From Pseudactinotalea suaedae (GTDB lineage Bacteria > Actinomycetota > Actinomycetes > Actinomycetales > Beutenbergiaceae), in NCBI RefSeq assembly GCF_009733815.1, contig NZ_WNXY01000002.1:1-64000 (forward strand): DNA of 64,000 bases, read 5' to 3'. This document shows positions 1 to 64,000 of the stretch, piece after piece. The notes beneath the pieces were generated by a model. That model did not search any database. It saw only the letters and a list, made by a program, of their open reading frames with translations, and was not told where the DNA came from. Each line of letters starts with the position of its first letter. Positions within the stretch are counted from its first letter, which is position 1. The translations under genes were made by a program, and so were the position numbers.

Positions 1-127
1 AAACGAGCCGCCGCGATCGGCACCTGGAACATCCACTACAACTACCATCGAGCCCACACCGCCGCCGGCGACCAACCCCCAGCCTCACGACTACGCACCG
101 GCGTCACCAACGTCATGAGCCAGAACA
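1..127 (+). mobile_element. Right end of an IS481-family insertion sequence (left part outside window)
   Basis: The window opens inside an IS481-type element. Its terminal sequence, read inward on the minus strand, starts TGTTCTGGCTCATGACG, with the TGT tip usual for this family, and ends at 127. The next six bases, TCTAGG (128-133), fit the NCTAGN target known for Bordetella IS481. They are the presumed target duplication, but the matching copy lies outside the window so this cannot be confirmed here. Confidence 0.75.
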
Positions 128-132
128 TCTAG
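1..132 (+). CDS. IS481-family transposase, C-terminal 43 residues (5' partial)
   Basis: Only the tail of the DDE integrase-core transposase is present, ending in the motif NYHRAHTAAGDQPPASRL, which is characteristic of the C-terminus of IS481 transposases (YNYHRPHxAL...PP..R). The TAG stop at 130-132 is not part of the element: it lies in the TCTAGG target hexamer, so the transposase borrows its stop codon from the integration site. Catalytic residues lie upstream of the window. The reading frame is open from base 1. Confidence 0.8.
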   Translation, partial: KRAAAIGTWNIHYNYHRAHTAAGDQPPASRLRTGVTNVMSQNI

Positions 133-429
133 GACGACGTGGGCGGGTTCGTGGCACATGGTGGTGCGACGGCGGGTCATCGGCTGAGCGTCGTTCTCAA
201 GGATGACCGTGCCACTCCCGTTCGGGATCAGCGCCCCGGACAGTGCGCTTCCGTCCGCCCGTAGGAAGTGGTCGGGCGCGGCGCCATCGAGGTCGCTGAG
301 TTGTACAACGGAGATGCCGTACTCAGATGCGAAGGCATAGGGGTCGAACGGCGCGTGGGCGTCGAGACCGATCTCAGCCCTGAGCTCCAACGCGAGGGTC
401 TTCGCCTCGGTCTTGAATCCTCGACGCAC
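91..429 (-). pseudogene. ImmA/IrrE-family (CapP-like) metallopeptidase, 3' end removed by IS481 insertion
   Basis: The frame encodes 112 residues, but native coding stops at about base 134, where the insertion sequence begins; the last 12 or so residues are IS sequence read antisense. The zinc-binding motif is visible as HEPAH (residues 93-97), the HExxH of ImmA/IrrE peptidases with an unusual Pro at the third position. The distal zinc ligand and the rest of the helical C-terminus are missing, so activity is unlikely. It follows the XRE gene with a 3-bp gap, forming the pair found in ImmR/ImmA and CapH/CapP systems. Beside a CBASS operon, CapP (the peptidase that cleaves the CapH repressor on DNA damage) is the best guess. 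That assignment rests on context. Confidence 0.7.
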
Positions 430-432
430 GGG

Positions 433-795
433 TCATCCCTGGGCCCGCGCACGTTCGATGGTCGCGCCGATCACCTGTTGCAGGTACTTGACGTCAGTCT
501 CGCTGAGGTCTTTCCGGGCGCGCAGGAGCGGTGCAAGTTGCGCCATGAGGTCGGGTTCGCGTGAGTCGTCGTGCTGCCCCTCGTGCTCGAAGAAGTCCTC
601 CGCCGGGAGTCGAAGCCAGGCAATGATCGTGGCGAAGCCGTCGGTGTCCGGCTTGAGGCCGTTGCCGAGCCGAGAGAGTAACGAAGGACTCACCCCTACT
701 TCACCGGCGAGTGCTCGCCAAGAAAGCTGCCTCTCCTGACGCGCGGCGTCTAGGGCGGAGTACAGCGCGGCCGTGTTGATCGTGGTCTTGGCCAT
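433..795 (-). CDS. XRE-family helix-turn-helix regulator (CapH-like)
   Basis: 120 residues. An XRE/Cro-C1 type HTH covers about residues 12-68, with the recognition-helix region GEVGVSPSLLSRLGNG. A charged helical C-terminal half (residues 75-120) may serve for dimerisation or as the cleavage target of the partner peptidase. The gene is transcribed away from the CBASS operon and is followed directly by the truncated ImmA/IrrE gene. In known pairs (phage ImmR/ImmA, CBASS CapH/CapP) the HTH protein represses the neighbouring operon until the peptidase cleaves it. Two AGTGTGT(C/T)A direct repeats upstream are candidate operators. With its peptidase broken, this repressor may no longer be relieved. 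The HTH call is firm; the CapH role is inferred. Confidence 0.75.
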   Translation of the reverse strand: MAKTTINTAALYSALDAARQERQLSWRALAGEVGVSPSLLSRLGNGLKPDTDGFATIIAWLRLPAEDFFEHEGQHDDSREPDLMAQLAPLLRARKDLSETDVKYLQQVIGATIERARAQG

Positions 796-800
796 ACCTC

Positions 801-853
801 AGTGTGTCACATCTGCGACGGCACGTCGCCTCCGACACCGAGTGTGTTAGAAT
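801..853. promoter_or_regulatory. Divergent promoter/operator region with AGTGTGT(C/T)A direct repeats
   Basis: The nonamer AGTGTGTCA occurs at 801-809 and AGTGTGTTA at 841-849, exactly 40 bp apart (about four helical turns). The first lies within the palindrome TGTGTCACA (803-811), six bases upstream of the XRE start. The second overlaps a good -10 hexamer, TAGAAT (848-853), facing the 38-residue gene and the CBASS operon. This layout fits autorepression plus repression of the divergent promoter by the XRE protein. No clear -35 was seen. Confidence 0.4.
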
Positions 854-896
854 TGAAACGCAACATCGAGTCTGGAACATCAAGGAGGTGAGGAGC

Positions 897-1013
897 ATGG
901 CAGGCAAGAGAGGGCGCAGCGCGGTCACGGGTCGGTTCGTGAAGCAGTCCACGGTGAAGCGTCACCCGAAGACCACGACCAACGAGAGCACCGGCAAGCG
1001 CGGCAAGAAGTAG
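897..1013 (+). CDS. Small basic conserved protein, 38 residues, function unknown
   Basis: ATG at 897 is preceded by the strong Shine-Dalgarno AAGGAGG (882-888), so this start is preferred over in-frame upstream codons. The peptide is very rich in Lys/Arg/Thr/Ser (it starts MAGKRGRSAVTGRFV and ends STGKRGKK), with no hydrophobic core or membrane segment. From memory, short actinobacterial proteins with an SAVTGRFV...RHPKTT pattern are common and uncharacterised. It sits between the CapH-like gene and the CD-NTase, 93 bp upstream of the latter and in the same direction, so it may be the first gene of the CBASS transcript. A nucleic-acid-binding role is possible from charge alone, but no function is claimed. 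Confidence 0.65.
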   Translation: MAGKRGRSAVTGRFVKQSTVKRHPKTTTNESTGKRGKK

Positions 1014-1106
1014 TACGCCCCCTGCCCTTCGTACTCGCCGAAGTGTCGGTGGTGTGAGGCAGGCTCAGAGAAGTCCAAGACAATCACAACAAGATCGGAG
1101 GGCCCG

Positions 1107-2117
1107 ATGGCTCACCTCAAGCAGCAGTTCAAGGATGCGCTGAGCTCCATCGAGCCCGGCGATGACAAGGCCAACGCGCCAGAGGCACACCGGCTGGTGC
1201 GCGATGCACTCGAAGCCGACACGAAGCTCGCCGAGTACGGAGTGGACCCGGTGCTGATCGGCTCGTACAAGAGGAACGTGTCGATCAAGCGAGTCAAGGA
1301 CGTTGATGTGTTCGTGCGTCTCCCCGACCTGCCGAACGATGTCACGTCGAAAGACATCCTCGACCGATTCTTCACCGTCCTGCATGCGGAGTTCGGCAGT
1401 GATGACGATGGTCACCGGCGAACCAAGCGCCAGGATCGCAGTCTGCAGGTGTCGTTCCCCGAGTACGACCTGTATGTCGACGCGGTGCCTGCCCGCCCCT
1501 ACTGGGACGGTGACACGTGGGAGATCCCGCAGAAGGGCGATGAGGACGAGTGGGTGCGTACCAATCCGGAGAAGCTCACGTCGCTGTCGAGCGAAATGAA
1601 CGCAGCGCATGACGGCTATTACGTTCCCACGGTGAAGCTGCTCCGTCAGACCCGACGTTCGATACTTGGCTCCGGCAAGAAGCCTGGTGGGTTCTTCATC
1701 GAGGTCGCGGCGTACCAGGCCTTCGCCTCCGGCCTGGTCTCGGGCAACGATCACGCAGAGTATTACGTCTCTGCTCTCGAAGAGGTCAGCAAGATCGTTA
1801 ACGGCTACGTCACCTTCGGCATCAGGGTGAACGACCCCACGCTGCCGGGGCACACCATCAGCATTCGTGCGACAGATGATGAGCTGGAAGCAGCCAAGAC
1901 TCGTTTCGCTGAGGCTGCGGAAACCGCACGCGACGCGCTCGGCGAGGAAGACGAGGGCAAGGCAGCGCTGGCGTTCCAGAAACTGCTGGGCAAAAACGGC
2001 GACGACGAGACAGTGTTCCCGATGCCGCCGGGATTCAACGAGGATGGGTCGAAGCGTGCGTCCGCCATCTCGGCTGGCGCACGGACCGTCCCGGCGGGAA
2101 CGAGGACCTTCGGGTGA
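1107..2117 (+). CDS. CBASS CD-NTase (cGAS/DncV-like cyclic oligonucleotide synthase)
   Basis: 336 residues; start supported by GGAGGG (1097-1102). It is a nucleotidyltransferase of the cGAS/DncV superfamily. The signature is G52-S53 on the loop before the active-site strand, the DxD pair D65/D67 (KDVDVF) and the third carboxylate D125 (YVDAVP). All three metal ligands are present, so the enzyme should be active, making cyclic di- or trinucleotides after phage infection. The C-terminal tail is flexible and ends in glycine (TRTFG), as needed for ubiquitin-like ligation by Cap2. The stop overlaps the next gene by 4 nt (GTGA). The SAVED domain encoded downstream suggests a cyclic trinucleotide product, which is inference. 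Confidence 0.92.
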   Translation: MAHLKQQFKDALSSIEPGDDKANAPEAHRLVRDALEADTKLAEYGVDPVLIGSYKRNVSIKRVKDVDVFVRLPDLPNDVTSKDILDRFFTVLHAEFGSDDDGHRRTKRQDRSLQVSFPEYDLYVDAVPARPYWDGDTWEIPQKGDEDEWVRTNPEKLTSLSSEMNAAHDGYYVPTVKLLRQTRRSILGSGKKPGGFFIEVAAYQAFASGLVSGNDHAEYYVSALEEVSKIVNGYVTFGIRVNDPTLPGHTISIRATDDELEAAKTRFAEAAETARDALGEEDEGKAALAFQKLLGKNGDDETVFPMPPGFNEDGSKRASAISAGARTVPAGTRTFG

Positions 2118-3580
2118 CCCTCACCGAGTACGACGACTACGTCGCATACTCACGGCAGCACTTCGAGGAAGGGCTGATCCGAGCCGGCTTCACGGAGGAT
2201 GACAACGGCTGGCGAGGGACAATCGTTCACCCTGGCGGTGCGACCGAGGTTCTCGTAACGTTGCGTTCCCGCTACCCCTTTCAGCCTCCTCGCGTGGTTC
2301 CGCTCGACTCAGATGCGGTCGCGTGGTCCTGGCACCGGGAGTTGGACGGGGCGCTGTGCTTGGTCGCCGAAGACGATCACGAGGGACTGTGGTGGACGGA
2401 AGCGCCGGCGTTCCTCGAACATGTCACCGCCTGGTTCGAACAGGCGGCAGCAGGCTGGCCAGACGATCGACCCGACCTCGACCTCGACCGCTACTTCGAT
2501 CCTTCTGGGGATGAGCGACTTTATCTTTACGATGACCTGACCCGATATCCGAGCGGATTCGTTCGGTTCCGCCCGGCAGCGAACAACCTGATGCGGATCG
2601 CCGGCGGCACCAAGCCAGCGAAGTCCTCGAAACACAGCAAGGATCGCTTCGGATTCGTTGCCGACCTCGGCGATGTAGACGTGCCCCCAAGATCATGGGC
2701 CGACATCTCCGCTCTTATCAGCCCTAGCGTCGACCTCGACCGCAGAATCCGTGAACACACGATCGAGATCGTGGTGCTGATCTACAGCCGCGGCTCTCAC
2801 GACGGCGCAATCACACTCGAAGTGTGGCCTACCGCCGATGGCGGCATCGCAGTCAGACGCGTGAGCTCAGGTGCCGACACTGATGCCGCCAAGGCCGCGC
2901 GCTCAGGTCTGCTCGCTCCCGAGCTTCGCGGACGTCGAGTCGCAGTTGTGGGCGTCGGAGCCCTTGGCTCGTTCATCGCGGACATGCTCGTGCGCTCTGG
3001 TGTTCAGAATGTCACCCTGCTCGATGGCGACGTCGTTATGCCCGGGAATCTTGTCCGTCACCTTGTCGGCCCTGAAGCTGTGGGGCGGTCAAAGGTTGAG
3101 GCGGTCAAGCAGCATCTGGTTGACCGCCGTGGGATTGCAGCTGCCGACATCACGGTGGTCGATCACGCACTCACCTCGGGTGACGAGGCTGTCGAGCTTC
3201 TGAGCGAGCACGATCTCGTGGTGAACGCCACCGCCGATTTCGCCACCACTGCACTCCTCCATGTCACTGCACGGGCATTGTCCAGGCGAATCGTCTCAGC
3301 GGCGATCCAGAGCGGCGGCACGAGCTATCGAATCGATGTGCTGCCACCGCTCGACGGAGCCGACCCGCTGCCGTCCTCGTCCGTCGTTGTCGATCAGCCT
3401 GAGCCTGAACTGTTCGAATCCGGCTGTGGCAGTCCAATCTCTCCGACGCCCCCTTACGCGGTGATCGAGGCGGCCGCAGCGACCGTGCGTCACGCCGTCG
3501 GCCTGCTCGTCGATCGTCCTCTCCACCCAGCGGGGGAAACGCGAGACCTGTCGATCGGCGCAATGAGGAGTCACGAATGA
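2114..3580 (+). CDS. cap2: Cap2-type E2-E1 fusion, CD-NTase-conjugating enzyme of type II CBASS
   Basis: 488 residues; GTG start overlaps the CD-NTase stop. The N-terminal E2-like (UBC) domain (about 1-130) has a candidate catalytic Cys82 in GALCLV. The C-terminal ThiF/E1 domain (from about 265) has the nucleotide-binding GxGxxG at G280-x-G282-xx-G285, acidic D304 (LLDGD) and a candidate adenylation-domain Cys438 (ESGCGSP). The middle part is an adaptor or linker region. In type II CBASS, Cap2 activates the C-terminal residue of the CD-NTase and conjugates it to cellular targets, priming cyclase activity. The gene is translationally coupled on both sides: ATGA overlap with the protease-effector gene. 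Domain calls are firm. Confidence 0.88.
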   Translation: MTLTEYDDYVAYSRQHFEEGLIRAGFTEDDNGWRGTIVHPGGATEVLVTLRSRYPFQPPRVVPLDSDAVAWSWHRELDGALCLVAEDDHEGLWWTEAPAFLEHVTAWFEQAAAGWPDDRPDLDLDRYFDPSGDERLYLYDDLTRYPSGFVRFRPAANNLMRIAGGTKPAKSSKHSKDRFGFVADLGDVDVPPRSWADISALISPSVDLDRRIREHTIEIVVLIYSRGSHDGAITLEVWPTADGGIAVRRVSSGADTDAAKAARSGLLAPELRGRRVAVVGVGALGSFIADMLVRSGVQNVTLLDGDVVMPGNLVRHLVGPEAVGRSKVEAVKQHLVDRRGIAAADITVVDHALTSGDEAVELLSEHDLVVNATADFATTALLHVTARALSRRIVSAAIQSGGTSYRIDVLPPLDGADPLPSSSVVVDQPEPELFESGCGSPISPTPPYAVIEAAAATVRHAVGLLVDRPLHPAGETRDLSIGAMRSHE

Positions 3581-5337
3581 CTCGACCATCGCCGCGTATC
3601 GATCTGCGGGTCGATGCCTATGAGACCATCGCCTTCGAGACAGCGAACCACCTTCCTCGGGAGACCGGTGGCATCCTCCTCGGCTATCAGGAGAACGGCA
3701 CCATCGTGGCAACTCACGCCCTGGTTGTTGAAGGGCAAGGGGCAACGACGAACAGGTACGTTCGCGCGGACGAGCTCTTGCAGGAGTTTCTGGCTCAACG
3801 AGCTGACGATGATCCGATCGGCTACGTCGGTGAGTGGCACAGCCACCCAGCCCCATCCGGACCGAGCACGGTAGATCACGTAGCGATGCGCGCGACCGCC
3901 AAGATCAGTCCCAACCCGATCGCGCTGCTCGTCTTTGCGCCTGACGCAACCGGTGCGTTCCTCGGACTCATCGCCCGGCGCCAACGGTTCGGGAAGACCA
4001 CAACGAAGGAAGCAGTCGTCTCGCTTCCTCCTTCGAGATTCCCTCCCCTCGGTCCTTTACCGGACGGTGCCGTCCGCGGCGACGGCCCAGTATTCATCTC
4101 CTACCGCCAATCAGACGGCACCGCGCAAGCCGACGCCCTCGAAGATTTGCTCAGGGCTGCCGGGCTTGTCGTGTGGAGGGACCATACCGACCTGCGACCC
4201 GGCACGACCACCGACCGCCTCGAACAGGCGCTCACCCGAGGTCTCTCGGCAGGCGTGCTCGTTGTCACCCCCGACATCGCGCACAGCGACATCGTCCGTG
4301 AACGCGAACTGCCACGGCTGCTCCAGCTCGACGCCGATCCCGAATTCAGTTTGTGCATCGCGAACACGGTCAAACGGGCAGGCGAGGAGTTGAAGTGTGA
4401 CTACGATGCCCCGGATCGGCTCCTGCGACTCGCGCCAGCGCGGACCCTGGCTGACAAGAAGCAGGCGAACATGCGCCGGCCGTCTGGCGAAGTCGAGATC
4501 GTGCGCGACCTTCTGATGCACCGTATCGAGCAACGAAAGCCGATCATTCGCGCAGAAGGACGCGATTTCACAATTCGCGTGCAAAGCCGCCCCGCATCAT
4601 CTGCCCTTGACGCCGACGAGGAGGACCTCCACATCCGACTTAAACCGTCGGACGACGGGCGGCTTCCTTCCCGCGCAGGGCTGGAGCTGTTCCAGAAGAC
4701 TCTTCCGCTGACCAGCGATGCGGTGTACGCGGCCGGCGCAAAGAGCGTGCGCGTATCGGGCGGAGCCCACCTGTCAGTTGGGCTAGCAGTTGGCGCGGCG
4801 CTGCCTGAAACGAAGAACGGCAGGGTGGTCGTGGTTGATCCAGAGGACAATGCCTGGACATCCGCCGCGCCCGATGACGACCCGCAGACCACCGAGCTGA
4901 CCATCGAGCCCACCCAGATCGAACAGGATCAAGCGGCAGAACTTAAACATCGCGTGGCGGTCTTCGTGACGTTGACCCCACATGCAGATCGGACCGCTTT
5001 CGAACAGCTTGTGAACGACTCGGCCGATGGGTTCGACGCGGCCGAGGTCATCTCACTTGGGGATACAGACCGAATCGACCCACGAGAAGCAGCTCGTCTC
5101 AGCGCGGCCATCGCACGACAAATCAAGAGACTCTCTGCCAGTCAAGGACGAGCCGAGGTACACCTCGCCCTCCACGGTCCTTACACGATGGCCGTACTCA
5201 TCGGGCGCTACCTGAACACGCTGCGAACCGTCATCTATGAATGGGATGGCAACAAGAAGGATGAGCCCCGCTACAAGCCCGTGCTGGTCCTCGAACCTGG
5301 TGTGACGGGCGGACCGATCACTGATGTCTTCCCGTAA
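3577..5337 (+). CDS. Fused JAB/JAMM protease - TIR - SAVED protein (Cap3 deconjugase joined to CBASS effector)
   Basis: 586 residues holding three modules. Residues 1-140 form a JAB/JAMM isopeptidase with E30, the zinc motif H88-x-H90, S97 and D100, the role of Cap3 in removing CD-NTase from targets. Residues 170-285 form a TIR domain (FISYRQSD at 173-180, W200) with a candidate NADase glutamate, E242 or E244, in RERELPRLL. Residues about 320-586 form a SAVED cyclic-oligonucleotide sensor, ending in the typical HLALHGPYTMAVLIGRYLN helix. TIR-SAVED effectors known from other CBASS degrade NAD+ when cyclic trinucleotide binds SAVED. Here the deconjugase and the killer share one chain, which is unusual. 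All JAMM residues are present, though the HxH-to-Ser spacing is six rather than the usual seven. Confidence 0.88.
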   Translation: MTRPSPRIDLRVDAYETIAFETANHLPRETGGILLGYQENGTIVATHALVVEGQGATTNRYVRADELLQEFLAQRADDDPIGYVGEWHSHPAPSGPSTVDHVAMRATAKISPNPIALLVFAPDATGAFLGLIARRQRFGKTTTKEAVVSLPPSRFPPLGPLPDGAVRGDGPVFISYRQSDGTAQADALEDLLRAAGLVVWRDHTDLRPGTTTDRLEQALTRGLSAGVLVVTPDIAHSDIVRERELPRLLQLDADPEFSLCIANTVKRAGEELKCDYDAPDRLLRLAPARTLADKKQANMRRPSGEVEIVRDLLMHRIEQRKPIIRAEGRDFTIRVQSRPASSALDADEEDLHIRLKPSDDGRLPSRAGLELFQKTLPLTSDAVYAAGAKSVRVSGGAHLSVGLAVGAALPETKNGRVVVVDPEDNAWTSAAPDDDPQTTELTIEPTQIEQDQAAELKHRVAVFVTLTPHADRTAFEQLVNDSADGFDAAEVISLGDTDRIDPREAARLSAAIARQIKRLSASQGRAEVHLALHGPYTMAVLIGRYLNTLRTVIYEWDGNKKDEPRYKPVLVLEPGVTGGPITDVFP

Positions 5338-5403
5338 GGATCGGCACGACGAGCGTCGGTGATGTCTATACGCGATCCCTCCGCAGGCATCGTTTTCCCG
5401 CCA

Positions 5404-6477
5404 TCATCCAGCCTTGCCAAGAGCCCGCTCGAGATGCTCAGCGGTGACGGGGTTCACGATCTCGTTGCGCTGGATGTAGTGCTGCACTGTGATCCGCGGG
5501 TCGGTGTGTCCGAGGAGTTCGGAGGCGAGGAGCGCGCCCTGGGCGACGGTGCGGCGGAAGCGGTGCGGGGTGACGTTCTCTATCCCGAACTCGTTCATCA
5601 CATCGCGCAGGAGACGGCGGATGTTGTTCGTCGTATGCGGCGTACCGACCCGCGTGCTGAACAGGAGCGCGCCCGCTTCGGCGTCGCCGGTACGGAGAAG
5701 GCGTGAGCGGATCGCGTGCAGCGCGAACGACGGTAGCGCGACGCGGCGAACCGAGCGATCCGTCTTCGGATGGTCCTGCCGGTGGGTCGGCTCGCCTTTG
5801 CGGCTGACGATCGTCCCGGCGATCCGTGCCGTCGGGATCGGGCCGTCCAGGTCGAGATCCTGGAGGCGGATGGCGAGGACTTCGCCGATGCGGGCGGAGG
5901 TGCCGAGGATGACCTCGACGATCTGCCCGAGTTGCCGATCGGGCCTCGGTCCCGCCAGAATCCGCCGTGACTCCCATGCCTTGATCGCTGCTCGGATCTC
6001 CTGCACCTCGCCGATCGTGAACGCGTCCGGGATGGTCTTCTTCCGGTGTAGCCGGGAGACGTGGTCCATCGGGTTGCGGGGCAGGATTTCGTGGCGGACG
6101 GCAAGCGCGAGGGCGAGACGGAGGACGACGCGGGCGTGCTTGGCTCGGCTGTAGCTGCGTCTGGCGAGTTGCTTGAGGAAGTAGTCGCAGCGGGCGACGC
6201 CGATCTCCCGGAGTGTGAGTTCCTTGAACGCGGGGAGGACGAGGGTGCGCATGTCTCGCTCGTACAGGTTTCTGGTGGTTCGTGAGAGTCGGTCTTCGAC
6301 CCTCATGTCTTCCAGCCAGTAGGTGACGAGTTCCGGGAAGGGGCTGTCAGCGCTCATGCCGTTGAATCCGGGCTGGTACAGGGAGCGTTCGGCGAGTTGC
6401 TGCTTCAACTTCCGTTCGGCGGCGGAGCGCGAGGGGCCAGGTGTGCATTCGCGTACGAGCGCCAAGCGAGGGCCCAT
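5404..6477 (-). CDS. Tyrosine recombinase/integrase, N-terminally short
   Basis: 357 residues. Core-binding domain about 45-140; catalytic domain about 150-350 with R196 (SARIGE), K238 (HPKTD), H305-xx-R308 (HRFRRT), H324 (LLGHTD) and nucleophile Y334 (VQHYIQ), so all six catalytic residues are seen. Two oddities stand out. Only a stub of the usual N-terminal arm-binding domain is present (the ATG follows directly on an in-frame TAG), and the stretch between RRT and LGH is several residues shorter than typical. The gene could be a remnant that no longer excises. It lies 66 bp from the CBASS operon, tail to tail, and may mark the mobile island that brought it in. No attachment pair was found in the window. 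Confidence 0.82.
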   Translation of the reverse strand: MGPRLALVRECTPGPSRSAAERKLKQQLAERSLYQPGFNGMSADSPFPELVTYWLEDMRVEDRLSRTTRNLYERDMRTLVLPAFKELTLREIGVARCDYFLKQLARRSYSRAKHARVVLRLALALAVRHEILPRNPMDHVSRLHRKKTIPDAFTIGEVQEIRAAIKAWESRRILAGPRPDRQLGQIVEVILGTSARIGEVLAIRLQDLDLDGPIPTARIAGTIVSRKGEPTHRQDHPKTDRSVRRVALPSFALHAIRSRLLRTGDAEAGALLFSTRVGTPHTTNNIRRLLRDVMNEFGIENVTPHRFRRTVAQGALLASELLGHTDPRITVQHYIQRNEIVNPVTAEHLERALGKAG

Positions 6478-6576
6478 CTACTCCTGCCAAGCAGAATCGA
6501 CTAGGGCGGGGTGGTCGCGCGCTTCAAGTTCAGCGCGAGAGCGCCGCGGGGGGCCGCCTGAGGTGACCGCGCTCAG
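6478..6576 (-). other. Open stretch upstream of integrase, possible tail of a lost excisionase-like gene
   Basis: Between the HEPN-like stop and the integrase start, one frame is open for about 32 codons without an initiator and ends ...ELEARDHPALVDSAWQE-stop directly before the integrase ATG. The composition looks protein-like and the TAG-ATG junction is typical of an excisionase-integrase pair, so this may be the last part of a small DNA-binding protein truncated when the flanking gene arrived. Too short to identify. Confidence 0.25.
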
Positions 6577-7470
6577 TTAGGAGGTGGTCTCGTCGCGACG
6601 TTGTTCGGAATTATCTGCGCTTCGCGAGAAATGGTGCGACCATGGGGCGCCCTCGGGCACGTTCGCGGTTGGCTCAAGCATCGACACAAGATCGTCCATG
6701 GACTCGATCCAAGGCGGCAAATCGCGCCGTGATGGGGAGTTCCCGATCTTAACTTGCATGGCGTCATGGACGCCGTCGATATAGAGCACCATTGCCGTAT
6801 ATCCCGCGACTATCTGCTTCTTGGTCGGAACGACGAGCCGACCAACTTCAGCTGGGTGTCCTGGCCACTCTCGAAGGAACTTCGCATCAGCACGCCCTGC
6901 CCGATGCGCATGAAGATTCCTCATCGCCTTGATCCGGAAAAGCGTTGTGCGGACAGCGTCGTCGACCTGAGGTGAAACTCCCAATGGCTTGAGTATGGAT
7001 TCAAATTGGCCGATGCCTGTTCGAAGCGAGGCCGCGTCTGATCGCTGAAGCTGAAGCAGGAGCCATTGCCAACGGTCGTCGTCGTCCAGACTGAGGTACT
7101 CCCCCATCTTCACCCGTGCGCCCGCTAACGCCTCACCCAAGCTACGGCGATCCATACACTGAAGCCAAAGCAGGCACAGGTCATTAATGCAGGCTTCTAG
7201 AGCTCCCCAAAGACCCACCAGAGCGTTCGCGTGCAGTAGCGGAAACTCATTGTCTATCTCGCGCTGGAGACTCTCTGACATGTACCCCACAGAGGTCTCT
7301 TCAAACCGCTCGTTAGGGCTAACGGGCGACGAACGCATAAACGAAGCAACATGCAGACTGAAATGCGCGGATTCGGAGATCACCTCGAGCAAGTTTCGCG
7401 TCGATGTGACGTAGAGAAGGAAGTCTCGCACCGGGAGCGCAGCAACCAACTCTTCTCGGACACTAGTCAT
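6577..7470 (-). CDS. HEPN-like protein with RNxxxH motif, putative RNase/defence protein
   Basis: 297 residues from the ATG at 7470, preceded by AGAAGG; an upstream ATG at 7503 would run back towards the repeat tract and is less likely. The protein looks all-helical. It contains R184-N-L-H-A-H189, matching the RNxxxH active-site motif of HEPN ribonucleases, followed by AGRADAKF, similar to the (I/V)VDExF continuation of stand-alone HEPN proteins. An N-terminal helical region with EACINDLC (92-99) precedes it. HEPN proteins often act as toxins or in antiphage defence. No antitoxin gene is adjacent. The gene is less GC-rich than the core and sits between an integrase and decayed DNA, which suggests transfer. 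Family call moderate; biological role open. Confidence 0.5.
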   Translation of the reverse strand: MTSVREELVAALPVRDFLLYVTSTRNLLEVISESAHFSLHVASFMRSSPVSPNERFEETSVGYMSESLQREIDNEFPLLHANALVGLWGALEACINDLCLLWLQCMDRRSLGEALAGARVKMGEYLSLDDDDRWQWLLLQLQRSDAASLRTGIGQFESILKPLGVSPQVDDAVRTTLFRIKAMRNLHAHRAGRADAKFLREWPGHPAEVGRLVVPTKKQIVAGYTAMVLYIDGVHDAMQVKIGNSPSRRDLPPWIESMDDLVSMLEPTANVPEGAPWSHHFSRSADNSEQRRDETTS

Positions 7471-7520
7471 GGTTGGTACCTTCTCACGTTTGTAGCCCTG
7501 CATCGATCTGCAAGAGGCGT

Positions 7521-7589
7521 GGTGGCTCCGATGCAGGCGGAACGGTGGCTCCGATGCAGGCGGTACGGTGGCTCCGATGCAGGAGGAAC
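7521..7589. repeat. Three tandem 23-bp iterons upstream of the HEPN-like gene
   Basis: The unit GGTGGCTCCGATGCAGGCGG plus AAC is repeated head to tail at 7521-7543, 7544-7566 and 7567-7589, with single substitutions in the second and third copies. The block begins 51 bp upstream of the HEPN-like start codon, where operators or binding iterons would lie. No open gene is needed to explain it. Confidence 0.85.
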
Positions 7590-7730
7590 GAACACTCCGG
7601 CAAGGCCGGTCGCGGCGGTCGGGAGGTGCGGGAGCCGCGGCGAGCACCCGGCAGGTGTCCAGCCCGGTCAGTAGTCGTAGCGACGGCGACCGGGTATCAC
7701 CGATCTGCCGGAGTCCTCATGCCGAACGTC

Positions 7731-7923
7731 GCGACGAACCAGGCGATCCTCGCTCAGAAGCGATGACATCGTCCGCATCCCTGGCACCGGCAGCACTGCG
7801 CGTGTCGCTCAGAACATCGTCGCAGCCGACGTGTCCCTCTCCACTGAAGACCTCGCCCGCATCACGAACATCATCCCCAACGGCACCGTCGGCGACCGCG
7901 GAATGTCGTCACCCTGCCAGCGG
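7731..7923 (+). pseudogene. Aldo/keto reductase C-terminal remnant
   Basis: Translation gives an aldo/keto reductase tail: ATNQAILAQKR in one frame, then, after a frameshift at about 7762, DDIVRIPGTGSTARVAQNI followed by SLSTEDLARITNIIPNG. This matches the family pattern LAWLLAQGDDIVPIPGT...NxxAADxxLSxxELARI. The N-terminal TIM-barrel portion with the catalytic residues is absent. It is a decayed fragment with no neighbours of related function. Confidence 0.5.
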
Positions 7924-8348
7924 TGCAAGCTGAGCGCGGGCAGGACAGCTGAGCGCTTCACGATTGATCGCGACAGGACTGCTCCTCGCTATCACGGTCT
8001 GCGGCTGCGGGTGGGTGTGGCTGTGGTAGCGGAGATTCTTGCTCGGCCGGTGTGACGTGCGTGTCAGCACGTCGCTGAGCGAGGTATCGTGCGTGCGCGA
8101 TCTCTAGGTACATCAGCAAACCGCTGCTCTCCTGTCGCTCGTGGCGTCCTCGGGCTCGGCCCGTTTCCCGCTTTGTGTGTCTCGTCCGCATCGCGAATCG
8201 GTCCCGCCCTCTGGCTGACCCTGCACGCGCGGAGTACGTCGCAACCGGCAGCGCACTGGCCTGAATCGCAAGGGGGATCCTTGCGGATACGGCCACCTCC
8301 GGGACGTGAATTCTCGCTCTCCAAGTCGGCGGAGGATGCTGGCTCGCC
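7924..8348. other. Non-coding, decayed DNA
   Basis: I see no frame with recognisable protein content, no RNA gene and no clear repeat between the reductase remnant and the IS3 element. The segment is probably residue of earlier insertions. Confidence 0.4.
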
Positions 8349-8418
8349 TGGTGTGTCCTGGGTTCCACGGAGTGCAGATTTCTTGGATTCTGGTGCTCTT
8401 TGAGTACAGGAGGACGAG

Positions 8419-8722
8419 ATGGGACGACGGGTTACCCGGCCGAGTTCAGGCGCCGGGTGCTGGATCTGCTCGCTTCGGGTCGTAGCGTGGCGAGCGTTGC
8501 TGCCGATCTGGGATCAGTGATCAGACGATCTACGGCTGGCGGCAGCAGGAGCGCATCGGCCGCGGCGAAGCCGTCGGGTTGAGCAGCCCGGAGAAGGCGG
8601 AGCTCGCGGCCGCCAGGCGGAAGATCGCCGAACTGGAGACCCAGCTGGCGGTGGCCACCAAGGCGGTGGAGGCACTCAAGGCCGACGCGGACCCAAAAGA
8701 CGGTACGCGGCGGTCGAAATGA
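8419..8722 (+). pseudogene. IS3 orfA, broken by two single-base deletions
   Basis: The expected OrfA is readable only by changing frame twice. ATG at 8419 (after AGGAGGA) gives MGRR and must shift at the G run at about 8427-8429 to reach GYPAEFRRRVLDLLASGRSV, then shift again at GGGATCAG (about 8511) to continue ISDQTIYGWRQQERIGRGE and the coiled-coil part. In both places one G less than expected is present. It is either a pseudogene or homopolymer sequencing error. OrfA normally supplies the HTH DNA-binding part of the transposase. Confidence 0.7.
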
Positions 8723-9573
8723 TCGCCGCCGCGGGACTTCCGGTGCAGGTCGCCTGCCGAGTGCTCGGTGTCTCCGAGTCCGGGTACTACGAGCAGCGCT
8801 CTCGGCCGCCGTCGGAGCGGGCGGTGCGGCATGCATGGTTGACCGATCTGATCACCCAGATCCATCTCGCCTCGCATGGCCGCTACGGCGCCCGCCGGGT
8901 GCACGCCGAACTCACGATGGCCCGCGGGATCGCCGTGGGGCACCAGCAGGTCGAGCTGCTGATGCGGCGCGCCGGCTTGCAGGGACTGGCAGGCCGGCGC
9001 AAGTGGAAGCGGATCATCCCCGACCAGATCGCCACCGACCTGGTCGAACGCAACTTCACTCGGGCTGAGCCGAATCAACTCTGGGTCACCGATATCACCG
9101 AGCACCGCACCCGCGAGGGCAAGGTCTACTGCTGCGTCGTGCTGGACACCTTCTCCCGACGGGTCGTGGGGTGGTCGATCGACTCCTCACCGACCGCAGC
9201 GCTGGCGACCAACGCGCTCGGGATGGCCATCGAGACCCGGCTCGGTGGCCATCCCGCGCCGGGCACCGTGATCCACTCTGACCAGGGCGTGCAGTTCGGG
9301 TCCTGGGCCTTCACGACTCGGGCGAAGCAGGCCGGGCTGCTGCCCTCGATGGGATCGATCGGCGACTGCTACGACAACGGAATGATCGAGGCGTTCTGGT
9401 CCCGGATGCAGGTCGAGCTGCTCGATACCCAGACCTGGGACACCCGGATCGAGCTCGCGAACGCGATGTTCACCTACCTCGAGATCTGGCACAACCGGCA
9501 ACGCCGCCACGGCCAGCTCGGATGGCACACGCCCCTAGAGTACGAACGCAACCGCATCATCACCGTGGCATGA
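8719..9573 (+). CDS. IS3-family transposase OrfB (DDE integrase core)
   Basis: 284 residues, intact. An HTH_21-like N-terminal part (GRYGARRVHAEL) is followed by the rve catalytic core with D125 (WVTDITEH), D188 (HSDQGVQF) and E224 (NGMIEAFWSRM), spaced D-35 residues-E as in IS3. The C-terminus WHNRQRRHGQLGWHTPLEYE is typical. It would normally be made as an OrfAB fusion by -1 frameshifting at AAAAG. As orfA is frameshifted twice, the element is probably not autonomous unless the shifts are sequencing errors. Confidence 0.88.
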   Translation: MIAAAGLPVQVACRVLGVSESGYYEQRSRPPSERAVRHAWLTDLITQIHLASHGRYGARRVHAELTMARGIAVGHQQVELLMRRAGLQGLAGRRKWKRIIPDQIATDLVERNFTRAEPNQLWVTDITEHRTREGKVYCCVVLDTFSRRVVGWSIDSSPTAALATNALGMAIETRLGGHPAPGTVIHSDQGVQFGSWAFTTRAKQAGLLPSMGSIGDCYDNGMIEAFWSRMQVELLDTQTWDTRIELANAMFTYLEIWHNRQRRHGQLGWHTPLEYERNRIITVA

Positions 9574-9614
9574 GATCCACGAAATCTCGACTCCGTGGAA
9601 CCCAGGACACACCA

Positions 9615-9642
9615 GAGCCTCCACGAAACCCGGGGCGGTTCA
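9615..9642 (-). mobile_element. 28-bp remnant of another IS3-type terminus
   Basis: Read on the minus strand from 9642 the sequence begins TGAACCGCCCCGGGTTTCGT, which resembles the terminal repeat of a common group of actinobacterial IS3 elements (from memory). It lies between the intact IS3 end and the truncated IS481 copy, so one element probably landed beside another and most of it was lost. Confidence 0.35.
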
Positions 9643-9643
9643 C

Positions 9644-10360
9644 ACCGATGTCGAGATCATCACCTGGCTCGATGACTGCACCCGATACGCCCTACACCTG
9701 TCCGCACACACCCCGATCACCACCGCCATCGTCACCGCGACCTTCCGCCAAACCGCAGCCCAGCACGGCATCCCCGCATCCACACTGACCGACAACGGCA
9801 TGGTCTACACCGTCCGCCTGGCCGGCATCGGCCGCCAAGGCGGCCGCAACGGCTTCGAAGCCCAGCTACGCACCTGGGGCGTGATCCAGAAGAACTCCCG
9901 ACCCAACCACCCCACCACCTGCGGCAAAGCCGAACGCTTCCAACAAACGATGAAGAAATGGCTCCGAGCCCAGCCCGACCAACCGGCGACCCTGGCCGAC
10001 CTCCAAACCCTCCTAGAGCGGTTCCGACACCAGTACAACACCACCCGCCCTCACCGCTCCCTGCCTCACCGAGCCACCCCAGCAGCGCTCTATGACACCA
10101 GGCCCAAAGCCCTCCCCGGACCCAGCCGCGACACCGACACCCACGACCGCGTCCGCCACGACATCGTCGACAAGTCCGGCACCGTCACCCTGCGCGTCCA
10201 TGGCCAGCTCCGCCACATCGGCATCGGCCGAACCCACGCCCGAACCCACGTCATCCTGCTCATCCAGGACCTGCAAGTCCGCGTCATCAACGCCACCACC
10301 GGCGAGATCCTCCGCGACCTCACCATCAACACCAACCGCGACTACCAACCCCGAAAATGA
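9644..10360 (+). pseudogene. IS481-family transposase, 5'-truncated
   Basis: Open frame from the deletion junction to the stop at 10360. It aligns over its whole length with the complete transposase at 10515-11720, starting at DVEIITWLDD. It keeps the second and third catalytic positions (LTDNGMVYT and GKAERFQQTMKKW) but lacks the first Asp and the N-terminal HTH. The two proteins are clearly related yet differ at many residues, so these are distinct elements and not a recent duplication. The internal ATG at 9800 is not a real start. Confidence 0.8.
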
Positions 10361-10362
10361 CC

Positions 10363-10396
10363 AAGGCCCGAACCCACAACCGTGGGTTCGGGCCTT
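10363..10396 (+). terminator. Strong hairpin at the 3' end of the truncated IS481 copy
   Basis: A perfect 15-bp stem, AAGGCCCGAACCCAC / GTGGGTTCGGGCCTT, with an AACC loop starts two bases after the transposase stop. Probably the element's own terminator, which also shields it from read-through. Confidence 0.7.
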
Positions 10397-10418
10397 GCAG
10401 ATGTCCTGCGACATCACA

Positions 10419-10433
10419 ACGTCGGGCTGACAG
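10419..10433. repeat. Left copy of 15-bp target-site duplication
   Basis: ACGTCGGGCTGACAG directly precedes the left end of the complete IS481 element and is repeated perfectly at 11774-11788 on its right side. It also directly follows the right end of the truncated element, showing both used this site. Confidence 0.9.
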
Positions 10434-10514
10434 TGTGCTGGTTCAGGACATCGGAATGGGGTGTCTCACGACATCGGCATAGCGTGTCTCAGGTCATCGG
10501 CATGAGTCTCGGGC

Positions 10515-11720
10515 ATGTCGAAGCGTCGTCTTGTGATCACTGCCGTGCTCTCGGGTCAGTCCCAGTCGGAGGTGGCCCGCCGCTACGGGGTCTCTCAGGG
10601 CTGGATCAGCAAGCTGATGGCCCGTTACCGAACCGAAGGCGAAGCCGCGTTCCAGGCCCGGTCCCGACGACCGAAGACCAACCCGAACGCCACCGCACCA
10701 CCAACCGTCGACCTCGTGCTCGACATCCGGCGCCGGCTCTCCCGAGCGGGCCTGGACGCCGGCGCTGAGACCATCGCCTGGCATCTGGAACACACCCATA
10801 GCACCACGCTGTCCCGACCCACGATCAACCGCATCCTGTCCCGCGCGGGCCTGGTCAAACCCGAACCAGCCAAGCGTCCCAAGTCCTCCTACATCCGCTT
10901 CCAAGCCGACCAGCCCAACGAGTGCTGGCAATCCGATTTCACCCACTATCGCCTGACCCGCCCCGACGGGCGAGCTGGCACCGACATGGAGATCATCGCC
11001 TGGCTCGATGACCATTCCCGCTACTTGCTGCGGGCCAGCGCTCACCAGCGCATCACCGCCAAGATCGTGCACGCCACCTTCTGCCAAGCCGGCGACCTGC
11101 ACGGATACCCCGCCGGCACCCTCACCGACAACGGCATGGTCTACACCGTGCGCCTGGCCGGAGCCAAGAACCGCGGCGGCCGCACCGCACTGGAAGCCGA
11201 GCTGCACCGGCGCGGCATCACTCAGAAGAACGGCAAGCCCAACCACCCCACCACCCAGGGCAAGATCGAGCGCCTGTGGCAGACGATGAAGAAGTGGCTA
11301 CGCGCCCAACCCGACCAGCCCGCCACCCTCACCGAGCTGCAGACCCTGCTCGATGCCTTCACAGACCAGTACAACAACCACCGCCCCCATCGCTCCCTGC
11401 CACACCGCGCCACCCCCGCCACCGCCTACAACAACAGGATCAAGGCCACCCCTGGCACTGCTCTGGCCACACCCAGCCACGACCGAGTGCGCACCGACCG
11501 CATCGACGCCTCCGGTGTCGTCACCCTGCGCGTCGCCGGCAAACTCCGCCACATCGGCATCGGCCGAGCCCACGCCCGAACCCACGTCAAGCTCCTGATC
11601 CACGACCTCGACGTGACCGTGATCAACGCCAGCACCGGCGAGATCCTGCGCGAGCTCACCATCGACCTCACCCGCGACTACCAACCCACCAGCAAGCCAC
11701 CCAGCCCCACAAAGAACTAG
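10515..11720 (+). CDS. IS481-family transposase
   Basis: 401 residues, intact. An N-terminal HTH (SQSEVARRYGVSQGWISKLM, 16-35) is followed by the rve/DDE core with D141 (WQSDFTHY), D205 (LTDNGMVY) and E252 (QGKIERLWQTMKKW). A C-terminal domain of about 100 residues (LRHIGIGRAHARTHV) is typical of the long IS481 subgroup. The ATG at 10515 begins the conserved MSKRRLVITAVLSGQS; no strong ribosome site is visible. All catalytic residues and both ends are present, so the element may still move. Confidence 0.9.
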   Translation: MSKRRLVITAVLSGQSQSEVARRYGVSQGWISKLMARYRTEGEAAFQARSRRPKTNPNATAPPTVDLVLDIRRRLSRAGLDAGAETIAWHLEHTHSTTLSRPTINRILSRAGLVKPEPAKRPKSSYIRFQADQPNECWQSDFTHYRLTRPDGRAGTDMEIIAWLDDHSRYLLRASAHQRITAKIVHATFCQAGDLHGYPAGTLTDNGMVYTVRLAGAKNRGGRTALEAELHRRGITQKNGKPNHPTTQGKIERLWQTMKKWLRAQPDQPATLTELQTLLDAFTDQYNNHRPHRSLPHRATPATAYNNRIKATPGTALATPSHDRVRTDRIDASGVVTLRVAGKLRHIGIGRAHARTHVKLLIHDLDVTVINASTGEILRELTIDLTRDYQPTSKPPSPTKN

Positions 11721-11750
11721 CCCGAACCCACGATCCGTAGGTTCGGGCTA
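11718..11750 (+). terminator. Hairpin at the 3' end of the IS481 transposase gene
   Basis: An 11-bp stem, TAGCCCGAACC / GGTTCGGGCTA, begins at the transposase TAG stop itself. It is equivalent to the stronger hairpin of the neighbouring truncated copy. Confidence 0.6.
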
Positions 11751-11773
11751 TTCCGATGTCCTGAGACATCACA

Positions 11774-11788
11774 ACGTCGGGCTGACAG
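11774..11788. repeat. Right copy of 15-bp target-site duplication (within tRNA-Pro 3' end)
   Basis: ACGTCGGGCTGACAG, identical to 10419-10433. Bases 11777-11788 are the 3'-terminal 12 nt of the tRNA-Pro gene. Confidence 0.9.
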
Positions 11789-11850
11789 GATTTGAACCTG
11801 CGACCCCCTGACCCCCAGTCAGGTGCGCTACCAAGCTGCGCCACAGCCCG
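11777..11850 (-). tRNA. tRNA-Pro (anticodon GGG)
   Basis: 74 nt folding as a canonical cloverleaf: acceptor CGGGCTG paired with CAGCCCG plus discriminator A, D arm GCGCAGCTTGGTAGCGC, anticodon stem CCTGA/TCAGG with loop CTGGGGG (anticodon GGG), and T arm GCAGGTTCAAATCCTGT. The CCA tail is not encoded. A TAGGCT hexamer on the minus strand (11873-11878) may be its -10 element. The gene is the target of two IS481-type insertions at its 3' end, neither of which changes the tRNA sequence. Confidence 0.95.
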
Positions 11851-12304
11851 CTGGCCCCGAAGGGCCTGGACGAGCCTACCGCAGCGGCAGAGCTGCTTCG
11901 GCCAGGGCACACCCCGTGACGGGTCTCGCGCGCGAAGGGCGCTGAGCGGCCCCCGCGGCGCTCAGCCCCTCGATCCTCACCACCTGCCCCAGCCATCCCG
12001 GACCGGGCGCCGGCGGTCCCCGCACCGCCCGTCTCAGCGGTGATGAGCGACCGAGGATGCGCTCTGATACCTCCGACGTGATCGCGGGGCGGGAGGCGAT
12101 TCCCCGGAAGCGTCGGTCGGGACATCCAGAGCTGGGTCGCCGTCGCGATCCGGCGGCCCAGCCCCGGTCCCGATGTGTGAGCACCTCAGATCTGCGTGTA
12201 TCAGGCACGCCCGTCCTGGGTCCTTCCGTTCGACCGACCACGCAGCCCCGGGACCCCTACGCTGAGCACCACTCCGGCCACGAGTCCCGACTACTCGGAG
12301 AGCC
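11851..12304. other. 454-bp intergenic region, core/accessory boundary
   Basis: No credible gene. It should hold the tRNA-Pro promoter on the minus strand and the promoter of the protease operon on the plus strand, for which TACGCT at 12258-12263 is a candidate -10. A short hairpin, GCTGAGCG (11941-11948) with CGCTCAGC (11959-11966), is present. From here on, codon use becomes strongly GC3-rich. Confidence 0.4.
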
Positions 12305-13837
12305 ATGTCCGACAGCACGCCTCCTCGCCCCCGACCACGCCGCAACGCCGCTCAGCGCTTCCGGGTCCTCGACCCGGTGAACGCCGTGCGCCGCGGCAGC
12401 CGCCGGCTCTCAGCCACCGCCTACGTGGGTGATTCGCTGCTCCTGACCGGCGCCGACGGACCCGACGACGAGGCCGTCGCGGCGATCCGGTCCCTCCTCG
12501 ACGGCGAGCTCGAGATCGACTGCTCGTGCCACGCGGCCCGCACCACGGCCCGCGCCCGGGGCGGCTCCGGTCTGCTCAGCACCCGCCTGACGCTGACCCG
12601 CTGCGACGACCGGCTCGGCAGCGGCGTCGACGCCTGGCAGGTGCTCCAGACCGTCCTCACCCGCCACCCCGACCTGGAAGGCCGCATCGGCCTCAACCAC
12701 GTCATGGTCGCCGCGCCCTACTGGGACCCCGTGCCGTACTGGGACCCGGTCCCCTACTGGGACCCGGTCCCGTACTGGGACCCGGTGCCCTTCGGCGGCC
12801 GCCAGGCGCAGGGCCTGGGTGAGTACGGCGCCGCCGGCATCGGCGGCCGCACCCCGGTGGTCTGGCAGGCTGCGGACCCGCGCCTCCACGCGCCACAGCC
12901 CTCGCGCACCCCGGTGGTGGCGATCCTCGACACCGGGCTCGGCATCCATCCGTGGTTCCCCGACGGCGATCCCGCCGTCGAGCGGTGGGACCCGATCGTC
13001 GAGGACCTCCTCGTCGACGGCCGCGACACCGGCGTCATCGACCGCCTCACCGGCACCGTGGGTCCGCTGGCAGGCCACGGCACGTTCATCGCCGGCGTGG
13101 TCCGCCAGCGCAGTCCCCGCACGCGGCTGCTGTCGATCCCGGTGCTCGGTGCCGACGGCGTCGTCGAGGAGTACCTCGTCCACACCGCGCTGCGGCGCCT
13201 CCTCGATCGCCAGCTCGACGCCTTGGCGACCGGCGAGACCGACCAGCTCGTCGACGTCGTCTGCCTGTCCATGGGCTACCACCACGAGGAGGACTCGGCC
13301 GAGGAGGACATCGCCTCCACGTCCAGCCTCGGCCGGCTGCTGCGCGAGCTCGCCGAGGCGGGCATCGCCGTCGTCGCCGCGGCCGGCAACGGGGCGGTGG
13401 CCGACCCCTTCTACCCCGCCGCGCTCGCGCTCCCCCGCGGACGCGCCGTGCCCGACGAGGGACCTCCGCCCCTGGTCAGTGTCGGCGCCACGAACCCGGA
13501 CCAGGCGAGCATCGCGCTGTTCACGAACGACGGACCCTGGGTCACCACCTACCGGCCCGGCGCGGCCATCGTCAGCACGGTCCCGACCGCGCTGCAGGGC
13601 GGACGCTCCCCCAGCGTCGTCGTCGGCGATCGCAGCACCGTCGACCGTGACGACTACTCCTCGGGGTTCGCCGTCTGGAGCGGCACCTCCTTCGCGGCCC
13701 CGGTGCTCGCTGCCGAGATCGCGACCGCCCTCACGAGGGATGACGCCTGGCTCGCCGGCGGCACCGGCCCCGAGCACACCCGCCGCGCGCTGGCCGCCGT
13801 CCTCGACCGGGCGGGGCCCGCCGAGGCCACGCCGTGA
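12305..13837 (+). CDS. Cytoplasmic subtilisin-like (S8) serine protease with PYWDPV repeats
   Basis: 510 residues; ATG with GGAG (12296-12299). An N-terminal region (1-130) of unknown fold contains a CSC motif at 73-75 and seems to play a prodomain-like role. Residues 138-161 are four exact PYWDPV repeats. The S8 catalytic domain has D209 (VAILDTG), H258 (GHGTFIAG), oxyanion N362 (AAAGNG) and S462 (GTSFAAP), so the triad is complete. There is no signal peptide or membrane anchor, so it should act inside the cell. First gene of a four-gene set with a sigma factor, an unknown and a CHAT protease; the stop overlaps the sigma gene (GTGA). Substrate unknown; proteolytic activation of a partner is plausible. 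Confidence 0.88.
   Translation: MSDSTPPRPRPRRNAAQRFRVLDPVNAVRRGSRRLSATAYVGDSLLLTGADGPDDEAVAAIRSLLDGELEIDCSCHAARTTARARGGSGLLSTRLTLTRCDDRLGSGVDAWQVLQTVLTRHPDLEGRIGLNHVMVAAPYWDPVPYWDPVPYWDPVPYWDPVPFGGRQAQGLGEYGAAGIGGRTPVVWQAADPRLHAPQPSRTPVVAILDTGLGIHPWFPDGDPAVERWDPIVEDLLVDGRDTGVIDRLTGTVGPLAGHGTFIAGVVRQRSPRTRLLSIPVLGADGVVEEYLVHTALRRLLDRQLDALATGETDQLVDVVCLSMGYHHEEDSAEEDIASTSSLGRLLRELAEAGIAVVAAAGNGAVADPFYPAALALPRGRAVPDEGPPPLVSVGATNPDQASIALFTNDGPWVTTYRPGAAIVSTVPTALQGGRSPSVVVGDRSTVDRDDYSSGFAVWSGTSFAAPVLAAEIATALTRDDAWLAGGTGPEHTRRALAAVLDRAGPAEATP
12716..12787 (+). repeat. Four in-frame 18-bp repeats encoding PYWDPV
   Basis: Tandem hexapeptide units PYWDPV, with synonymous changes between copies, lie between the N-terminal region and the catalytic domain. 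Synonymous drift with an invariant peptide suggests selection on the amino-acid sequence, perhaps as an inhibitory or recognition segment. Confidence 0.9.
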
Positions 13838-14418
13838 CCGCGCCTGGCGCACCCGACTCCCTCGCGGTCCGCGCGGGGCGGGCCTTCGCTGCGTACCGCG
13901 CCGGCGAGAGCCACCGCATGGCGGAGGTGGTGGAGCTGCTGAACCCGTTGCTGTGGCGCATCGCCCGCAGCCAGGGCACCGATCCCGAGACGGCCGCCGA
14001 CGTGGTCCAGGTCGCCTGGCTGCGGCTCGTCGAGCACGCCGACCGGGTCGCCGACCCGCAGGCGCTGCTCAAGTGGCTCATGGTGACCGTGCGCCGCGAG
14101 TGCTGGCGGCGCACCGGCCGCGACCGGCGCGAGGTGCCCAGCGATCTCGACGACGAGGCGCCGTCGCCGGACCTGTCGCCCGAGGCGCTGGCCGAGCTCG
14201 ACGAGGACCAGCGCGTGCTCTGGAACCACGTCGCCCGGCTGTCGGAGCGGTGTCGCACCCTGCTGCAGGTGATCGCGTTCGCCGACCGACCCGACTACGC
14301 CTCGATCAGCGCCGCACTCGGCATGCCCGTGGGCAGCATCGGCCCCACCCGGGGGCGTTGCCTGGACGCGCTGCGCCGAGCTCTGCGATCCGACACGTCC
14401 TGGGGGGCACCGACATGA
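13834..14418 (+). CDS. Sigma-70-family (ECF-like) RNA polymerase sigma factor
   Basis: 194 residues; GTG start overlapping the protease stop. Region 2 spans about 30-92 (LLWRIARSQG...AADVVQVAWLRLVEH...KWLMVTVRRECWRR) and region 4 about 128-188 (LSERCRTLLQ...YASISAALGMPVGSIGPTRGRCLDALRRAL). No anti-sigma gene with a membrane segment is adjacent. The following 161-residue protein, or proteolysis by the cassette's own enzymes, could provide control. It probably directs transcription of this operon or a small regulon. Its stop overlaps the next start (ATGA), so all three upstream genes are translationally coupled. Confidence 0.85.
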   Translation: MTAPGAPDSLAVRAGRAFAAYRAGESHRMAEVVELLNPLLWRIARSQGTDPETAADVVQVAWLRLVEHADRVADPQALLKWLMVTVRRECWRRTGRDRREVPSDLDDEAPSPDLSPEALAELDEDQRVLWNHVARLSERCRTLLQVIAFADRPDYASISAALGMPVGSIGPTRGRCLDALRRALRSDTSWGAPT

Positions 14419-14900
14419 CCGACGAACCGACCTTCGACCATCCGCTCGACGAGATCGACGCTGCTCTCCTCGACGAGCTCCGGACTACGCTCCAGACCGC
14501 CGACCCGATGCCCCCGGACCTCGATGAACGGGTTCAGCTCGCCCTCACCGTGCAGGCCCTGCACGCGGAGATCGCCGAGCTGCAGCGCCTGCCGGGCGAG
14601 CTCGCGGGGGTCCGCAGCCGGGACTACGAACGCGTCGACACGGTGACGTTCACGAGCGGGTCGATGTCCGCCGTCGTGACGATCACGCGCGTCGATGCCG
14701 ACTCGGCCCGGGTCGACGGCTGGGTCGACGGCGACCTCGCCGAGGTGGAGCTGCGCGAACGCAGCCGGACCTCGAGCGTGACGGTCGACCCCGAGGGCCG
14801 GTTCGCGTTCGCCCGGGTCGAGCGCGGGCTCGTCCAGTTCCTGTTCCGGTTCGTCGACGTCGAGATCAGCCCCGTCATCACCCCGTCCATGGAGGTCTGA
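14415..14900 (+). CDS. Unknown protein of the protease-sigma-CHAT operon
   Basis: 161 residues, not recognised. The first 75 residues are acidic and helical (DEIDAALLDELRTTLQTADPMPPDLDERV), resembling the N-terminal segment of proteins that sit between a sigma factor and a CHAT protease. Residues about 78-155 look like a beta-rich domain (VDTVTFTSGSMSAVVTITRV...VDGDLAEVELRERSRTSSVTVD). No signal peptide or membrane segment. Given its position it could be the regulator of the sigma factor or the substrate of the CHAT protease; neither is shown by sequence. Confidence 0.6.
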   Translation: MTDEPTFDHPLDEIDAALLDELRTTLQTADPMPPDLDERVQLALTVQALHAEIAELQRLPGELAGVRSRDYERVDTVTFTSGSMSAVVTITRVDADSARVDGWVDGDLAEVELRERSRTSSVTVDPEGRFAFARVERGLVQFLFRFVDVEISPVITPSMEV

Positions 14901-14945
14901 GCCGATGGCCTAGGCTGGCGCGCAACCTCAGAGGATCCGAGTGCG

Positions 14946-17486
14946 ATGGTCGCCGAACCCGTCCCGGTGGCCGAGCTCATCGAGCGGGCCCGCGCGGCCA
15001 GCTCGATGGGACGGCCCTCCGCCGCGGAGCAGATGCTGCGCCGTGCCATCCGTGTCCTGTCGCGACCCAGGGCCACCCCCGAGGACCGGGTGCTGCGTGG
15101 GTTCGCCACCATCACGCTGGCCTCCCCCGTGTTCGAGCGGGGCGGTCTGGACCCTGCGCTCGCCCTCCTCGACGAGGCCGACGCCCTCGTCCCCGGGCGA
15201 GCGGGTGACGGCGTTCGCGCCCTCGGTCTGGTCCAGCGGGCCGGGCTGCTCGCCCGCTGTGGTCACTGGCGGGTGGCGGTCGACCTGCTGAGCACGCTCG
15301 GTCCCACGAGCGAGTGGTTGACGCCTCGCCAGCTGGCCTCCGTGCATCTCAACCGCGCCACGGCACGGCTGTACCTCGGCGACCACCGCCGTTGCATGGT
15401 CGACCTGCAGACCGCGCTCGACCTCGCCGAGACCGCGGGGGCGCCCGACCTGGAGTTCAAGGCGCGCCACAACCTCGGCTACACCCGTTTCCTCACCGGC
15501 GACGTGCCCGGCGCGCTTCACGCGATGGGCGAGGCGGACCGCATGGACGTCGGTGTCGCTCGCGCCACCGCCAAGCGCGACTACGCGCGCGTGCTCATGA
15601 ACTCCGGCCTGGCCGACGAGGCCGCACCGCTGCTGCAGGAGGCCGTGGCGATCGCCACCGAGCTGCGGCTGCACCACGAGGTCGGCGAGGCGCTCGTCGA
15701 CACCGCACGCCTCGAGCTGCTGCGCGGGCATCCGGACCGGGCCGCGACGGCCGCCACCCGCGCGGGTCGCCTGTTCCGGCGTCGGGGCGCCGACGGCTGG
15801 TGGGTGCAGGCGGAGATCCTGCGCGCCGAGGCCGCCCTGGCCGCGGGGCTGCGGCCCCGGGCGGCCGCGCAGCTGGCCGAGCGGTTGCAGGAGCTCCCGA
15901 CCCAGTCGCGCGTCGTCCGCCGCGCCGCGCTGCTGGCCGCGACCGAGGCCAGTCTGGCCGCCGGTGACCAGGACCGAGCCACCCGGTTGCTCGCCCAGGT
16001 GCGCGGCACGGCGACCTCGCCGGCCGGTCGTCTCCAGCAGGACTGGCTGGCGGCGCGGCTCGCGCTCGCCGCGGGCCAGCGCACCCGTGCCCGGCGCCGG
16101 CTCCGCGACGCCGCTCGACGGATGGCCGAGCAGCAGGCACGGCCCGCCTCCCTCGATGCCCGCACCGCCTTCGCGCTGCACGCGGGCCGGCTCGTCACCC
16201 TCGACGTCGATATCGCCCTCGCGACCGGCTCGCCCAGCCGCGTGCTCACCGCGACCGAGCGCTGGCGCGCGGCCACCACCCGCATGCCGAGCCTGGTCCC
16301 GCACCAGGACGGCTTGCTGGACGAGCTGTTCACCCAGCTCCGGGTGCTCCGCTCACAGCTTCGCGACGGCGCCGACGCACCCGGGACCGACGCGCTGACC
16401 TGGCGCGTGCAGGAGCTCGAACGGGCGATCCGGCAGCGTGAGTGGGAGCTCGCCGACGACGACGGGAGCACCGGGCTGCTGCGACCGGTGCGGGCCGCCG
16501 AGGTCAGCGCGTTCGCCGCGCAGAGCGATACCGACGTGATCGCGCTGTTCGCGGCCGCGGGCCGGCTCGGTGCGGTGACGATCGATGCACGCGGCACGCG
16601 CCTGCACGATCTCGGCGACGCCGACCACGTCGCCGAACAGAACCGGCTGCTCCTCGCCGACGTGGCGATGGCCGGGCGCCGGTTGCCCTCCTCGCTCGCC
16701 GCCGTCGTGCGTCGTTCCCTCGCCAGGAGGCTCGACGGCGTCGCTCGGCTCATCCCGTGGCCGATGACCCGGTCGAGACTCGTCGTCGTCCGGACCAAGG
16801 TGCTGCGATCCCTGCCCTGGCGGCTGCTCCCCGGGCTGGACGAGCGACCGCTGGTCGTCGCCTTCTCGCTGACCGCGTGGGTGGCGGGTGAGCGCGACCC
16901 GGCGCAGGTCGACCGCGTCGCGGCGCTGGCCGGTCCCGGGCTGGAGCGCGGCGAGGACGAGGCGGCCGCCGTCGCCCGCGCCTGGGGCGAGCACGGCTCC
17001 GCGGTGGCGCACGCCACCGGCACCGATCTCACCGAGGCGCTCGTGAGCGCCGACGTGGTGCACGTGGCGGCGCACGGCCACCACCATGAGCAGAACGCGC
17101 TGTTCTCCTCGGTCACGATGCACGACGGCCCGCTGTTCGCCTACGAGCTGCAGCGCCGCGGCGTGCGGGCGGGGCACGTGGTGCTCTCGGCGTGCGACAC
17201 CGGTCGGGCGTTGATCCGGCCCGGCGACGAGTCGATCGGCCTGACTGCGAGCATGCTGGCCTGCGGCGCCCGCAGCGTCGTGGCCGCGGTGGCTGCGGTG
17301 GACGACGGCGTCGCCGCCCGGCTGATGGGCGCCTACCACCAGCGGCTCGCGAGCGGGCTCACGTCCTCCGAGGCGCTGCACCGCGCCACCGCGGACGTCG
17401 ATTCCGCCGCGGCAGCCCGCCTGTTCTCGACCTACGGCTCGGACTGGCAGATCGGCGCACGGCCCGACCGGGTCCAGGGCGGGTGA
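14946..17486 (+). CDS. TPR - CHAT caspase-like cysteine protease
   Basis: 846 residues. The N-terminal two thirds are TPR-type helical repeats (ALALLDEADAL, ATARLYLGDHRRCMVDLQTALDLA, DEAAPLLQEAVAIA). The C-terminal CHAT (clan CD) protease domain has catalytic H710 (VAAHGHHH) and C750 (LSACDTG), with the conserved GxxSIGLTASMLACGARSVV segment after it. CHAT proteases linked to TPR sensors act in signalling and antiphage cell death, for example the gasdermin and type III-E CRISPR contexts. A TAGGCT at 14911-14916 could give it a private promoter, but it is only 45 bp from the preceding stop. Together with the S8 protease it makes a two-protease cassette. Confidence 0.88.
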   Translation: MVAEPVPVAELIERARAASSMGRPSAAEQMLRRAIRVLSRPRATPEDRVLRGFATITLASPVFERGGLDPALALLDEADALVPGRAGDGVRALGLVQRAGLLARCGHWRVAVDLLSTLGPTSEWLTPRQLASVHLNRATARLYLGDHRRCMVDLQTALDLAETAGAPDLEFKARHNLGYTRFLTGDVPGALHAMGEADRMDVGVARATAKRDYARVLMNSGLADEAAPLLQEAVAIATELRLHHEVGEALVDTARLELLRGHPDRAATAATRAGRLFRRRGADGWWVQAEILRAEAALAAGLRPRAAAQLAERLQELPTQSRVVRRAALLAATEASLAAGDQDRATRLLAQVRGTATSPAGRLQQDWLAARLALAAGQRTRARRRLRDAARRMAEQQARPASLDARTAFALHAGRLVTLDVDIALATGSPSRVLTATERWRAATTRMPSLVPHQDGLLDELFTQLRVLRSQLRDGADAPGTDALTWRVQELERAIRQREWELADDDGSTGLLRPVRAAEVSAFAAQSDTDVIALFAAAGRLGAVTIDARGTRLHDLGDADHVAEQNRLLLADVAMAGRRLPSSLAAVVRRSLARRLDGVARLIPWPMTRSRLVVVRTKVLRSLPWRLLPGLDERPLVVAFSLTAWVAGERDPAQVDRVAALAGPGLERGEDEAAAVARAWGEHGSAVAHATGTDLTEALVSADVVHVAAHGHHHEQNALFSSVTMHDGPLFAYELQRRGVRAGHVVLSACDTGRALIRPGDESIGLTASMLACGARSVVAAVAAVDDGVAARLMGAYHQRLASGLTSSEALHRATADVDSAAAARLFSTYGSDWQIGARPDRVQGG

Positions 17487-17488
17487 GG

Positions 17489-17506
17489 GCGCACCCGCAG
17501 GTGCGT
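17489..17506. terminator. Bidirectional hairpin between convergent operons
   Basis: The stem GCGCACC / GGTGCGT with a CGCA loop lies in the 24-bp gap between the CHAT stop and the FHA stop. It lacks a T tract, as is usual in high-GC actinobacteria. Confidence 0.55.
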
Positions 17507-17510
17507 CGCC

Positions 17511-18443
17511 TCAGACCTCGCCCGGCAGCGCCAGCCGGATCACCAGGCGGGTCCAGCCGCCGATGAACACCCGGTCGTCCTCGGCCAGCTCGCGCCGGTC
17601 CCCGGGGGTCAGCGGCGTGGTCGGCAACGGGTCGCCGGTGTGGCTCACGTAGGTGCCGTTCGCGGAGTCGAGGTCCTCGACCCACCAGCGCAGCCCGTCG
17701 GTGGTGAGCTGGCAGTGCCGGCGCGAGACGCCGGTGTCCTCACCGGCGTCCACGTCGGGCTTGATGCCCCGCGAGGCCGACGGCCGCCCGACCAGCACGC
17801 TCTTCGCGCGCAACGGCACCACGTGCGGCGAACCCGGCGCCGGCATCCGGTCCTCGGGATCCTGGGCCGCGTACCAGTCCGGGTCCACCCAGACCTCGGC
17901 GACCCACTGGTCCGGTCCGGGTGCCGGCGGCGTGGGCAGCCCACCGCTGCTCGCCGGCTGCTCCGACCCCGGGTCCGCCTCACCCGGGGCGACGGCGGCA
18001 GGCTCGTTCTCCGCCGGGTCGCCCTGGGCCGGGTCGCCCTCGGCCGGGTCCGGCTCGGCCGGGTCGGGGCCGCCGGGCTCAGGGTCGCTGGGACCGGGGT
18101 CGCCGGTGCCCGGGTCGCTCGGCTGGGGGTCGCCGGGCTTGGGGTCGCTCGGTCGGGGACCACTGGGCCCCGGATCGCTCGGCAGCGCCCAGGGGTCGGC
18201 GTTGATCGGCTGCGGGGCCGTGCCCGTGGTGAAGTCGTACCCGCAGTTCTCGCAGAACAGCGCGCCCGGGGCTGCGGGCGAGCCGCAGTGCGGGCAGGTG
18301 GTGGCAGCGGTGGACGCCTCGGTGGGCTCGGCCGGGCTGGGCACCGCGGGGCCGGCGCTGGTCGCCGCCTCGATCGGCGCGCCGCAGATGTCGCAGTAGT
18401 CCTCGGACTCCGAGGTGTGCCCCTGCGGACAGACCGCGCTCAC
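17511..18443 (-). CDS. Zinc-ribbon and FHA-domain protein
   Basis: 310 residues; GTG start overlapping the VWA stop. The N-terminus has two zinc ribbons (CPQGH...CDICG at about 5-21 and CPHCG...CENCG at about 50-67). Residues about 80-170 are a low-complexity Pro/Asp/Gly/Glu linker (SDPGPSGPRPSDPKPGDP type). The C-terminal FHA domain (about 215-305) has the phosphothreonine-binding pattern VGR...SRRH...NGTYV. FHA domains read threonine phosphorylation, so this last gene of the operon is the likely reader or substrate of the PknG-like kinase, in the place GarA/OdhI takes in mycobacteria and corynebacteria. It is not a GarA orthologue by architecture. Confidence 0.85.
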   Translation of the reverse strand: MSAVCPQGHTSESEDYCDICGAPIEAATSAGPAVPSPAEPTEASTAATTCPHCGSPAAPGALFCENCGYDFTTGTAPQPINADPWALPSDPGPSGPRPSDPKPGDPQPSDPGTGDPGPSDPEPGGPDPAEPDPAEGDPAQGDPAENEPAAVAPGEADPGSEQPASSGGLPTPPAPGPDQWVAEVWVDPDWYAAQDPEDRMPAPGSPHVVPLRAKSVLVGRPSASRGIKPDVDAGEDTGVSRRHCQLTTDGLRWWVEDLDSANGTYVSHTGDPLPTTPLTPGDRRELAEDDRVFIGGWTRLVIRLALPGEV

Positions 18444-19717
18444 TTGCGCACCCGGGTGGTCTTGGTCGACGCCGTGTCCAGCGCCATCTCGTCCAGTTTG
18501 TCGGTGTTCCGCTTGAGGCGCACGGTGCCCTGCTCCTCGTTCTCGATCTCGACGACGCGCCGCAGGCGCGAGGTGGCCTCGTCGTTGCCGGTCTCCTTCG
18601 CGAGCTGGACGGCGCGACCGAGCTTGACGGTCGCCGTCGCCTCGTCACCGGCCGCCTTGGCGGCCAGACCGTCCTGGATGGCCTCCGCGAGCTCGGCCTG
18701 CCCCGTGTAGTGCGCGACCTCGGGGTTGATCCGCGCGGTGAGGTTCGAGTCGCTCGACCACATCGCCTTGACCAGACCCGATGCCTGCACCTGGTCGCCG
18801 GTGACGATCTGCACGCGCGCGGCGAGCTGCTCGGCGCCGACCGGCTTCGAGCCCACCCGCACCGCCACGTGGTACTCGCGGCTCTCGTCGCCCCAGCTGC
18901 CGGTCGGGAAGCCGCTGGTCAGCGGGTTCACCACGGTCTTGCGGGGCGTCAGGTCGTCCAGCTTGGGCGAGACCTGCTTGACGAACAGCAGCTGCGAGCC
19001 CTGCGGCGCCCACACGCGCAGCTGCGCCTCGGCCACGCCACGGGCCATCGACTCCCCCAGCATCTGCCGGAAGCTCGCGGCGATCTGGGAGGGGTCGCGG
19101 ATCAGCTCGTCCGAGCCCATCAGCGCCGAGGCGATCTCACGGACCTCGGCCACCACGTAGCGAGAGCCGACGCCGCGGGCGTCGCAGCGGAACTGACCCT
19201 GCAGCCGCTCGAGCGTCGCGGTCAGCTGGGACTTGGGCTCGGACTCGTTCTTGCCGTCGGTCAGCAGGATGGCGTGCCGACGGGCGCCGTGCGGGACGGT
19301 CGTGAACAGCTGGCCCGCCAGCTGCAGCCAGGTGCTCATCGCGGTGCCACCACCGGCGCGCATCATGCCGATCGCGCGCTTGGCCTCGGCCCGGGCCGCC
19401 GGCTCCATCCGGACCATGGCCGACGGCGCGTTCGGGTACGGGAACACCCGGTTCGCGACGTGGCTGCCGCCGACGATCGCGAACCACGTGCCGTCCACGA
19501 TCACGTCGAGCGCGACCTTGGCCGCCTCCTGTGCGGCCGCGAAGCTCGCACCCGCCATCGAGCCCGAGGTGTCGATCATGATCACCTCGGCGGCCTCCAA
19601 GGACCCTGCCGACGCCGCACCGGCGCCCGACGCGGTGACCCGCACGATCGCGTGCACGTCGGTGGCGCCCTCGGCCAAGAACTCGTTCTGGAACACCTCG
19701 GCGGTGAAGCTGGCCAT
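18440..19717 (-). CDS. von Willebrand factor type A domain protein
   Basis: 425 residues. The VWA domain covers about 40-240 with an intact MIDAS: DTSGSMAG at 49-56, the Thr in AGGGTAMSTW and the Asp in LLTDGKNE. The C-terminal part (from about 330) is helical and charged, ending KTTRVRK. No signal peptide. VWA proteins with a PP2C phosphatase, kinase and FHA protein form metal-dependent assemblies in stress-signalling loci, including tellurite-resistance-type ones. It is 57 bp downstream of the phosphatase gene and overlaps the FHA gene. Confidence 0.87.
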   Translation of the reverse strand: MASFTAEVFQNEFLAEGATDVHAIVRVTASGAGAASAGSLEAAEVIMIDTSGSMAGASFAAAQEAAKVALDVIVDGTWFAIVGGSHVANRVFPYPNAPSAMVRMEPAARAEAKRAIGMMRAGGGTAMSTWLQLAGQLFTTVPHGARRHAILLTDGKNESEPKSQLTATLERLQGQFRCDARGVGSRYVVAEVREIASALMGSDELIRDPSQIAASFRQMLGESMARGVAEAQLRVWAPQGSQLLFVKQVSPKLDDLTPRKTVVNPLTSGFPTGSWGDESREYHVAVRVGSKPVGAEQLAARVQIVTGDQVQASGLVKAMWSSDSNLTARINPEVAHYTGQAELAEAIQDGLAAKAAGDEATATVKLGRAVQLAKETGNDEATSRLRRVVEIENEEQGTVRLKRNTDKLDEMALDTASTKTTRVRK

Positions 19718-19774
19718 CGTCTCTCCTGTCCTTCGCCCTGCAGGCTATCCGGTCCGTGTGCCGTTGCCCGGCGG

Positions 19775-21064
19775 TCAGCCGGGAAGCCGTGCGAGCACGG
19801 CCGTGATGTTGTCGCGACCACCCTGGTCGTTGGCCCAGGACACGAGCGCGCCGGCGACGTCGGTCGCGATCGCGCCCTCCCCTGCCGCCGCGACGGTTGA
19901 CCGGACCAGCTCGCCCAGGTCGTCCGCCTCGGCACAGTAGTTCCACAGGCCGTCCGAGCACAGCAGCAGCCAGCCGGGAGTCGTCGCCATCAGGGTGTCG
20001 GTGCGGGGCTTCAGCTCGGGCGCGTCCGGGCCGAGCCAGCGCGTGATCGCGTGCGCGTGCGGCGAGGACTCGACGCGGCTCGCCGGCACGCCGAGCTCGA
20101 GCATCTCCTGCGCCCACGAGTCGTCGATCGTCAGGCGGACCCCTCGGCCCTCGTCGGGCAACCAGTACGCCCGCGAATCACCGACGGAGGCGACGACGAC
20201 CCGCTGGTCGTGCACCACGGCAGCCACGTAGGTGCACGACGGCGCGTCCGAGGGCTGCTCGACCGGGACCGCCAGCACCGCCTCGTTGGCGCGCGCGGCC
20301 GCGTCGTCGTGGAGCACGCCCCAGGCGCTCGTCCGTGCGCCGCCGGGAGGTTCGGTGACCTCGCGCGGTCCACCTGGCGCACCCTCGGCGAGCGTGGCCA
20401 GCGCGGCCGCGCAGGCCGCGAGGCTGGCCTGGTCCGACAGCGGCGCGGTCGAGACGCCGTCGCACACCACGATCATCGTGACGCCGCCGACGATGTCCAG
20501 CGCCATGGCGTCCTCGTTGCGTGCGTGGGTGATGCCGCGGTCGCAGACCCCACCCACGGTCGCGCTCGGCGAGACCTCGAAGTGGTCGCGCTCGCTCATC
20601 GCCGGAGCGCCGCACTCCTCGCAATAGCCGTCCGCGGCCACCCGCCCGCCGCACCGGGCGCACGGACGTGCGGGAGGCGCGGCGGCCGCCGCGACGACCG
20701 GCTCAGGCTCCGGCGCGGCACCGGTCATCGGGGACCCGCACACCTCGCAGAACTTCGAGCCCGCGGCCACCTGCGCACCGCACGACGGGCAGGCGACGTC
20801 GGGCTCGCTCTCGGACTCACCCGTGGACTCGGGCTCGACCGCACGCGTCGCCTCGGACGCGGGCTCGACCGCAGGCGCCGCCGGGGACTCGGGCTCGTCG
20901 ACCGGCCCGGCCTCCGGGCTCGTCCGGGTCTCGGCGGGCGCCCCCGGCTCGTCGGGGTCGGTGATCTTCACGTGCTCCGGCACCGGGAGCCCGCTCTCGG
21001 GCAGCCCCTCCGCGGGCACCTGGCCCGCTGGTCGCTGCGCGTCGCCGGTCGTCGGTTCACTCAC
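19775..21064 (-). CDS. PP2C-type Ser/Thr phosphatase with zinc ribbons
   Basis: About 429 residues. Two GTG codons are possible; 21064 is chosen because it gives the same GTGA overlap used by the neighbouring genes. An acidic N-terminus leads to two zinc ribbons (CPSCG...CEVCG and CARCG...CEECG), then a PP2C domain with the metal-binding motifs ARNEDAM, VVCDGVS, VGDSRAYW, SDGLW and GGRDNIT. It should remove phosphate from Ser/Thr residues placed by the PknG-like kinase encoded just upstream. Soluble, with no membrane segment, unlike PstP. Confidence 0.9.
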   Translation of the reverse strand: MSEPTTGDAQRPAGQVPAEGLPESGLPVPEHVKITDPDEPGAPAETRTSPEAGPVDEPESPAAPAVEPASEATRAVEPESTGESESEPDVACPSCGAQVAAGSKFCEVCGSPMTGAAPEPEPVVAAAAAPPARPCARCGGRVAADGYCEECGAPAMSERDHFEVSPSATVGGVCDRGITHARNEDAMALDIVGGVTMIVVCDGVSTAPLSDQASLAACAAALATLAEGAPGGPREVTEPPGGARTSAWGVLHDDAAARANEAVLAVPVEQPSDAPSCTYVAAVVHDQRVVVASVGDSRAYWLPDEGRGVRLTIDDSWAQEMLELGVPASRVESSPHAHAITRWLGPDAPELKPRTDTLMATTPGWLLLCSDGLWNYCAEADDLGELVRSTVAAAGEGAIATDVAGALVSWANDQGGRDNITAVLARLPG

Positions 21065-23370
21065 CACAGGGTCCAGTTCCGTACAGCGTTGGCGCGGTCG
21101 ACGAGCGCGATGCGCTCGCCGCGGGTGTCGGCGATGCGGGCCCGCTCGCGGTAGGCGGCCTCGACCGCGTCACGCAACGGACGCTCCTGCGCAGGCACGT
21201 CGGCGATCTGCGCACCCATCGGTGCGTTCGTCCGATGCACCTGGGCGAGCGCGGCCTCCAGCACCTCGATACGGAGGTCCGCCCGGGCTGCAGGACTGAG
21301 CGGGACGCCGTCGATGCTGCGCAGCGCGTCGTCGAGCGCCTGCAGACCGCGACCGGACGCCGTCAGCGCACGCGCCCGCTGCAGCCGTGCCGCCGGGTAG
21401 GAGCCACGGGTCGGTGCCACCAGGTCGAGCGAGCGCAGCACGCCGTCGAGATCCTGCCTCCTGCTGCGGATCCGGGTCAGCCCGAACGCCGACGGCGCGG
21501 TGTAGTTGGCGTCGGAGCGCGCGCACACCACGTAGAGCGACTCGGCCACGTCCAGCTCGCCGGAGACCTCGCAGGCGGTCGCCAGCGCCAGCTTGGGCGC
21601 CAGCTCGCCGGGTACCTGCCCGTACACGGCGTTGAAGGACGCGACCGCCGTCGCGGCGTCGTTGCCGGCCAGGTCGGCCAGCCCGCCGATCCACAGCGCC
21701 CGCCACTCCCACGGGTCGTCCGCGAGGATCTCCCCGATCAGCGAGCGGGCCACGTCGATCCGGTTGGCCGCCACGGCCGCCTGGGCGATCGCGAGCTGGA
21801 CCTCGACCGTGCGCTCCGGTGCCTTGTTGAGCGCGGTCACCCGAGCGACCGGGTCGGCCACGTTGACGCCGGCGAGGAAGCTCGCCATCGGGTCGGAGGG
21901 GTCCACCTCGAGCTCGGGAAGCTCGTGCCACATCAGCGGCCGCTCGGGCACGTCGACCGTGGGGGCGGTGAACAGCGCCGACGCCGACGAGGTGGTGGCG
22001 GGGTTGCCCGGCCCGCGGTCGGCGGAGACCACCTCGCGCAGCACACCGAGCAGCTGCACGCGCATCTCGTCCACCGACCCGAACCGGTCGTCGGGGTTGG
22101 GCGCGCAGGCCTTGGCCAGCAGCCGGTAGAACGAGTCGTACGTGCCGAACACCGGGGTGTCCGCGACCGGCGGCAACGACGCCACGTAGGTCGAGGTGTT
22201 GCCGCGGAAGTCCAGCACCAGCGTCGCGAGCGTGCGGCCGATCGTGTAGATGTCGGACGCGACCGAGGGACCGAGCTCGGCGACCTCGGGTGCCTGGTAG
22301 CCGACCGTGCCGAAGATCGCCGACACGTCGTCGTCGACCCGGCGCACACCGCCCATGTCGATGAGCTTGACGCCCTCGCCCTGCTGGATGATGTTGTCGG
22401 GCTTGAAGTCGCAGTACAGCAGGTTGTGGTCGTGCAGGTACGCGAACGCCGGCAGCACCTCGAGCACGTAGGCGAGCGCCTGGTCGACCGGCAGCGGGTC
22501 CACGACGCCGTGATTGGCGTCGCGGCGGTCCTTGAGGATGTCCTTGAGCGACTTGCCGCCCACGTACTCCATGACGGTGTACCCGGCGTCGTCGTGGACC
22601 ACGAAGTTGTAGATCTCGACGATCAGCGGGTGCTCGACCTCGGCCAGGAACCGCTGCTCGGCGATCGCGGCCGCCGCGGCATCGGCGTCGTCGGCGTTCA
22701 GCAGGCCCTTGAGGACGACCCAGCGCCCGGACACGTTGCGGTCCCGTGCCAGGTAGATCCATCCCAGGCCGCCGTGGGCGAGGCACCCGACCACCTCGTA
22801 CTGACCGGCGACCAGCTCGCCCGGCTTGAGCACCGGGTCGAAGTTGAACTTCGCGCCGCACGCCGGGCAGAAGCCGGAGGACCGGCCCTGCACCTCGCCG
22901 CGCGACCGACCCACAGGGCCGCCGCAGGAGGCGCAGTAGCGCTTCCGCTCGGGCACCTCGGCGACCGGCATGATCGCCTGCAGCGGGTCGGCCACCGGGA
23001 CCGGCGGCACCGTGGTGAGCCCGGCGCCCAGGCGGTGCCCGCGCAACCGGGTGGAGCCGGTGCCGACGCGGCGCGTCGTCCGCGACCCGGTGCGCGCGGA
23101 ACCGATGGCGGTCGAGGCCAGCCGTGCCGACGATGTGCGGGTCGAGTCGCGGTGCTCCGGTCCGCGCATCGCCGAGGTCTTGCCCGAGTCCGGGCGTGCC
23201 TCCGGCATGCCGGCGCCGAGCACCGCCGACGGCGAGGCACCGCCCGTCGGCGTCGCCGCCGCGGCGGAGGCCGCCGTGGCACCTCCGCCCGAGGACTCGG
23301 GCGAGCCGCAGACGTTGCACCAGCCGTCCTCGTAGGTGCCGGTGCAGCCCGGTTGCGTGCAAGCGGTCAC
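21061..23370 (-). CDS. pknG: PknG-like serine/threonine protein kinase with zinc ribbon and TPR domain
   Basis: 769 residues. An extra zinc ribbon is at the N-terminus (C4, C9, C18, C21); a low-complexity region runs to about 140; the rubredoxin-like site is C146, C149, C168, C171; the kinase domain runs about 190-440 with the glycine loop AHGGLGW, K221, the catalytic loop YCDFKPDN (D321) and metal-binding D338 in DMG; a C-terminal TPR region follows. The order rubredoxin - kinase - TPR, the missing Arg before the catalytic Asp and DMG in place of DFG are all PknG features. The partners GlnH and GlnX are encoded upstream, matching the mycobacterial pathway that senses aspartate/glutamate and controls 2-oxoglutarate metabolism. 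Confidence 0.92.
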   Translation of the reverse strand: MTACTQPGCTGTYEDGWCNVCGSPESSGGGATAASAAAATPTGGASPSAVLGAGMPEARPDSGKTSAMRGPEHRDSTRTSSARLASTAIGSARTGSRTTRRVGTGSTRLRGHRLGAGLTTVPPVPVADPLQAIMPVAEVPERKRYCASCGGPVGRSRGEVQGRSSGFCPACGAKFNFDPVLKPGELVAGQYEVVGCLAHGGLGWIYLARDRNVSGRWVVLKGLLNADDADAAAAAIAEQRFLAEVEHPLIVEIYNFVVHDDAGYTVMEYVGGKSLKDILKDRRDANHGVVDPLPVDQALAYVLEVLPAFAYLHDHNLLYCDFKPDNIIQQGEGVKLIDMGGVRRVDDDVSAIFGTVGYQAPEVAELGPSVASDIYTIGRTLATLVLDFRGNTSTYVASLPPVADTPVFGTYDSFYRLLAKACAPNPDDRFGSVDEMRVQLLGVLREVVSADRGPGNPATTSSASALFTAPTVDVPERPLMWHELPELEVDPSDPMASFLAGVNVADPVARVTALNKAPERTVEVQLAIAQAAVAANRIDVARSLIGEILADDPWEWRALWIGGLADLAGNDAATAVASFNAVYGQVPGELAPKLALATACEVSGELDVAESLYVVCARSDANYTAPSAFGLTRIRSRRQDLDGVLRSLDLVAPTRGSYPAARLQRARALTASGRGLQALDDALRSIDGVPLSPAARADLRIEVLEAALAQVHRTNAPMGAQIADVPAQERPLRDAVEAAYRERARIADTRGERIALVDRANAVRNWTLW

Positions 23371-24503
23371 GGGGTCCCTCCGATCCTCGTCGTGGTCGGA
23401 CCTCGAAGGTCCAGCGGCGCCGCGAGCCTCTCGTACTGCGCGACCAGCGCGCGTGCCAGCTCGACGTCGCAGGGTGTGGTCATGACGGCGTCGGAGGCCT
23501 CGGTCCAGCCCGCCTGCACCGTGGGTGAGGTGTCCCGGCCGTGCGCCCGGGCGTCCGACTGCGCCTGCGCGAGCCGGTAGCGCAACGACGCCCGCTCCCG
23601 CAGCGGGGTCGCGTACGCGTGCTCGGCGGCGTTCACCGCGCGGGCGGCGGCGTCGAGGCGTGCCAGGTAGGCGTCGACACCGGCGCGGTCGCGCGGCGGC
23701 TCGCCCAACCGCATCGGGTCGGGGACCGCCAGCCGCGGCGGGCGGGCGATCTCGCGCCGGCAGCGCGCCTCCAGGTCCAGCAGCACGGGCCGGCGCTCCG
23801 CCAGCGCGTCGCGGAGCTCGACGGCGCGCTCGCGGTCGCGGCGCAGCTCACCCGAGCGGGAGCTGGCGATCAGCAGGTCCCGGTGCGCGCGGGCCACGTC
23901 GGCCTCGAGCTCGCCGAGCGGACCGGTGACGTCGGCGCCGCGCTGCGCCTCGGCGATCAGCTTCGCCTGCCGCTTCGCGAGCACCTCCACGCGGTCGGTC
24001 ACCGCCGCGTCGGCCATCGACCGGGCCAGGTCCTCGCACCGGACCACCTCGGCGCGCACCTGCCGGAGCCGGGCCACGAGCTTGACGGTCGAGGGGTCGA
24101 TCGCCAGCTTCTCGCGGAGCTGGCCCACGAGGGCGTCGACCAGGCGCGCACCCTCGGGGAGCGAGACGTCGAGCGCGCCCGAGCCCAGCCGCCCCCAGAT
24201 CTGTGTGGAGATCCGCTCCCGGGCGGCCGTGTCGGCGCGACCGGAGTCCCACTCCTGGTGGATCGCATCGGTCCGGCTGCGCAGCGCCTGCCACAGCGCC
24301 ATCGCCAGCACGACGTCGCTGCTGTGCGAGGAGGCGTCCTTGGCGCGCTGGGCGACCTCGTCGAGACGGTCGAGCTCGCCGCGGGTGCGAGCGAGCCACT
24401 CCTCGAGCGCGGTCAGGAAGTCGAGCAGCTCCTCCGGTGTCGCGGCGCGACCGAGGCTGCCGGGAGGCGTCGGCAGCCCGGCGCTGACCCCGGTGGCGGT
24501 CAC
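23367..24503 (-). CDS. Coiled-coil protein of the PknG operon, function unknown
   Basis: 378 residues, not recognised. Almost entirely charged helix, rich in Arg/Ala/Glu/Asp (DLARSMADAAVTDRVEVLAK, SGELRRDRERAVELRDALAE), with coiled-coil character over about 30-280 and no membrane segment, signal peptide or catalytic motif. It overlaps both neighbours (GlnH-like and PknG-like genes) by 4 nt, so it is made together with them and may be a scaffold between the membrane sensor and the kinase. That role is a guess from position. Confidence 0.6.
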   Translation of the reverse strand: MTATGVSAGLPTPPGSLGRAATPEELLDFLTALEEWLARTRGELDRLDEVAQRAKDASSHSSDVVLAMALWQALRSRTDAIHQEWDSGRADTAARERISTQIWGRLGSGALDVSLPEGARLVDALVGQLREKLAIDPSTVKLVARLRQVRAEVVRCEDLARSMADAAVTDRVEVLAKRQAKLIAEAQRGADVTGPLGELEADVARAHRDLLIASSRSGELRRDRERAVELRDALAERRPVLLDLEARCRREIARPPRLAVPDPMRLGEPPRDRAGVDAYLARLDAAARAVNAAEHAYATPLRERASLRYRLAQAQSDARAHGRDTSPTVQAGWTEASDAVMTTPCDVELARALVAQYERLAAPLDLRGPTTTRIGGTP

Positions 24504-25495
24504 GCGGTCCGCCCGTAGACCGGAACCGGCGGCTCCGGTGCCGGGCCGAGGGGCTCACCGAGCCAGCGCTGGTAGATCTCGACCCAGGTGCCGTCGGCGA
24601 CGATCTGGGCCAGCACCGTGTTGACGAACTGGACCATGTCGGTGTTGGCGGCCGGCACGCCGATCCCGTACGGCTCGTCGCTGATCGGCTCGCCGACCAC
24701 GACGGCGTACGGGTCCTGGGCGGCGAAGCCCGCGAGGATCGTGTCGTCACCCGTGATCGCGTCGACCTGGCCCTGCTGGAACAGCGCCAGGCACTGGCTG
24801 TGCGTGGGTGCCGGCACCGCCTCGACCTCCGGGTACTCCTCGAGCCGGGTCAGGGTGGTGGTCCCTGCGGGCGCGCAGACGCGCTGACCCGCCAGGTCCT
24901 CCAGACCCTGCGCCTCCGAGCCCTCGGCCACGAGCACCTTCTGGCCGGCGTGGTAGTACTCGGCCGAGAACGCGATGCTCTCCCACCGCTCGCACGTGAT
25001 CGTGAAGGCGCGAGCCACGAGGTCCACCTCGCCCGACTCCAGCACCTGAAGGCGCTGGCCCGAGGTGATGACGCGGAACTGCAGCCGGTCCGGGTCGCCG
25101 AAGATCGCACGCGAGATCTCATGGAGCATGTCGATGTCGAAACCCTCGATCGCTCCCGTGAAGGGGTTGCGCGAGCCGAGCAGCAGCGTGTCGGCGGAGA
25201 CGCCGACGACGAGGGTGCCGCGCTCGCGGATCTGCGCCATCGTGCTGCCCGAGGGCAGCGCGTCCGGCGCGGGGAGCGCCTCGAGCGGGGCGTAGGAGGC
25301 CACCGGGTCGTCGCACGTCACCGGTGTGCTCGGGCCGGTGTCGGTCGGCTCCTGCGTGGGCTCGTCCGTGGCGGTCTCCTCCGCGGCCTGTCCCAGGTCG
25401 TCGGCACCGCTGCCGCCGGAGCAGGCACCCAGTCCGAGCAGGAGCGCGAAGGCCGCGCCGACCGCCAGGCCGCGGCGGGTGGTCGTCGCTCTCAT
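24500..25495 (-). CDS. glnH: GlnH-like solute-binding lipoprotein
   Basis: 331 residues from the ATG at 25495, which overlaps the GlnX-like stop and starts a lipoprotein signal (positive MRATTTRR, hydrophobic core, lipobox LGAC with Cys25). After an acidic Thr/Glu linker comes a type 3 solute-binding domain (about 85-320): GTLVVGVSADTLLLG, GFDIDMLHEISRAIF, LESGEVDLVA, GITGDDT-like ITGDDTILAGF. In mycobacteria GlnH binds Asp/Glu/Gln outside the membrane and signals through GlnX to PknG. The same adjacency here argues for sensing and against transport; no ABC permease or ATPase is nearby. Confidence 0.85.
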   Translation of the reverse strand: MRATTTRRGLAVGAAFALLLGLGACSGGSGADDLGQAAEETATDEPTQEPTDTGPSTPVTCDDPVASYAPLEALPAPDALPSGSTMAQIRERGTLVVGVSADTLLLGSRNPFTGAIEGFDIDMLHEISRAIFGDPDRLQFRVITSGQRLQVLESGEVDLVARAFTITCERWESIAFSAEYYHAGQKVLVAEGSEAQGLEDLAGQRVCAPAGTTTLTRLEEYPEVEAVPAPTHSQCLALFQQGQVDAITGDDTILAGFAAQDPYAVVVGEPISDEPYGIGVPAANTDMVQFVNTVLAQIVADGTWVEIYQRWLGEPLGPAPEPPVPVYGRTA

Positions 25496-26796
25496 CGGTA
25501 CTCCTCCCGCCGCGCGGCCAGACCGCGCCAGCACGCGATCGCCGCCACGATCCCGGTGATCAGCAGCACCCAGGCCGCCAGCCGGGCCTGCGTGACCGCA
25601 TCGGACAGCTCGTTCGTGACGTCCTGGGACCCTGCGCCGATCTCGGCCGCGGCCGCCTCGACGAGCTGCGTGTAGGCGGCGCTGGGCCCGCTCTCGTCAT
25701 CGGTGACCGCCAGGGCCACCGCGCCGTCCCAGTCACCGCTGTCGTCGAGCTCGCGGATCTCGGCGTGGCGGTCCAGCCACGTCTGCAGCAGCTCCGGCAG
25801 GTCGCCGCCCTGCTCCTCGAGCAGCGCCGCCGCGGCCTCGGTGCGCTCGACGAACGCCTCCTCGAAGGCAGCACCGGATCCGCGCTTGATCAGCGTGAAG
25901 GACTCCAGCGTGCGCGCCTCGGCGGCCAGCACCGAGGCCTGCGCGACCGCGAGCGTGGGCCGGTAGTCCTCGGTGCGGACCGCGGCCGCGGTCTCCGCGG
26001 AGGACCGGGCACCCATGGCGCCGGCCGCGAAGGCGACGACGAGCAGCACCGTGGCCAGGGCGAGCCCAGGGTTCAGTCGCCGTCGAGTCATCGCGGCCAG
26101 GCGTACCTGGCAGACGATCAGCACCACCAGCGCGACCACGACGACCAGCACGACCACGTACGAGAGGTTGCCGACCCCGAAGTCCGACGCCGCGTCGTCG
26201 GCGGCCATCGACAGGACCGCGTCGAGATCGGCGAGCATCTCCTCGCGCACGAGCGTCGAGGCCTGGTCGAGGTACGCGGCGCCGACCGGGAAGCCCTGCC
26301 GGTTGTTGACCCGGGCGGCCTCGACGAGGCTGGTGTACCTCGTGAGGTCGGCGTTGAGGTTCGCGATCAGCTCGGCGTCGGCGTCCGCACCCTCGGCGAG
26401 CTCGGCCAGCCCTGCGGCGGCAGCCGCGATCGCCTCGTCGTAGACCACGCGACGCGGCTGCGGCTCGAGGCCGCCGACGAGGAAGGCGTTGGTCGCGGCG
26501 CCGTCGGCGTCGAGCACCGCGCTGCGCACCGCCATCACGGTCAGCACGCGGTCGGCGCGCGCCCCGGCGCGGTCGAGACCGGCAGCCTGGTTGAGCGCGA
26601 GCACGAAGCCCAGGGCCGCGACCAGCAGCGCGACGACCACGGTCACCACCGAGATCTGCATGATCCGTTGCGCCGACGTCGCGGGGGGCCGCTGCTGCTG
26701 CTGCGCCACCGGAGCCGGCGGCTGGAGAGCGACCTGCCCTGCGGGTTGCTGGGGCGGCGTCGCCTGCTGGGCAGACGCCGGTGCGGTCGAGGTCAC
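25492..26796 (-). CDS. glnX: GlnX-like four-helix membrane sensor protein
   Basis: 434 residues. The N-terminal 40 residues are a Gln/Pro/Ala-rich cytoplasmic tail. Predicted membrane segments lie at about 47-68, 211-232, 244-262 and 406-424, with two large extracytoplasmic helical domains (about 70-205 and 265-400) like bacterial sensor modules. This matches the topology reported for mycobacterial GlnX, which couples GlnH to PknG. The GTG start at 26796 overlaps the AAA+ gene stop. Sequence similarity across phyla is low, so the name rests on topology and gene order. Confidence 0.75.
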   Translation of the reverse strand: MTSTAPASAQQATPPQQPAGQVALQPPAPVAQQQQRPPATSAQRIMQISVVTVVVALLVAALGFVLALNQAAGLDRAGARADRVLTVMAVRSAVLDADGAATNAFLVGGLEPQPRRVVYDEAIAAAAAGLAELAEGADADAELIANLNADLTRYTSLVEAARVNNRQGFPVGAAYLDQASTLVREEMLADLDAVLSMAADDAASDFGVGNLSYVVVLVVVVALVVLIVCQVRLAAMTRRRLNPGLALATVLLVVAFAAGAMGARSSAETAAAVRTEDYRPTLAVAQASVLAAEARTLESFTLIKRGSGAAFEEAFVERTEAAAALLEEQGGDLPELLQTWLDRHAEIRELDDSGDWDGAVALAVTDDESGPSAAYTQLVEAAAAEIGAGSQDVTNELSDAVTQARLAAWVLLITGIVAAIACWRGLAARREEYR

Positions 26797-28454
26797 TCGT
26801 CCTCCTCGGTGGTGGCCGGGGGCAGCGGCGCTGCCGCCGGCCGCTCGGGATCGTCGGGTGCGGCTGCCGGGCCGACGTCGTCGCTGTCGTCGGTGTCGCC
26901 GCCCTCGGCTGGGGCGTCGACGAGGACCGACGGCGGCGCGGGCTCCTCGTCCTCGTCGGCGACGAGGTCCTCGGGCAGCAGGGTCTGCAGCTCCTCGATG
27001 GTCGGCGCCTCGACCTCGCGGAGCCGCCAGGCGTGCCGGGCGATCGCGGCGTCGAGCAGGTTGCGCACGAACCGGGCGTTGCCGAACGAGGCGTCACGCA
27101 GCTGCACCGAGCAGATCTCCTCGAGCCGTTCCAGCGTCTGCGGCGTGGGGATGAAGTCCGCCTGGTCCGCCATCAGCTCGAAGATGCCGCGCAGCTCGTC
27201 GTCGGCGTAGTCCTCGAAGTGGATCGTGGTCGAGAACCGCGACTCCAGCCCGGGGTTCGCCGCGACGAACTCCGCCATCGGTACCGGGTACCCGGCGACG
27301 ACCACCACGAGGTCGTTCCGGTGGTCCTCCATCTCCTTGACGAGCGTGTTGACCGCCTCCTGGCCGAAGCTGTCCGCGCCCATCCCGGTGCTGGACTGGG
27401 TGAGCGCGTAGGCCTCGTCGATGAACAGCACTCCCCCGACCGCGCTGGCGACCACCTCGGCGGTCTTCATCGCGGTCTGCCCCACGTAGCCCGCCACCAG
27501 CTCGGAGCGGTCCACCTCGACCAGGTGGCCCTTGTCCAGCAGTCCCAGCGCCCGGTAGATCCCGGAGACCAGCCGTGCCACGGTCGTCTTGCCGGTGCCC
27601 GGGTTGCCCACGAACACCAGGTGCCTGGTCAGCGTCGGTCGCGTCAGCCCCGCCTCCACGCGGAGCTTCTCGATGCGCAGCAGCTCGACCTGGCGGCGCA
27701 CCTCGGCCTTGACGCGCTTCAGCCCGACGAGGCTGTCGAGCTCCTCGAGCAGCTCCTCGAGCGACTTCTCCGGCTCGCCGGGCTCCTCGGCCGCGGCGGC
27801 CGCGGTCTCCTGCGCCTGCGCCACCGGGGCGGCGCCCGGCTCACCGGGTGCCGGTGCCACCGTCGTCGGCTCGCCCGCGGCTGCCGACCCGGTGCCACGG
27901 TTCAGCGCGGCCAGGATCCCCTCGACGCTCGGGACCTCCGGCTGCCGCTGGTCGGGCCGCAGCGCCGTCAGCCCGCCGTCGAGATCGGGGGTGAGCTGCC
28001 GCAGCAGGTCGGCCGTGGCTCGTGCGATCGGCGCGGACGCGACCGTGCGCGGCACGTCGGGCGAGGGCTGCGCGCTCGACGCGGCGAGCTGCACCGCCGC
28101 GGTGGCGGCCGCGCGGGCCGCGACGTGCGGTCCGGGGGTGCCCAACGTGGCACCCGCGCGCACCACGGCCGCCAGCGCCTCGGCGTAGGGCACCGCGTGC
28201 GGCCCGCCCGCGAGCGAGACCAGCACGTCGGTCGGGGCGCCGCGCCACCGACGCCCGGCCGAGCCGGCCGCGAAGAACTCGACAGTCGACCCGCCGTCGA
28301 CCTCGCTCAACCATGCCGCCGGCGCCCCGGGAGAGGACTCGGCCACAGCGGCCGACAGCCGCATCCCCTCCTCCCGCGTGACGGCGGCAGGCACGCCCGC
28401 GGCCTCACCGGCCTCGACGAGGCCGGTGAGGGCGGCGCGCAACGACATGGTCAC
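26793..28454 (-). CDS. CbxX/CfxQ-type AAA+ ATPase
   Basis: 553 residues; GTG at 28454 gives a GTGA overlap, with an ATG two codons later as alternative. The N-terminal 200 residues are Ala-rich. After an acidic linker (residues about 225-245, EKSLEELLEELDSL) the AAA+ domain shows Walker A FVGNPGTGKTT, the substrate-loop segment GYVGQTAMKTAEVV and Walker B GGVLFIDEAYAL, then a C-terminal lid with NARFVRNLLDAAI. The C-terminus is acidic and disordered. The family includes Rubisco activase CbbX and ESX EccA, which remodel protein complexes. Here it lies between the TelA block and the GlnX-GlnH-PknG block. Confidence 0.85.
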   Translation of the reverse strand: MTMSLRAALTGLVEAGEAAGVPAAVTREEGMRLSAAVAESSPGAPAAWLSEVDGGSTVEFFAAGSAGRRWRGAPTDVLVSLAGGPHAVPYAEALAAVVRAGATLGTPGPHVAARAAATAAVQLAASSAQPSPDVPRTVASAPIARATADLLRQLTPDLDGGLTALRPDQRQPEVPSVEGILAALNRGTGSAAAGEPTTVAPAPGEPGAAPVAQAQETAAAAAEEPGEPEKSLEELLEELDSLVGLKRVKAEVRRQVELLRIEKLRVEAGLTRPTLTRHLVFVGNPGTGKTTVARLVSGIYRALGLLDKGHLVEVDRSELVAGYVGQTAMKTAEVVASAVGGVLFIDEAYALTQSSTGMGADSFGQEAVNTLVKEMEDHRNDLVVVVAGYPVPMAEFVAANPGLESRFSTTIHFEDYADDELRGIFELMADQADFIPTPQTLERLEEICSVQLRDASFGNARFVRNLLDAAIARHAWRLREVEAPTIEELQTLLPEDLVADEDEEPAPPSVLVDAPAEGGDTDDSDDVGPAAAPDDPERPAAAPLPPATTEEDE

Positions 28455-28963
28455 AGGTGCTCCGTGGGAGGGGTGGTGAGCGAGGAGCTGGTGAACTTCT
28501 CCTCGAGGAACGCGCCGTGCGCGATCAGGGCGTTGGCATCCTGGCGAGAGACGGCGTCGGAGATCTTCGTCAACGTCGCGCTGAGCAGGTCGAGCTGGTC
28601 GACCAGCAGCATCAGCGAGGTCTTGCCGTCGGCGACGATCCTCCTGTCGGCGAAGTCGCGCGGCAGCCGCAGGTAGGCGTCGACGGCCTCGGGCAGGTAG
28701 CTGGTCGCGGTCGAGACCACGGTGTGCGCCTGCTGGCTGCCCAGGCCGGGCCGGTCGAGCCGCGGCACCATCACGGCCACCGTGCGGGCGATCTTGTCGA
28801 CCCGCGCGGCGATCGCCGGCGGCACCCGCCCGGCGACCCGCGCTCGTACCGCCTCCACCGATCCGAGGATCTCCTCGCCCGTGGGTGGGGGTGGGAGCTC
28901 GGGCAGCACGACAGGTTCGGGCTCACCCCGTAGCTTCCGCCCCAGCTCCGACCACCACGACAC
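28451..28963 (-). CDS. Unknown helical protein next to TelA
   Basis: 170 residues, GTG start, not recognised. It starts MSWWSELGRKLRGEPEPVVL, then is helical to the end (VPPAIAARVDKIARTVAVMV; LMLLVDQLDLLSATLTKISD). No secretion signal, zinc site or catalytic motif. TelA genes are commonly followed by a short helical gene of the XpaC type, and this may fill that slot. Its stop overlaps the AAA+ start and it lies 17 bp after the TelA stop. Confidence 0.55.
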   Translation of the reverse strand: MSWWSELGRKLRGEPEPVVLPELPPPPTGEEILGSVEAVRARVAGRVPPAIAARVDKIARTVAVMVPRLDRPGLGSQQAHTVVSTATSYLPEAVDAYLRLPRDFADRRIVADGKTSLMLLVDQLDLLSATLTKISDAVSRQDANALIAHGAFLEEKFTSSSLTTPPTEHL

Positions 28964-28980
28964 GTTGTTGCAGACTCCGA

Positions 28981-30228
28981 TCAGCGGTTGTTGTTGAGGT
29001 TCAGCCCGCCGATGTCGAGCGAGCCGCCCTGCAGCTCAGAACGGTCGGAGTTGCGCGATCGTTCCAGGTACTCGGCGGCCTTGGTGGTCTCGGTCTGCAG
29101 CACGCCGACGGTCTGGGCCATCGAGTCCAGCGCACGGATCTTGAAGTCGGAGATCGTGTCGAGCGTGGTGTAGATGTTCGCGAACGCCTCCTGCAGCTGC
29201 TCGATCCCGATGGTCGCGCTGGCGGCCTGCTCCTGGATCGTGGCCGAGTTGTCGGCGAGCATCTTCGAGGTCGCCACGATCATGTTCGAGGTCGTGGTGT
29301 TGAGCGCCGTGATCTGGTCCAGGACCAGCTTCTGGTTCGCCAGCGCCTGCGCCACGATCACGGCGGTGCGGAGCGCGGACAACGTCGTCGTGGTGGCGCG
29401 GTCGACGCCCTTGATGAGCTCGAGGTTGTTCTTGATGATGATGTCCATCGCCAGGTAGCCCTGGATGGAGACCGCGAGCTGGGTGAGCAGGTCCTGGTGC
29501 TTCTGCCGGACGTAGAACAGCACGTCCTCGCGCATCACCTTCGCGCGCTCGGGGTCGGTGACGTCGAGCTCGGAGATCGTGGCCGAGAGCTGGGTGTCGA
29601 TGCGCTCGGCCATGAAGATGTACTGGTTGAGGCGGCCCATGGTGTCCCACAGGTTCCGCTTCTCCAGGTTGAGCGCGGCGTTGTCCTTCCGCAGCTCGTC
29701 CTGACCGTTGTAGAGGGCGCGGATGATCGCGTCGAGCTGCTTCTGCGCCGACTCGTAGCGCTGGAAGTAGTCGCTGATCTTGTCGCCGAAGGGGATGAAC
29801 CCGAGCAGCTTGCGCCCGAACGTCTCCTCGGAGGGGTCGAGGTCCTCGACGGCGCGGCGCAGCGCGAGCAGCGACTGCCCGACCGTGCCGGACTCGGACA
29901 GGCCACCCTCCTTGATCTCCTTCACCGGCGTCGCGAGAAGCCGGTTGGAGACGTCGGCGGCGCGGCGGATGTCCTGGTCGCCCATCGTGCGGACCGAGTC
30001 GGCCTTCGCCGTGAACTCCGGCGACTTGGCGTCGCTGCTCATCAGGGAGGCGACGTAGGCGTCAGCCTTCTGGGTCAGCGCCGGGACCATCTCGGGATCG
30101 ACCTTGGGCGCGAGCGCCGGTGCCTGGGTGGCTGCGACGGCGGCGACGGGCGGCGGCGGCTCGAGCGAGAGCCCGAAGCTCTCCTCCGGCGGCTCGAGAG
30201 GTGCTGCGGCAGCGGCCTGTTCAGTCAT
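28981..30228 (-). CDS. TelA/KlaA-family toxic-anion-resistance-type protein
   Basis: 415 residues from the ATG at 30228, preceded by GAGGA. After a Pro/Ala-rich N-terminus (1-60) the protein is all-helical and matches the TelA family: DLDPSEETFGRKLLGFIPFG, ISDYFQRYESAQKQLDAII, NLEKRNLWDTMGRLNQYI, LDQITALNTTTSNMIVATS, AFANIYTTLDTISDFK. TelA proteins were named for tellurite resistance but more broadly act in envelope or stress responses with VWA, PP2C and kinase proteins. It is the first gene of the ten-gene signalling operon, which suggests that operon belongs to the Ter/Tel stress-response class. Confidence 0.88.
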   Translation of the reverse strand: MTEQAAAAAPLEPPEESFGLSLEPPPPVAAVAATQAPALAPKVDPEMVPALTQKADAYVASLMSSDAKSPEFTAKADSVRTMGDQDIRRAADVSNRLLATPVKEIKEGGLSESGTVGQSLLALRRAVEDLDPSEETFGRKLLGFIPFGDKISDYFQRYESAQKQLDAIIRALYNGQDELRKDNAALNLEKRNLWDTMGRLNQYIFMAERIDTQLSATISELDVTDPERAKVMREDVLFYVRQKHQDLLTQLAVSIQGYLAMDIIIKNNLELIKGVDRATTTTLSALRTAVIVAQALANQKLVLDQITALNTTTSNMIVATSKMLADNSATIQEQAASATIGIEQLQEAFANIYTTLDTISDFKIRALDSMAQTVGVLQTETTKAAEYLERSRNSDRSELQGGSLDIGGLNLNNNR

Positions 30229-30360
30229 GGTCGTCCTCGGCTGTGTTTCGAACGGAGAGCAGGAACAAGGAGTGGAACGGATGGGCAACAGGAAGGAGGC
30301 GGAACGCCGGGCGATCTGTCGATCGGACGGATCTAGAGATGGTCAAGCGAGTCTCTGTCA
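30229..30360 (-). promoter_or_regulatory. Promoter region of the TelA-PknG-FHA operon
   Basis: The 132-bp gap between the FGGY kinase stop and TelA is relatively AT-rich for this chromosome. On the minus strand it has a TTGACC -35-like hexamer (30341-30346), but no good -10 at standard spacing. GATC occurs three times within about 25 bp (30313-30334). It is the only gap in the ten-gene operon large enough for a main promoter. Confidence 0.35.
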
Positions 30361-31848
30361 TTAATCTACGGCAGCCGAGCGGCCTGACGAGCCGTCGGGA
30401 GCGGGCAGGGCTGCCCGTACGCTCCGGACGAACGCGGCACAGGCCTCGGCGTGCAGGTCCCGACCCGGCGGTGCCGGCGTCTCGGCGTCCAGGGCCGGCG
30501 CCGTGCGCACCGCGTCCGCAGGAGCGCCCAGGGCTCCCGAGCGCGCCAGCGCCAGCACCGCGGCACCGGTCGCCACCGGCTCGGCGGCGCGCACCAGCGC
30601 CACCGGCCACGGCAGCGTGGCGGTCTTGAGGGCGGTCCACAGCGCGGGCAACCGGGAGCCCGCGATCACCGCGACCCGCTGCGGCACCTCCTGCGCCGGC
30701 TGGGACTCGATCATCCACCGGGCCTGGTAGCAGATGCCTTCGACGACGGCGCGGGCCTGGCGCTGCCTGGTCCAGCCCGCGGGTGGCCGGCCGGCGCGCG
30801 CCTCAGGATCGGGCTCGGGGCTCTGCCGCCCGCGCAGGTACGGCGCGACCGCAGCCCCGGTGGGCTGATCGTCGGCTGCCAGCTCGTCCGCGGCGGCAGC
30901 CAGCACCGCCTTGTGCTCGGCCGCGGGGATGCGGGAGAGCCAGTCCTGGAGCATCGCACCGGCGCTGGAGGAACCGGCGACCACCGCGTCGGCGTCGCCG
31001 GCGGCGGTGCGCACCAGGCTCATCCCCTGCCGCCGCACCTGCTCCGGGTCCGGTCGCCGTGCCAGCACGGTGAGCACGGCCTCGGCCGTGCCGAGCGAGT
31101 CGGCCACGTCGCGCGGGGAGCGCGTGCCCGCAGCCCAGGCAGCCACCTGGTGGTCGTGGCCGGCCACCACGACCGGGAGCCCGGCCGGCAGCCCGGTTCG
31201 TGCCGCGGCGGCCGCGCTGAGCCGGCCGGCGATCTCGTCGGCGCCCGCCACCCGCGGCAGCCGGTCGCGTGCCATGCCGGCGAGCGAGAGCAGGCTGACG
31301 TCGAAGGCGGTGGGCGTGGCCCGCCCCGGAGCGGCGAGCCGGTACCCACCCGTGCGCCCCGCGAGCGTGTGATCGGTGACGCGCTCACCGGTGAGCCCGT
31401 GCACCACGAGATCGGCGGCACCGAGCCAGCAGGCCATGAGGTCCCAGATCTCGGGTCGCGCCCGGCGCAGCCACCGCCACGTCATCAGGGGTGTCTTGGC
31501 CGACAGGCGCACCCCGGAGCGCGCGAACACCTCCGGCGCCAGGTCCTGCAGCTCGCCCGCGTCGGAGGCGCCCAGGCCCTCGTCCCAGCGCAGCAGCTCG
31601 GTGAGGGCGTCCCCGTCCGCCCCGATCGGGGCGCCGGTCTCGGCCATCGAGGCCACGCCCACAGCCTGGACGTCGCCGCCGTCCGCCATCAGGGAACGGC
31701 ACCCCGCCTCGACGACCTCGAGCAGGCTCCGGACGTCGCGCGGTGTGGCCGCGGCACGGGTGGCGACCTCACGCACACGCCCGTCGACGATCTCGGCCAG
31801 CACCACCTTGGTGCTGCTCGTCCCGACGTCGATCCCCACCGCGCGCAT
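30361..31848 (-). CDS. FGGY-family carbohydrate kinase
   Basis: 495 residues. N-terminal FGGY domain begins GIDVGTSSTKVVLAE (ATP phosphate loop); TPLMTWRWLRR and GAADLVVHGLTGERVTDHT are family segments; the C-terminal domain has VVAGHDHQVAAWAAG and DSLGTAEAV, and EGICYQARWMIE. The family includes xylulokinase, gluconokinase, glycerol kinase and others. No sugar transporter, isomerase or regulator lies near, so the substrate cannot be set. Acid-base Asp is likely in GHDHQ. Single gene, reading towards the TelA operon with which it might be co-transcribed. Confidence 0.85.
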   Translation of the reverse strand: MRAVGIDVGTSSTKVVLAEIVDGRVREVATRAAATPRDVRSLLEVVEAGCRSLMADGGDVQAVGVASMAETGAPIGADGDALTELLRWDEGLGASDAGELQDLAPEVFARSGVRLSAKTPLMTWRWLRRARPEIWDLMACWLGAADLVVHGLTGERVTDHTLAGRTGGYRLAAPGRATPTAFDVSLLSLAGMARDRLPRVAGADEIAGRLSAAAAARTGLPAGLPVVVAGHDHQVAAWAAGTRSPRDVADSLGTAEAVLTVLARRPDPEQVRRQGMSLVRTAAGDADAVVAGSSSAGAMLQDWLSRIPAAEHKAVLAAAADELAADDQPTGAAVAPYLRGRQSPEPDPEARAGRPPAGWTRQRQARAVVEGICYQARWMIESQPAQEVPQRVAVIAGSRLPALWTALKTATLPWPVALVRAAEPVATGAAVLALARSGALGAPADAVRTAPALDAETPAPPGRDLHAEACAAFVRSVRAALPAPDGSSGRSAAVD

Positions 31849-31923
31849 CCCGACATCCTCCCGCGCCCCGCGACCGGCGGCTCCCGGGGTGCCGTGCCGG
31901 TGTCACCCACGCCCCAACACGCC

Positions 31924-31989
31924 GAGTTCGGTGCTACCCGTCGAGATCGGTGGGTGCACCCGCCGACCTCGACGCCGAGCACCGAACTG
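31924..31989. repeat. Nested palindrome between glycosylase and FGGY kinase genes
   Basis: Outer arms GTTCGGTGCT (31926-31935) and AGCACCGAAC (31978-31987); inner arms run GTCGAG (31940-31945) ... CTCGAC (31968-31973) and meet at GGGTGCACCC (31952-31961) with three mismatches. The whole 66 bp can fold into one long cruciform. It could be the terminator of the glycosylase gene (minus strand) or a member of a dispersed palindromic family; a second similar structure is at 51300-51371. Confidence 0.75.
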
Positions 31990-32066
31990 GGTAGGAGGAC
32001 GCGTGGGCTGGAGTGCTCAGGACCGCGCCATGGCGCCTCAGGGAAATGGGAAGCGGGTGGCGAGGG

Positions 32067-32717
32067 TCAGACCGGGACCGACGTCTCCTGGCGGCCGCGG
32101 CGGCGGAGGTAGCCGTGCCAGAGCAGCCGAGCGGCGGTGGACCGGTGCGGGCGCCACCGGTCACCGATCTCGGTCAGCTCGGCCTGGTCCGGCGCCTGCG
32201 CGAGCCCGAGCGTCTCGGCGGCGGCGACCTGCAGCGCGCGGTCGCCGACCGGCCACAGGTCGGGGCGGGACAGGCAGGCCAGCAGGTAGACGTCGGCCGT
32301 CCAGCGCCCGATCCCCGGCAGGGCCGTCAGCCGGGCCCGCACCTCGTCGTCGTCCAGGTCGGCGAGCTCCGCGAGGTCGAGGGTGCCGTCGTCGACGGCC
32401 GCAGCCAGCGCACGCAGGTACCGCTCCTTCTGCCGCGAGACGCCGTCGGCGCGCATGTCGGGATGGGCGAGCACCGCCGTCGGGCTCATGGTGCCCAACC
32501 GGGCGAGCAACGTCCGGTACGTCGCGGCGGCCGAGGCGAGCGAGACCTGCTGCTCGAGCACGAACAGCACCAGGCTCGGAAAGCCGGCCGGGCGCGACCA
32601 GAACAGCGGCGGCCCGTGCTCGGCGACCACCGCGGCGAGTGCCTCGTCGGTCTCGGTCAGCCAGGCGAGCGCCTCGAGGAACTCGCGCTCCGCCGTCGAC
32701 GTCCCGGACGAGGTCAT
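32067..32717 (-). CDS. HhH-GPD DNA glycosylase (3-methyladenine DNA glycosylase II type)
   Basis: 216 residues. The HhH motif and catalytic region are [20 protein letters not shown] (about 130-149), where LPGIGxWTA is diagnostic of AlkA-type glycosylases; the catalytic Asp is probably the one in PDLWPVGD (152-159). [15 protein letters not shown] (53-67) fits the family's QQIS motif. It removes alkylated purines in base excision repair. Its ATG overlaps the der stop by four bases (ATGA). It lacks the AlkA N-terminal domain, so it is of the short form common in actinobacteria. Confidence 0.85.
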
Positions 32718-34213
32718 CGGGTGCGGCGGCGCTTCTCGCGCACGCGCACGCTGATCTCGATCGGGCTGCCGGTGAAGTCGAACGTCTCGCGCAGCCGCCG
32801 CTCGATGAAGCGGCGGTAGCCCGGCTCGAGGAACCCGCTGGCGAACAGCACGAAGCGCGGCGGGCGGGTCGAGGCCTGGGTCGCGAACAGGATGCGCGGC
32901 TGCTTGCCGCCACGCACCGGGTGCGGGTGCGCCGCGACCAGCTCGCCGAGGATCGAGTTGAGCCGACCGGTCGAGATGCGGGTGTCCCAGGACTCCAACG
33001 ACCGGTCGAGCGCCCGCACGAGCCGGTCGACGTGCCAGCCGGTGCGCGCCGAGATGTTGATGCGCGGCGCCCAGGGCACCTGCACCAGCTCCTTCTCGAT
33101 CTCGCGCTCGAGCAGCTCGCGCCGGTCGTCGTCCATCAGGTCCCACTTGTTGTAGGCGATCACGAGCGCACGTCCGGCGTCGATCACCTGCTGGATGACG
33201 CGGATGTCCTGCTCGGTCATCGGGACGCTCGCGTCCACCAGCACCACGCCCACCTCCGCCTTCTCGAGCGCGGTCTGGGTGCGCAGCGAGGCGTAGAAGT
33301 CGGCGCCGTGGGTCTGGTGCACCCGGCGCCGGATGCCGGCGGTGTCGACGAACCACCACTGCCGATCCCCCAGCTGCACGAGCTCGTCGACGGGGTCGCG
33401 CGTGGTCCCGGCCACGTCGTCGACGACGACGCGCTCGGTGCCGGTGATCGCGTTGAGCAGCGAGGACTTCCCCACGTTCGGGCGACCCAGCAACGCGATC
33501 CGGCGGGGCCCGCCGTCACGGATCGGCCCACCCGTCTGGGAGACCGGCGGCAGCATCTCCATCGCCGCGTCGAGCAGGTCGCCCGAGCCACGGCCGTGCA
33601 GGGCGGACAGCGCGAAGGGCTCACCGAGCCCGAGGTTCCACAGCGCGGCGGCATCGGCCTCACCGCGTTGGTCGTCGACCTTGTTGGCGACGAGGATGAC
33701 GGGCTTGCCCGAGCGACGCAGCAGCCGGACGACCTGCTCGTCGGTCGTGGTGGCCCCCACCGTGGCGTCGACGACGAACAGCACGGCATCGGCCAGCTCG
33801 ATCGCGATCTCCGCCTGGTCGGCCACCCGCTCGTGCAACCCGCGGGCATCCTGCTCCCACCCGCCGGTGTCGACGAGCAGGAAGTTCCGGCCCGCCCACT
33901 CGGCCTCGTACGTCACGCGGTCGCGGGTCACCCCCGGCGTGTCCTGGACGACGGCCTCGCGGCGGCCGAGGATCCGGTTGACCAGGGTCGACTTGCCGAC
34001 GTTGGGCCGGCCGACGACGGCGAGCACCGGCAACGGTCCCGCCGCGCCGGCGTCGCCGCCGCCCTGGGCGGCACCCTCGAGGAGCGCGAGGTCCTCGGGC
34101 GCGAGGTCGTAGTCGGCCAGGCCCGCGCGCAGGGCCTCGACGCGCTGCGCCTGCTGGTCGTCGGCATCCTGACCGTCGGAGGGCTGGGTCGGCTGCATGG
34201 GCTTGTCCGTCAC
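32714..34213 (-). CDS. der: Ribosome assembly GTPase Der (EngA)
   Basis: About 499 residues. GTG at 34213 is chosen because GGGGAAG lies nine bases upstream; GTG 34231 and ATG 34195 are alternatives. It has two tandem GTPase domains, each with a P loop (GRPNVGKST and GRPNVGKSS), DTPG/DTAG switch motifs ([18 protein letters not shown]), NKVDDQ and NKWDL, then the KH-like C-terminal domain ([12 protein letters not shown] ... [18 protein letters not shown]). Der is essential for 50S subunit maturation. Upstream on the same strand, across the divergent lipoprotein, lie plsC, cmk and tyrA, the usual actinobacterial neighbourhood; here the lipoprotein gene separates them. Confidence 0.95.
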
Positions 34214-34263
34214 CCCCGCATTCTTCCCCACGGATGGGGAGTGCTGCCCCCACGCCTGGTCAC

Positions 34264-34289
34264 GAAGGTGTTTTCACCTTCACTAACCT
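34264..34289 (+). promoter_or_regulatory. Inverted repeat and -10 upstream of the lipoprotein gene
   Basis: A perfect 7-bp inverted repeat, GAAGGTG-TTTT-CACCTTC (34264-34281), is followed directly by a -10-like TAACCT (34284-34289). The repeat occupies the -35 to spacer region, so it is a good operator candidate. It lies in the 126-bp divergent gap between der and the lipoprotein gene. Confidence 0.45.
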
Positions 34290-34339
34290 GTTCAGCGGCA
34301 ACGGCGCCACTCCTCGTTCAGTCCCTCGAAAGGCACTCC

Positions 34340-35062
34340 GTGCGCACGTCTCGCCCCCTTGCCATCGCCGCCCTGCTCAGCGCCGGCCTGGTCCTCGCCG
34401 GTTGCAGCGGCTCCGGTTCCGACGACAGCCCTGAAGGAGCGGAGACCACCGCCACGGGTGGTGCCGAGAGCGAGCCCACCACCGAGGAGCCCACGCAGGA
34501 AGCGCCGGCCTACGACGTCGAGGCCATCGACTTCGGTGAGCCGGGCGAGACCGCGCCCGGCTCCACGGTCGCGATCGGCGAGCCCGCCTGGGTGGTCACC
34601 CACATGACGCCCGCGGACGCCGACGCGGCGGTCGAGGTGCGCGTCGGGCTCAGCCTGATCGACATCACCGAGGGCAGTGCCGACATCTGGGCCGGCTGGG
34701 AGAACGAGGACGAGTTCGCGGGCTTCACGCCGTACCTGATGGTGCTGCAGTACGTCTACCCCGACGGCCTGCCCGAGGGGTTCGACGAGCCCAAGGCCCC
34801 GGCGATCTTCCCGCTCCTCGAGGACGGGTCGGGCGCCAGCTTCATCGAGGCCCAGAACTTCGGTATGGGCACGGGGGCGTCCGACGTGTGCGGGTACACG
34901 CTGCAGGGCTGGGACCCGGAGACCAACACCCTCGTGGTGTGCGCCGTCGGGCTCTCGGACGCCGGCCCGGTGACCGGTGGCCTGTTCAACGGCGATAGCT
35001 GGTCGGGCTTCGTGCAGGGCCTCGACCCCGTCTACGGCGAGGCGAACATCCTCTGGCAGTGA
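34340..35062 (+). CDS. Secreted lipoprotein, function unknown
   Basis: 240 residues from GTG 34340 (GAAAGG upstream). N-terminal lipoprotein signal with lipobox LAGC (Cys22), then a Ser/Gly/Glu/Thr-rich disordered linker to about 55. The mature part has a domain with VAIGEPAWV, VRVGLSLIDITEGSADIW, and two Cys (in SDVCGYTL and LVVCAVG) that may pair. No enzyme motif was recognised. It looks like a DUF4352-like or immunoglobulin-like surface lipoprotein. It is the only plus-strand gene between 30 and 42 kb and has its own promoter region with an inverted repeat. Confidence 0.75.
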   Translation: MRTSRPLAIAALLSAGLVLAGCSGSGSDDSPEGAETTATGGAESEPTTEEPTQEAPAYDVEAIDFGEPGETAPGSTVAIGEPAWVVTHMTPADADAAVEVRVGLSLIDITEGSADIWAGWENEDEFAGFTPYLMVLQYVYPDGLPEGFDEPKAPAIFPLLEDGSGASFIEAQNFGMGTGASDVCGYTLQGWDPETNTLVVCAVGLSDAGPVTGGLFNGDSWSGFVQGLDPVYGEANILWQ

Positions 35063-35074
35063 CGCAGTCCCACT

Positions 35075-35117
35075 GAGCTCAGGGCCGGTCCGCCTCGCGC
35101 GGGCCGGCCCTGAGCTC
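35075..35117. terminator. Bidirectional terminator, 14-bp perfect stem
   Basis: GAGCTCAGGGCCGG (35075-35088) pairs with CCGGCCCTGAGCTC (35104-35117) between the convergent lipoprotein and plsC genes. Strong hairpin, no T tract. Confidence 0.8.
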
Positions 35118-35144
35118 GGCCGGGCGGTCGCGCCCGGCAGCGAG

Positions 35145-35846
35145 TCACTCCGCCGGCAGGTCGACCCCGGTGCGAGCGATGGCCGCCTCCACGTGCCGGC
35201 TCATCTCGGCCTGCACCCGCTCGGCGGCCGCCTGCACGGCCGCGCGCCCGCTGACCGCGTCCTGCGGCGCCGCCTCGAACGGCTCGCCGAACACGACGTA
35301 CAGCTTGGCGCGGAAGCCGGGGATGTGCCCGCGCTTCTGTCCCTGCATCCGGGTGCCGAGGATCGCGACCGGGAGCACCGGCGCGTTCGCGCGCACCGCC
35401 AGCCAGGCGATGCCGGCCTTCGCCGAGCTCACGTCGCCGCGCCCCCGGGTGCCCTCGGGGAAGACGGCGACGACGCGGTCCTCGTTGAGGAGGGCCAGCG
35501 CCGTCTGCAGCGCCGCGCGGCCGGTGCCGCGGTCGACCGGGATCTGGCCGGCGTTGCGCATCAGCGGACCCGTCCAGCCCTGGAACGCCTCCTCCTTGAT
35601 GATGAAGTGGGAGCCGCGGGGGATGGCACCGTGCAGCAGCGGGCCGTCGATGATGCCGGTGTGGTTCGCCGCGAGCAGCACGCGGCCGGTCCGTGGCACG
35701 TTCTCGGCGCCGAGCACCCGGGTGTTCCAGACGCCGTGCGCGAGCAGCTGGCCCACGCGGCGCGACCACGTCGGGCCCCACCGCTTGATGTGCTCGGGCT
35801 TGATCTCCTGGCCGGGTGTGCGGCGCGGGGTGTCCTTCTGGCTCAC
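35145..35846 (-). CDS. plsC: 1-acyl-sn-glycerol-3-phosphate acyltransferase
   Basis: 233 residues. The catalytic NHTGIID (NHx4D) and the glycerol-phosphate motif FPEGTRGRG are in place. It transfers a fatty acyl group to lysophosphatidic acid to make phosphatidic acid for membrane lipids. No strong transmembrane segment; probably peripheral on the inner face. GTG start overlaps the cmk stop (GTGA), part of tyrA - cmk - plsC. Confidence 0.92.
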   Translation of the reverse strand: MSQKDTPRRTPGQEIKPEHIKRWGPTWSRRVGQLLAHGVWNTRVLGAENVPRTGRVLLAANHTGIIDGPLLHGAIPRGSHFIIKEEAFQGWTGPLMRNAGQIPVDRGTGRAALQTALALLNEDRVVAVFPEGTRGRGDVSSAKAGIAWLAVRANAPVLPVAILGTRMQGQKRGHIPGFRAKLYVVFGEPFEAAPQDAVSGRAAVQAAAERVQAEMSRHVEAAIARTGVDLPAE

Positions 35847-36544
35847 CGCCCGCTCCTCCGGGTCGCCTCGACGAGACCTCTGACGGCGTCGACGGTCTCC
35901 TCGAGCGTCAGCTCGGAGGAGTCGATGGTGACGACCCCGTCAGCGGCGCGATGAAAGCTCGAGACGGTCGAGTCGTCGGCGTCGCGCCGCAGCACCTGGT
36001 CGCGCGTGGCGGCCAGGGCGGAGGAGTCGTCGGCACCGTGGATCTCGCGGGCGCGGCGCGCGAGCCGGGCTTCCTCGCTCGCGACCAGCAGGATCCGCAC
36101 GTCGGCGTCGGGGGCGACCACCGTGGTGATGTCCCTCCCCTCGGCGACGATGCCGCTCTCGCGTCGTGACGCGTCGATGATCTCGCGCTGCCGCCTGCGA
36201 AGCTCGTCCCGCACCTCGAGGTTGGTCGCGACCGCGCTCACCACGGTGGAGATCTCGGTCGAGCGGATCACCACCGAGACGTCCTCGCCGCCGACGGCGA
36301 CACCGGGGTCTGCCGGGTCCGTCCCCATCACGAGGGGCAGCTCACGCACCGCCTGGGCGACGGCGCCGGTGTCGGTCAGGTCGATGCCGTCGCGCACGCA
36401 CCACCAGGCCGCCGCGCGGTACATCGCCCCGGTGTCCAGGTAGGCCATCCCGAGCTGGGCCGCCACCCGTCGGCTGATCGTCGACTTGCCCGAGCCCGAC
36501 GGGCCGTCGATCGCCACGATCGTGTGGTTCCTGGGCGCGCTCAC
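35843..36544 (-). CDS. cmk: Cytidylate kinase
   Basis: 233 residues, GTG start overlapping the tyrA stop. Walker A GPSGSGKST at the N-terminus (about 14-22), LDTGAMYRAAA for CMP binding, the CMP-binding insert region and AEGRDITTVVAPDADVRILL, then LRRDADDSTVSSF. It phosphorylates CMP/dCMP. The gap between tyrA and der seen in relatives is filled by cmk and plsC as usual. Confidence 0.95.
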   Translation of the reverse strand: MSAPRNHTIVAIDGPSGSGKSTISRRVAAQLGMAYLDTGAMYRAAAWWCVRDGIDLTDTGAVAQAVRELPLVMGTDPADPGVAVGGEDVSVVIRSTEISTVVSAVATNLEVRDELRRRQREIIDASRRESGIVAEGRDITTVVAPDADVRILLVASEEARLARRAREIHGADDSSALAATRDQVLRRDADDSTVSSFHRAADGVVTIDSSELTLEETVDAVRGLVEATRRSGR

Positions 36545-37674
36545 TCGACCACCACCCGCCACTGCCGCCTCTCGAGCTCGGTGACCAGCGCGTCCGCGGC
36601 ACCCGGAAGCACCGACAGCGTCGCCATCCCCACCTTCTGGCGCGGTGAGTGCTCCATCTGGAAGTCCTCGATGTTGACGCCGATCTCCCCCACCTCGCTG
36701 AACAACCGACCCAGCTCGCCGGGCCGGTCCGGGACCAGCACGGTGACCTCGACGTAGTGCTTGCGCGCACCGCCGTGCTTGCCGGGGATCCGGGCGACGC
36801 CGTCGTTGCCTGCCGAGACGAGCCCCGCGATACCGGCCATCGCCCCCAGGGCGAGCGGGCCGTCGTCGGCCGCCCGGTCGAGCGCGCCGAGCAGGGAGTC
36901 GACGTCGTCGCGGACCGCTCGCAGCACCGAGCGGATCGGCCCGGCGTTGCCCACGAGGATCGAGGCCCACAGCTGCGGGTCGCTGGCCGCGATGCGGGTG
37001 ACGTCGCGCAGGCCCTGCCCGGCGAGCCCCAGCGCACGCTCGGGGGCGGAGACCAGCCGGGCCGCGAGCAGCGAGGAGAGCAGCTGCGGCAGGTGGGAGA
37101 TCAGGGCCACGGCCTCGTCGTGCTCGGCCGCGCTCATCTCGACCGGGCTCGCACCGAGGTCGACGGCGAGCGACCGCACCGTGCGGAGCGCGGCCGGTGA
37201 GGTCTCCGGGCCCGCCGCGAGCACCCAGGGGCGGCCGGCGAACAGGTCGCTGTCGGCGGCGGCCGCGCCGTGTCGCTCGCGCCCGGCCATCGGGTGGGAC
37301 CCCACGTACCGGCTCAGGTCGAGCGTCGCGAAGCTCTCGAGCTCGTCGCGGATCGTGGCCTTGACGCTCGCGACGTCGGTGACCACCGCGTCGGGGTAGG
37401 TGTGCAGGGCGGCGCCGACGATCCCGGCGGCGACGTCGGGAGGGGCGGCGACCACCACGAGGGCGGGCGGGTCGTCGTCGGGACCCTCGGGGTCACCGGC
37501 GCCGACGTCCCGGGCCAGGGCGAGCGCGGTCGGGGAGCTGTCGCGGAGCCGGACCGGCACGCCGTGGCTGGTGAGGGCCAGCCCGATGCTGGCGCCGATC
37601 AGACCGGTACCGATCACGAGGACGGGGCCACGAGTGGTGAGACCACCTGAGGTGGCTTGACGTGCCTCGATCAC
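36541..37674 (-). CDS. tyrA: Prephenate dehydrogenase with ACT domain
   Basis: 377 residues from GTG 37674. NAD-binding motif VLVIGTGLIGASIGLAL near the N-terminus; catalytic SHPMAGRERHG (His for prephenate decarboxylation and hydride transfer); helical dimerisation domain; C-terminal ACT domain (about 300-377, VEVTVLVPDRPGELGRLFSE) expected to bind tyrosine for feedback inhibition. Tyrosine biosynthesis. First gene of tyrA - cmk - plsC, with 4-nt overlaps throughout. An ATC directly before the GTG and no strong Shine-Dalgarno leave the exact start a little uncertain. Confidence 0.93.
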   Translation of the reverse strand: MIEARQATSGGLTTRGPVLVIGTGLIGASIGLALTSHGVPVRLRDSSPTALALARDVGAGDPEGPDDDPPALVVVAAPPDVAAGIVGAALHTYPDAVVTDVASVKATIRDELESFATLDLSRYVGSHPMAGRERHGAAAADSDLFAGRPWVLAAGPETSPAALRTVRSLAVDLGASPVEMSAAEHDEAVALISHLPQLLSSLLAARLVSAPERALGLAGQGLRDVTRIAASDPQLWASILVGNAGPIRSVLRAVRDDVDSLLGALDRAADDGPLALGAMAGIAGLVSAGNDGVARIPGKHGGARKHYVEVTVLVPDRPGELGRLFSEVGEIGVNIEDFQMEHSPRQKVGMATLSVLPGAADALVTELERRQWRVVVE

Positions 37675-37685
37675 GATCGGCCACT

Positions 37686-38384
37686 CTAGCCGGGTCGTCG
37701 GGGCGGCACCGAGCACACGTCGAGGTCGAGCGGCAGCCGGTCCAGCGGCAGCGGGTCCGGTGAGGGGCTGACCGCGCGCGCCGAGGTCGCCGTCATGCGA
37801 CGCATGTGGTGACGGCGGCACAGCACCTCGTAGCCGACCACACCGGTCTCCAGCTCGGCGGTGTCCCCCACGAGCACCTGCTCGCCCTGGGTGACCATGA
37901 CGCCGTCGATGGTGCGCGCGTTCTGGGTGGCGCGGCGCCCGCACCAGCACAACGCCTGCACCTGCAGCACCTCCACGCGGTCCGCCAGCTCGACCAGCCG
38001 TGCCGAGCCGGGGAACAGGCGGGTGCGGAAGTCGGTCGTGATGCCGAACGCGAAGACGTCGACCTCGAGCTCGTCCACGACCCGGGCCAGCTGCTCGATC
38101 TGCAGCTCGCTGTAGAACTGCGCCTCGTCGCACACGAGGTAGTCGACGACCACGCCGCGGGTCCGCCGGCCGATCACCTCGTCCCAGAAGTCGGTCGCGT
38201 CCGTGACCTCGACCGCGTCGTGCCGCAGCCCGAGCCGGGAGGAGACGACGCCCTCGCCGGCGCGGTCGCTGCGTGTGAAGATCACCCCGCGGCGGCCCCG
38301 CTCGGAGTGGTTGTGGTTCATCTGCAGCGCGAGCGTGCTCTTGCCGGAGTCCATGGTGCCCGCGAAGTAGGTGAGCGTGGCCAT
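37686..38384 (-). CDS. tdk: Thymidine kinase
   Basis: 232 residues. Walker A GTMDSGKST (9-17), Walker B region VVDYLVCDEAQFY, lasso region ATQNARTIDG and zinc-binding cysteines (CWCGRRA, VLCRRHH). Type II thymidine kinase of nucleotide salvage. It lies 11 bp upstream of the tyrA start and 4 bp after the phosphodiesterase-type gene. A C-terminal Pro/Asp-rich tail of about 30 residues is extra. Confidence 0.93.
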   Translation of the reverse strand: MATLTYFAGTMDSGKSTLALQMNHNHSERGRRGVIFTRSDRAGEGVVSSRLGLRHDAVEVTDATDFWDEVIGRRTRGVVVDYLVCDEAQFYSELQIEQLARVVDELEVDVFAFGITTDFRTRLFPGSARLVELADRVEVLQVQALCWCGRRATQNARTIDGVMVTQGEQVLVGDTAELETGVVGYEVLCRRHHMRRMTATSARAVSPSPDPLPLDRLPLDLDVCSVPPRRPG

Positions 38385-38388
38385 GCGG

Positions 38389-39549
38389 TCAGCCGGCCAT
38401 CCGGATCAGCGGGACGGTCCGCTCGGCCGCGGTGCCGGAGCCGTGCATCCCGATCAGCTCGAGCGAGGCCGCCGTCTGTGTGCGCGAGTCGAAGACGGCG
38501 ATGTCGCCGCGCATGGCGGCCACCACGTCGCCGACGACCGGCCGGAACCGGTCCTCGACCGGCCCGAACCAGCCGGCGGCGATGGCCTCGTCGCGGCTGC
38601 GCACGTCCGCACGCTCCCCCAGCTCGGCCCGCCACGCCTGCAGCACCGCGGCGGCGGCACCGGGTTCGGCGTGGACGTGGCAGATACGGGGCTCCCCCGC
38701 CACGAGGCCGACGCCGTCCGCGAGCACCGGGTTGCGCGCGACGTCCAGCCGTGCGGGGCCGCCGAACTCCACGGACTCCCCCAGCGGGATGTCGACCATG
38801 CCGTGGTCGGCGGTCACCAGCAGCAGCGTCTCGGGTGGCACCGCGGCGGCCAGCCGGGCCAGCTCGGCGTCCAGGTGGGCCAGCGCCTCCCGCCACTGCG
38901 GGCTGCGCCAGCCGTGGTGATGGCCGGTCTTGTCGACGTCGCCCCAGTACGTCGTCACGACCTTGACGTCGGGCTCGCCGAGCACGTCGATGGTCCGGTC
39001 GACCCGTTCCTCGAGACTCTCCGCAGCGTCGTACTCGGCGCCGCGCAGCGCTGCCCGGGTCAGCGGTGAGGACTCGAACTCCCACGGGCCCACGCTGACC
39101 GCGAGATGACCCTGCTCGGCCATCAGCTCGAAGATCGTCGGCTGCTGCTGCCAGGTCTCCGGTTCGGGTCCGTCGCGCCAGGAGATCAGGTTGAGGAGCC
39201 TGCCGGTGGCCGGGTTGCGCACGGTGTAGCCGAGCATGCCGGTGCGGCCCCCGGGAAGCCCGGTGCCCAGCGCGGCCATGTTGGTCGCGGTGGTCGAGGG
39301 GAAGCCGGACTGGAGCGGGCGGTGCGGTGCACCGGTGAGGGCCGGGGCCACCTCGGCCGCCGCGAGCAGGTTGTGGAGACCGAGGCCGTCGACGAGCACC
39401 ACGCAGGCGCGCCGGGCGGGCGGCAGCTCGAGGCGCCGGGCCGCCGCGGCCGAGCTGCCCGCGTGACCGCTCGGGTCGACGACGACCTCCACCCCGGCCG
39501 CACCGGACGCGCCCAGCAGGACGTCGCCGAGCCAGTCCGCCGTGCTCAC
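38389..39549 (-). CDS. Alkaline phosphatase/nucleotide pyrophosphatase-superfamily protein
   Basis: 386 residues, GTG start overlapping the DUF5998 stop. Metal-binding and nucleophile region VVLVDGLGLHNLL and SGFPSTTATNMAALGTG (nucleophile Thr probably in STTAT), then TYWGDVDKTGHHHGW and LLVTADHGMVDIP (metal His/Asp). This set fits type I phosphodiesterase/nucleotide pyrophosphatase enzymes. No signal peptide, so it acts in the cytoplasm; the substrate is unknown. The pair with DUF5998 next to tdk is, from memory, common in Micrococcales. Confidence 0.87.
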   Translation of the reverse strand: MSTADWLGDVLLGASGAAGVEVVVDPSGHAGSSAAAARRLELPPARRACVVLVDGLGLHNLLAAAEVAPALTGAPHRPLQSGFPSTTATNMAALGTGLPGGRTGMLGYTVRNPATGRLLNLISWRDGPEPETWQQQPTIFELMAEQGHLAVSVGPWEFESSPLTRAALRGAEYDAAESLEERVDRTIDVLGEPDVKVVTTYWGDVDKTGHHHGWRSPQWREALAHLDAELARLAAAVPPETLLLVTADHGMVDIPLGESVEFGGPARLDVARNPVLADGVGLVAGEPRICHVHAEPGAAAAVLQAWRAELGERADVRSRDEAIAAGWFGPVEDRFRPVVGDVVAAMRGDIAVFDSRTQTAASLELIGMHGSGTAAERTVPLIRMAG

Positions 39550-40130
39550 ACCCGGGCCGTGGCCGCCGAGAGCGCCGCGGCGAAGTCGATGGCGGCACGC
39601 ACCGCGGCCGGGCCCTCGGCATCGGCGCTGACGCGCACCACGAGGTCGTCGGGCAGCAGCGAGCCGGTCAGGCCGTGGTCGGCCTCGCAGCTCGGGTCGC
39701 CGCAGGTGGCGGGCTCGAGCTCCACCCGGCTGACCGCACCCCACGAGAGGGCCAGCGTGACCTCGCTGACCGCCGAGCCGCGCCGATAGCCGACCGGGTC
39801 GGCGACGCCGTGCGTCAGACCGACCGTGCGCAGGTGCCGGATCGCGATCGACTCGGTGGTGGCCGCTGCGGCGGGGACGGCCTCGGGGTCCTCGCCCGGC
39901 AGGTCGTCGACGTGCGCCAGCACCAGCCGGGTGTCGGTCAGCACCAGCACCGTGATGTGACGCCGCACCTCGGCGCGGTCGAACATCGTCTCCACGTGCA
40001 CGAGGTGGGAGATGACCTCCTCACCGGCGAGCGCGAGGTCCAGCACGTCGGCGACGATGTCCGGGTAGTACCCGGCGCGCTCGACGTCGGTCCGCAGGCG
40101 GCGCAGCGCAGTCGAAGACGATGAAGGCAC
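39546..40130 (-). CDS. DUF5998-family protein
   Basis: 194 residues, GTG start. Conserved actinobacterial protein of unknown function, recognised by GYYPDIVADVLDLALAGE, HLVHVETMFDRAEVRRHITV and LALSWGAVSRVELEPATCGDPSCEADHG. Two Cys in CGDPSC may bind metal. No membrane segment. Coupled to the phosphodiesterase-type gene downstream by a GTGA overlap, so the two likely work together. Confidence 0.8.
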   Translation of the reverse strand: MPSSSSTALRRLRTDVERAGYYPDIVADVLDLALAGEEVISHLVHVETMFDRAEVRRHITVLVLTDTRLVLAHVDDLPGEDPEAVPAAAATTESIAIRHLRTVGLTHGVADPVGYRRGSAVSEVTLALSWGAVSRVELEPATCGDPSCEADHGLTGSLLPDDLVVRVSADAEGPAAVRAAIDFAAALSAATARV

Positions 40131-40151
40131 CCGGTGAGTATGCCGTAACGA

Positions 40152-42809
40152 TCAGGGCAGCGTGCGACGGGCCGTGTCGCCCCGTTCGGCGGCGAGCAGG
40201 TCGACGGTGGCCGACAGGATCGCCAGCCCGCGCTCGCTCACCAGCACCGGGTTGAGCGACACCGAGCGCACCTCGGGCAGCTCCTCCTTGAGGACGCTGA
40301 GCCGCTCGATCACGTCCTCCAGCGCCGCGACGTCCAGCGGCGGGAGGCCGCGGTAGCCGAGCAGCCGGGGTGCGGCTCCCACCGCGCGCACGAGGTCGGA
40401 CACGTCCGCCTCGGTGAGCGGCGGGATCCGGTAGGCGACGTCGTCGAGCAGCTCGACGGCGTCCCCGGCCAGTCCGAAGCCGATGATCGGCCCGTAGAGC
40501 TCGTCCTCGAGCCCCGTCACGACGCATGCCGCCCCGGTCGGCGCCATGCGCTGCACCTCGAGCCTGACGTGGTGCCGTCCGAGCGCAGCGAGACGGTCCG
40601 TGATCGCGGTGTAGGCCTCGGTCAGCTCGGCATCGCTGGACAGGTCCAGCCGCACGCCGCCGAGGTCGGCGCGGTGCCGGAGCAGGTCGTCGCTCGCCTT
40701 GAGCGCGACCGGCCACCCGATCGAGGCGGCGGCCGCGCGCGCCTGCTGCACGTCGCTCACCCTGGTCGCGGGCCAGACGTCCAGCCCGTACGCCGCGAGC
40801 AGCTCGGTGGCCTTGTCGTGGGACAGCCGGACCGAGGTCCCGGTCGGCACCCCGACCAGCTCGGCGTGCGCGAGGGCGCGCGCGTGGCGGCGCCGCACGC
40901 CGACCACCTCGACCCGCGGGCTCACCGGATCGTCCTGGTGCCGTGCGTAGCCGCGCACGGCTGCCAGCGCCCGCACCGCGTCGGCGCCGTCGTGGAACCC
41001 GGGGACCTGCACCACGCCGCCGCCGGGGCTCGAGACCGAGAGGTCGGGGTGCAGCCCGGTGCGCCCCAGGATCAGGGCTGCCACCGTGCGGCCGCTGTCG
41101 GCGGCGAGCTGGGCGGTCGCCTGCGCGGCGTCGGCACCGATGTCGACGCCGAAGGGTCCGTAGGCGACCAGGGCCATGTCCCAGTCGTCGCGTCCCGCCG
41201 CATCGGCCAGCACCGCCCGGAGCTCCTCGGCCCCGACGGTGGGTGCCAGCGCCACCGGCTCGCCGGCCACCCTCAGCCCGTGCTCGGTCACGAGATCCCC
41301 GAGCACGGCCGCGTGGCTGCCGGAGCTGCTGACCACCAGCACCCGGTCCCCGGCGGGCAGCGGCTGCGAGGACAGCAGCGCGGCCCAGTCGAGCTGCTGG
41401 GAGACCGACGAGGCGAGCAGCACCCCCGCCTGCCGCATCATCTGCTCCAGCACACGGCGCGGCGCCGTCGAGGACCGCACGGGGTGGCCTGGCAGCTGCC
41501 GCTGGCCCGTGGTGCCGGCGATCGCCACGACCACCGGCTTGGTCGCCGCGAGCCGTCGCGCGACCCGGGAGAACTTGCGCGGGTTGCCGATCGACTCCAG
41601 GAACAGGCAGACCACGCGGGTGCGCTCGTCCGTGGACCAGTACTGCATGGTGTCGTTGCCGCTGATGTCGGCGCGCTGCCCGGCGGCGAGGAAGCTCGAG
41701 AGCCCCAGCCGGCGCGCGGTGACCTGCGACAGCAACGCCCGAGCGGCGGCGCTCGACTGGCAGAACACCCCGACGTCGCCCATCGGTACCGGGTCCGGGG
41801 CGAGCGTGGCCGGCAGCGGTCCGGCGGCGCCGTGAACCAGTACACCGAAGGAACGGGGCCCGACGAGACGCAGGCCGTGCTCGCGCAGCGCGCGCATCAG
41901 GCTGCGCTGGGAGGGACCGGAGGCTCCGCCACCCGTGCCGAAACCTGCCGTCAGCAGCACGAGCGCGCGCGTGCCGCGCTCCGCCAGCAACGGCAGCGCG
42001 GCCATCACGTCCTCGGGGGCCGCCGCGACGACCGCCAGCGTGGGGAGGTCGGCGTCGGCCAGCTCGGCGACCGAGCCGGCGGTGACGACCCGGCCGGTGA
42101 ATCCGGAGCCAGCGATGGCGGCCAGCACCCGCTCGCCGAGCATCTCGCCCTCCTCGCCGCGGGCCAGCACGAGCACGCCCTCGGCGGCGAGCAGTGCCGT
42201 CATGCTCAACGCCTCGGCGCGCCGCTCGCGCTCGGCCAGTACGGCGAGCGAGCGGTCGGTGGGTCGGATCGGGATCGAGACCTCGACCACGCCGTCGGCA
42301 TACTGCTGGGTGGTGTCGTAGCCGGCGTCGGTGAACACCCGCAGCATCCGGGTGTTGCTCGGCAGCACGTCGGCCGAGAACCGCCGGATCCCGATCTCCC
42401 GCCCGGCCGCCGCGAGGTGCTCGAGCAGGATCGAGCCGAGCCCACGCCCCTGCGCGGAGTCGGCGACGTTGAAGGCGACCTCGGCGACGTCGCCGTCCTC
42501 CTCGAGCCTGTCGAACCGCCCGACCGCCAGGATCTGGTCGTGGCCCTCGCTGCGCTGCACGAGCACCAGCGCCACCCGCTGGTCGTGGTCCACGTGGGTG
42601 AAGCGACGCAGGTCGCGCTCGCTCAGACGCTCCATCGGGGCGAAGAACCGGAAGTAGGTCGACTGCTCCGACTGGGCGCGGTGGAACGCCTGCAACGCTG
42701 CGGCGTCGTCGGGCCCGATCGGGCGGATGTGCATCGTCGAGCCGTCACGGAGGACGACATCGGCCTCCCAGTGCGCCGGGTAGGAAGGTGCGTCCGCAGC
42801 CGACGTCAT
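40152..42809 (-). CDS. GNAT acetyltransferase - ADP-forming acyl-CoA ligase fusion
   Basis: 885 residues. N-terminal GNAT domain (about 15-195) with the acetyl-CoA site AQGRGLGSILLEHLAAAGRE. The middle holds CoA-binding and succinyl-CoA-ligase-like domains (about 215-640; VGPRSFGVL, VGVFCQSSAAARALL, GHPVRSSTAP with the possible phospho-His). The C-terminal ATP-grasp domain (about 665-885) has TELLAAYGLDV, PVALKASDDLLRHRADLGG and SVSLNPVLV. The order GNAT first differs from Pat/YfiQ of enterobacteria, where GNAT is last. It may acetylate acetyl-CoA synthetase or similar enzymes under control of acyl-CoA/ATP. Single gene, divergent from parC. Confidence 0.82.
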   Translation of the reverse strand: MTSAADAPSYPAHWEADVVLRDGSTMHIRPIGPDDAAALQAFHRAQSEQSTYFRFFAPMERLSERDLRRFTHVDHDQRVALVLVQRSEGHDQILAVGRFDRLEEDGDVAEVAFNVADSAQGRGLGSILLEHLAAAGREIGIRRFSADVLPSNTRMLRVFTDAGYDTTQQYADGVVEVSIPIRPTDRSLAVLAERERRAEALSMTALLAAEGVLVLARGEEGEMLGERVLAAIAGSGFTGRVVTAGSVAELADADLPTLAVVAAAPEDVMAALPLLAERGTRALVLLTAGFGTGGGASGPSQRSLMRALREHGLRLVGPRSFGVLVHGAAGPLPATLAPDPVPMGDVGVFCQSSAAARALLSQVTARRLGLSSFLAAGQRADISGNDTMQYWSTDERTRVVCLFLESIGNPRKFSRVARRLAATKPVVVAIAGTTGQRQLPGHPVRSSTAPRRVLEQMMRQAGVLLASSVSQQLDWAALLSSQPLPAGDRVLVVSSSGSHAAVLGDLVTEHGLRVAGEPVALAPTVGAEELRAVLADAAGRDDWDMALVAYGPFGVDIGADAAQATAQLAADSGRTVAALILGRTGLHPDLSVSSPGGGVVQVPGFHDGADAVRALAAVRGYARHQDDPVSPRVEVVGVRRRHARALAHAELVGVPTGTSVRLSHDKATELLAAYGLDVWPATRVSDVQQARAAAASIGWPVALKASDDLLRHRADLGGVRLDLSSDAELTEAYTAITDRLAALGRHHVRLEVQRMAPTGAACVVTGLEDELYGPIIGFGLAGDAVELLDDVAYRIPPLTEADVSDLVRAVGAAPRLLGYRGLPPLDVAALEDVIERLSVLKEELPEVRSVSLNPVLVSERGLAILSATVDLLAAERGDTARRTLP

Positions 42810-42896
42810 GCTCGAGCATGGTAGTCGCGCCACCTGGACGCGTCGGTCCGGTGTGGGCTCCACGGCTGCGGGCGCGACCTCGGCGACAATGGCAGC

Positions 42897-45359
42897 ATGG
42901 CCCGCCGTCCCTCCGCTGAACCACCCCCGCAGGACACGAAGATCATCGACGTCGACGTCTCCACGGAGATGCAGTCCTCGTTCCTCGAGTACGCCTACTC
43001 CGTCATCTACTCCCGGGCGCTCCCGGACGCGCGGGACGGGCTCAAGCCTGTGCAGCGCCGGATCCTGTACCAGATGGCGGAGATGGGCCTGCGGCCCGAC
43101 CGGGGCCACGTGAAGTCGGCCCGCGTGGTCGGCGAGGTCATGGGCAAGCTCCACCCGCACGGTGACACCGCGATCTACGACGCCCTCGTCCGCATGGCGC
43201 AGCCGTTCACGCTCCGGCTGCCGCTCATCGACGGTCACGGGAACTTCGGGTCGCTCGACGACGGCCCCGCGGCCCCGCGGTACACCGAGGCGCGCCTCGC
43301 TCCCGCCGCGCTGGTGATGACGGCGGACCTCGACTCCGACACGGTCGATCTCGTCGCCAACTACGACAACTCGCTGATGCAGCCCGAGGTGCTGCCCGCC
43401 GCGCTGCCGAACCTGCTGGTCAACGGGGCGTCCGGGATCGCCGTCGGGATGGCCACGAACATGCCGCCGCACAACCTGGTCGAGGTGGTCGCCGCCGCCC
43501 GGCACCTCATCGAGCACCCCGACGCCGATCTCGAGGCGCTGATGCGCTTCGTGCCCGGCCCCGACCTTCCCGGCGGCGGCAAGATCATCGGGCTCGAGGG
43601 CATCCGCGACGCGTACGCGAGCGGCCGCGGCAGCTTCCGGACCCGGGCCACGACGCGGATCGAGAACATCACACCGCGGCGCAAGGGCATCGTCGTCACC
43701 GAGCTGCCGTACCTGGTCGGTCCCGAACGCGTGATCGACAAGATCAAGGACGCCGTCCTCGCCAAGAAGATCCAGGGCATCGCGAACGTCACCGACCTCA
43801 CCGACCACGAGCACGGGCTGCGGCTGGTCATCGAGATCAAGAACGCGTTCAACCCCGAGGCCGTCCTGACCGAGCTGTACCGGCTGACGCCGCTGGAGGA
43901 GTCCTTCGGCATCAACAACGTGGCGCTCGTCGAGGGCCAGCCGCGCACGCTCGGGCTCAAGGAGCTGCTGCAGGTCTACGTCGCGCACCGCATCGACGTG
44001 GTTCGACGGCGGACCAGCTTCCGGCTGCGGAAGCGGCGGGAGCGGCTGCACCTGGTCGAGGGTCTGCTGATCGCGATCGCCGACATCGACGAGGTGATCG
44101 CCGTCATCCGCAGCAGCGACGACGCCGAGACCGCGCGTACCCGCCTCATGACGATCTTCGACCTCAGCCAGGAGCAGGCGGAGTACATCCTCGAGCTGCG
44201 GCTGCGTCGGTTGACGAAGTTCTCGCGGATCGAGCTGGAGGCCGAGCGCGACGAGCTGAAGCGCGAGATCGAGGAGCTGGAGGCGATCCTGGCCGACGAG
44301 GGCCTGCTGCGCCGGGTCGTCTCGGACGAGCTCGGCGCCGTGGCCGCGGCGCACGGAACCCCTCGCCGCACCGTGCTGCTCGAGGCGAGCGGCGGCACCG
44401 CCACCGCCGCGACCGTGGACCGCCGCAAGGGCCCGGTCGACCTCGAGGTCCCGGACACCCCGTGCTGGGTGCTGCTGTCCGCCACCGGTCTGCTGGCGCG
44501 GACGGCCGACGAGCGCCAGCCCTCGCGCGAGGGCCGCCGCTCGGCCCACGACGCCCTGGTCGGAGCCGCTCCCGCGACCGCGCGGGGCGAGGTGGGCGCC
44601 GTCACCTCCCGAGGCCGGGTGGTGCGGCTGTCCGTCGTCGAGATCCCCGGCCTGCCACCCACCGACGGGCCGCCGAGCCTGTCGGGCGGGGTGCCGGTCC
44701 AGGAGATGGTGATGCTCGCCGCGGGCGAGCGCGTCGTCGGGCTCGTCAGCCTCCTCGACGGCGACGAGCGCGGCGTCCTCACGCTCGGCACCGCCGCGGG
44801 CATGGTCAAGCGGGTGACGTCCGACCGCCCCGGGCGCGCCGACGAGTGGGAGGTGATCTCCCTCCGCGACGGCGACGAGGTCGTCGGTGTGGGGACGGCC
44901 CTCGACCAGGACGAGATCGTGTTCGTCACCAGCGATGCCCAGCTGCTGCACTTCCCGGCGAGCACGGTCCGCCCGCAGGGACGCGGTGCCGGTGGCATGG
45001 CGGGCATCCGCCTCGCGGCGGGCGCCAAGGTCGTGCACATGACCGTCATCCGGGCCGAGGACATGGACGGCGCCGTGGTCGCCAGCATCGCTGCCTCCTC
45101 GGACGCGCTGCCCGGCACGGTGCCGGGTTCGGCCAAGTCGACACCGCTGGCCGTCTACCCCGGCAAGGGCCGCGGCACGGCAGGCGTGCGGGTGCAGCGG
45201 TTCCTGCGCGGTGAGGACACGCTGTACGCGGCCGCCGTCGCGCCCGAGCGGGTGCGTGCCGTCGGCTCCGGCGGTCAGCCCGTCGAGCTGCCGCCGCTCG
45301 ACGAGCGCCGCGACGCCTCGGGAACGGCGCTGTCAGCCCCGGTCGCCGGGCTGGGCTGA
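42897..45359 (+). CDS. parC: DNA topoisomerase IV/gyrase subunit A (ParC-type)
   Basis: 820 residues. Breakage-reunion domain with [32 protein letters not shown] (Thr91 at the usual quinolone Ser position) and catalytic Y129 in [10 protein letters not shown]; coiled coil [21 protein letters not shown]-terminal beta-pinwheel with blades ending in [10 protein letters not shown] and [12 protein letters not shown]. It lacks the classical GyrA box, which with the paired parE-type gene at 48.5 kb favours the second actinobacterial type II enzyme over gyrase. Its 3' end overlaps the convergent ABC exporter gene by 27 bp. Confidence 0.88.
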
Positions 45360-47258
45360 GCTCGGCACGATCGCCGGCTCCGCCGGCGCCGACTTCTCGT
45401 CGGTGTCGAACTGCGTGCGGTAGAGATCGGCGTACCGTCCGCCGAGCGCGAGCAGCTCGGCGTGGCGGCCGCGCTCGACCACGCGGCCCTCCTCCAGCAC
45501 CAGGATCAGGTCGGCGGCACGGACGGTCGAGAGCCTGTGCGCGATCACGATCGCCGTGCGCTCGGTCAGTGCCTCGGCCAGGGCTGCGGTGACGGCGGCC
45601 TCGTTGGCCGAGTCGAGGTGGGCGGTCGCCTCGTCCAGGATGACCGCACGCGGCTCACGCAGCAGCAGCCGCGCGATCGTCAGACGTTGCCGCTCACCGC
45701 CGGAGAGCCGGTAGCCACGCTCCCCCACCACGGTGTCGAGACCGTCCGGGAGGGTCGCGACCATCTCCGCGAGCCGCGCCCGCTCCAGGGCCTGCCACAC
45801 CCGCTCCTCCGACGCGTCTGGAGCCCCGAGCACCAGGTTCTCGCGGATCGTGCTGTGGAAGAGGTGGCCGTCCTGGGTGACGAGCCCGATCGCGGTGTGC
45901 AGCTCCTCCGAGGACATCTCACGCACGTCCACTCCGCCGAGACGGATGGCACCGCTGTCGACGTCGTACAGCCGGACCAGCAGCTGCGCGAGCGTCGACT
46001 TGCCCGCGCCGCTGGAACCGACGAGAGCGACGAGCGCCCCTGGCTCGGCGCGGAAGCTGACGTCGTCGATGACGGTCTCGCCGCCACGGGGGTCGAGGAC
46101 CGCGACGTCCTCCAGCGACGCCAACGACACCTGGTCGGCCGAGGGGTAGGCGAAGGAGATGCCGTCGACCTCGATCGCCAGCGGGCCGCTCGGGGCCGGC
46201 ACCGGCTTCGCGGGCTCCCGCACCATCGGCTCCAGCCCGAGGATCTCGAAGACCCGGTCGAAGGCGACCACCGCACTCATGATGTCGACGCGGGCGCTGG
46301 CCAGCGCCGTCAGCGGGGCGTAGAGGCGCGTGATGAGCAGCGCGAGCGAGACGACGGCACCGGTGTCGAGGCCACCCGAGAGGGCGATGGTGCCGCCGAG
46401 TCCGTACACCAGCGCCAGCGCCAGCGCCGAGACCAGCGTGAGAGCGGTGACGAAGACCGTCTGCAGCATCGCGCTGCGCACCCCGATGTCGCGCACCCGG
46501 CGGACCCGGTCGGCGAACGCGCGCGACTCCTCGTCGGGCCGTCCGTACAGCTTGATCAGCGTCGCTCCGGGCGCCGAGAACCGCTCGGTGGCCTGGTCGT
46601 TCATCGCCGCGTTGTGGTCGGCCGCCTCGCGGCGCATCGAGGCGAGCCGGCGCCCGACGCGGCGGGCCGGGATCACGAACACCGGCAGCAGCACGAGCGC
46701 CGCCACCGTCACCTGCCACGACAGCGTGAGCATCGCGACCAGGGTCAGGGTCAGCGTGACGACGTTGCCCACCACGCCCGAGAGCGTGCTCGAGAACGCG
46801 CTCTGCGCAGCGATGACGTCGTTGTTGATCCGGCTGACCAGGGCACCGGTGCGGGTGCGGGTGAAGAACGCGATCGGCATGCGCTGCACGTGGTCGAAGA
46901 CCGCGGTGCGCAGATCCGCGATCAGGTCCTCGCCCAGGCGTGCCGAGAACCAGCGCGCGACGATGCCCAGGCCCGCCTCGGCGACCGCGATGGCCGCGAT
47001 CAGCAGCCCGAGCCGGATCACGACGCGGGCAGGCTCATCCCCGGTGATCGCGTTGATCGCATCGCCCGCCAGCAGCGGTGTCGCCACCGCCAGCGCAGCG
47101 ACGACGACGCTCAGACCCACGAACGCGGCGATGCGTGCGCGGTAGGGCCGCGCGAACCGCCAGATCCGGGACAGCGACTCCTTGCTGAAGGGGTGGTCGT
47201 CGATGGTCCGGCTCTGGGCACGCCACATCGCGCTCCAGGCAGCGCTCTCCATGCTCAT
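45333..47258 (-). CDS. ABC exporter, fused permease and ATPase
   Basis: 641 residues. An N-terminal six-helix exporter domain (about 45-330) is followed by an ATPase domain with Walker [11 protein letters not shown] loop VTQDGHLF, signature LSGGERQR, Walker [13 protein letters not shown] and switch AHRLS. Multidrug/lipid exporter type; acts as a homodimer unless a partner lies elsewhere. An insert before Walker A ([20 protein letters not shown]) is slightly longer than usual. Its last codons are antisense to the parC 3' end. Confidence 0.9.
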
Positions 47259-47337
47259 GTCGCGGTCAACAGCCGGCGCGGCCAGGTCGGTACCGGCGAA
47301 CGCCCTGCTTCGCTCTCGGCGAACGCACCACGAGCGG

Positions 47338-48372
47338 TCAGAGGTCGATCGTGTACATCGTGGAGCCGCGGGTGGGCTCGAACTTCAGCTTGCTGTACAG
47401 CCCGAACACGACGCCGGGTCGCTGCGTGTCGACACCGAGCGAGGCGTACTGCATGCCGGACTCGGCGTAGGCCTGCAACGCTCGCGCGACCAGGGCCGTC
47501 GCGATCCCGCGACCACGCCAGTCCGGTCGCACGCCCAGCAGGTCGATGTATCCCTCGCTCCACCCGAGCGAGGGCCAGTCCTGCTCGTAACGGCTCGAGA
47601 GCAGGTAGCCGACCACCTGGGCGCGGTCCGTGGTGCGGTCCAGGACGATGAAGCTCCACTCCGGCACGAAGTAGGTGCGGCCCTGCGTCCAGGTCTCCTG
47701 CGTCTGCGGCTCGGAGACCCAGTGCTCGGCGAAGGCGACGTTGTGAGCGAGCCGGACCTGCTCGTCGAGCTCACCGGACCACGGGACCAGGTCGAGCGGC
47801 CGCTTGAGCGTGACCTCGGGCAGCGGCACGCTTAGGTCGCGGCGCAGCTCGGTGTAGTACCGGCTGGCCCGGAAGCCGCGCGAGGTCAGCATGTGCACCG
47901 AGTCCGGCATGTCGTCCTCGACGTGCACGACCAGGCGGGCGGGCACGTCGCGGTCGGACTCCGCGAGCAGCTGCCGGGCACGACCGAGCTCCCAGTCGAG
48001 CACCGCCGAGCCGATGCCGCGGGTGCGGTGATCGGGGTCGACCCCGCCCTCGATGTGCACGCGCAGCGTGCGGGTGTCGGTGGGCGAGAGCGCGACAGCG
48101 CCGAAGGCCACCAAGGTGCCGTCCGGATCGAAGCCGCCGAGGACGTTCTGCGGCTCGCTGTGCCACTCGGCCACGTACCGCTCCTGCGTCTCCTCGAGCG
48201 CGGTGCGGTAGGGCGTCTGGTCGTGCTCCTCGATGCGGTGGAACAGGTCGTGGAGCGCCGGCATGTCGGCCAGCTCCATGCCGCGCCAGTGCAGGCCGAG
48301 CTCAGCGGGCGGCGGGTCCAGCCGGGCGGGCGGGTCCACGCGCTCGCGCAACGGCGGCAGGGAGCGTGTCAT
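47338..48372 (-). CDS. Two-domain GNAT acetyltransferase
   Basis: 344 residues from the ATG at 48372. Two GNAT folds: the first (about 28-185) with DPDHRTRGIGSAVLDWELGRA, the second (about 195-344) with LLGVRPDWRGRGIATALVARALQAY as the acetyl-CoA pyrophosphate loop. This is the mycothiol-synthase-like double-GNAT layout common in actinobacteria, but no specific substrate marker was seen. Single gene in the minus-strand run between parE and the ABC exporter. Confidence 0.85.
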   Translation of the reverse strand: MTRSLPPLRERVDPPARLDPPPAELGLHWRGMELADMPALHDLFHRIEEHDQTPYRTALEETQERYVAEWHSEPQNVLGGFDPDGTLVAFGAVALSPTDTRTLRVHIEGGVDPDHRTRGIGSAVLDWELGRARQLLAESDRDVPARLVVHVEDDMPDSVHMLTSRGFRASRYYTELRRDLSVPLPEVTLKRPLDLVPWSGELDEQVRLAHNVAFAEHWVSEPQTQETWTQGRTYFVPEWSFIVLDRTTDRAQVVGYLLSSRYEQDWPSLGWSEGYIDLLGVRPDWRGRGIATALVARALQAYAESGMQYASLGVDTQRPGVVFGLYSKLKFEPTRGSTMYTIDL

Positions 48373-48481
48373 GAGGTCCAGGTGTCGGGGGGCACCGGCG
48401 AGCGGTCTCCGGGTACGGACCGGCGCACGGCCCGCATCCAGTGTGCCCCATAGGTGACCCGATCGCGGTCCAGGCCGCGGA

Positions 48482-50626
48482 TCAGGCGTCGATGCGGCCC
48501 CGGTCGAGCTGCTCGGCACCGGCGACGATGAAGTCCTTGCGCGGTGCCACGTCGTTGCCCATCAGCAGCTCGAACACGGCCTCGGCGTGCTGCAGCGCCG
48601 CCTCGTCGGCCATCGTGATCTTCCGCAGGGTGCGGCGACCCGGGTCCATGGTGGTCTCCGCCAGCTGCCTTGCGTCCATCTCGCCGAGGCCCTTGTAGCG
48701 CTGGATCGGCTCCTTGTAGCGGCGGTTGGAGCGCTCGAGCCGCGTGAGCACCTTCTGGAGCTCGGGCTCGGAGTAGGTGTAGACCAGCTCGTTCTTGGCA
48801 CGACCGTGCGCCGGGATCTCCACCCGGTGCAGCGGCGGCACGGCCGCGAACACGCGACCTGCCTCCACGAGCGGGCGCATGTACCGGAAGAACAGCGTCA
48901 GCAGCAGCGTGCGGATGTGGGCGCCATCCACATCGGCGTCGGTCATCAGCACGATCTTGCCGTAGCGCACCGCATCGAGGTCGAAGCTGCGCCCCGATCC
49001 CGCACCGATGACCTGGATGATCGAGGCGCACTCGGCGTTCTTGAGCATGTCGGCCAGCGAGGCCTTCTGCACGTTGAGGATCTTGCCGCGGATCGGCAGC
49101 AGCGCCTGGAACTCGCTGGACCGCGCCAGCTTGGCGGTGCCGAGCGCCGAGTCGCCCTCGACGATGAACAGCTCGGAACGGCTGACATCGTCCGTGCGGC
49201 AGTCGGCCAGCTTGGCCGGCAGCGTGGAGCTCTCCAGCGCGGTCTTGCGGCGCGAGATCTCCTTCTGGGTGCGTGCCTGGATCCGCGCACGCATCTCGCC
49301 GACGACCTTCTCGAGCAGCAGCGCCACCTGGGTCTTCACGGACCGGCTGGAGGAGGTGAGCAGCTTCGTGAGCTCGGTCTCGACCACCTTGCTGACGATC
49401 TGCCGGACCGGTCCGGTGCCGAGAACCTCCTTGGTCTGCCCCTCGAACTGGGGCTCGGGGACCCGGACGGTGACGACGGCGGTCAGGCCCGCCAGCACGT
49501 CATCCTTCTCGATGCGTTCCTTGCCATCCTTGGCCGAGATCTTCAGACGCCGCGCGTTGTCGTCGATCTGCTTGCGCAGCACCTTGAGCAGGGCCTGCTC
49601 GAAGCCGGCCAGATGGGTGCCGCCCTTGGGTGTGGCGATGATGTTGACAAAGCTGCGCACCTCGGTGTCGTAGCCGGACCCCCACCGCACCGCGACCTCG
49701 ACCTCGCAGGTCCGCTCGACGTCCAGCGGACGGAGGTGACCGTTGTCGTCGAGAGACTGCACGGTCTCGTTGAACCGGCCGCTGCCGCGCAGCATCCAGG
49801 TGTCGGTGGCCGCGGCGTCCGAGGCGAGGTGGTCCACGAAGTCGGCGATCCCGCCGTCGTGCCGGAACACCTCCTCGACCGGGCCGTTCTCGCCCGGGGT
49901 GCCCGGCAGCCGGCGCTCGTCGCGCAGGATCAGGGTGAGGCCGGGCACGAGGAACGAGGTCTGCCGGGCGCGCGTGACCAGCTCGTCGTAGGAGAACGCC
50001 GAAGAAGTGGGGAAGATCTGGGGGTCCGCCCAGTAGCGGATCCTCGTGCCGGTGCGGCCGCGGGCGACCTTGCCGACCACGCGCAGCTCGGAGTGGTCGG
50101 TGAACGCCTCGAACGGGGAGTCTGGCGAGCGGCCCGCGGTGTCGTCGAAGACGCCCGGCTCACCACGGTGGAACGACATGGCGTAGGTCTTGCCACCGCG
50201 GTCGACCTCGACGTCGAGGCGAGCCGAGAGGGCGTTGACGACCGACGCCCCGACGCCGTGCAGACCACCCGAGGCCGCGTAGGAGCCGCCGCCGAACTTG
50301 CCACCGGCGTGGAGCTTGGTGAAGACGACCTCGACGCCGGAGAGGCCGGCCGCGGTGTTGTCGACCGGGATCCCTCGCGCCTGGTCACGGACCTCGACCG
50401 AGGAGTCCGGGTGCAGCACGACCTCGATGCGGTCACCGTGGCCCTCCAGGGCCTCGTCGACCGAGTTGTCGATGATCTCCCAGAGGCAGTGCATGAGGCC
50501 GCGGGAGTCGGTCGACCCGATGTACATGCCGGGGCGCTTGCGGACCGCCTCGAGCCCCTCCAGCACGGAGAGGTGGCGGGCGGTGTAGCTGTCCGGGCGT
50601 TGCTTGGAGGCGGAGGTCGACGGCAC
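48482..50626 (-). CDS. parE: DNA topoisomerase IV/gyrase subunit B (ParE-type)
   Basis: 714 residues from GTG 50626; the frame continues upstream to 50698, so the start is uncertain. GHKL ATPase domain with EAVRKRPGMYIGS, EIIDNSVDEALEGHG and GLHGVGASVVNALS; transducer domain; Toprim domain with VEGDSALGTA and metal-binding DADVDGAHI; C-terminal RYKGLGEMDARQL. It pairs with ParC encoded 3 kb away to decatenate chromosomes. The gyrase-specific insert is not seen. It is divergent from the DUF7455 gene over a short promoter region. Confidence 0.9.
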   Translation of the reverse strand: MPSTSASKQRPDSYTARHLSVLEGLEAVRKRPGMYIGSTDSRGLMHCLWEIIDNSVDEALEGHGDRIEVVLHPDSSVEVRDQARGIPVDNTAAGLSGVEVVFTKLHAGGKFGGGSYAASGGLHGVGASVVNALSARLDVEVDRGGKTYAMSFHRGEPGVFDDTAGRSPDSPFEAFTDHSELRVVGKVARGRTGTRIRYWADPQIFPTSSAFSYDELVTRARQTSFLVPGLTLILRDERRLPGTPGENGPVEEVFRHDGGIADFVDHLASDAAATDTWMLRGSGRFNETVQSLDDNGHLRPLDVERTCEVEVAVRWGSGYDTEVRSFVNIIATPKGGTHLAGFEQALLKVLRKQIDDNARRLKISAKDGKERIEKDDVLAGLTAVVTVRVPEPQFEGQTKEVLGTGPVRQIVSKVVETELTKLLTSSSRSVKTQVALLLEKVVGEMRARIQARTQKEISRRKTALESSTLPAKLADCRTDDVSRSELFIVEGDSALGTAKLARSSEFQALLPIRGKILNVQKASLADMLKNAECASIIQVIGAGSGRSFDLDAVRYGKIVLMTDADVDGAHIRTLLLTLFFRYMRPLVEAGRVFAAVPPLHRVEIPAHGRAKNELVYTYSEPELQKVLTRLERSNRRYKEPIQRYKGLGEMDARQLAETTMDPGRRTLRKITMADEAALQHAEAVFELLMGNDVAPRKDFIVAGAEQLDRGRIDA

Positions 50627-50769
50627 CTCAGCATGGTAAGTCGCTGCGCTGACAACGGTGCGTTCCGGCACGCAGCAGGTGGATATTCCTGCCCCCATGC
50701 CTGTACGCGGTCAGCGGAATCGGCGCGTGCTGCGGAAGGGAGGTCGGTGCCGGGTGGTTACATATCAAC

Positions 50770-51000
50770 GTGAGCACAATGACCCCTGAACAGGTGACCC
50801 CGTCCCTGACCGCCAACGACAGGTGCGACGCCTGCGGTGCGCAGGCCTACGTGCGAGTTGAGCTGGCCTCCGGTGGCGAGCTGAACTTCTGCGCTCACCA
50901 CGCGCGCAAGCACGGCAGCGCTCTCGAGCCCGTGGCGGCGCACATCCACGACGAGACCGAGCGGCTCCACGCCGACGCCTCACCGACCGCCGCTCGCTGA
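50770..51000 (+). CDS. DUF7455-type small zinc-ribbon-like protein, leaderless
   Basis: 76 residues from GTG 50770 (an ATG three codons in is the alternative). Cys/His pairs CDACG (near 19-23) and CAHHARKHG (about 43-51) look like a zinc site. A -10-like TACATA at 50759-50764 ends five bases before the GTG, so transcription should begin at or next to the start codon. Conserved across actinobacteria next to parE or rpoD, function unknown. Confidence 0.75.
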   Translation: MSTMTPEQVTPSLTANDRCDACGAQAYVRVELASGGELNFCAHHARKHGSALEPVAAHIHDETERLHADASPTAAR

Positions 51001-51034
51001 GCGGCCCGGTCGCAGACCGCAGCACACCGCACGC

Positions 51035-51070
51035 GACGACCCGGCTCCCCTTCCTGGGGGCCGGGTCGTC
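51035..51070 (+). terminator. Terminator after DUF7455
   Basis: GACGACCCGG (51035-51044) pairs with CCGGGTCGTC (51061-51070), and the stem extends by five more pairs (CTCCC/GGGGG, one T-G). Strong hairpin 34 bp after the stop. Confidence 0.75.
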
Positions 51071-51199
51071 TGCTGCTACCGGGCTTCCGCACGGCCGGGC
51101 CCGGGCTCGCTGCCGAGGAGTGCGCCCCTGGTCTGCTCGGGCTGGTCTGCTCGGGGCTGATCTGCTCCGCCTGCCCGGCCGGCCCCTTCCCGCTGCCCA

Positions 51200-51261
51200 G
51201 CCACGCCCACTGCCCAGCTCCTGCTGCCCGGCCACGCCCACTGCCCAGCTCCTGCTGCCCG
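51200..51261. repeat. Two tandem 31-bp repeats
   Basis: GCCACGCCCACTGCCCAGCT plus CCTGCTGCCCG occurs exactly twice (51200-51230, 51231-51261), with partial units on both sides. It lies in the 454-bp gap between DUF7455 and the TmrB-like gene, where no gene is seen. Confidence 0.85.
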
Positions 51262-51299
51262 GCCACCGCTGCGGGTCGCCCCGCTCTCCCGTGCCCGCG

Positions 51300-51371
51300 C
51301 ACGAGATCGGACCCCCGGTGCGAGATCGCACCCCCGGGAGTGCGATCTCGAGCCCACAGTCCGATCTCGTG
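51300..51371. repeat. Nested palindrome between convergent genes
   Basis: Outer arms CACGAGATCGGAC (51300-51312) and GTCCGATCTCGTG (51359-51371) are perfect over 13 bp; inner arms CGAGATCGCAC (51321-51331) and GTGCGATCTCG (51340-51350) are perfect over 11 bp. GTGCGAGATCGCAC (51318-51331) is also nearly self-complementary. Like the 31924-31989 structure it is intergenic and carries a CGAGATCG core. Confidence 0.85.
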
Positions 51372-51454
51372 GGCGCTGGACGACTCCCGGCTGCCGGTCA
51401 AGGCCCGAGCCGGTCGGATCAGCGGACCAGCGGATCAGCGGACCAGCGAACCCG

Positions 51455-52048
51455 TCACCGAATCACCGCGGCGGCGACCCTGAGCCGGCGGAGCTGCCCT
51501 CGCCAGGCGGGCAGTGGTGGCTTCGTCAGCGGCAGCCCCGCGTGCTGCGCGACGTGTTCGACGACGGCGTCCAACCCCACCCGGTCGTTGTCCACGCGGT
51601 GCGCGTCCATGTCCGACAGTGCGCTCACGCACCGGCCGATCTGCTGCATCGCCCAGCTCTCCCGCCCGCTCAACCCCTCGAGCCGCCCGCGCAGGCGCCG
51701 CCGCAGCGTCTCGGGTGACGCGACGAGCGCGATGTGCCGGACGTCGTGACCCAGCGCGCGCAGACCGCCGTGGATCTCCTCGAGGTAGGCGGGCTCCACG
51801 AGGGTCATCGGCACCACGGAGGCGATGTGCTTCTCCGACCGCTCCACGCGGTCGAGGATCTCGACGACACCCGCCCGCCAGGCAGCGATGTCCTGGAAGT
51901 CGCACCGCAGCCCCGCCGGCAGCGTGCGCTGCAGCCCGAAACCAGCGATCTCCGGGTCGACGAGCACGGTCCGCTCGGTGCGGCGCACCAGCTCGTAGGC
52001 GGTGTGGGTCTTGCCGCCGCCGAACGCTCCGTTGATCCAGACGATCAC
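51455..52048 (-). CDS. P-loop nucleotide kinase, TmrB-like
   Basis: 197 residues, GTG start overlapping the small membrane-protein stop. It opens with VWINGAFGGGKTHTAYEL, where the Walker A GAFGGGKT at the very N-terminus matches the tunicamycin-resistance (TmrB) type of ATP-binding proteins. VPMTLVEPAYLEEI and HIALVASPETLRRRLRGRLE resemble the lid/LID-Arg segment of small kinases. Probable phosphotransferase; substrate unknown. Confidence 0.75.
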   Translation of the reverse strand: MIVWINGAFGGGKTHTAYELVRRTERTVLVDPEIAGFGLQRTLPAGLRCDFQDIAAWRAGVVEILDRVERSEKHIASVVPMTLVEPAYLEEIHGGLRALGHDVRHIALVASPETLRRRLRGRLEGLSGRESWAMQQIGRCVSALSDMDAHRVDNDRVGLDAVVEHVAQHAGLPLTKPPLPAWRGQLRRLRVAAAVIR

Positions 52049-52239
52049 TCGCCGTCGGACCTCGAAGGGTTCCCGACGGCCGCGGCGGGCGGCGACGCAG
52101 CAGCCCCGGTCGTGACGTCGCGGGCGTTCTCGCGCAACGCGTCACGCGTGCCGAGCCGCACCGCACGCCTGATCAGCCGATAGCCACCCAGGACCAGCGC
52201 CCCCATCAGCACCACGGTCAGGATCTCTTCGACCGACAT
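52045..52239 (-). CDS. Small single-pass membrane protein
   Basis: 64 residues from ATG 52239, chosen because GAGGAG (52247-52252) lies seven bases upstream; a GTG one codon earlier is possible. One hydrophobic segment, about residues 4-20 (EEILTVVLMGALVLGGY), then an Arg-rich cytoplasmic part (RLIRRAVRLGTRDALR) and an Ala/Pro-rich tail. Coupled to the TmrB-like gene. Function unknown. Confidence 0.6.
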   Translation of the reverse strand: MSVEEILTVVLMGALVLGGYRLIRRAVRLGTRDALRENARDVTTGAAASPPAAAVGNPSRSDGE

Positions 52240-52300
52240 CACGCCGCTCCTCTGCTCGCCGTGGTCGTCACGGTATCGGTCGCGCGCTCACGGAGACGGC

Positions 52301-52336
52301 GAACGGCCCGACTCCCTCGCGGGTGTCGGGCCGTTC
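52301..52336 (-). terminator. Terminator of rpoD
   Basis: A perfect 12-bp stem, GAACGGCCCGAC / GTCGGGCCGTTC, with a 12-nt loop lies 16 bp beyond the rpoD stop. Confidence 0.8.
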
Positions 52337-52352
52337 GTGGTGCTGGCGTGCG

Positions 52353-53666
52353 TCAGTCCAGGTAGTCGCGCAGCACCTGGCTGCGGCTGGGGTGACGGAG
52401 CTTGCTCATCGTCTTGGACTCGATCTGGCGGATCCGCTCGCGCGTGACGCCGTAGACCTTGCCGATCTCGTCGAGGGTCTTGGGCTGACCGTCGGTGAGC
52501 CCGAAGCGCATCTGCACCACGCCGGCCTCACGCTCGGACAACGTGTCGAGCACCGAGTGCAGCTGCTCCTGCAGCAGCGTGAACGAGACCGCGTCGGCGG
52601 GCACGATCGCCTCGGAGTCCTCGATGAGGTCGCCGAACTCGGAGTCGCCGTCCTCGCCCAGCGGGGTGGCGAGAGAGATCGGCTCGCGGCCGTACTTCTG
52701 GACCTCGACCACCTTCTCCGGGGTCATGTCCAGCTCCTTGGCCAGCTCCTCCGGGGTGGGCTCGCGGCCCAGGTCCTGGAGCATCTGGCGCTGCACGCGG
52801 GCGAGCTTGTTGATGACCTCGACCATGTGCACCGGTATGCGGATGGTGCGGGCCTGGTCGGCCATGGCGCGGGTGATCGCCTGCCGGATCCACCAGGTCG
52901 CGTACGTGGAGAACTTGTAGCCCTTGGTGTAGTCGAACTTCTCGACGGCGCGGATCAGACCGAGGTTGCCCTCCTGGATCAGGTCCAGGAACAGCATCCC
53001 GCGGCCGGTGTACCGCTTGGCGAGCGAGACGACCAGACGCAGGTTGGCCTCGAGCAGGTGGTTCTTGGCGCGACGGCCGTCCTGGGCGATCCACTCCATC
53101 TCGCGGCGGACCTTGCCCTCGAACTTGTTCGCGGGGTCGTTCAGCTTCTCCTCGGCGAACAGGCCGGCCTCGATGCGCTTGGCGAGCTCGACCTCCTGCT
53201 CGGCGTTCAGCAGCGCGACCTTGCCGATCTGCTTGAGGTAGTCCTTGACCGGGTCGGCGGTGGCGCCGGCGGTGACGACCTGCTGCGCGGGGGCGTCGTC
53301 GTCGTCGGAGTCGGAGTAGACGAACCCCGCGGACTCGGGCTCGTCCTCCTTGCCCTTGACGGCAGGGGTGGCCTCGTCCGACTCCTCGTCGATCTCGATC
53401 ACCTCGACGTCGACGGCGGCGTCGGCCACCTCGGCGTCGTCCTTGCCGCCCTTGGGGGCGCGGCTCGTCTTGGCGGTGGCCGCCTTCGACCGTGCGGGCG
53501 TCTTCGCCGCAGCGGTCTTGGTGGCGGTGGACGACGGCGCAGCCTTGGTCGCGGCGGCGGTCTTGCGCGCCGGCTTCGCGGCAGCGGTCTTCGCGGCGCC
53601 GTTGGTACGGCTCCGGGTCGTCTTCTTCTCGGCGGTCTCGGTCACGACAGTGGCGTCGTCAGGCAT
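52353..53666 (-). CDS. rpoD: Principal RNA polymerase sigma factor (SigA/HrdB type)
   Basis: 437 residues. The N-terminal 105 residues are a Lys/Ala/Thr-rich basic tail ([16 protein letters not shown]), then an acidic stretch, the actinobacterial pattern. Region 1.2 starts [17 protein letters not shown]; region 2 has [35 protein letters not shown] and [17 protein letters not shown]; region 3 [13 protein letters not shown]; region 4 [31 protein letters not shown]. All features of the essential primary sigma factor are present. An unusually good -10 (TATAAT) lies about 120 nt upstream. Confidence 0.97.
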
Positions 53667-53791
53667 GGCGGAGGGAAACCTTCTTCTTCACGGCGGGCAC
53701 GACGAACTCGACCCCGGGACAGGTGTCCCGAGACGGGCGGCGCTGGGGCGTTAGCGGCGGACTGGCGACTTGTGAGTCGCGTGCGTTCACC

Positions 53792-53797
53792 ATTATA
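53792..53797 (-). promoter_or_regulatory. Consensus -10 (TATAAT) of the rpoD promoter
   Basis: On the minus strand GTTTATAATGGTG carries a perfect TATAAT, very rare in this GC-rich sequence, oriented towards rpoD. No good -35 is seen at 16-18 bp, so another factor or the TTTATAATGG context may compensate. Predicted leader about 120 nt. Confidence 0.65.
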
Positions 53798-53805
53798 AAC
53801 GCGAG

Positions 53806-53830
53806 GCCCGTGCTGCTTTGTTCCACGGGC
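53806..53830 (-). terminator. Hairpin directly after the gcvP stop
   Basis: GCCCGTG (53806-53812) pairs with CACGGGC (53824-53830). It starts at the base next to the gcvP stop and ends just before the rpoD -10, so it insulates the two operons. Confidence 0.6.
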
Positions 53831-56671
<2,841 letters not shown>

Positions 56672-56674
56672 GCC

Positions 56675-57046
56675 TCAGCCCTGGGTGAGCGCGGTGTAGG
56701 CCTCGGCGTCGAGCAGCGGTCCCTCCGCCTCGACGGTCACGGCGAACAGCCATCCCTCGCCGTAGGGGTCGGTGTTGACGACCTCGGGCGTCTCGACGGC
56801 CGCCTCGTTGATGCTGGAGACCGTGCCGGTCACCGGCGAGTAGAGGTCGCTGACCGACTTGGTCGACTCGATCTCGCCGCAGGCCTGGCCGGCGACGACC
56901 TCGGTGCCGACGGCGGGGAGGTCGAGATAGACGACGTCGCCGAGGGCGTCGGTCGCGTAGGCGGTGACACCGATCGTGGCGGTCCCTGCAGCGAGCACCA
57001 CCCACTCGTGCTCGGCGGTGTACTGGCGGTCGCTGGGGATGCTCAT
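56675..57046 (-). CDS. gcvH: Glycine cleavage system H protein
   Basis: 123 residues. The lipoylation site is K63 in GEIESTKSVSDLYSPVTG; the start MSIPSDRQYTAEHEWV is typical. It carries the aminomethyl intermediate between P and T proteins. No lipoate ligase or synthase gene is nearby. Confidence 0.96.
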   Translation of the reverse strand: MSIPSDRQYTAEHEWVVLAAGTATIGVTAYATDALGDVVYLDLPAVGTEVVAGQACGEIESTKSVSDLYSPVTGTVSSINEAAVETPEVVNTDPYGEGWLFAVTVEAEGPLLDAEAYTALTQG

Positions 57047-57083
57047 GTCAGATGCGTCTTCCGTGCTGGAGGTCCACCCGGAG

Positions 57084-58190
57084 TCATGCCGGGCGTCGGT
57101 AGAAGGGTAGTTCGGTGACGGTCATCGGCTGGCGGGTGCCCCGCACGTCGACGTCGAGCTGCTCACCTGCGGCGGTGGGCACGTCCACGCGTGCCAGCGC
57201 GATCGGGTGACCGAGCGTCGGGGAGAGCACACCGGAGGTGACCACCCCGATCTCGGCCGCGCCCTCTCCCCCGCTGCCGCTGAGCACCGTCGATCCGGCA
57301 CGAGCCGCGCGGCGACCGGACCCGACCAGACCGATCAGGTGCGTGCCGGAGCGCGCGGCGGCGCGCGCCGCGAGCGCGTCGCGGCCGACGAAGTCGTGGT
57401 CGAGCTTGACGAGGCGGTCCAGGCCCACCTCGTACGGGGTCGTCGCCCGCGTCAGCTCCTGCCCGTACAACGGCATCCCGGCCTCGAGCCGGAGGGTGTC
57501 GCGGGCGGCGAGCCCGGCAGGCACCAGCCCGGCGGCCTCACCCGCGCCGAGGAGCAACCGCCACAGACCGGCCGCGCCCTCGGCAGGCACGGCGAGCTCG
57601 AAGCCGTCCTCGCCGGTGTACCCGGTGCGCGCGACCAGGGCGGGAACGCCGTCGATGCGCCCCTGGACGCTCGCGTAGTACCGCAGCATCGTGAGGTCGA
57701 CGTCCACGAGCGGCGCCAGGATCTCGGCGGCGCGCGGCCCCTGGACGGCGATCAGGGCTCGGTGCGGCGTGCGATCGACGACCGCGCACGGCTGCCCCTG
57801 GCTGCGCAGGGCGAGCTGGTCGAGGACGCTCACCCGGTTCGCGGCGTTGGCGATCACGAGGTAGTCCTCGGCGCTGAGCCGGTAGACGATCAGGTCGTCG
57901 ATGATCCCGCCGTCCTCGGCGACGATCACGGTGTAGCGGGCACGGCCGTCGGCGAGCTGGGACGGCACGCTCACCAGTGCGCCGTCGAGCGCTGCTCCGG
58001 CACCGGGGCCGCTCACCTCGATCTGCGCCATGTGGGACAGGTCGAAGAGGCCCGCAGCGGTGCGGACCGCGTGGTGCTCGGCGAGATCGCCGGCATACCG
58101 CAGCGGCATCTGCCAGCCCGCGAAGCTCGTCAGGGTGGCACCGGCAGCCACGTGCTCGGCGTGCAGCGGGGTGGTCAGCTCCTCGGTCAT
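57084..58190 (-). CDS. gcvT: Aminomethyltransferase (glycine cleavage T protein)
   Basis: 368 residues; ATG at 58190 overlaps the Usp stop (ATGA). TTPLHAEHVAAGATLTSFAGWQMP at the N-terminus, the folate-binding Asp in LFDLSHMAQIEVSG, NAANRVSVLDQL, RTGYTGEDGFELAV and ARDTLRLEAGMPLYGQEL. It transfers the methylene group to tetrahydrofolate. Gene order usp-gcvT-gcvH-gcvP. No glycine riboswitch fold was found in the short gap upstream of usp. Confidence 0.96.
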   Translation of the reverse strand: MTEELTTPLHAEHVAAGATLTSFAGWQMPLRYAGDLAEHHAVRTAAGLFDLSHMAQIEVSGPGAGAALDGALVSVPSQLADGRARYTVIVAEDGGIIDDLIVYRLSAEDYLVIANAANRVSVLDQLALRSQGQPCAVVDRTPHRALIAVQGPRAAEILAPLVDVDLTMLRYYASVQGRIDGVPALVARTGYTGEDGFELAVPAEGAAGLWRLLLGAGEAAGLVPAGLAARDTLRLEAGMPLYGQELTRATTPYEVGLDRLVKLDHDFVGRDALAARAAARSGTHLIGLVGSGRRAARAGSTVLSGSGGEGAAEIGVVTSGVLSPTLGHPIALARVDVPTAAGEQLDVDVRGTRQPMTVTELPFYRRPA

Positions 58191-58579
58191 GCCGTGCGTG
58201 CCGGCTTCACAGCCAGGACGGGGCATGTCGCGTCCAGCAGGATGCGCTGGGCGTTGGAGCCCAGGATCAGCTTGCCCACGGGCGAACGCCGTCGGAGCCC
58301 GATCACGATCAGCTCGGCGCCGAGGTCCTCGGCGATCTCGACGAGGTCGTCGGCGACGTCCTTGCCGCGCTCGACGTGACGGACCTCGTGGACGACGTCG
58401 GTGCTCTCGAGCGTCGACCTCGCCTCTTCGACGGCGGCCTCGATGGCGCCTGCCTCGGACCCTCGGGCGGCGTGCACGACGACGACGAGACGCGTACCCC
58501 GTCGGGTGGCCTCCTCGATCGCCGAGTCGAGAGCCGCCCTGCCCTCGGGTGTGGGGACGAACCCAGCAACGACCGGCAC
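58187..58579 (-). CDS. Universal stress protein (UspA type)
   Basis: 130 residues. GTG 58579 is chosen over 58582 because GGAGG then lies six bases upstream. Single Usp domain: VVAGFVPTPEGRAALDSAIE at the N-terminus and the ATP-binding pattern ELIVIGLRRRSPVGKLILGSNAQRILLDATCPVLAV, where GLRxRSPVGKxxLGSxxxxIL matches GxxGx(9)GS(S/T). An unusual partner for the glycine cleavage genes, coupled to gcvT by an ATGA overlap. Confidence 0.87.
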   Translation of the reverse strand: MPVVAGFVPTPEGRAALDSAIEEATRRGTRLVVVVHAARGSEAGAIEAAVEEARSTLESTDVVHEVRHVERGKDVADDLVEIAEDLGAELIVIGLRRRSPVGKLILGSNAQRILLDATCPVLAVKPARTA

Positions 58580-58627
58580 CACGCACCTCCATCCACGCTC
58601 GATGGGCGTTGCGCCGAGAGTAGCGCG

Positions 58628-59755
58628 TCAGAACCCTCCCGGCGTGACGCACGAGTGCGGCCGTGCCCAGGCGGGCCGGACCCCACCGGCGAGCGCGTCC
58701 TCGAGAAGCTGACCCAGCGTGCAGCCCGGGTGGTCCTCGAGGCACTGGCGCACCAGCACCTCGGCTCGTGCACCCTCGCCGCACCACCAGGCGAGCCAGC
58801 CGCGGATCGCGAGAGCGTAGCCCGCACGTCCCGGCGCCGCGTGCCGGACGATCTCGCCGAGCACCACGCGGCACGCCTGCACGTGGGCGGGCCCCGGCGG
58901 TTCGAGATCGCCGGTGACCATGTCCTCGAAGGTCCTCATCACCTCCGGTGAGCCGGGCCGCCCGCGTTCGCCGGTGACGGTCCAGGCGAGGATCGCGTCG
59001 CGCAGGTGGGGATCGGCCAGCGCGACGCCGAGGCGACCCGGGACGGTGGCATCCGGCCACCAGGGACCGCGGAGCGTGCCCGCCTCGGCGAGCGCCACCC
59101 CGTAGAGGTCAAGCATCCTGCGGCGCCATCGGCTCTGGCGCTCCGGTGGCCTGTTGCGCATGGCACGCCGCTCGCGGTCCGCCGCGTGGGTGGCGACGGC
59201 CAGCCGGTGCGCATCGACCTCGCGCGAGCAGCCGAGCGCCTCACGGCTGGGCGCCAGGGCCTCCCCTGCCAGCACCATCCGTGCGGCGATCGCGGTCTCG
59301 CTCAGCCTGGTGATCGGATGGCCCGCCTCGGGGCAGCACGGTTCGCTCGCGCACTCCAGGCACGCGAAGGCGCCGGTGGACACCACGAACGACTCCGTGC
59401 GGTGCGTCAGGGGCATCACCTCCAACCACTCCTGCAGCACCCTCCCGGCGGTGCCGCGGCCGGCGCGCACGTCCTGGAGCGGCTCGTCGGTGTAGAGGAC
59501 GGTCAGCGCGGCCACCGTGGGGTCCTGCGCCATCTGGGCCGCGATGCCCGACGCCGCGCCGGGAAGGGCACCAGGGGTCGCGAGGTCGGCGATGTCGAGC
59601 CGTGCGGCGAGCCCGGGCGCCACGGCTCCCGGTACCGGCTGGAGCACCGTGAGCATAGCGAGCGACTCGGTCGGGACGTACCCGAACCGGTAGGGCAGAT
59701 AGGCGAGGAGGTCCTCGGGACGGTTGAGCTTGAGGGTGATCGGTTCGATGTCCAT
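58628..59755 (-). CDS. DUF4192 domain-containing protein
   Basis: 375 residues. The N-terminus EPITLKLNRPEDLLAYLPYRFGYVPTESLAML is the hallmark of DUF4192, a family of actinobacterial proteins of unknown function. The middle has the cysteine cluster FACLECASEPCCPEAGH, a possible metal site, and the C-terminus is helical (VLVRQCLEDHPGCTLGQLLEDALAGG). No membrane segment. It lies 48 bp upstream of usp in the same direction, and is divergent from the polyprenyl synthetase gene. Confidence 0.82.
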   Translation of the reverse strand: MDIEPITLKLNRPEDLLAYLPYRFGYVPTESLAMLTVLQPVPGAVAPGLAARLDIADLATPGALPGAASGIAAQMAQDPTVAALTVLYTDEPLQDVRAGRGTAGRVLQEWLEVMPLTHRTESFVVSTGAFACLECASEPCCPEAGHPITRLSETAIAARMVLAGEALAPSREALGCSREVDAHRLAVATHAADRERRAMRNRPPERQSRWRRRMLDLYGVALAEAGTLRGPWWPDATVPGRLGVALADPHLRDAILAWTVTGERGRPGSPEVMRTFEDMVTGDLEPPGPAHVQACRVVLGEIVRHAAPGRAGYALAIRGWLAWWCGEGARAEVLVRQCLEDHPGCTLGQLLEDALAGGVRPAWARPHSCVTPGGF

Positions 59756-59876
59756 CGACAGAGTTCAGCCCCTCTCGGCACCTGCCTGCTGGGCGGTCCT
59801 GGGGGTGCTGTGGACAGAGCGGCATCGGGCCGGACCTGTGGACAACCCTCGGGTGGATCGCCGGTACTGTGGCGAT

Positions 59877-60959
59877 GTGCAGGAGGCCGCCGCAGTGCTG
59901 CGCCCGGCGGTCACCGCCGAGGTGCTGGGATCCTGGCGTCGGCTCGCCGGGTCGTTCGCCTCGGTCGGCCCCGAGGTGGCTGTCTTCTTCGACGTCGGCG
60001 CCGACCTGCTCGCGCACGGCAAGCGGCTGCGGGCATCCTTCGCCTCCGCGGGCTGGCGCAGCCTGGGCGGCGAGGCCCTGGCGGCGGCCGAGGTGCGTCT
60101 GGGCAGCGGGCTCGAGCTGTTCCAGGTGGCCGCGCTCGTGCACGACGACCTCATGGACGGGTCGCTGACGCGCCGCGGCCGCCCGTCGGCGCACCGTCAG
60201 TTCGCGGCGCACCACGACGAGGTCGGCCTCGTCGGCGGCGCGACCCGGTTCGGTGAGGCCGGTGCGATCCTCCTCGGCGACCTGCTGCTGGTCGCCGCGC
60301 AGTCCGAGCTCGACGACGCCCTCGGCCTGGTCGACGCGAACGCCGGCGCACGCGGCCGGCGCCTGGTCGAGGAGATGATGGGCGAGGTCACCGTCGGCCA
60401 GTTCCTCGACAGCTATGCCCAGTCCGCCCCGTGGTCGACCAACCCGGCGACCGACCTGGACCGGGCGCGTCGCGTGATCCGGTCCAAGTCCGCCCGCTAC
60501 TCGGTGGAGCACCCGCTCGTGATCGGTGCGGCGCTCGCCGGGGCCGACGACGCGATGCTCGCCCACCTGCGTGCCGTGGGGCTGCCGATCGGCGAGGCGT
60601 TCCAGCTGCGCGACGACGTGCTCGGCGTCTTCGGTGACCCGGCGACCACGGGCAAGCCCGCGGGCGACGACCTGCGCGAGGGCAAGCGCACCGTGCTCGT
60701 CACGCTCGCCATGACGCTCGCGAGCGAGCGGGACGTCGCGACGCTGCGCACCCTGGTCGGTCGTTCCGACCTCGGCCCCGACGACATCGCGCGCGTGCGT
60801 GCGATCCTCACCGACTCGGGTGCGCTGGCCGCCGTCGAGGAGCTCATCGAGGAGCGCTACCAGGCGGGTCTTGCGGCGCTGGCCGCGACCGGTCTCGGCG
60901 AGGAGCAGCGCGACTACATCGCTGCGCTGGCCGGCGCGGCCATCAAGCGCGACGCCTGA
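59877..60959 (+). CDS. Polyprenyl (trans-isoprenyl) diphosphate synthase, IdsA2/GrcC type
   Basis: 360 residues from GTG 59877. TACTGT at 59865-59870 ends six bases before that codon, suggesting a leaderless transcript; an open frame continues further upstream. First aspartate-rich motif LVHDDLMDGS (DDxxD), second LRDDVLGVFGD, plus LLGDLLLVAA and GKPAGDDLREGKRT. It makes C20 or longer prenyl diphosphates for carotenoids, quinones or lipid carriers. The order with Rv2175c-like, LysM and PknL genes matches the M. tuberculosis Rv2173-Rv2176 region. Confidence 0.88.
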   Translation: MQEAAAVLRPAVTAEVLGSWRRLAGSFASVGPEVAVFFDVGADLLAHGKRLRASFASAGWRSLGGEALAAAEVRLGSGLELFQVAALVHDDLMDGSLTRRGRPSAHRQFAAHHDEVGLVGGATRFGEAGAILLGDLLLVAAQSELDDALGLVDANAGARGRRLVEEMMGEVTVGQFLDSYAQSAPWSTNPATDLDRARRVIRSKSARYSVEHPLVIGAALAGADDAMLAHLRAVGLPIGEAFQLRDDVLGVFGDPATTGKPAGDDLREGKRTVLVTLAMTLASERDVATLRTLVGRSDLGPDDIARVRAILTDSGALAAVEELIEERYQAGLAALAATGLGEEQRDYIAALAGAAIKRDA

Positions 60960-60971
60960 TCCGCTCCCGGG

Positions 60972-61364
60972 TCAGAAGGCCAGCACCTGCGCGGCGCGAC
61001 GGACCGCGTGCGTGCGGAGGCCGACCAGCGCCTCGATGGGCGTGCTGCCGAGCTCCTCGTTGTCCCGGAACAGCCACGCGACGATCTCCTCGTCCGCGTA
61101 GCCGGCGTCGCTGAGCTGGATGATGCTGCCGCGCAGACCGCTGACGATGCCCTTGCCCCCGGTCTCCGGGTCGTCGACGACGAAGGCGCTGGGGATCGTG
61201 GGCGCGCGTCCGCCACGGCGGACCGCCACCACGGACTTGTCCGAGATCATGCCGCGCACCTCGCGGTCACGGACGCCGAGCGCCTGCGCCACCTCCGGGA
61301 TGCTCAAGAGCTCGATGTTCTCGAGCGGGTCCTGCTCCTCGGTGCTCGGAACTGCGTCAGTCAT
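60972..61364 (-). CDS. Rv2175c-like DNA-binding protein
   Basis: 130 residues. N-terminal HTH region LLSIPEVAQALGVRDREVRGMISDK (about 19-43) and the C-terminal domain IIQLSDAGYADEEIVAWLFRDNEELGSTPIEALVGLR match Rv2175c, a DNA-binding substrate of the kinase PknL in M. tuberculosis; that kinase is encoded 1.6 kb away here. Thr/Ser in the acidic N-terminus (MTDAVPSTEEQDP) could be the phosphosite. TACGCT lies six bases upstream of the ATG, so it is probably leaderless. Convergent with the polyprenyl synthase, 12 bp apart. Confidence 0.85.
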   Translation of the reverse strand: MTDAVPSTEEQDPLENIELLSIPEVAQALGVRDREVRGMISDKSVVAVRRGGRAPTIPSAFVVDDPETGGKGIVSGLRGSIIQLSDAGYADEEIVAWLFRDNEELGSTPIEALVGLRTHAVRRAAQVLAF

Positions 61365-61395
61365 GGGGAAAGCGTAGGGCCTGAGCAGCACGCCG

Positions 61396-61424
61396 CTGTG
61401 ACCACTCTGTTATGGTCAGATACT
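61396..61424 (+). promoter_or_regulatory. Candidate promoter with inverted repeat upstream of the LysM-SLT gene
   Basis: -35-like CTGTGA (61396-61401) and -10-like GATACT (61419-61424) with a 17-bp spacer. The spacer holds TGACCA (61399-61404) and TGGTCA (61413-61418), an inverted repeat with an 8-bp gap, in the divergent region shared with the Rv2175c-like regulator. The leader to the ATG is about 60 nt, too short for a c-di-AMP (ydaO) riboswitch. Confidence 0.4.
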
Positions 61425-61491
61425 GCACATCTATCCCTTTTGTCGCATCAGACACTGGTGTCACACCCCTCCATCGACCCCGGGAGCTGAG

Positions 61492-62925
61492 ATGGCCCTC
61501 CGCCGCACCCGTACGCCCACCCAGGTCGCCACCGGCCTCTCCGCGATCGGTGTCGTCACCGCCGTCGGCCTGGCCGGCGCCGTCGCTCCCGCCGCTGCGG
61601 AGGCCCCCGCCGCCGCCGGCCACCGCCCCAGCGAGCGCAGCGGGCCGGTGCCGATGCAGCCCGGTGACCAGACCACCTACACCGTGCGCCCCGGCGACAC
61701 CGTCTCCGCGATCGCCGCACGCTTCGACACCACGATCCCGGCGATCGTCCGGGCGAACAGCCTCAACGGTCGCGCGATGATCTACGCCGGGCAGGTCCTC
61801 ACCATCCCGGCGGCGGCAGCGACCAGCGCCGCGGGGCCGGCCGCGCCCAGCACGTCGAGCTCGACGCCGGCCGGCGCCACCTCCTACACGGTCGCCTCGG
61901 GTGACACCCTCTCGGGCATCGCGGCCGCGCACGGCACCACCGTCGCGCAGGTCAGCTCGCTCAACTCGCTCACCTCGACCGTGATCCACCCCGGCCAGGT
62001 GCTGCGTCTGCCCGGCGGCGCAGCGGCGACCACCACCACCACCACGACCGGTGCTGCGACGACGGCTGCGCCCGCGACGGGCGCCCAGTACACGGTGCGT
62101 TCCGGCGACACCGTCTCCGGGATCGCCGCGCGGCACGACACCACGGTCGCCGCGATCGTGGCCGCCAACGGTCTCAACGCGCGTGCTCTGATCCGCATCG
62201 GCCAGGTGCTGACGATCCCTGGCGCCGCGGCGGCGAGCACGTCCTCGAGCACGTCCAGCTCCGGCACGGCACCCAGCTCGTCCGCCTCCTCGAGCGCGAC
62301 CAGCTACACGGTGCAGTCCGGTGACACCCTGTCCGGGATCGCGGGCAAGCACGGCACGACGGTCGCGGCGATCACCGCGCTGAACTCGCTGAGCTCGAGC
62401 GTGATCTACCCGGGTCAGGTGCTGAAGGTCCAGGGCCAGCTGGTGCCGAGCACGTTCCTGCACTACACCTACCCCGACGCCACCGTGTCGGCCGCCAACC
62501 AGAACAAGCACGAGCTGCTGGCGAGCGACCTGCCGAGCAGGTCCCAGATGCAGGACCTCATCCGCACCACGGCGCAGCAGATGGGCGTCGACCCGGCGCT
62601 GGCCCTCGCCGTCGCCCAGCAGGAGTCCGGCTTCGACCCCGCGGCGGTCTCCCCCGCCAACGCGATCGGCGCGATGCAGGTCATCCCCACCTCGGGCGAG
62701 TGGGCCTCCGACCTCGTCGGGCGCGACCTCGATCTGCTGGACCCGCACGACAACGCGGTCGCCGGTGTGGCGATCCTGCGCTACCTGACCCGCACCGCAC
62801 CGGACCTGCCTACCGCGATCGCCGGGTACTACCAGGGCCTGCGCTCGGTCACCAACAACGGCATGTACGCGGACACCCGCCGCTACGTCGCCAATGTGCA
62901 GACCCTGATGACACGCTATGCCTGA
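61492..62925 (+). CDS. Secreted LysM x4 - lytic transglycosylase (SLT) cell-wall hydrolase
   Basis: 477 residues, GGGAG before the ATG. Signal peptide 1-38 (Arg-rich start, cut near AEA). Four LysM domains at about 62-106, 131-174, 200-243 and 271-313, each starting YTVxxGDTxSxIA and joined by Ala/Ser/Thr linkers. The SLT domain is at about 355-470 with the catalytic Glu378 in AQQESGFDP and AIGAMQVIP, GYYQGL. It cleaves peptidoglycan glycan strands in the envelope. Sits between the Rv2175c-like and PknL-like genes, so its control by the PknL pathway is plausible. Linker lengths suggest repeat-driven growth from a two-LysM ancestor. Confidence 0.92.
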   Translation: MALRRTRTPTQVATGLSAIGVVTAVGLAGAVAPAAAEAPAAAGHRPSERSGPVPMQPGDQTTYTVRPGDTVSAIAARFDTTIPAIVRANSLNGRAMIYAGQVLTIPAAAATSAAGPAAPSTSSSTPAGATSYTVASGDTLSGIAAAHGTTVAQVSSLNSLTSTVIHPGQVLRLPGGAAATTTTTTTGAATTAAPATGAQYTVRSGDTVSGIAARHDTTVAAIVAANGLNARALIRIGQVLTIPGAAAASTSSSTSSSGTAPSSSASSSATSYTVQSGDTLSGIAGKHGTTVAAITALNSLSSSVIYPGQVLKVQGQLVPSTFLHYTYPDATVSAANQNKHELLASDLPSRSQMQDLIRTTAQQMGVDPALALAVAQQESGFDPAAVSPANAIGAMQVIPTSGEWASDLVGRDLDLLDPHDNAVAGVAILRYLTRTAPDLPTAIAGYYQGLRSVTNNGMYADTRRYVANVQTLMTRYA

Positions 62926-62951
62926 ACAGGCCTAGTCCAGCTCCTCGCTCC

Positions 62952-62966
62952 TACACTGCGAACGTG
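62952..62966 (+). promoter_or_regulatory. -10 element for leaderless pknL transcript
   Basis: TACACT (62952-62957) ends six bases before the GTG at 62964, placing the predicted transcription start at the start codon. Confidence 0.5.
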
Positions 62967-64000
62967 GCCGCCACCGTGACCGATCCCGTGCTGGGCACGA
63001 TCGTCGACGGCCGCTACGAGGTCATCTCCCGGATCGCGCGGGGCGGCATGGCGACCGTGTACCTGGCCCAGGACCGGCGTCTGGACCGCAAGGTCGCGCT
63101 CAAGATGATGCACCCGCACCTGGCGGACGGCAGCGACGTCGTCGCGCGGTTCCGCCGGGAGGCCAGGGCCGCGGCACGACTCTCGCACCCGGGCGTCGTC
63201 GGCGTCTTCGACCAGGGCACCGAGGGTGAGACCTCCTACCTGACGATGGAGTACGTCGACGGCGTCACGCTGCGCCGGCGGCTGGCCTCGCGCGGCGCGC
63301 TGTCGCTGGGTGAGGCGCTCTCCGTCATGGAGTCGATGCTGGACGCGCTCGCCGCGGCGCACCGGGCCGGCCTCGTCCACCGCGACGTCAAGCCCGAGAA
63401 CGTGCTGATCGCGCGCGACGGCACCATCAAGGTCGCCGACTTCGGGTTGGCACGCGCCGTCACCGAGGCGACCATGTCCTCGACCGGCGCGCTGCTCGGG
63501 ACGGTCGCCTACCTCTCCCCCGAGATCGTCACCTCCGGCGCCGCCGACGCCCGGGCCGACGTCTACGCCGCCGGCGTGATGCTCTACGAGATGCTGACGG
63601 GGCACCAGCCTTTCGAGGGCGAGACCCCGATCCAGGTCGCGTACAAGCATGTGCACGAGACGGTCCCGCCGCCGTCGGAGGATGTCGCCTGGCTCCCGTT
63701 CGAGGTCGACGAGTACGTGGCCTCGCTGACCGCGCACGACCCGGACGACCGGCCCCGCTCCGCCGACGCCGCGCTCGCCGCGCTGCGCACCATGCGCGCC
63801 GGGTTCGACGACCAGGTGCTCGCGGTCCGCGCCGACGTCGACCCCAGCCTCGCCGAGGTGGCCGAGATCGCGAACGAGGCGACCGACGACGTCGATCGCG
63901 AGGGCCACACCGCCGCCGTGCCGACGACGCCACCGGGCGGCACCGTCGTGCTGCCGATCGGTGCGGTGCGCGACCGCGACGCACAGGCGGAGCAGCAGTC
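62964..64000 (+). CDS. pknL: PknL-like membrane serine/threonine protein kinase (3' partial)
   Basis: Starts at GTG 62964 and runs off the window end without a stop (345 codons visible). Hanks-type kinase domain about 10-275: glycine loop IARGGMATVY, K47 in VALKMMH, HRDVKPENVL catalytic loop, DFGLA and GTVAYLSPEIV activation segment with the Thr/Ser-rich loop TMSSTGALLGT. A linker follows; in PknL homologues a membrane segment and sometimes PASTA-like parts come next. Name from gene order with Rv2175c and the polyprenyl synthase. Confidence 0.87.
   Translation, partial: MAATVTDPVLGTIVDGRYEVISRIARGGMATVYLAQDRRLDRKVALKMMHPHLADGSDVVARFRREARAAARLSHPGVVGVFDQGTEGETSYLTMEYVDGVTLRRRLASRGALSLGEALSVMESMLDALAAAHRAGLVHRDVKPENVLIARDGTIKVADFGLARAVTEATMSSTGALLGTVAYLSPEIVTSGAADARADVYAAGVMLYEMLTGHQPFEGETPIQVAYKHVHETVPPPSEDVAWLPFEVDEYVASLTAHDPDDRPRSADAALAALRTMRAGFDDQVLAVRADVDPSLAEVAEIANEATDDVDREGHTAAVPTTPPGGTVVLPIGAVRDRDAQAEQQ

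Follow-up and report, generated by a model that had tools for sequence, protein, structure and literature searches.

The window, a stretch of 64,000 nucleotides from Pseudactinotalea suaedae, carries four plus-strand genes that encode an S8 subtilase, an ECF-type sigma factor, a 161-aa protein and a TPR-CHAT protease. These are real genes that lie where the initial annotation had placed them and, as it had also reported, the first three are coupled through 4-nt overlaps (GTGA between S8 and sigma, ATGA between sigma and the 161-aa gene), with the CHAT gene starting 45 nt downstream of the stop codon of the third. The features are as follows:

11776-11850, minus strand: tRNA-Pro gene, 455 bp upstream of the S8 gene
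12305..13837, plus strand: S8 subtilase gene (510 aa)
12362..12709 (approximate limits), plus strand: conserved N-terminal domain of the S8 protein, ending GLNHV, aligned in 24 homologues
12716..12790, plus strand: tandem hexapeptide array, PYWDPV four times and a further P (aa 138-162 of S8)
12908..13747, plus strand: S8 catalytic domain (Pfam Peptidase_S8)
13834..14418, plus strand: ECF-type sigma factor gene (194 aa)
14415..14900, plus strand: gene of the 161-aa protein
14946..17486, plus strand: TPR-CHAT protease gene (846 aa)
16764-17399, plus strand: CHAT domain (Pfam)

The S8 protein matches Peptidase_S8 (1.2e-14, Pfam) and displays the Asp-His-Ser triad and oxyanion Asn of that family (D209, H258, N362 and S462), conserved in 57 of 57 aligned sequences. 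The 846-aa protein combines a CHAT domain (1.3e-30) with a TPR_MalT match (6.6e-12) in Pfam, the TPR part being taken as aa 1-600; its His710 and Cys750 are present in 61 and 62 of 63 aligned sequences, respectively, the remainder being gaps. The active sites are thus intact, as had been claimed; the alignments draw on the initial 72 loci, among them the window itself and L032 and L034, which are duplicates of each other. A hydropathy count found a signal-peptide-like or membrane-like stretch in none of the four proteins of the window, so the description of the S8 protease as cytoplasmic is borne out here; this support is specific to the window's proteins, as stretches at or above the hydropathy value used occur in 10 of 98 S8 and 43 of 107 CHAT matched parts among the homologues. 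The absence of such a stretch also sets the S8 protein apart from the T7SS mycosins (TIGR03921), which are its best NCBIfam match, yet with a score far under the cut-off (41.6 versus 278.75 bits). PDB sequence searches with the TPR-CHAT protein gave no informative relative.

From its position, the N-terminal domain of the S8 protein is propeptide-like, and a low-confidence AlphaFold2 model (mean pLDDT 33.5 for the S8 protein) gives it a b-a-b-b-a-b order. By sequence, it has no informative match in Pfam or PDB, and none of 24 such domains matches Inhibitor_I9. The sigma factor features Sigma70_r2 (1.9e-10, 40.8 bits versus a cut-off of 24; Pfam) and matches the NCBIfam sigma70-ECF model TIGR02937 (61.2 bits versus a cut-off of 42.9). 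The window's copy of the 161-aa protein has no meaningful Pfam match, whereas 14 of 16 homologues match CarboxypepD_reg (PF13620) at E<=1 (best 1.7e-5); on these weak matches, it is probably the carboxypeptidase-regulatory-like member of the ECF54 neighborhood discussed below. Its AlphaFold2 model (mean pLDDT 71) predicts helices at aa 16-28 and 36-58, plus a short one at 10-13, in a block of pLDDT about 56-69, followed by a seven-strand beta-sandwich at aa 74-146. A fold search with this model returned only generic beta-sandwiches (CBM56, CrdA, YEATS) over about residues 72-161; an anti-sigma fold is absent from that list, which excludes nothing, and PDB sequence searches found no informative relative. 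The class I anti-sigma domain has four helices (PMC7406223), versus two clear ones here, in a region modeled with middling confidence.

The gene set is spread across many actinobacteria. Gene neighbors were counted at 110 homologous loci flanked by 6 kb or more in either direction. The sigma and 161-aa genes adjoin each other on one strand, no more than 600 bp apart, in 107, CHAT is near in 92, S8 in 85 and all four genes occur together in 84, which affirms the co-conservation that the initial annotation had asked to be checked. CHAT occurs without S8 in eight of these loci, S8 without CHAT in one and neither in 17; in 15, sigma and the 161-aa gene stand without a nearby S8 or CHAT gene. The occurrence is therefore nested: sigma and the 161-aa protein form a core, with CHAT as the next layer and S8 as the outermost. 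A search with the window's S8 at E 1e-12 found nothing in 23 of the 25 tested genomes that lack a linked S8 gene, so the core pair persists without at least S8. In the order sample, CHAT is found in all 40 genomes with the 161-aa protein (within 10 kb of its gene in 36) versus 30 of 208 without it. Where neither protease gene is nearby, unlinked CHAT genes were sought in the genomes belonging to the order sample; in one genome, G018, CHAT lies on another contig. The four-gene association is not chance. A survey of a 39-locus subset for a conserved fifth gene found no other cluster in more than six loci, using ORFs of 180 aa or more, a limit at which small genes would be missed.

Inter-protein covariation is enriched 2.3-3.8 fold between sigma and the 161-aa protein, a signal that neighboring genes inherited together can also produce; it is at or below 1.0 between either of them and the whole CHAT protein. 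Two of the five strongest single covarying pairs join the 161-aa protein to the CHAT protein, at residue 759, close to Cys750, and at residue 713, close to His710.

A tRNA-Pro gene also precedes the S8 gene in L032 (415 bp) and L033 (347 bp), which places the module at a fixed position, and near relatives carry it with conserved chromosomal neighbors. An IS481-type transposase lies beyond the tRNA gene. Searches of plasmid records with the 161-aa protein and of phage records with the CHAT protein each gave a single, dubious match, and PADLOC assigned the CHAT protein nothing beyond weak matches to BovA, the best at 3.8e-4. Defense or mobile cargo was accordingly set aside as unsupported: the genes, which the initial annotation had placed next to a tRNA-linked hotspot, hold a fixed position among conserved neighbors, and neither phage defense nor cell death gains support from any result here.

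The earlier account of the S8 protein overlooked its tandem array, which we did not find described in the literature searched and regard as a new observation. Such arrays lie N-terminal to the catalytic His in 63 of 101 S8 homologues, with 47 units that vary by lineage and span five to nine residues, mostly hexapeptides; of the 38 sequences without one, at least one (L041) is truncated by the end of its contig. Under a strict, score-bounded definition, which omits degenerate end copies (e.g., L052), adjacent copies differ by 657 synonymous versus two nonsynonymous codon differences, such that about 37% of the codons are synonymously different and the residues almost never. A permissive definition that includes edges and flank gives 2045 synonymous versus 1334 nonsynonymous differences over all copy pairs; a listing by exact copy identity is biased by construction and was not counted as a test. 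P138-P162 is invariant across the window, L032 and L033, whose whole S8 proteins are 76-81% identical. Related species alter the unit in all copies together, and in L036, L037 and L107 the codon signature of one copy is shared between the states that precede and follow a D to E change. The array thus looks carefully maintained by selection, and we read it as a multivalent ligand or a cleavage site.

We sought the unit within the partner proteins of the same locus and found no specific occurrence in 60 loci (permutations attained the value of the own locus in a fraction of 0.27 for sigma, 0.98 for the 161-aa protein and 0.88 for CHAT). Before rate matching, the unit co-varies with the TPR part (r 0.68; regression beta 0.51, permutation p 0.001), and the sigma term of the regression on region similarity is negative and significant. 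After column-rate matching, the TPR part is about level with the S8 catalytic part and, depending on the rate band, with the 161-aa protein or the CHAT domain; because of this leveling, the co-variation with the TPR half is only a hint. Two genomes have two S8-CHAT sets beside a single sigma gene, along with extra copies of the 161-aa gene, which points to several triggers acting on one sigma factor. These sets display their own units, PFTSGG and P[ML]YDGH, kept between the two genomes despite S8 identities of 65% and 52%.

The composition is not new, contrary to the view that no described system has it. According to passages of a review (PMC8999054), the ECF54 sigma group (Huang 2015; Casas-Pastor 2021) features subtilase, CHAT and carboxypeptidase-type neighbors, is described as having no anti-sigma factor and has been proposed to be controlled by proteolysis, through degradation of the sigma factor itself. 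The locus resembles it in an ECF sigma factor with subtilase and CHAT neighbors, a likeness drawn from the group's description rather than from sigma classification; those review passages mention no array. In the type III-E Craspase, Csx29 cleaves Csx30, an inhibitor of CASP-sigma; one locus likewise holds a TPR-CHAT protease, a sigma factor and a third protein (PMC10028731). In contrast, our four genes include no Cas7-11 and add an S8 protease, the 161-aa protein is likened to Csx30 by its proposed role, and identification of the CHAT protein as Csx29 was rejected at 22.7 bits against a cut-off of 300 (NF041237). EACC2/TRADD-N systems also co-encode a caspase-like protease, a TPR protein and an ECF sigma factor, but with other domains and as conflict systems, the word "subtilisin" being absent from that text (PMC8195603).

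We posit, with a probability of roughly 0.4, that the locus encodes a sigma switch of the ECF54 type that works inside the cell under proteolytic control, with an inhibitor, a CHAT trigger and an added S8 layer. By analogy with Csx30, we propose that the 161-aa protein is a soluble sigma inhibitor and CHAT substrate, its helices holding sigma and its beta-sandwich serving as a handle. When a signal engages the TPR part, TPR-CHAT would cleave this protein and free sigma, a step modeled on Csx29, Csx30 and CASP-sigma. The S8 protease would work with the CHAT protein, the array possibly being a docking or cleavage site for their mutual recognition (mutual zymogen control); alternatively, S8 may control its own activity through the array. 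Of the initial proposal, the co-conservation of the four genes stands, and a proteolytic sigma switch is the likeliest way in which they work; the cell death that it held possible is unsupported.

The foremost alternative, which we consider unlikely, dispenses with an anti-sigma factor: S8 and/or CHAT would degrade sigma, as the review proposes for ECF54 (PMC8999054), with the 161-aa protein as an adaptor presenting it. The near-constant adjacency of the two genes suits an adaptor no less than it suits an inhibitor; however, the pair is retained at the 15 loci with neither protease gene nearby, and most tested genomes without a linked S8 gene have no match to the window's S8. Quite improbable is a protease cascade in which TPR-CHAT cuts the array and activates S8, which degrades cell proteins to cause death, while sigma only feeds cassette expression. 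Both catalytic centers are conserved, and the array sits between the propeptide-like and catalytic domains, where zymogen cleavage is expected, but eight loci have CHAT, sigma and the 161-aa protein with no S8, a by-eye reading found no residue common to all units that would mark a CHAT site, and the chromosomal position is fixed in near relatives, with no convincing carriage by phages or plasmids.

Slightly less probable still is an array with no active role, as a spacer or a functionless repeat expansion: tandem repeats arise easily, over a third of the S8 sequences lack one and the permissive counts are compatible with it. However, identical copies are more than a spacer would require, and the near-absence of residue change under the strict definition, the concerted unit changes in related species and the shared codon signature across the D to E change oppose it. 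On about as doubtful a footing as the death cascade is an extension of the sigma switch in which S8 cuts the array into identical peptides of five to nine residues that bind the TPR superhelix and trigger inhibitor cleavage, with an own peptide per lineage and per paralogous S8-CHAT pair in one genome. RRNPP-type peptide signaling, considered for this reading, starts from a precursor that carries a signal sequence and is exported; the window's S8 has no hydrophobic N-terminal stretch by hydropathy.

In the literature reached, the proteolytic control proposed for ECF54 comes with no worked mechanism. CHAT cleavage of a 161-aa inhibitor would provide a concrete, testable one, and a CRISPR-free parallel to Craspase. 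If the array is a ligand of TPR-CHAT, it would account for the activation of bacterial caspase-like TPR proteases and offer a source of many peptide-protease pairs of different specificity. Should S8-derived peptides be the signal, they would amount to a peptide code that is carried within a protease, acts inside the cell and keeps parallel sigma switches insulated from one another.

The cassette spans 12305-17486 and consists of four genes, all on the plus strand:

12305-13837, plus strand, S8 subtilase
13834-14418, plus strand, ECF-type sigma factor
14415-14900, plus strand, 161-aa protein
14946-17486, plus strand, TPR-CHAT protease
12716-12790, within the S8 gene, array of the peptide PYWDPV, constant in peptide and varied in codons

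The initial annotation had three of these genes coupled by 4-nt overlaps, a cytoplasmic S8 protease and intact active sites, all of which is borne out. The overlaps read GTGA (S8/sigma) and ATGA (sigma/161-aa gene), with the CHAT start following after a 45-nt gap, and hydropathy gives no signal-peptide-like or membrane-like stretch in any of the four window proteins. Among homologues, counted over the matched parts of the proteins only, 19-residue stretches that reach the hydropathy value used occur in 10 of 98 S8, 43 of 107 CHAT and 1 of 131 161-aa sequences. In alignments drawn from the first 72 homologous loci, among them the window and the duplicates L032 and L034, S8 residues Asp209, His258, Asn362 and Ser462 are kept in 57/57 sequences, and CHAT His710 and Cys750 in 61/63 and 62/63, respectively, the other sequences being gapped there.

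Between its conserved N-terminal domain, whose last residues are GLDHV or a variant of it (24 sequences aligned), and its catalytic domain, the S8 protein displays an array of tandem identical short peptides. Such an array precedes the catalytic His in 63 of 101 S8 sequences, with 3 to about 11 copies of a hexa- (52), hepta- (6), penta- (3), octa- (1) or nonapeptide (1); the remaining 38 have none, at least one of these being cut at a contig end. The 47 distinct units include NPFTRT, GYGSGV, HPFTQS, PFWGGH, NPAYQG and PFTRGA. With array limits set by a mismatch-penalising score and degenerate end copies left out, a codon-by-codon comparison of adjacent copies yields 1099 identical, 657 synonymous and 2 nonsynonymous pairs, the synonymous share expected from random single-base changes being 25%. 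A permissive definition that takes in ends, flank and all copy pairs gives 2045 synonymous versus 1334 nonsynonymous differences; the result stands that inner copies differing at 37% of their codons encode the same peptide. Changes of unit between related species hit all copies at once (PFIETN/PLIETN/PFIATN; GYGDGV/GYGEGV), and across L036, L037 and L107 the arrays with D and those changed to E alike include a copy whose codon signature is GGT-TAC-GGG. Paralogous S8 proteins within loci L075 and L077 differ in unit (PFTSGG versus P[ML]YDGH), each unit being kept between the two loci at 65% and 52% S8 identity. The window's genome has two further S8 loci, neither with an array of three or more copies; one of them carries, in some frame, a six-residue repeat in two copies. 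Literature searches restricted to open-licence papers listed no report of the S8 array.

The 161-aa protein is present in 40 of 248 genomes from the window's order and, by profile, in 73 of 396; the counts for the class and phylum are 98/394 and 33/396, with overlap among these samples. CHAT occurs in 70 of the 248 order genomes, namely in 40/40 with the 161-aa protein versus 30/208 without it, and lies within 10 kb of the 161-aa gene in 36/40; some of the 30 CHAT-only genomes (e.g., G004, G077, G223) are 161-aa positives by the more sensitive profile. Loci were collected from the remaining order matches (39 genomes), further phylum matches, a selection of 59 loci from the class and profile matches and two named loci, some genomes contributing two or three. 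Annotation with profiles of the four genes and removal of the duplicate L034 left 130 loci; linkage was scored in the 110 that have flanks of 6 kb or more. In 107/110 the sigma gene adjoins the 161-aa gene, on the same strand and no more than 600 bp away; the CHAT gene lies within 9 kb in 92 and the S8 gene within 7 kb in 85. The survey of four-gene conservation proposed in the initial annotation thus finds all four in 84/110, with CHAT but no S8 in 8, S8 but no CHAT in 1 and neither in 17. From this linkage and nested occurrence it follows that sigma and the 161-aa protein form the core, to which CHAT is added in most loci and S8 almost only alongside CHAT. When 25 genomes lacking a linked S8 were searched at E 1e-12 with the window's S8, a single query that can miss very divergent S8 proteins, 23 gave no match. 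Among 122 loci, sigma-161-aa-S8-CHAT is the commonest order (39), followed by the window's own S8-sigma-161-aa-CHAT (33), the remainder being shuffled or divergent. In three genomes of one genus (G018, G035, G051), the CHAT gene is on another contig than the sigma-161-aa pair, and the module may be split there.

In a model built from three sequences (mean pLDDT 71), the 161-aa protein has helices at 16-28 and 36-58 and, after a loosely ordered stretch, a sandwich of seven strands (74-146). All 16 sequences aligned keep a DPxPxxL motif between these helices; one L077 copy deviates from it. The window's copy has no cysteine and 17 of 131 homologues have at least two, which sets the protein apart from typical zinc anti-sigma factors. 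Its two helices may recall class II anti-sigma factors (CnrY type). Class I domains comprise four (PMC7406223). No peptidase domain was matched for the 161-aa protein. CarboxypepD_reg (PF13620), a beta-sandwich domain, is matched at E<=1 by 14 of 16 homologues (best 1.7e-5) and not by the window's own copy. The protein thus probably supplies the carboxypeptidase label of ECF54, a sigma group ascribed subtilase, CHAT and carboxypeptidase-type neighbors and for which proteolytic control has been proposed, and we provisionally place the cassette by context in this kind. Its composition is already known by context from the ECF54 account of one review (PMC8999054), and the earlier statement that no system of this composition was known is not supported.

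The cassette, which the initial annotation placed next to a tRNA-linked hotspot, looks like a stable chromosomal module and not hotspot cargo. Searches of plasmid records with the 161-aa protein and of phage records with the CHAT protein gave one match each. A tRNA-Pro(ggg) gene lies upstream in the window and likewise in the named relatives closest to it, Actinotalea caeni (L032) and Pseudactinotalea terrae (L033); downstream genes were scanned in the window and L033, whose FHA, VWA and PknG-type kinase genes match. Past this tRNA, the window has an IS481-type transposase. Neighbors are shared among six loci of a 39-locus subset, and by eye a ribosomal-protein-L1-like neighbor is seen in six and an RpoB-like one in five. 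The plasmid match to the 161-aa protein is an 11.85-Mb Nonomuraea record. The phage match to the CHAT protein is an unverified "Bacteriophage sp." contig of 74% GC (L170; GenBank MT838002.1), which holds an S8-sigma-161-aa-CHAT module, with the S8 cut at the contig end, beside a cysK-like gene (by eye), and looks like bacterial chromosome rather than phage. Adjoining the module on the minus strand (17511-23370) are genes for FHA, VWA, PP2C (scanned in the window only) and PknG-type kinase proteins, of which several have zinc ribbons. Ahead of the S8 gene, at about 12196-12203 of the window, GTGTATCA is identical in the window, L032 and L033; a TGATACA arm precedes it in the two relatives, the left arm being degenerate in the window, and together they are a possible operator or terminator palindrome.

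Mutual information over 105 loci (effective number 71; L034, L075, L077 and L100 excluded) is enriched 2.3-3.8 fold between sigma and the 161-aa protein, which could also be explained by shared ancestry of this adjacent pair, and is at or below 1.0 between CHAT and either of them. Among the five strongest single pairs, three nevertheless join the 161-aa protein to CHAT, two of these through CHAT residues 759 (close to Cys750) and 713 (close to His710). Over 47 loci whose units have six residues (L033, L034, L075 and L077 excluded), unit similarity follows the TPR part of the CHAT protein (0.68, 0.67) and the S8 catalytic domain (0.59) most closely; correlations are lower for the CHAT domain (0.51), the 161-aa protein (about 0.4) and sigma (0.35). 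In matrix regression on the unit, TPR half 1-300 has weight 0.51 and S8 0.40 (p 0.001), the CHAT domain keeps none (0.13, p 0.08) and the sigma term is negative (-0.32, p 0.001). For P-type units alone, S8 (0.52, p 0.001) and TPR (0.33, p 0.009) keep weight; for G-type units, TPR only (p 0.006). With rate-matched columns the TPR lead shrinks and is inconsistent across rate bands, so that unit-TPR co-variation is a hint. No specific occurrence of the unit was found in the partner proteins.

We tentatively posit (probability about 0.4) that sigma would be held by the 161-aa protein at rest and that TPR-CHAT, when engaged, would cleave the latter to free sigma. S8 would be coupled to TPR-CHAT via the array, as a zymogen that is opened at this site or as the supplier of the ligand. 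Csx29, the TPR-CHAT protein of Craspase, acts likewise on Csx30 (PMC10028731). In a bolder and less likely reading, S8 would cut its own array into peptides, all identical, which would switch on TPR-CHAT; such a system would differ from exported peptide systems, as the window's S8 protein is without any export signal. Returning to release of sigma by TPR-CHAT, L075 and L077 have a single sigma gene beside two S8-CHAT sets, with two and three 161-aa copies, respectively, within the stretch read, as if several triggers converged on one sigma in an apparent multi-input version of the switch.
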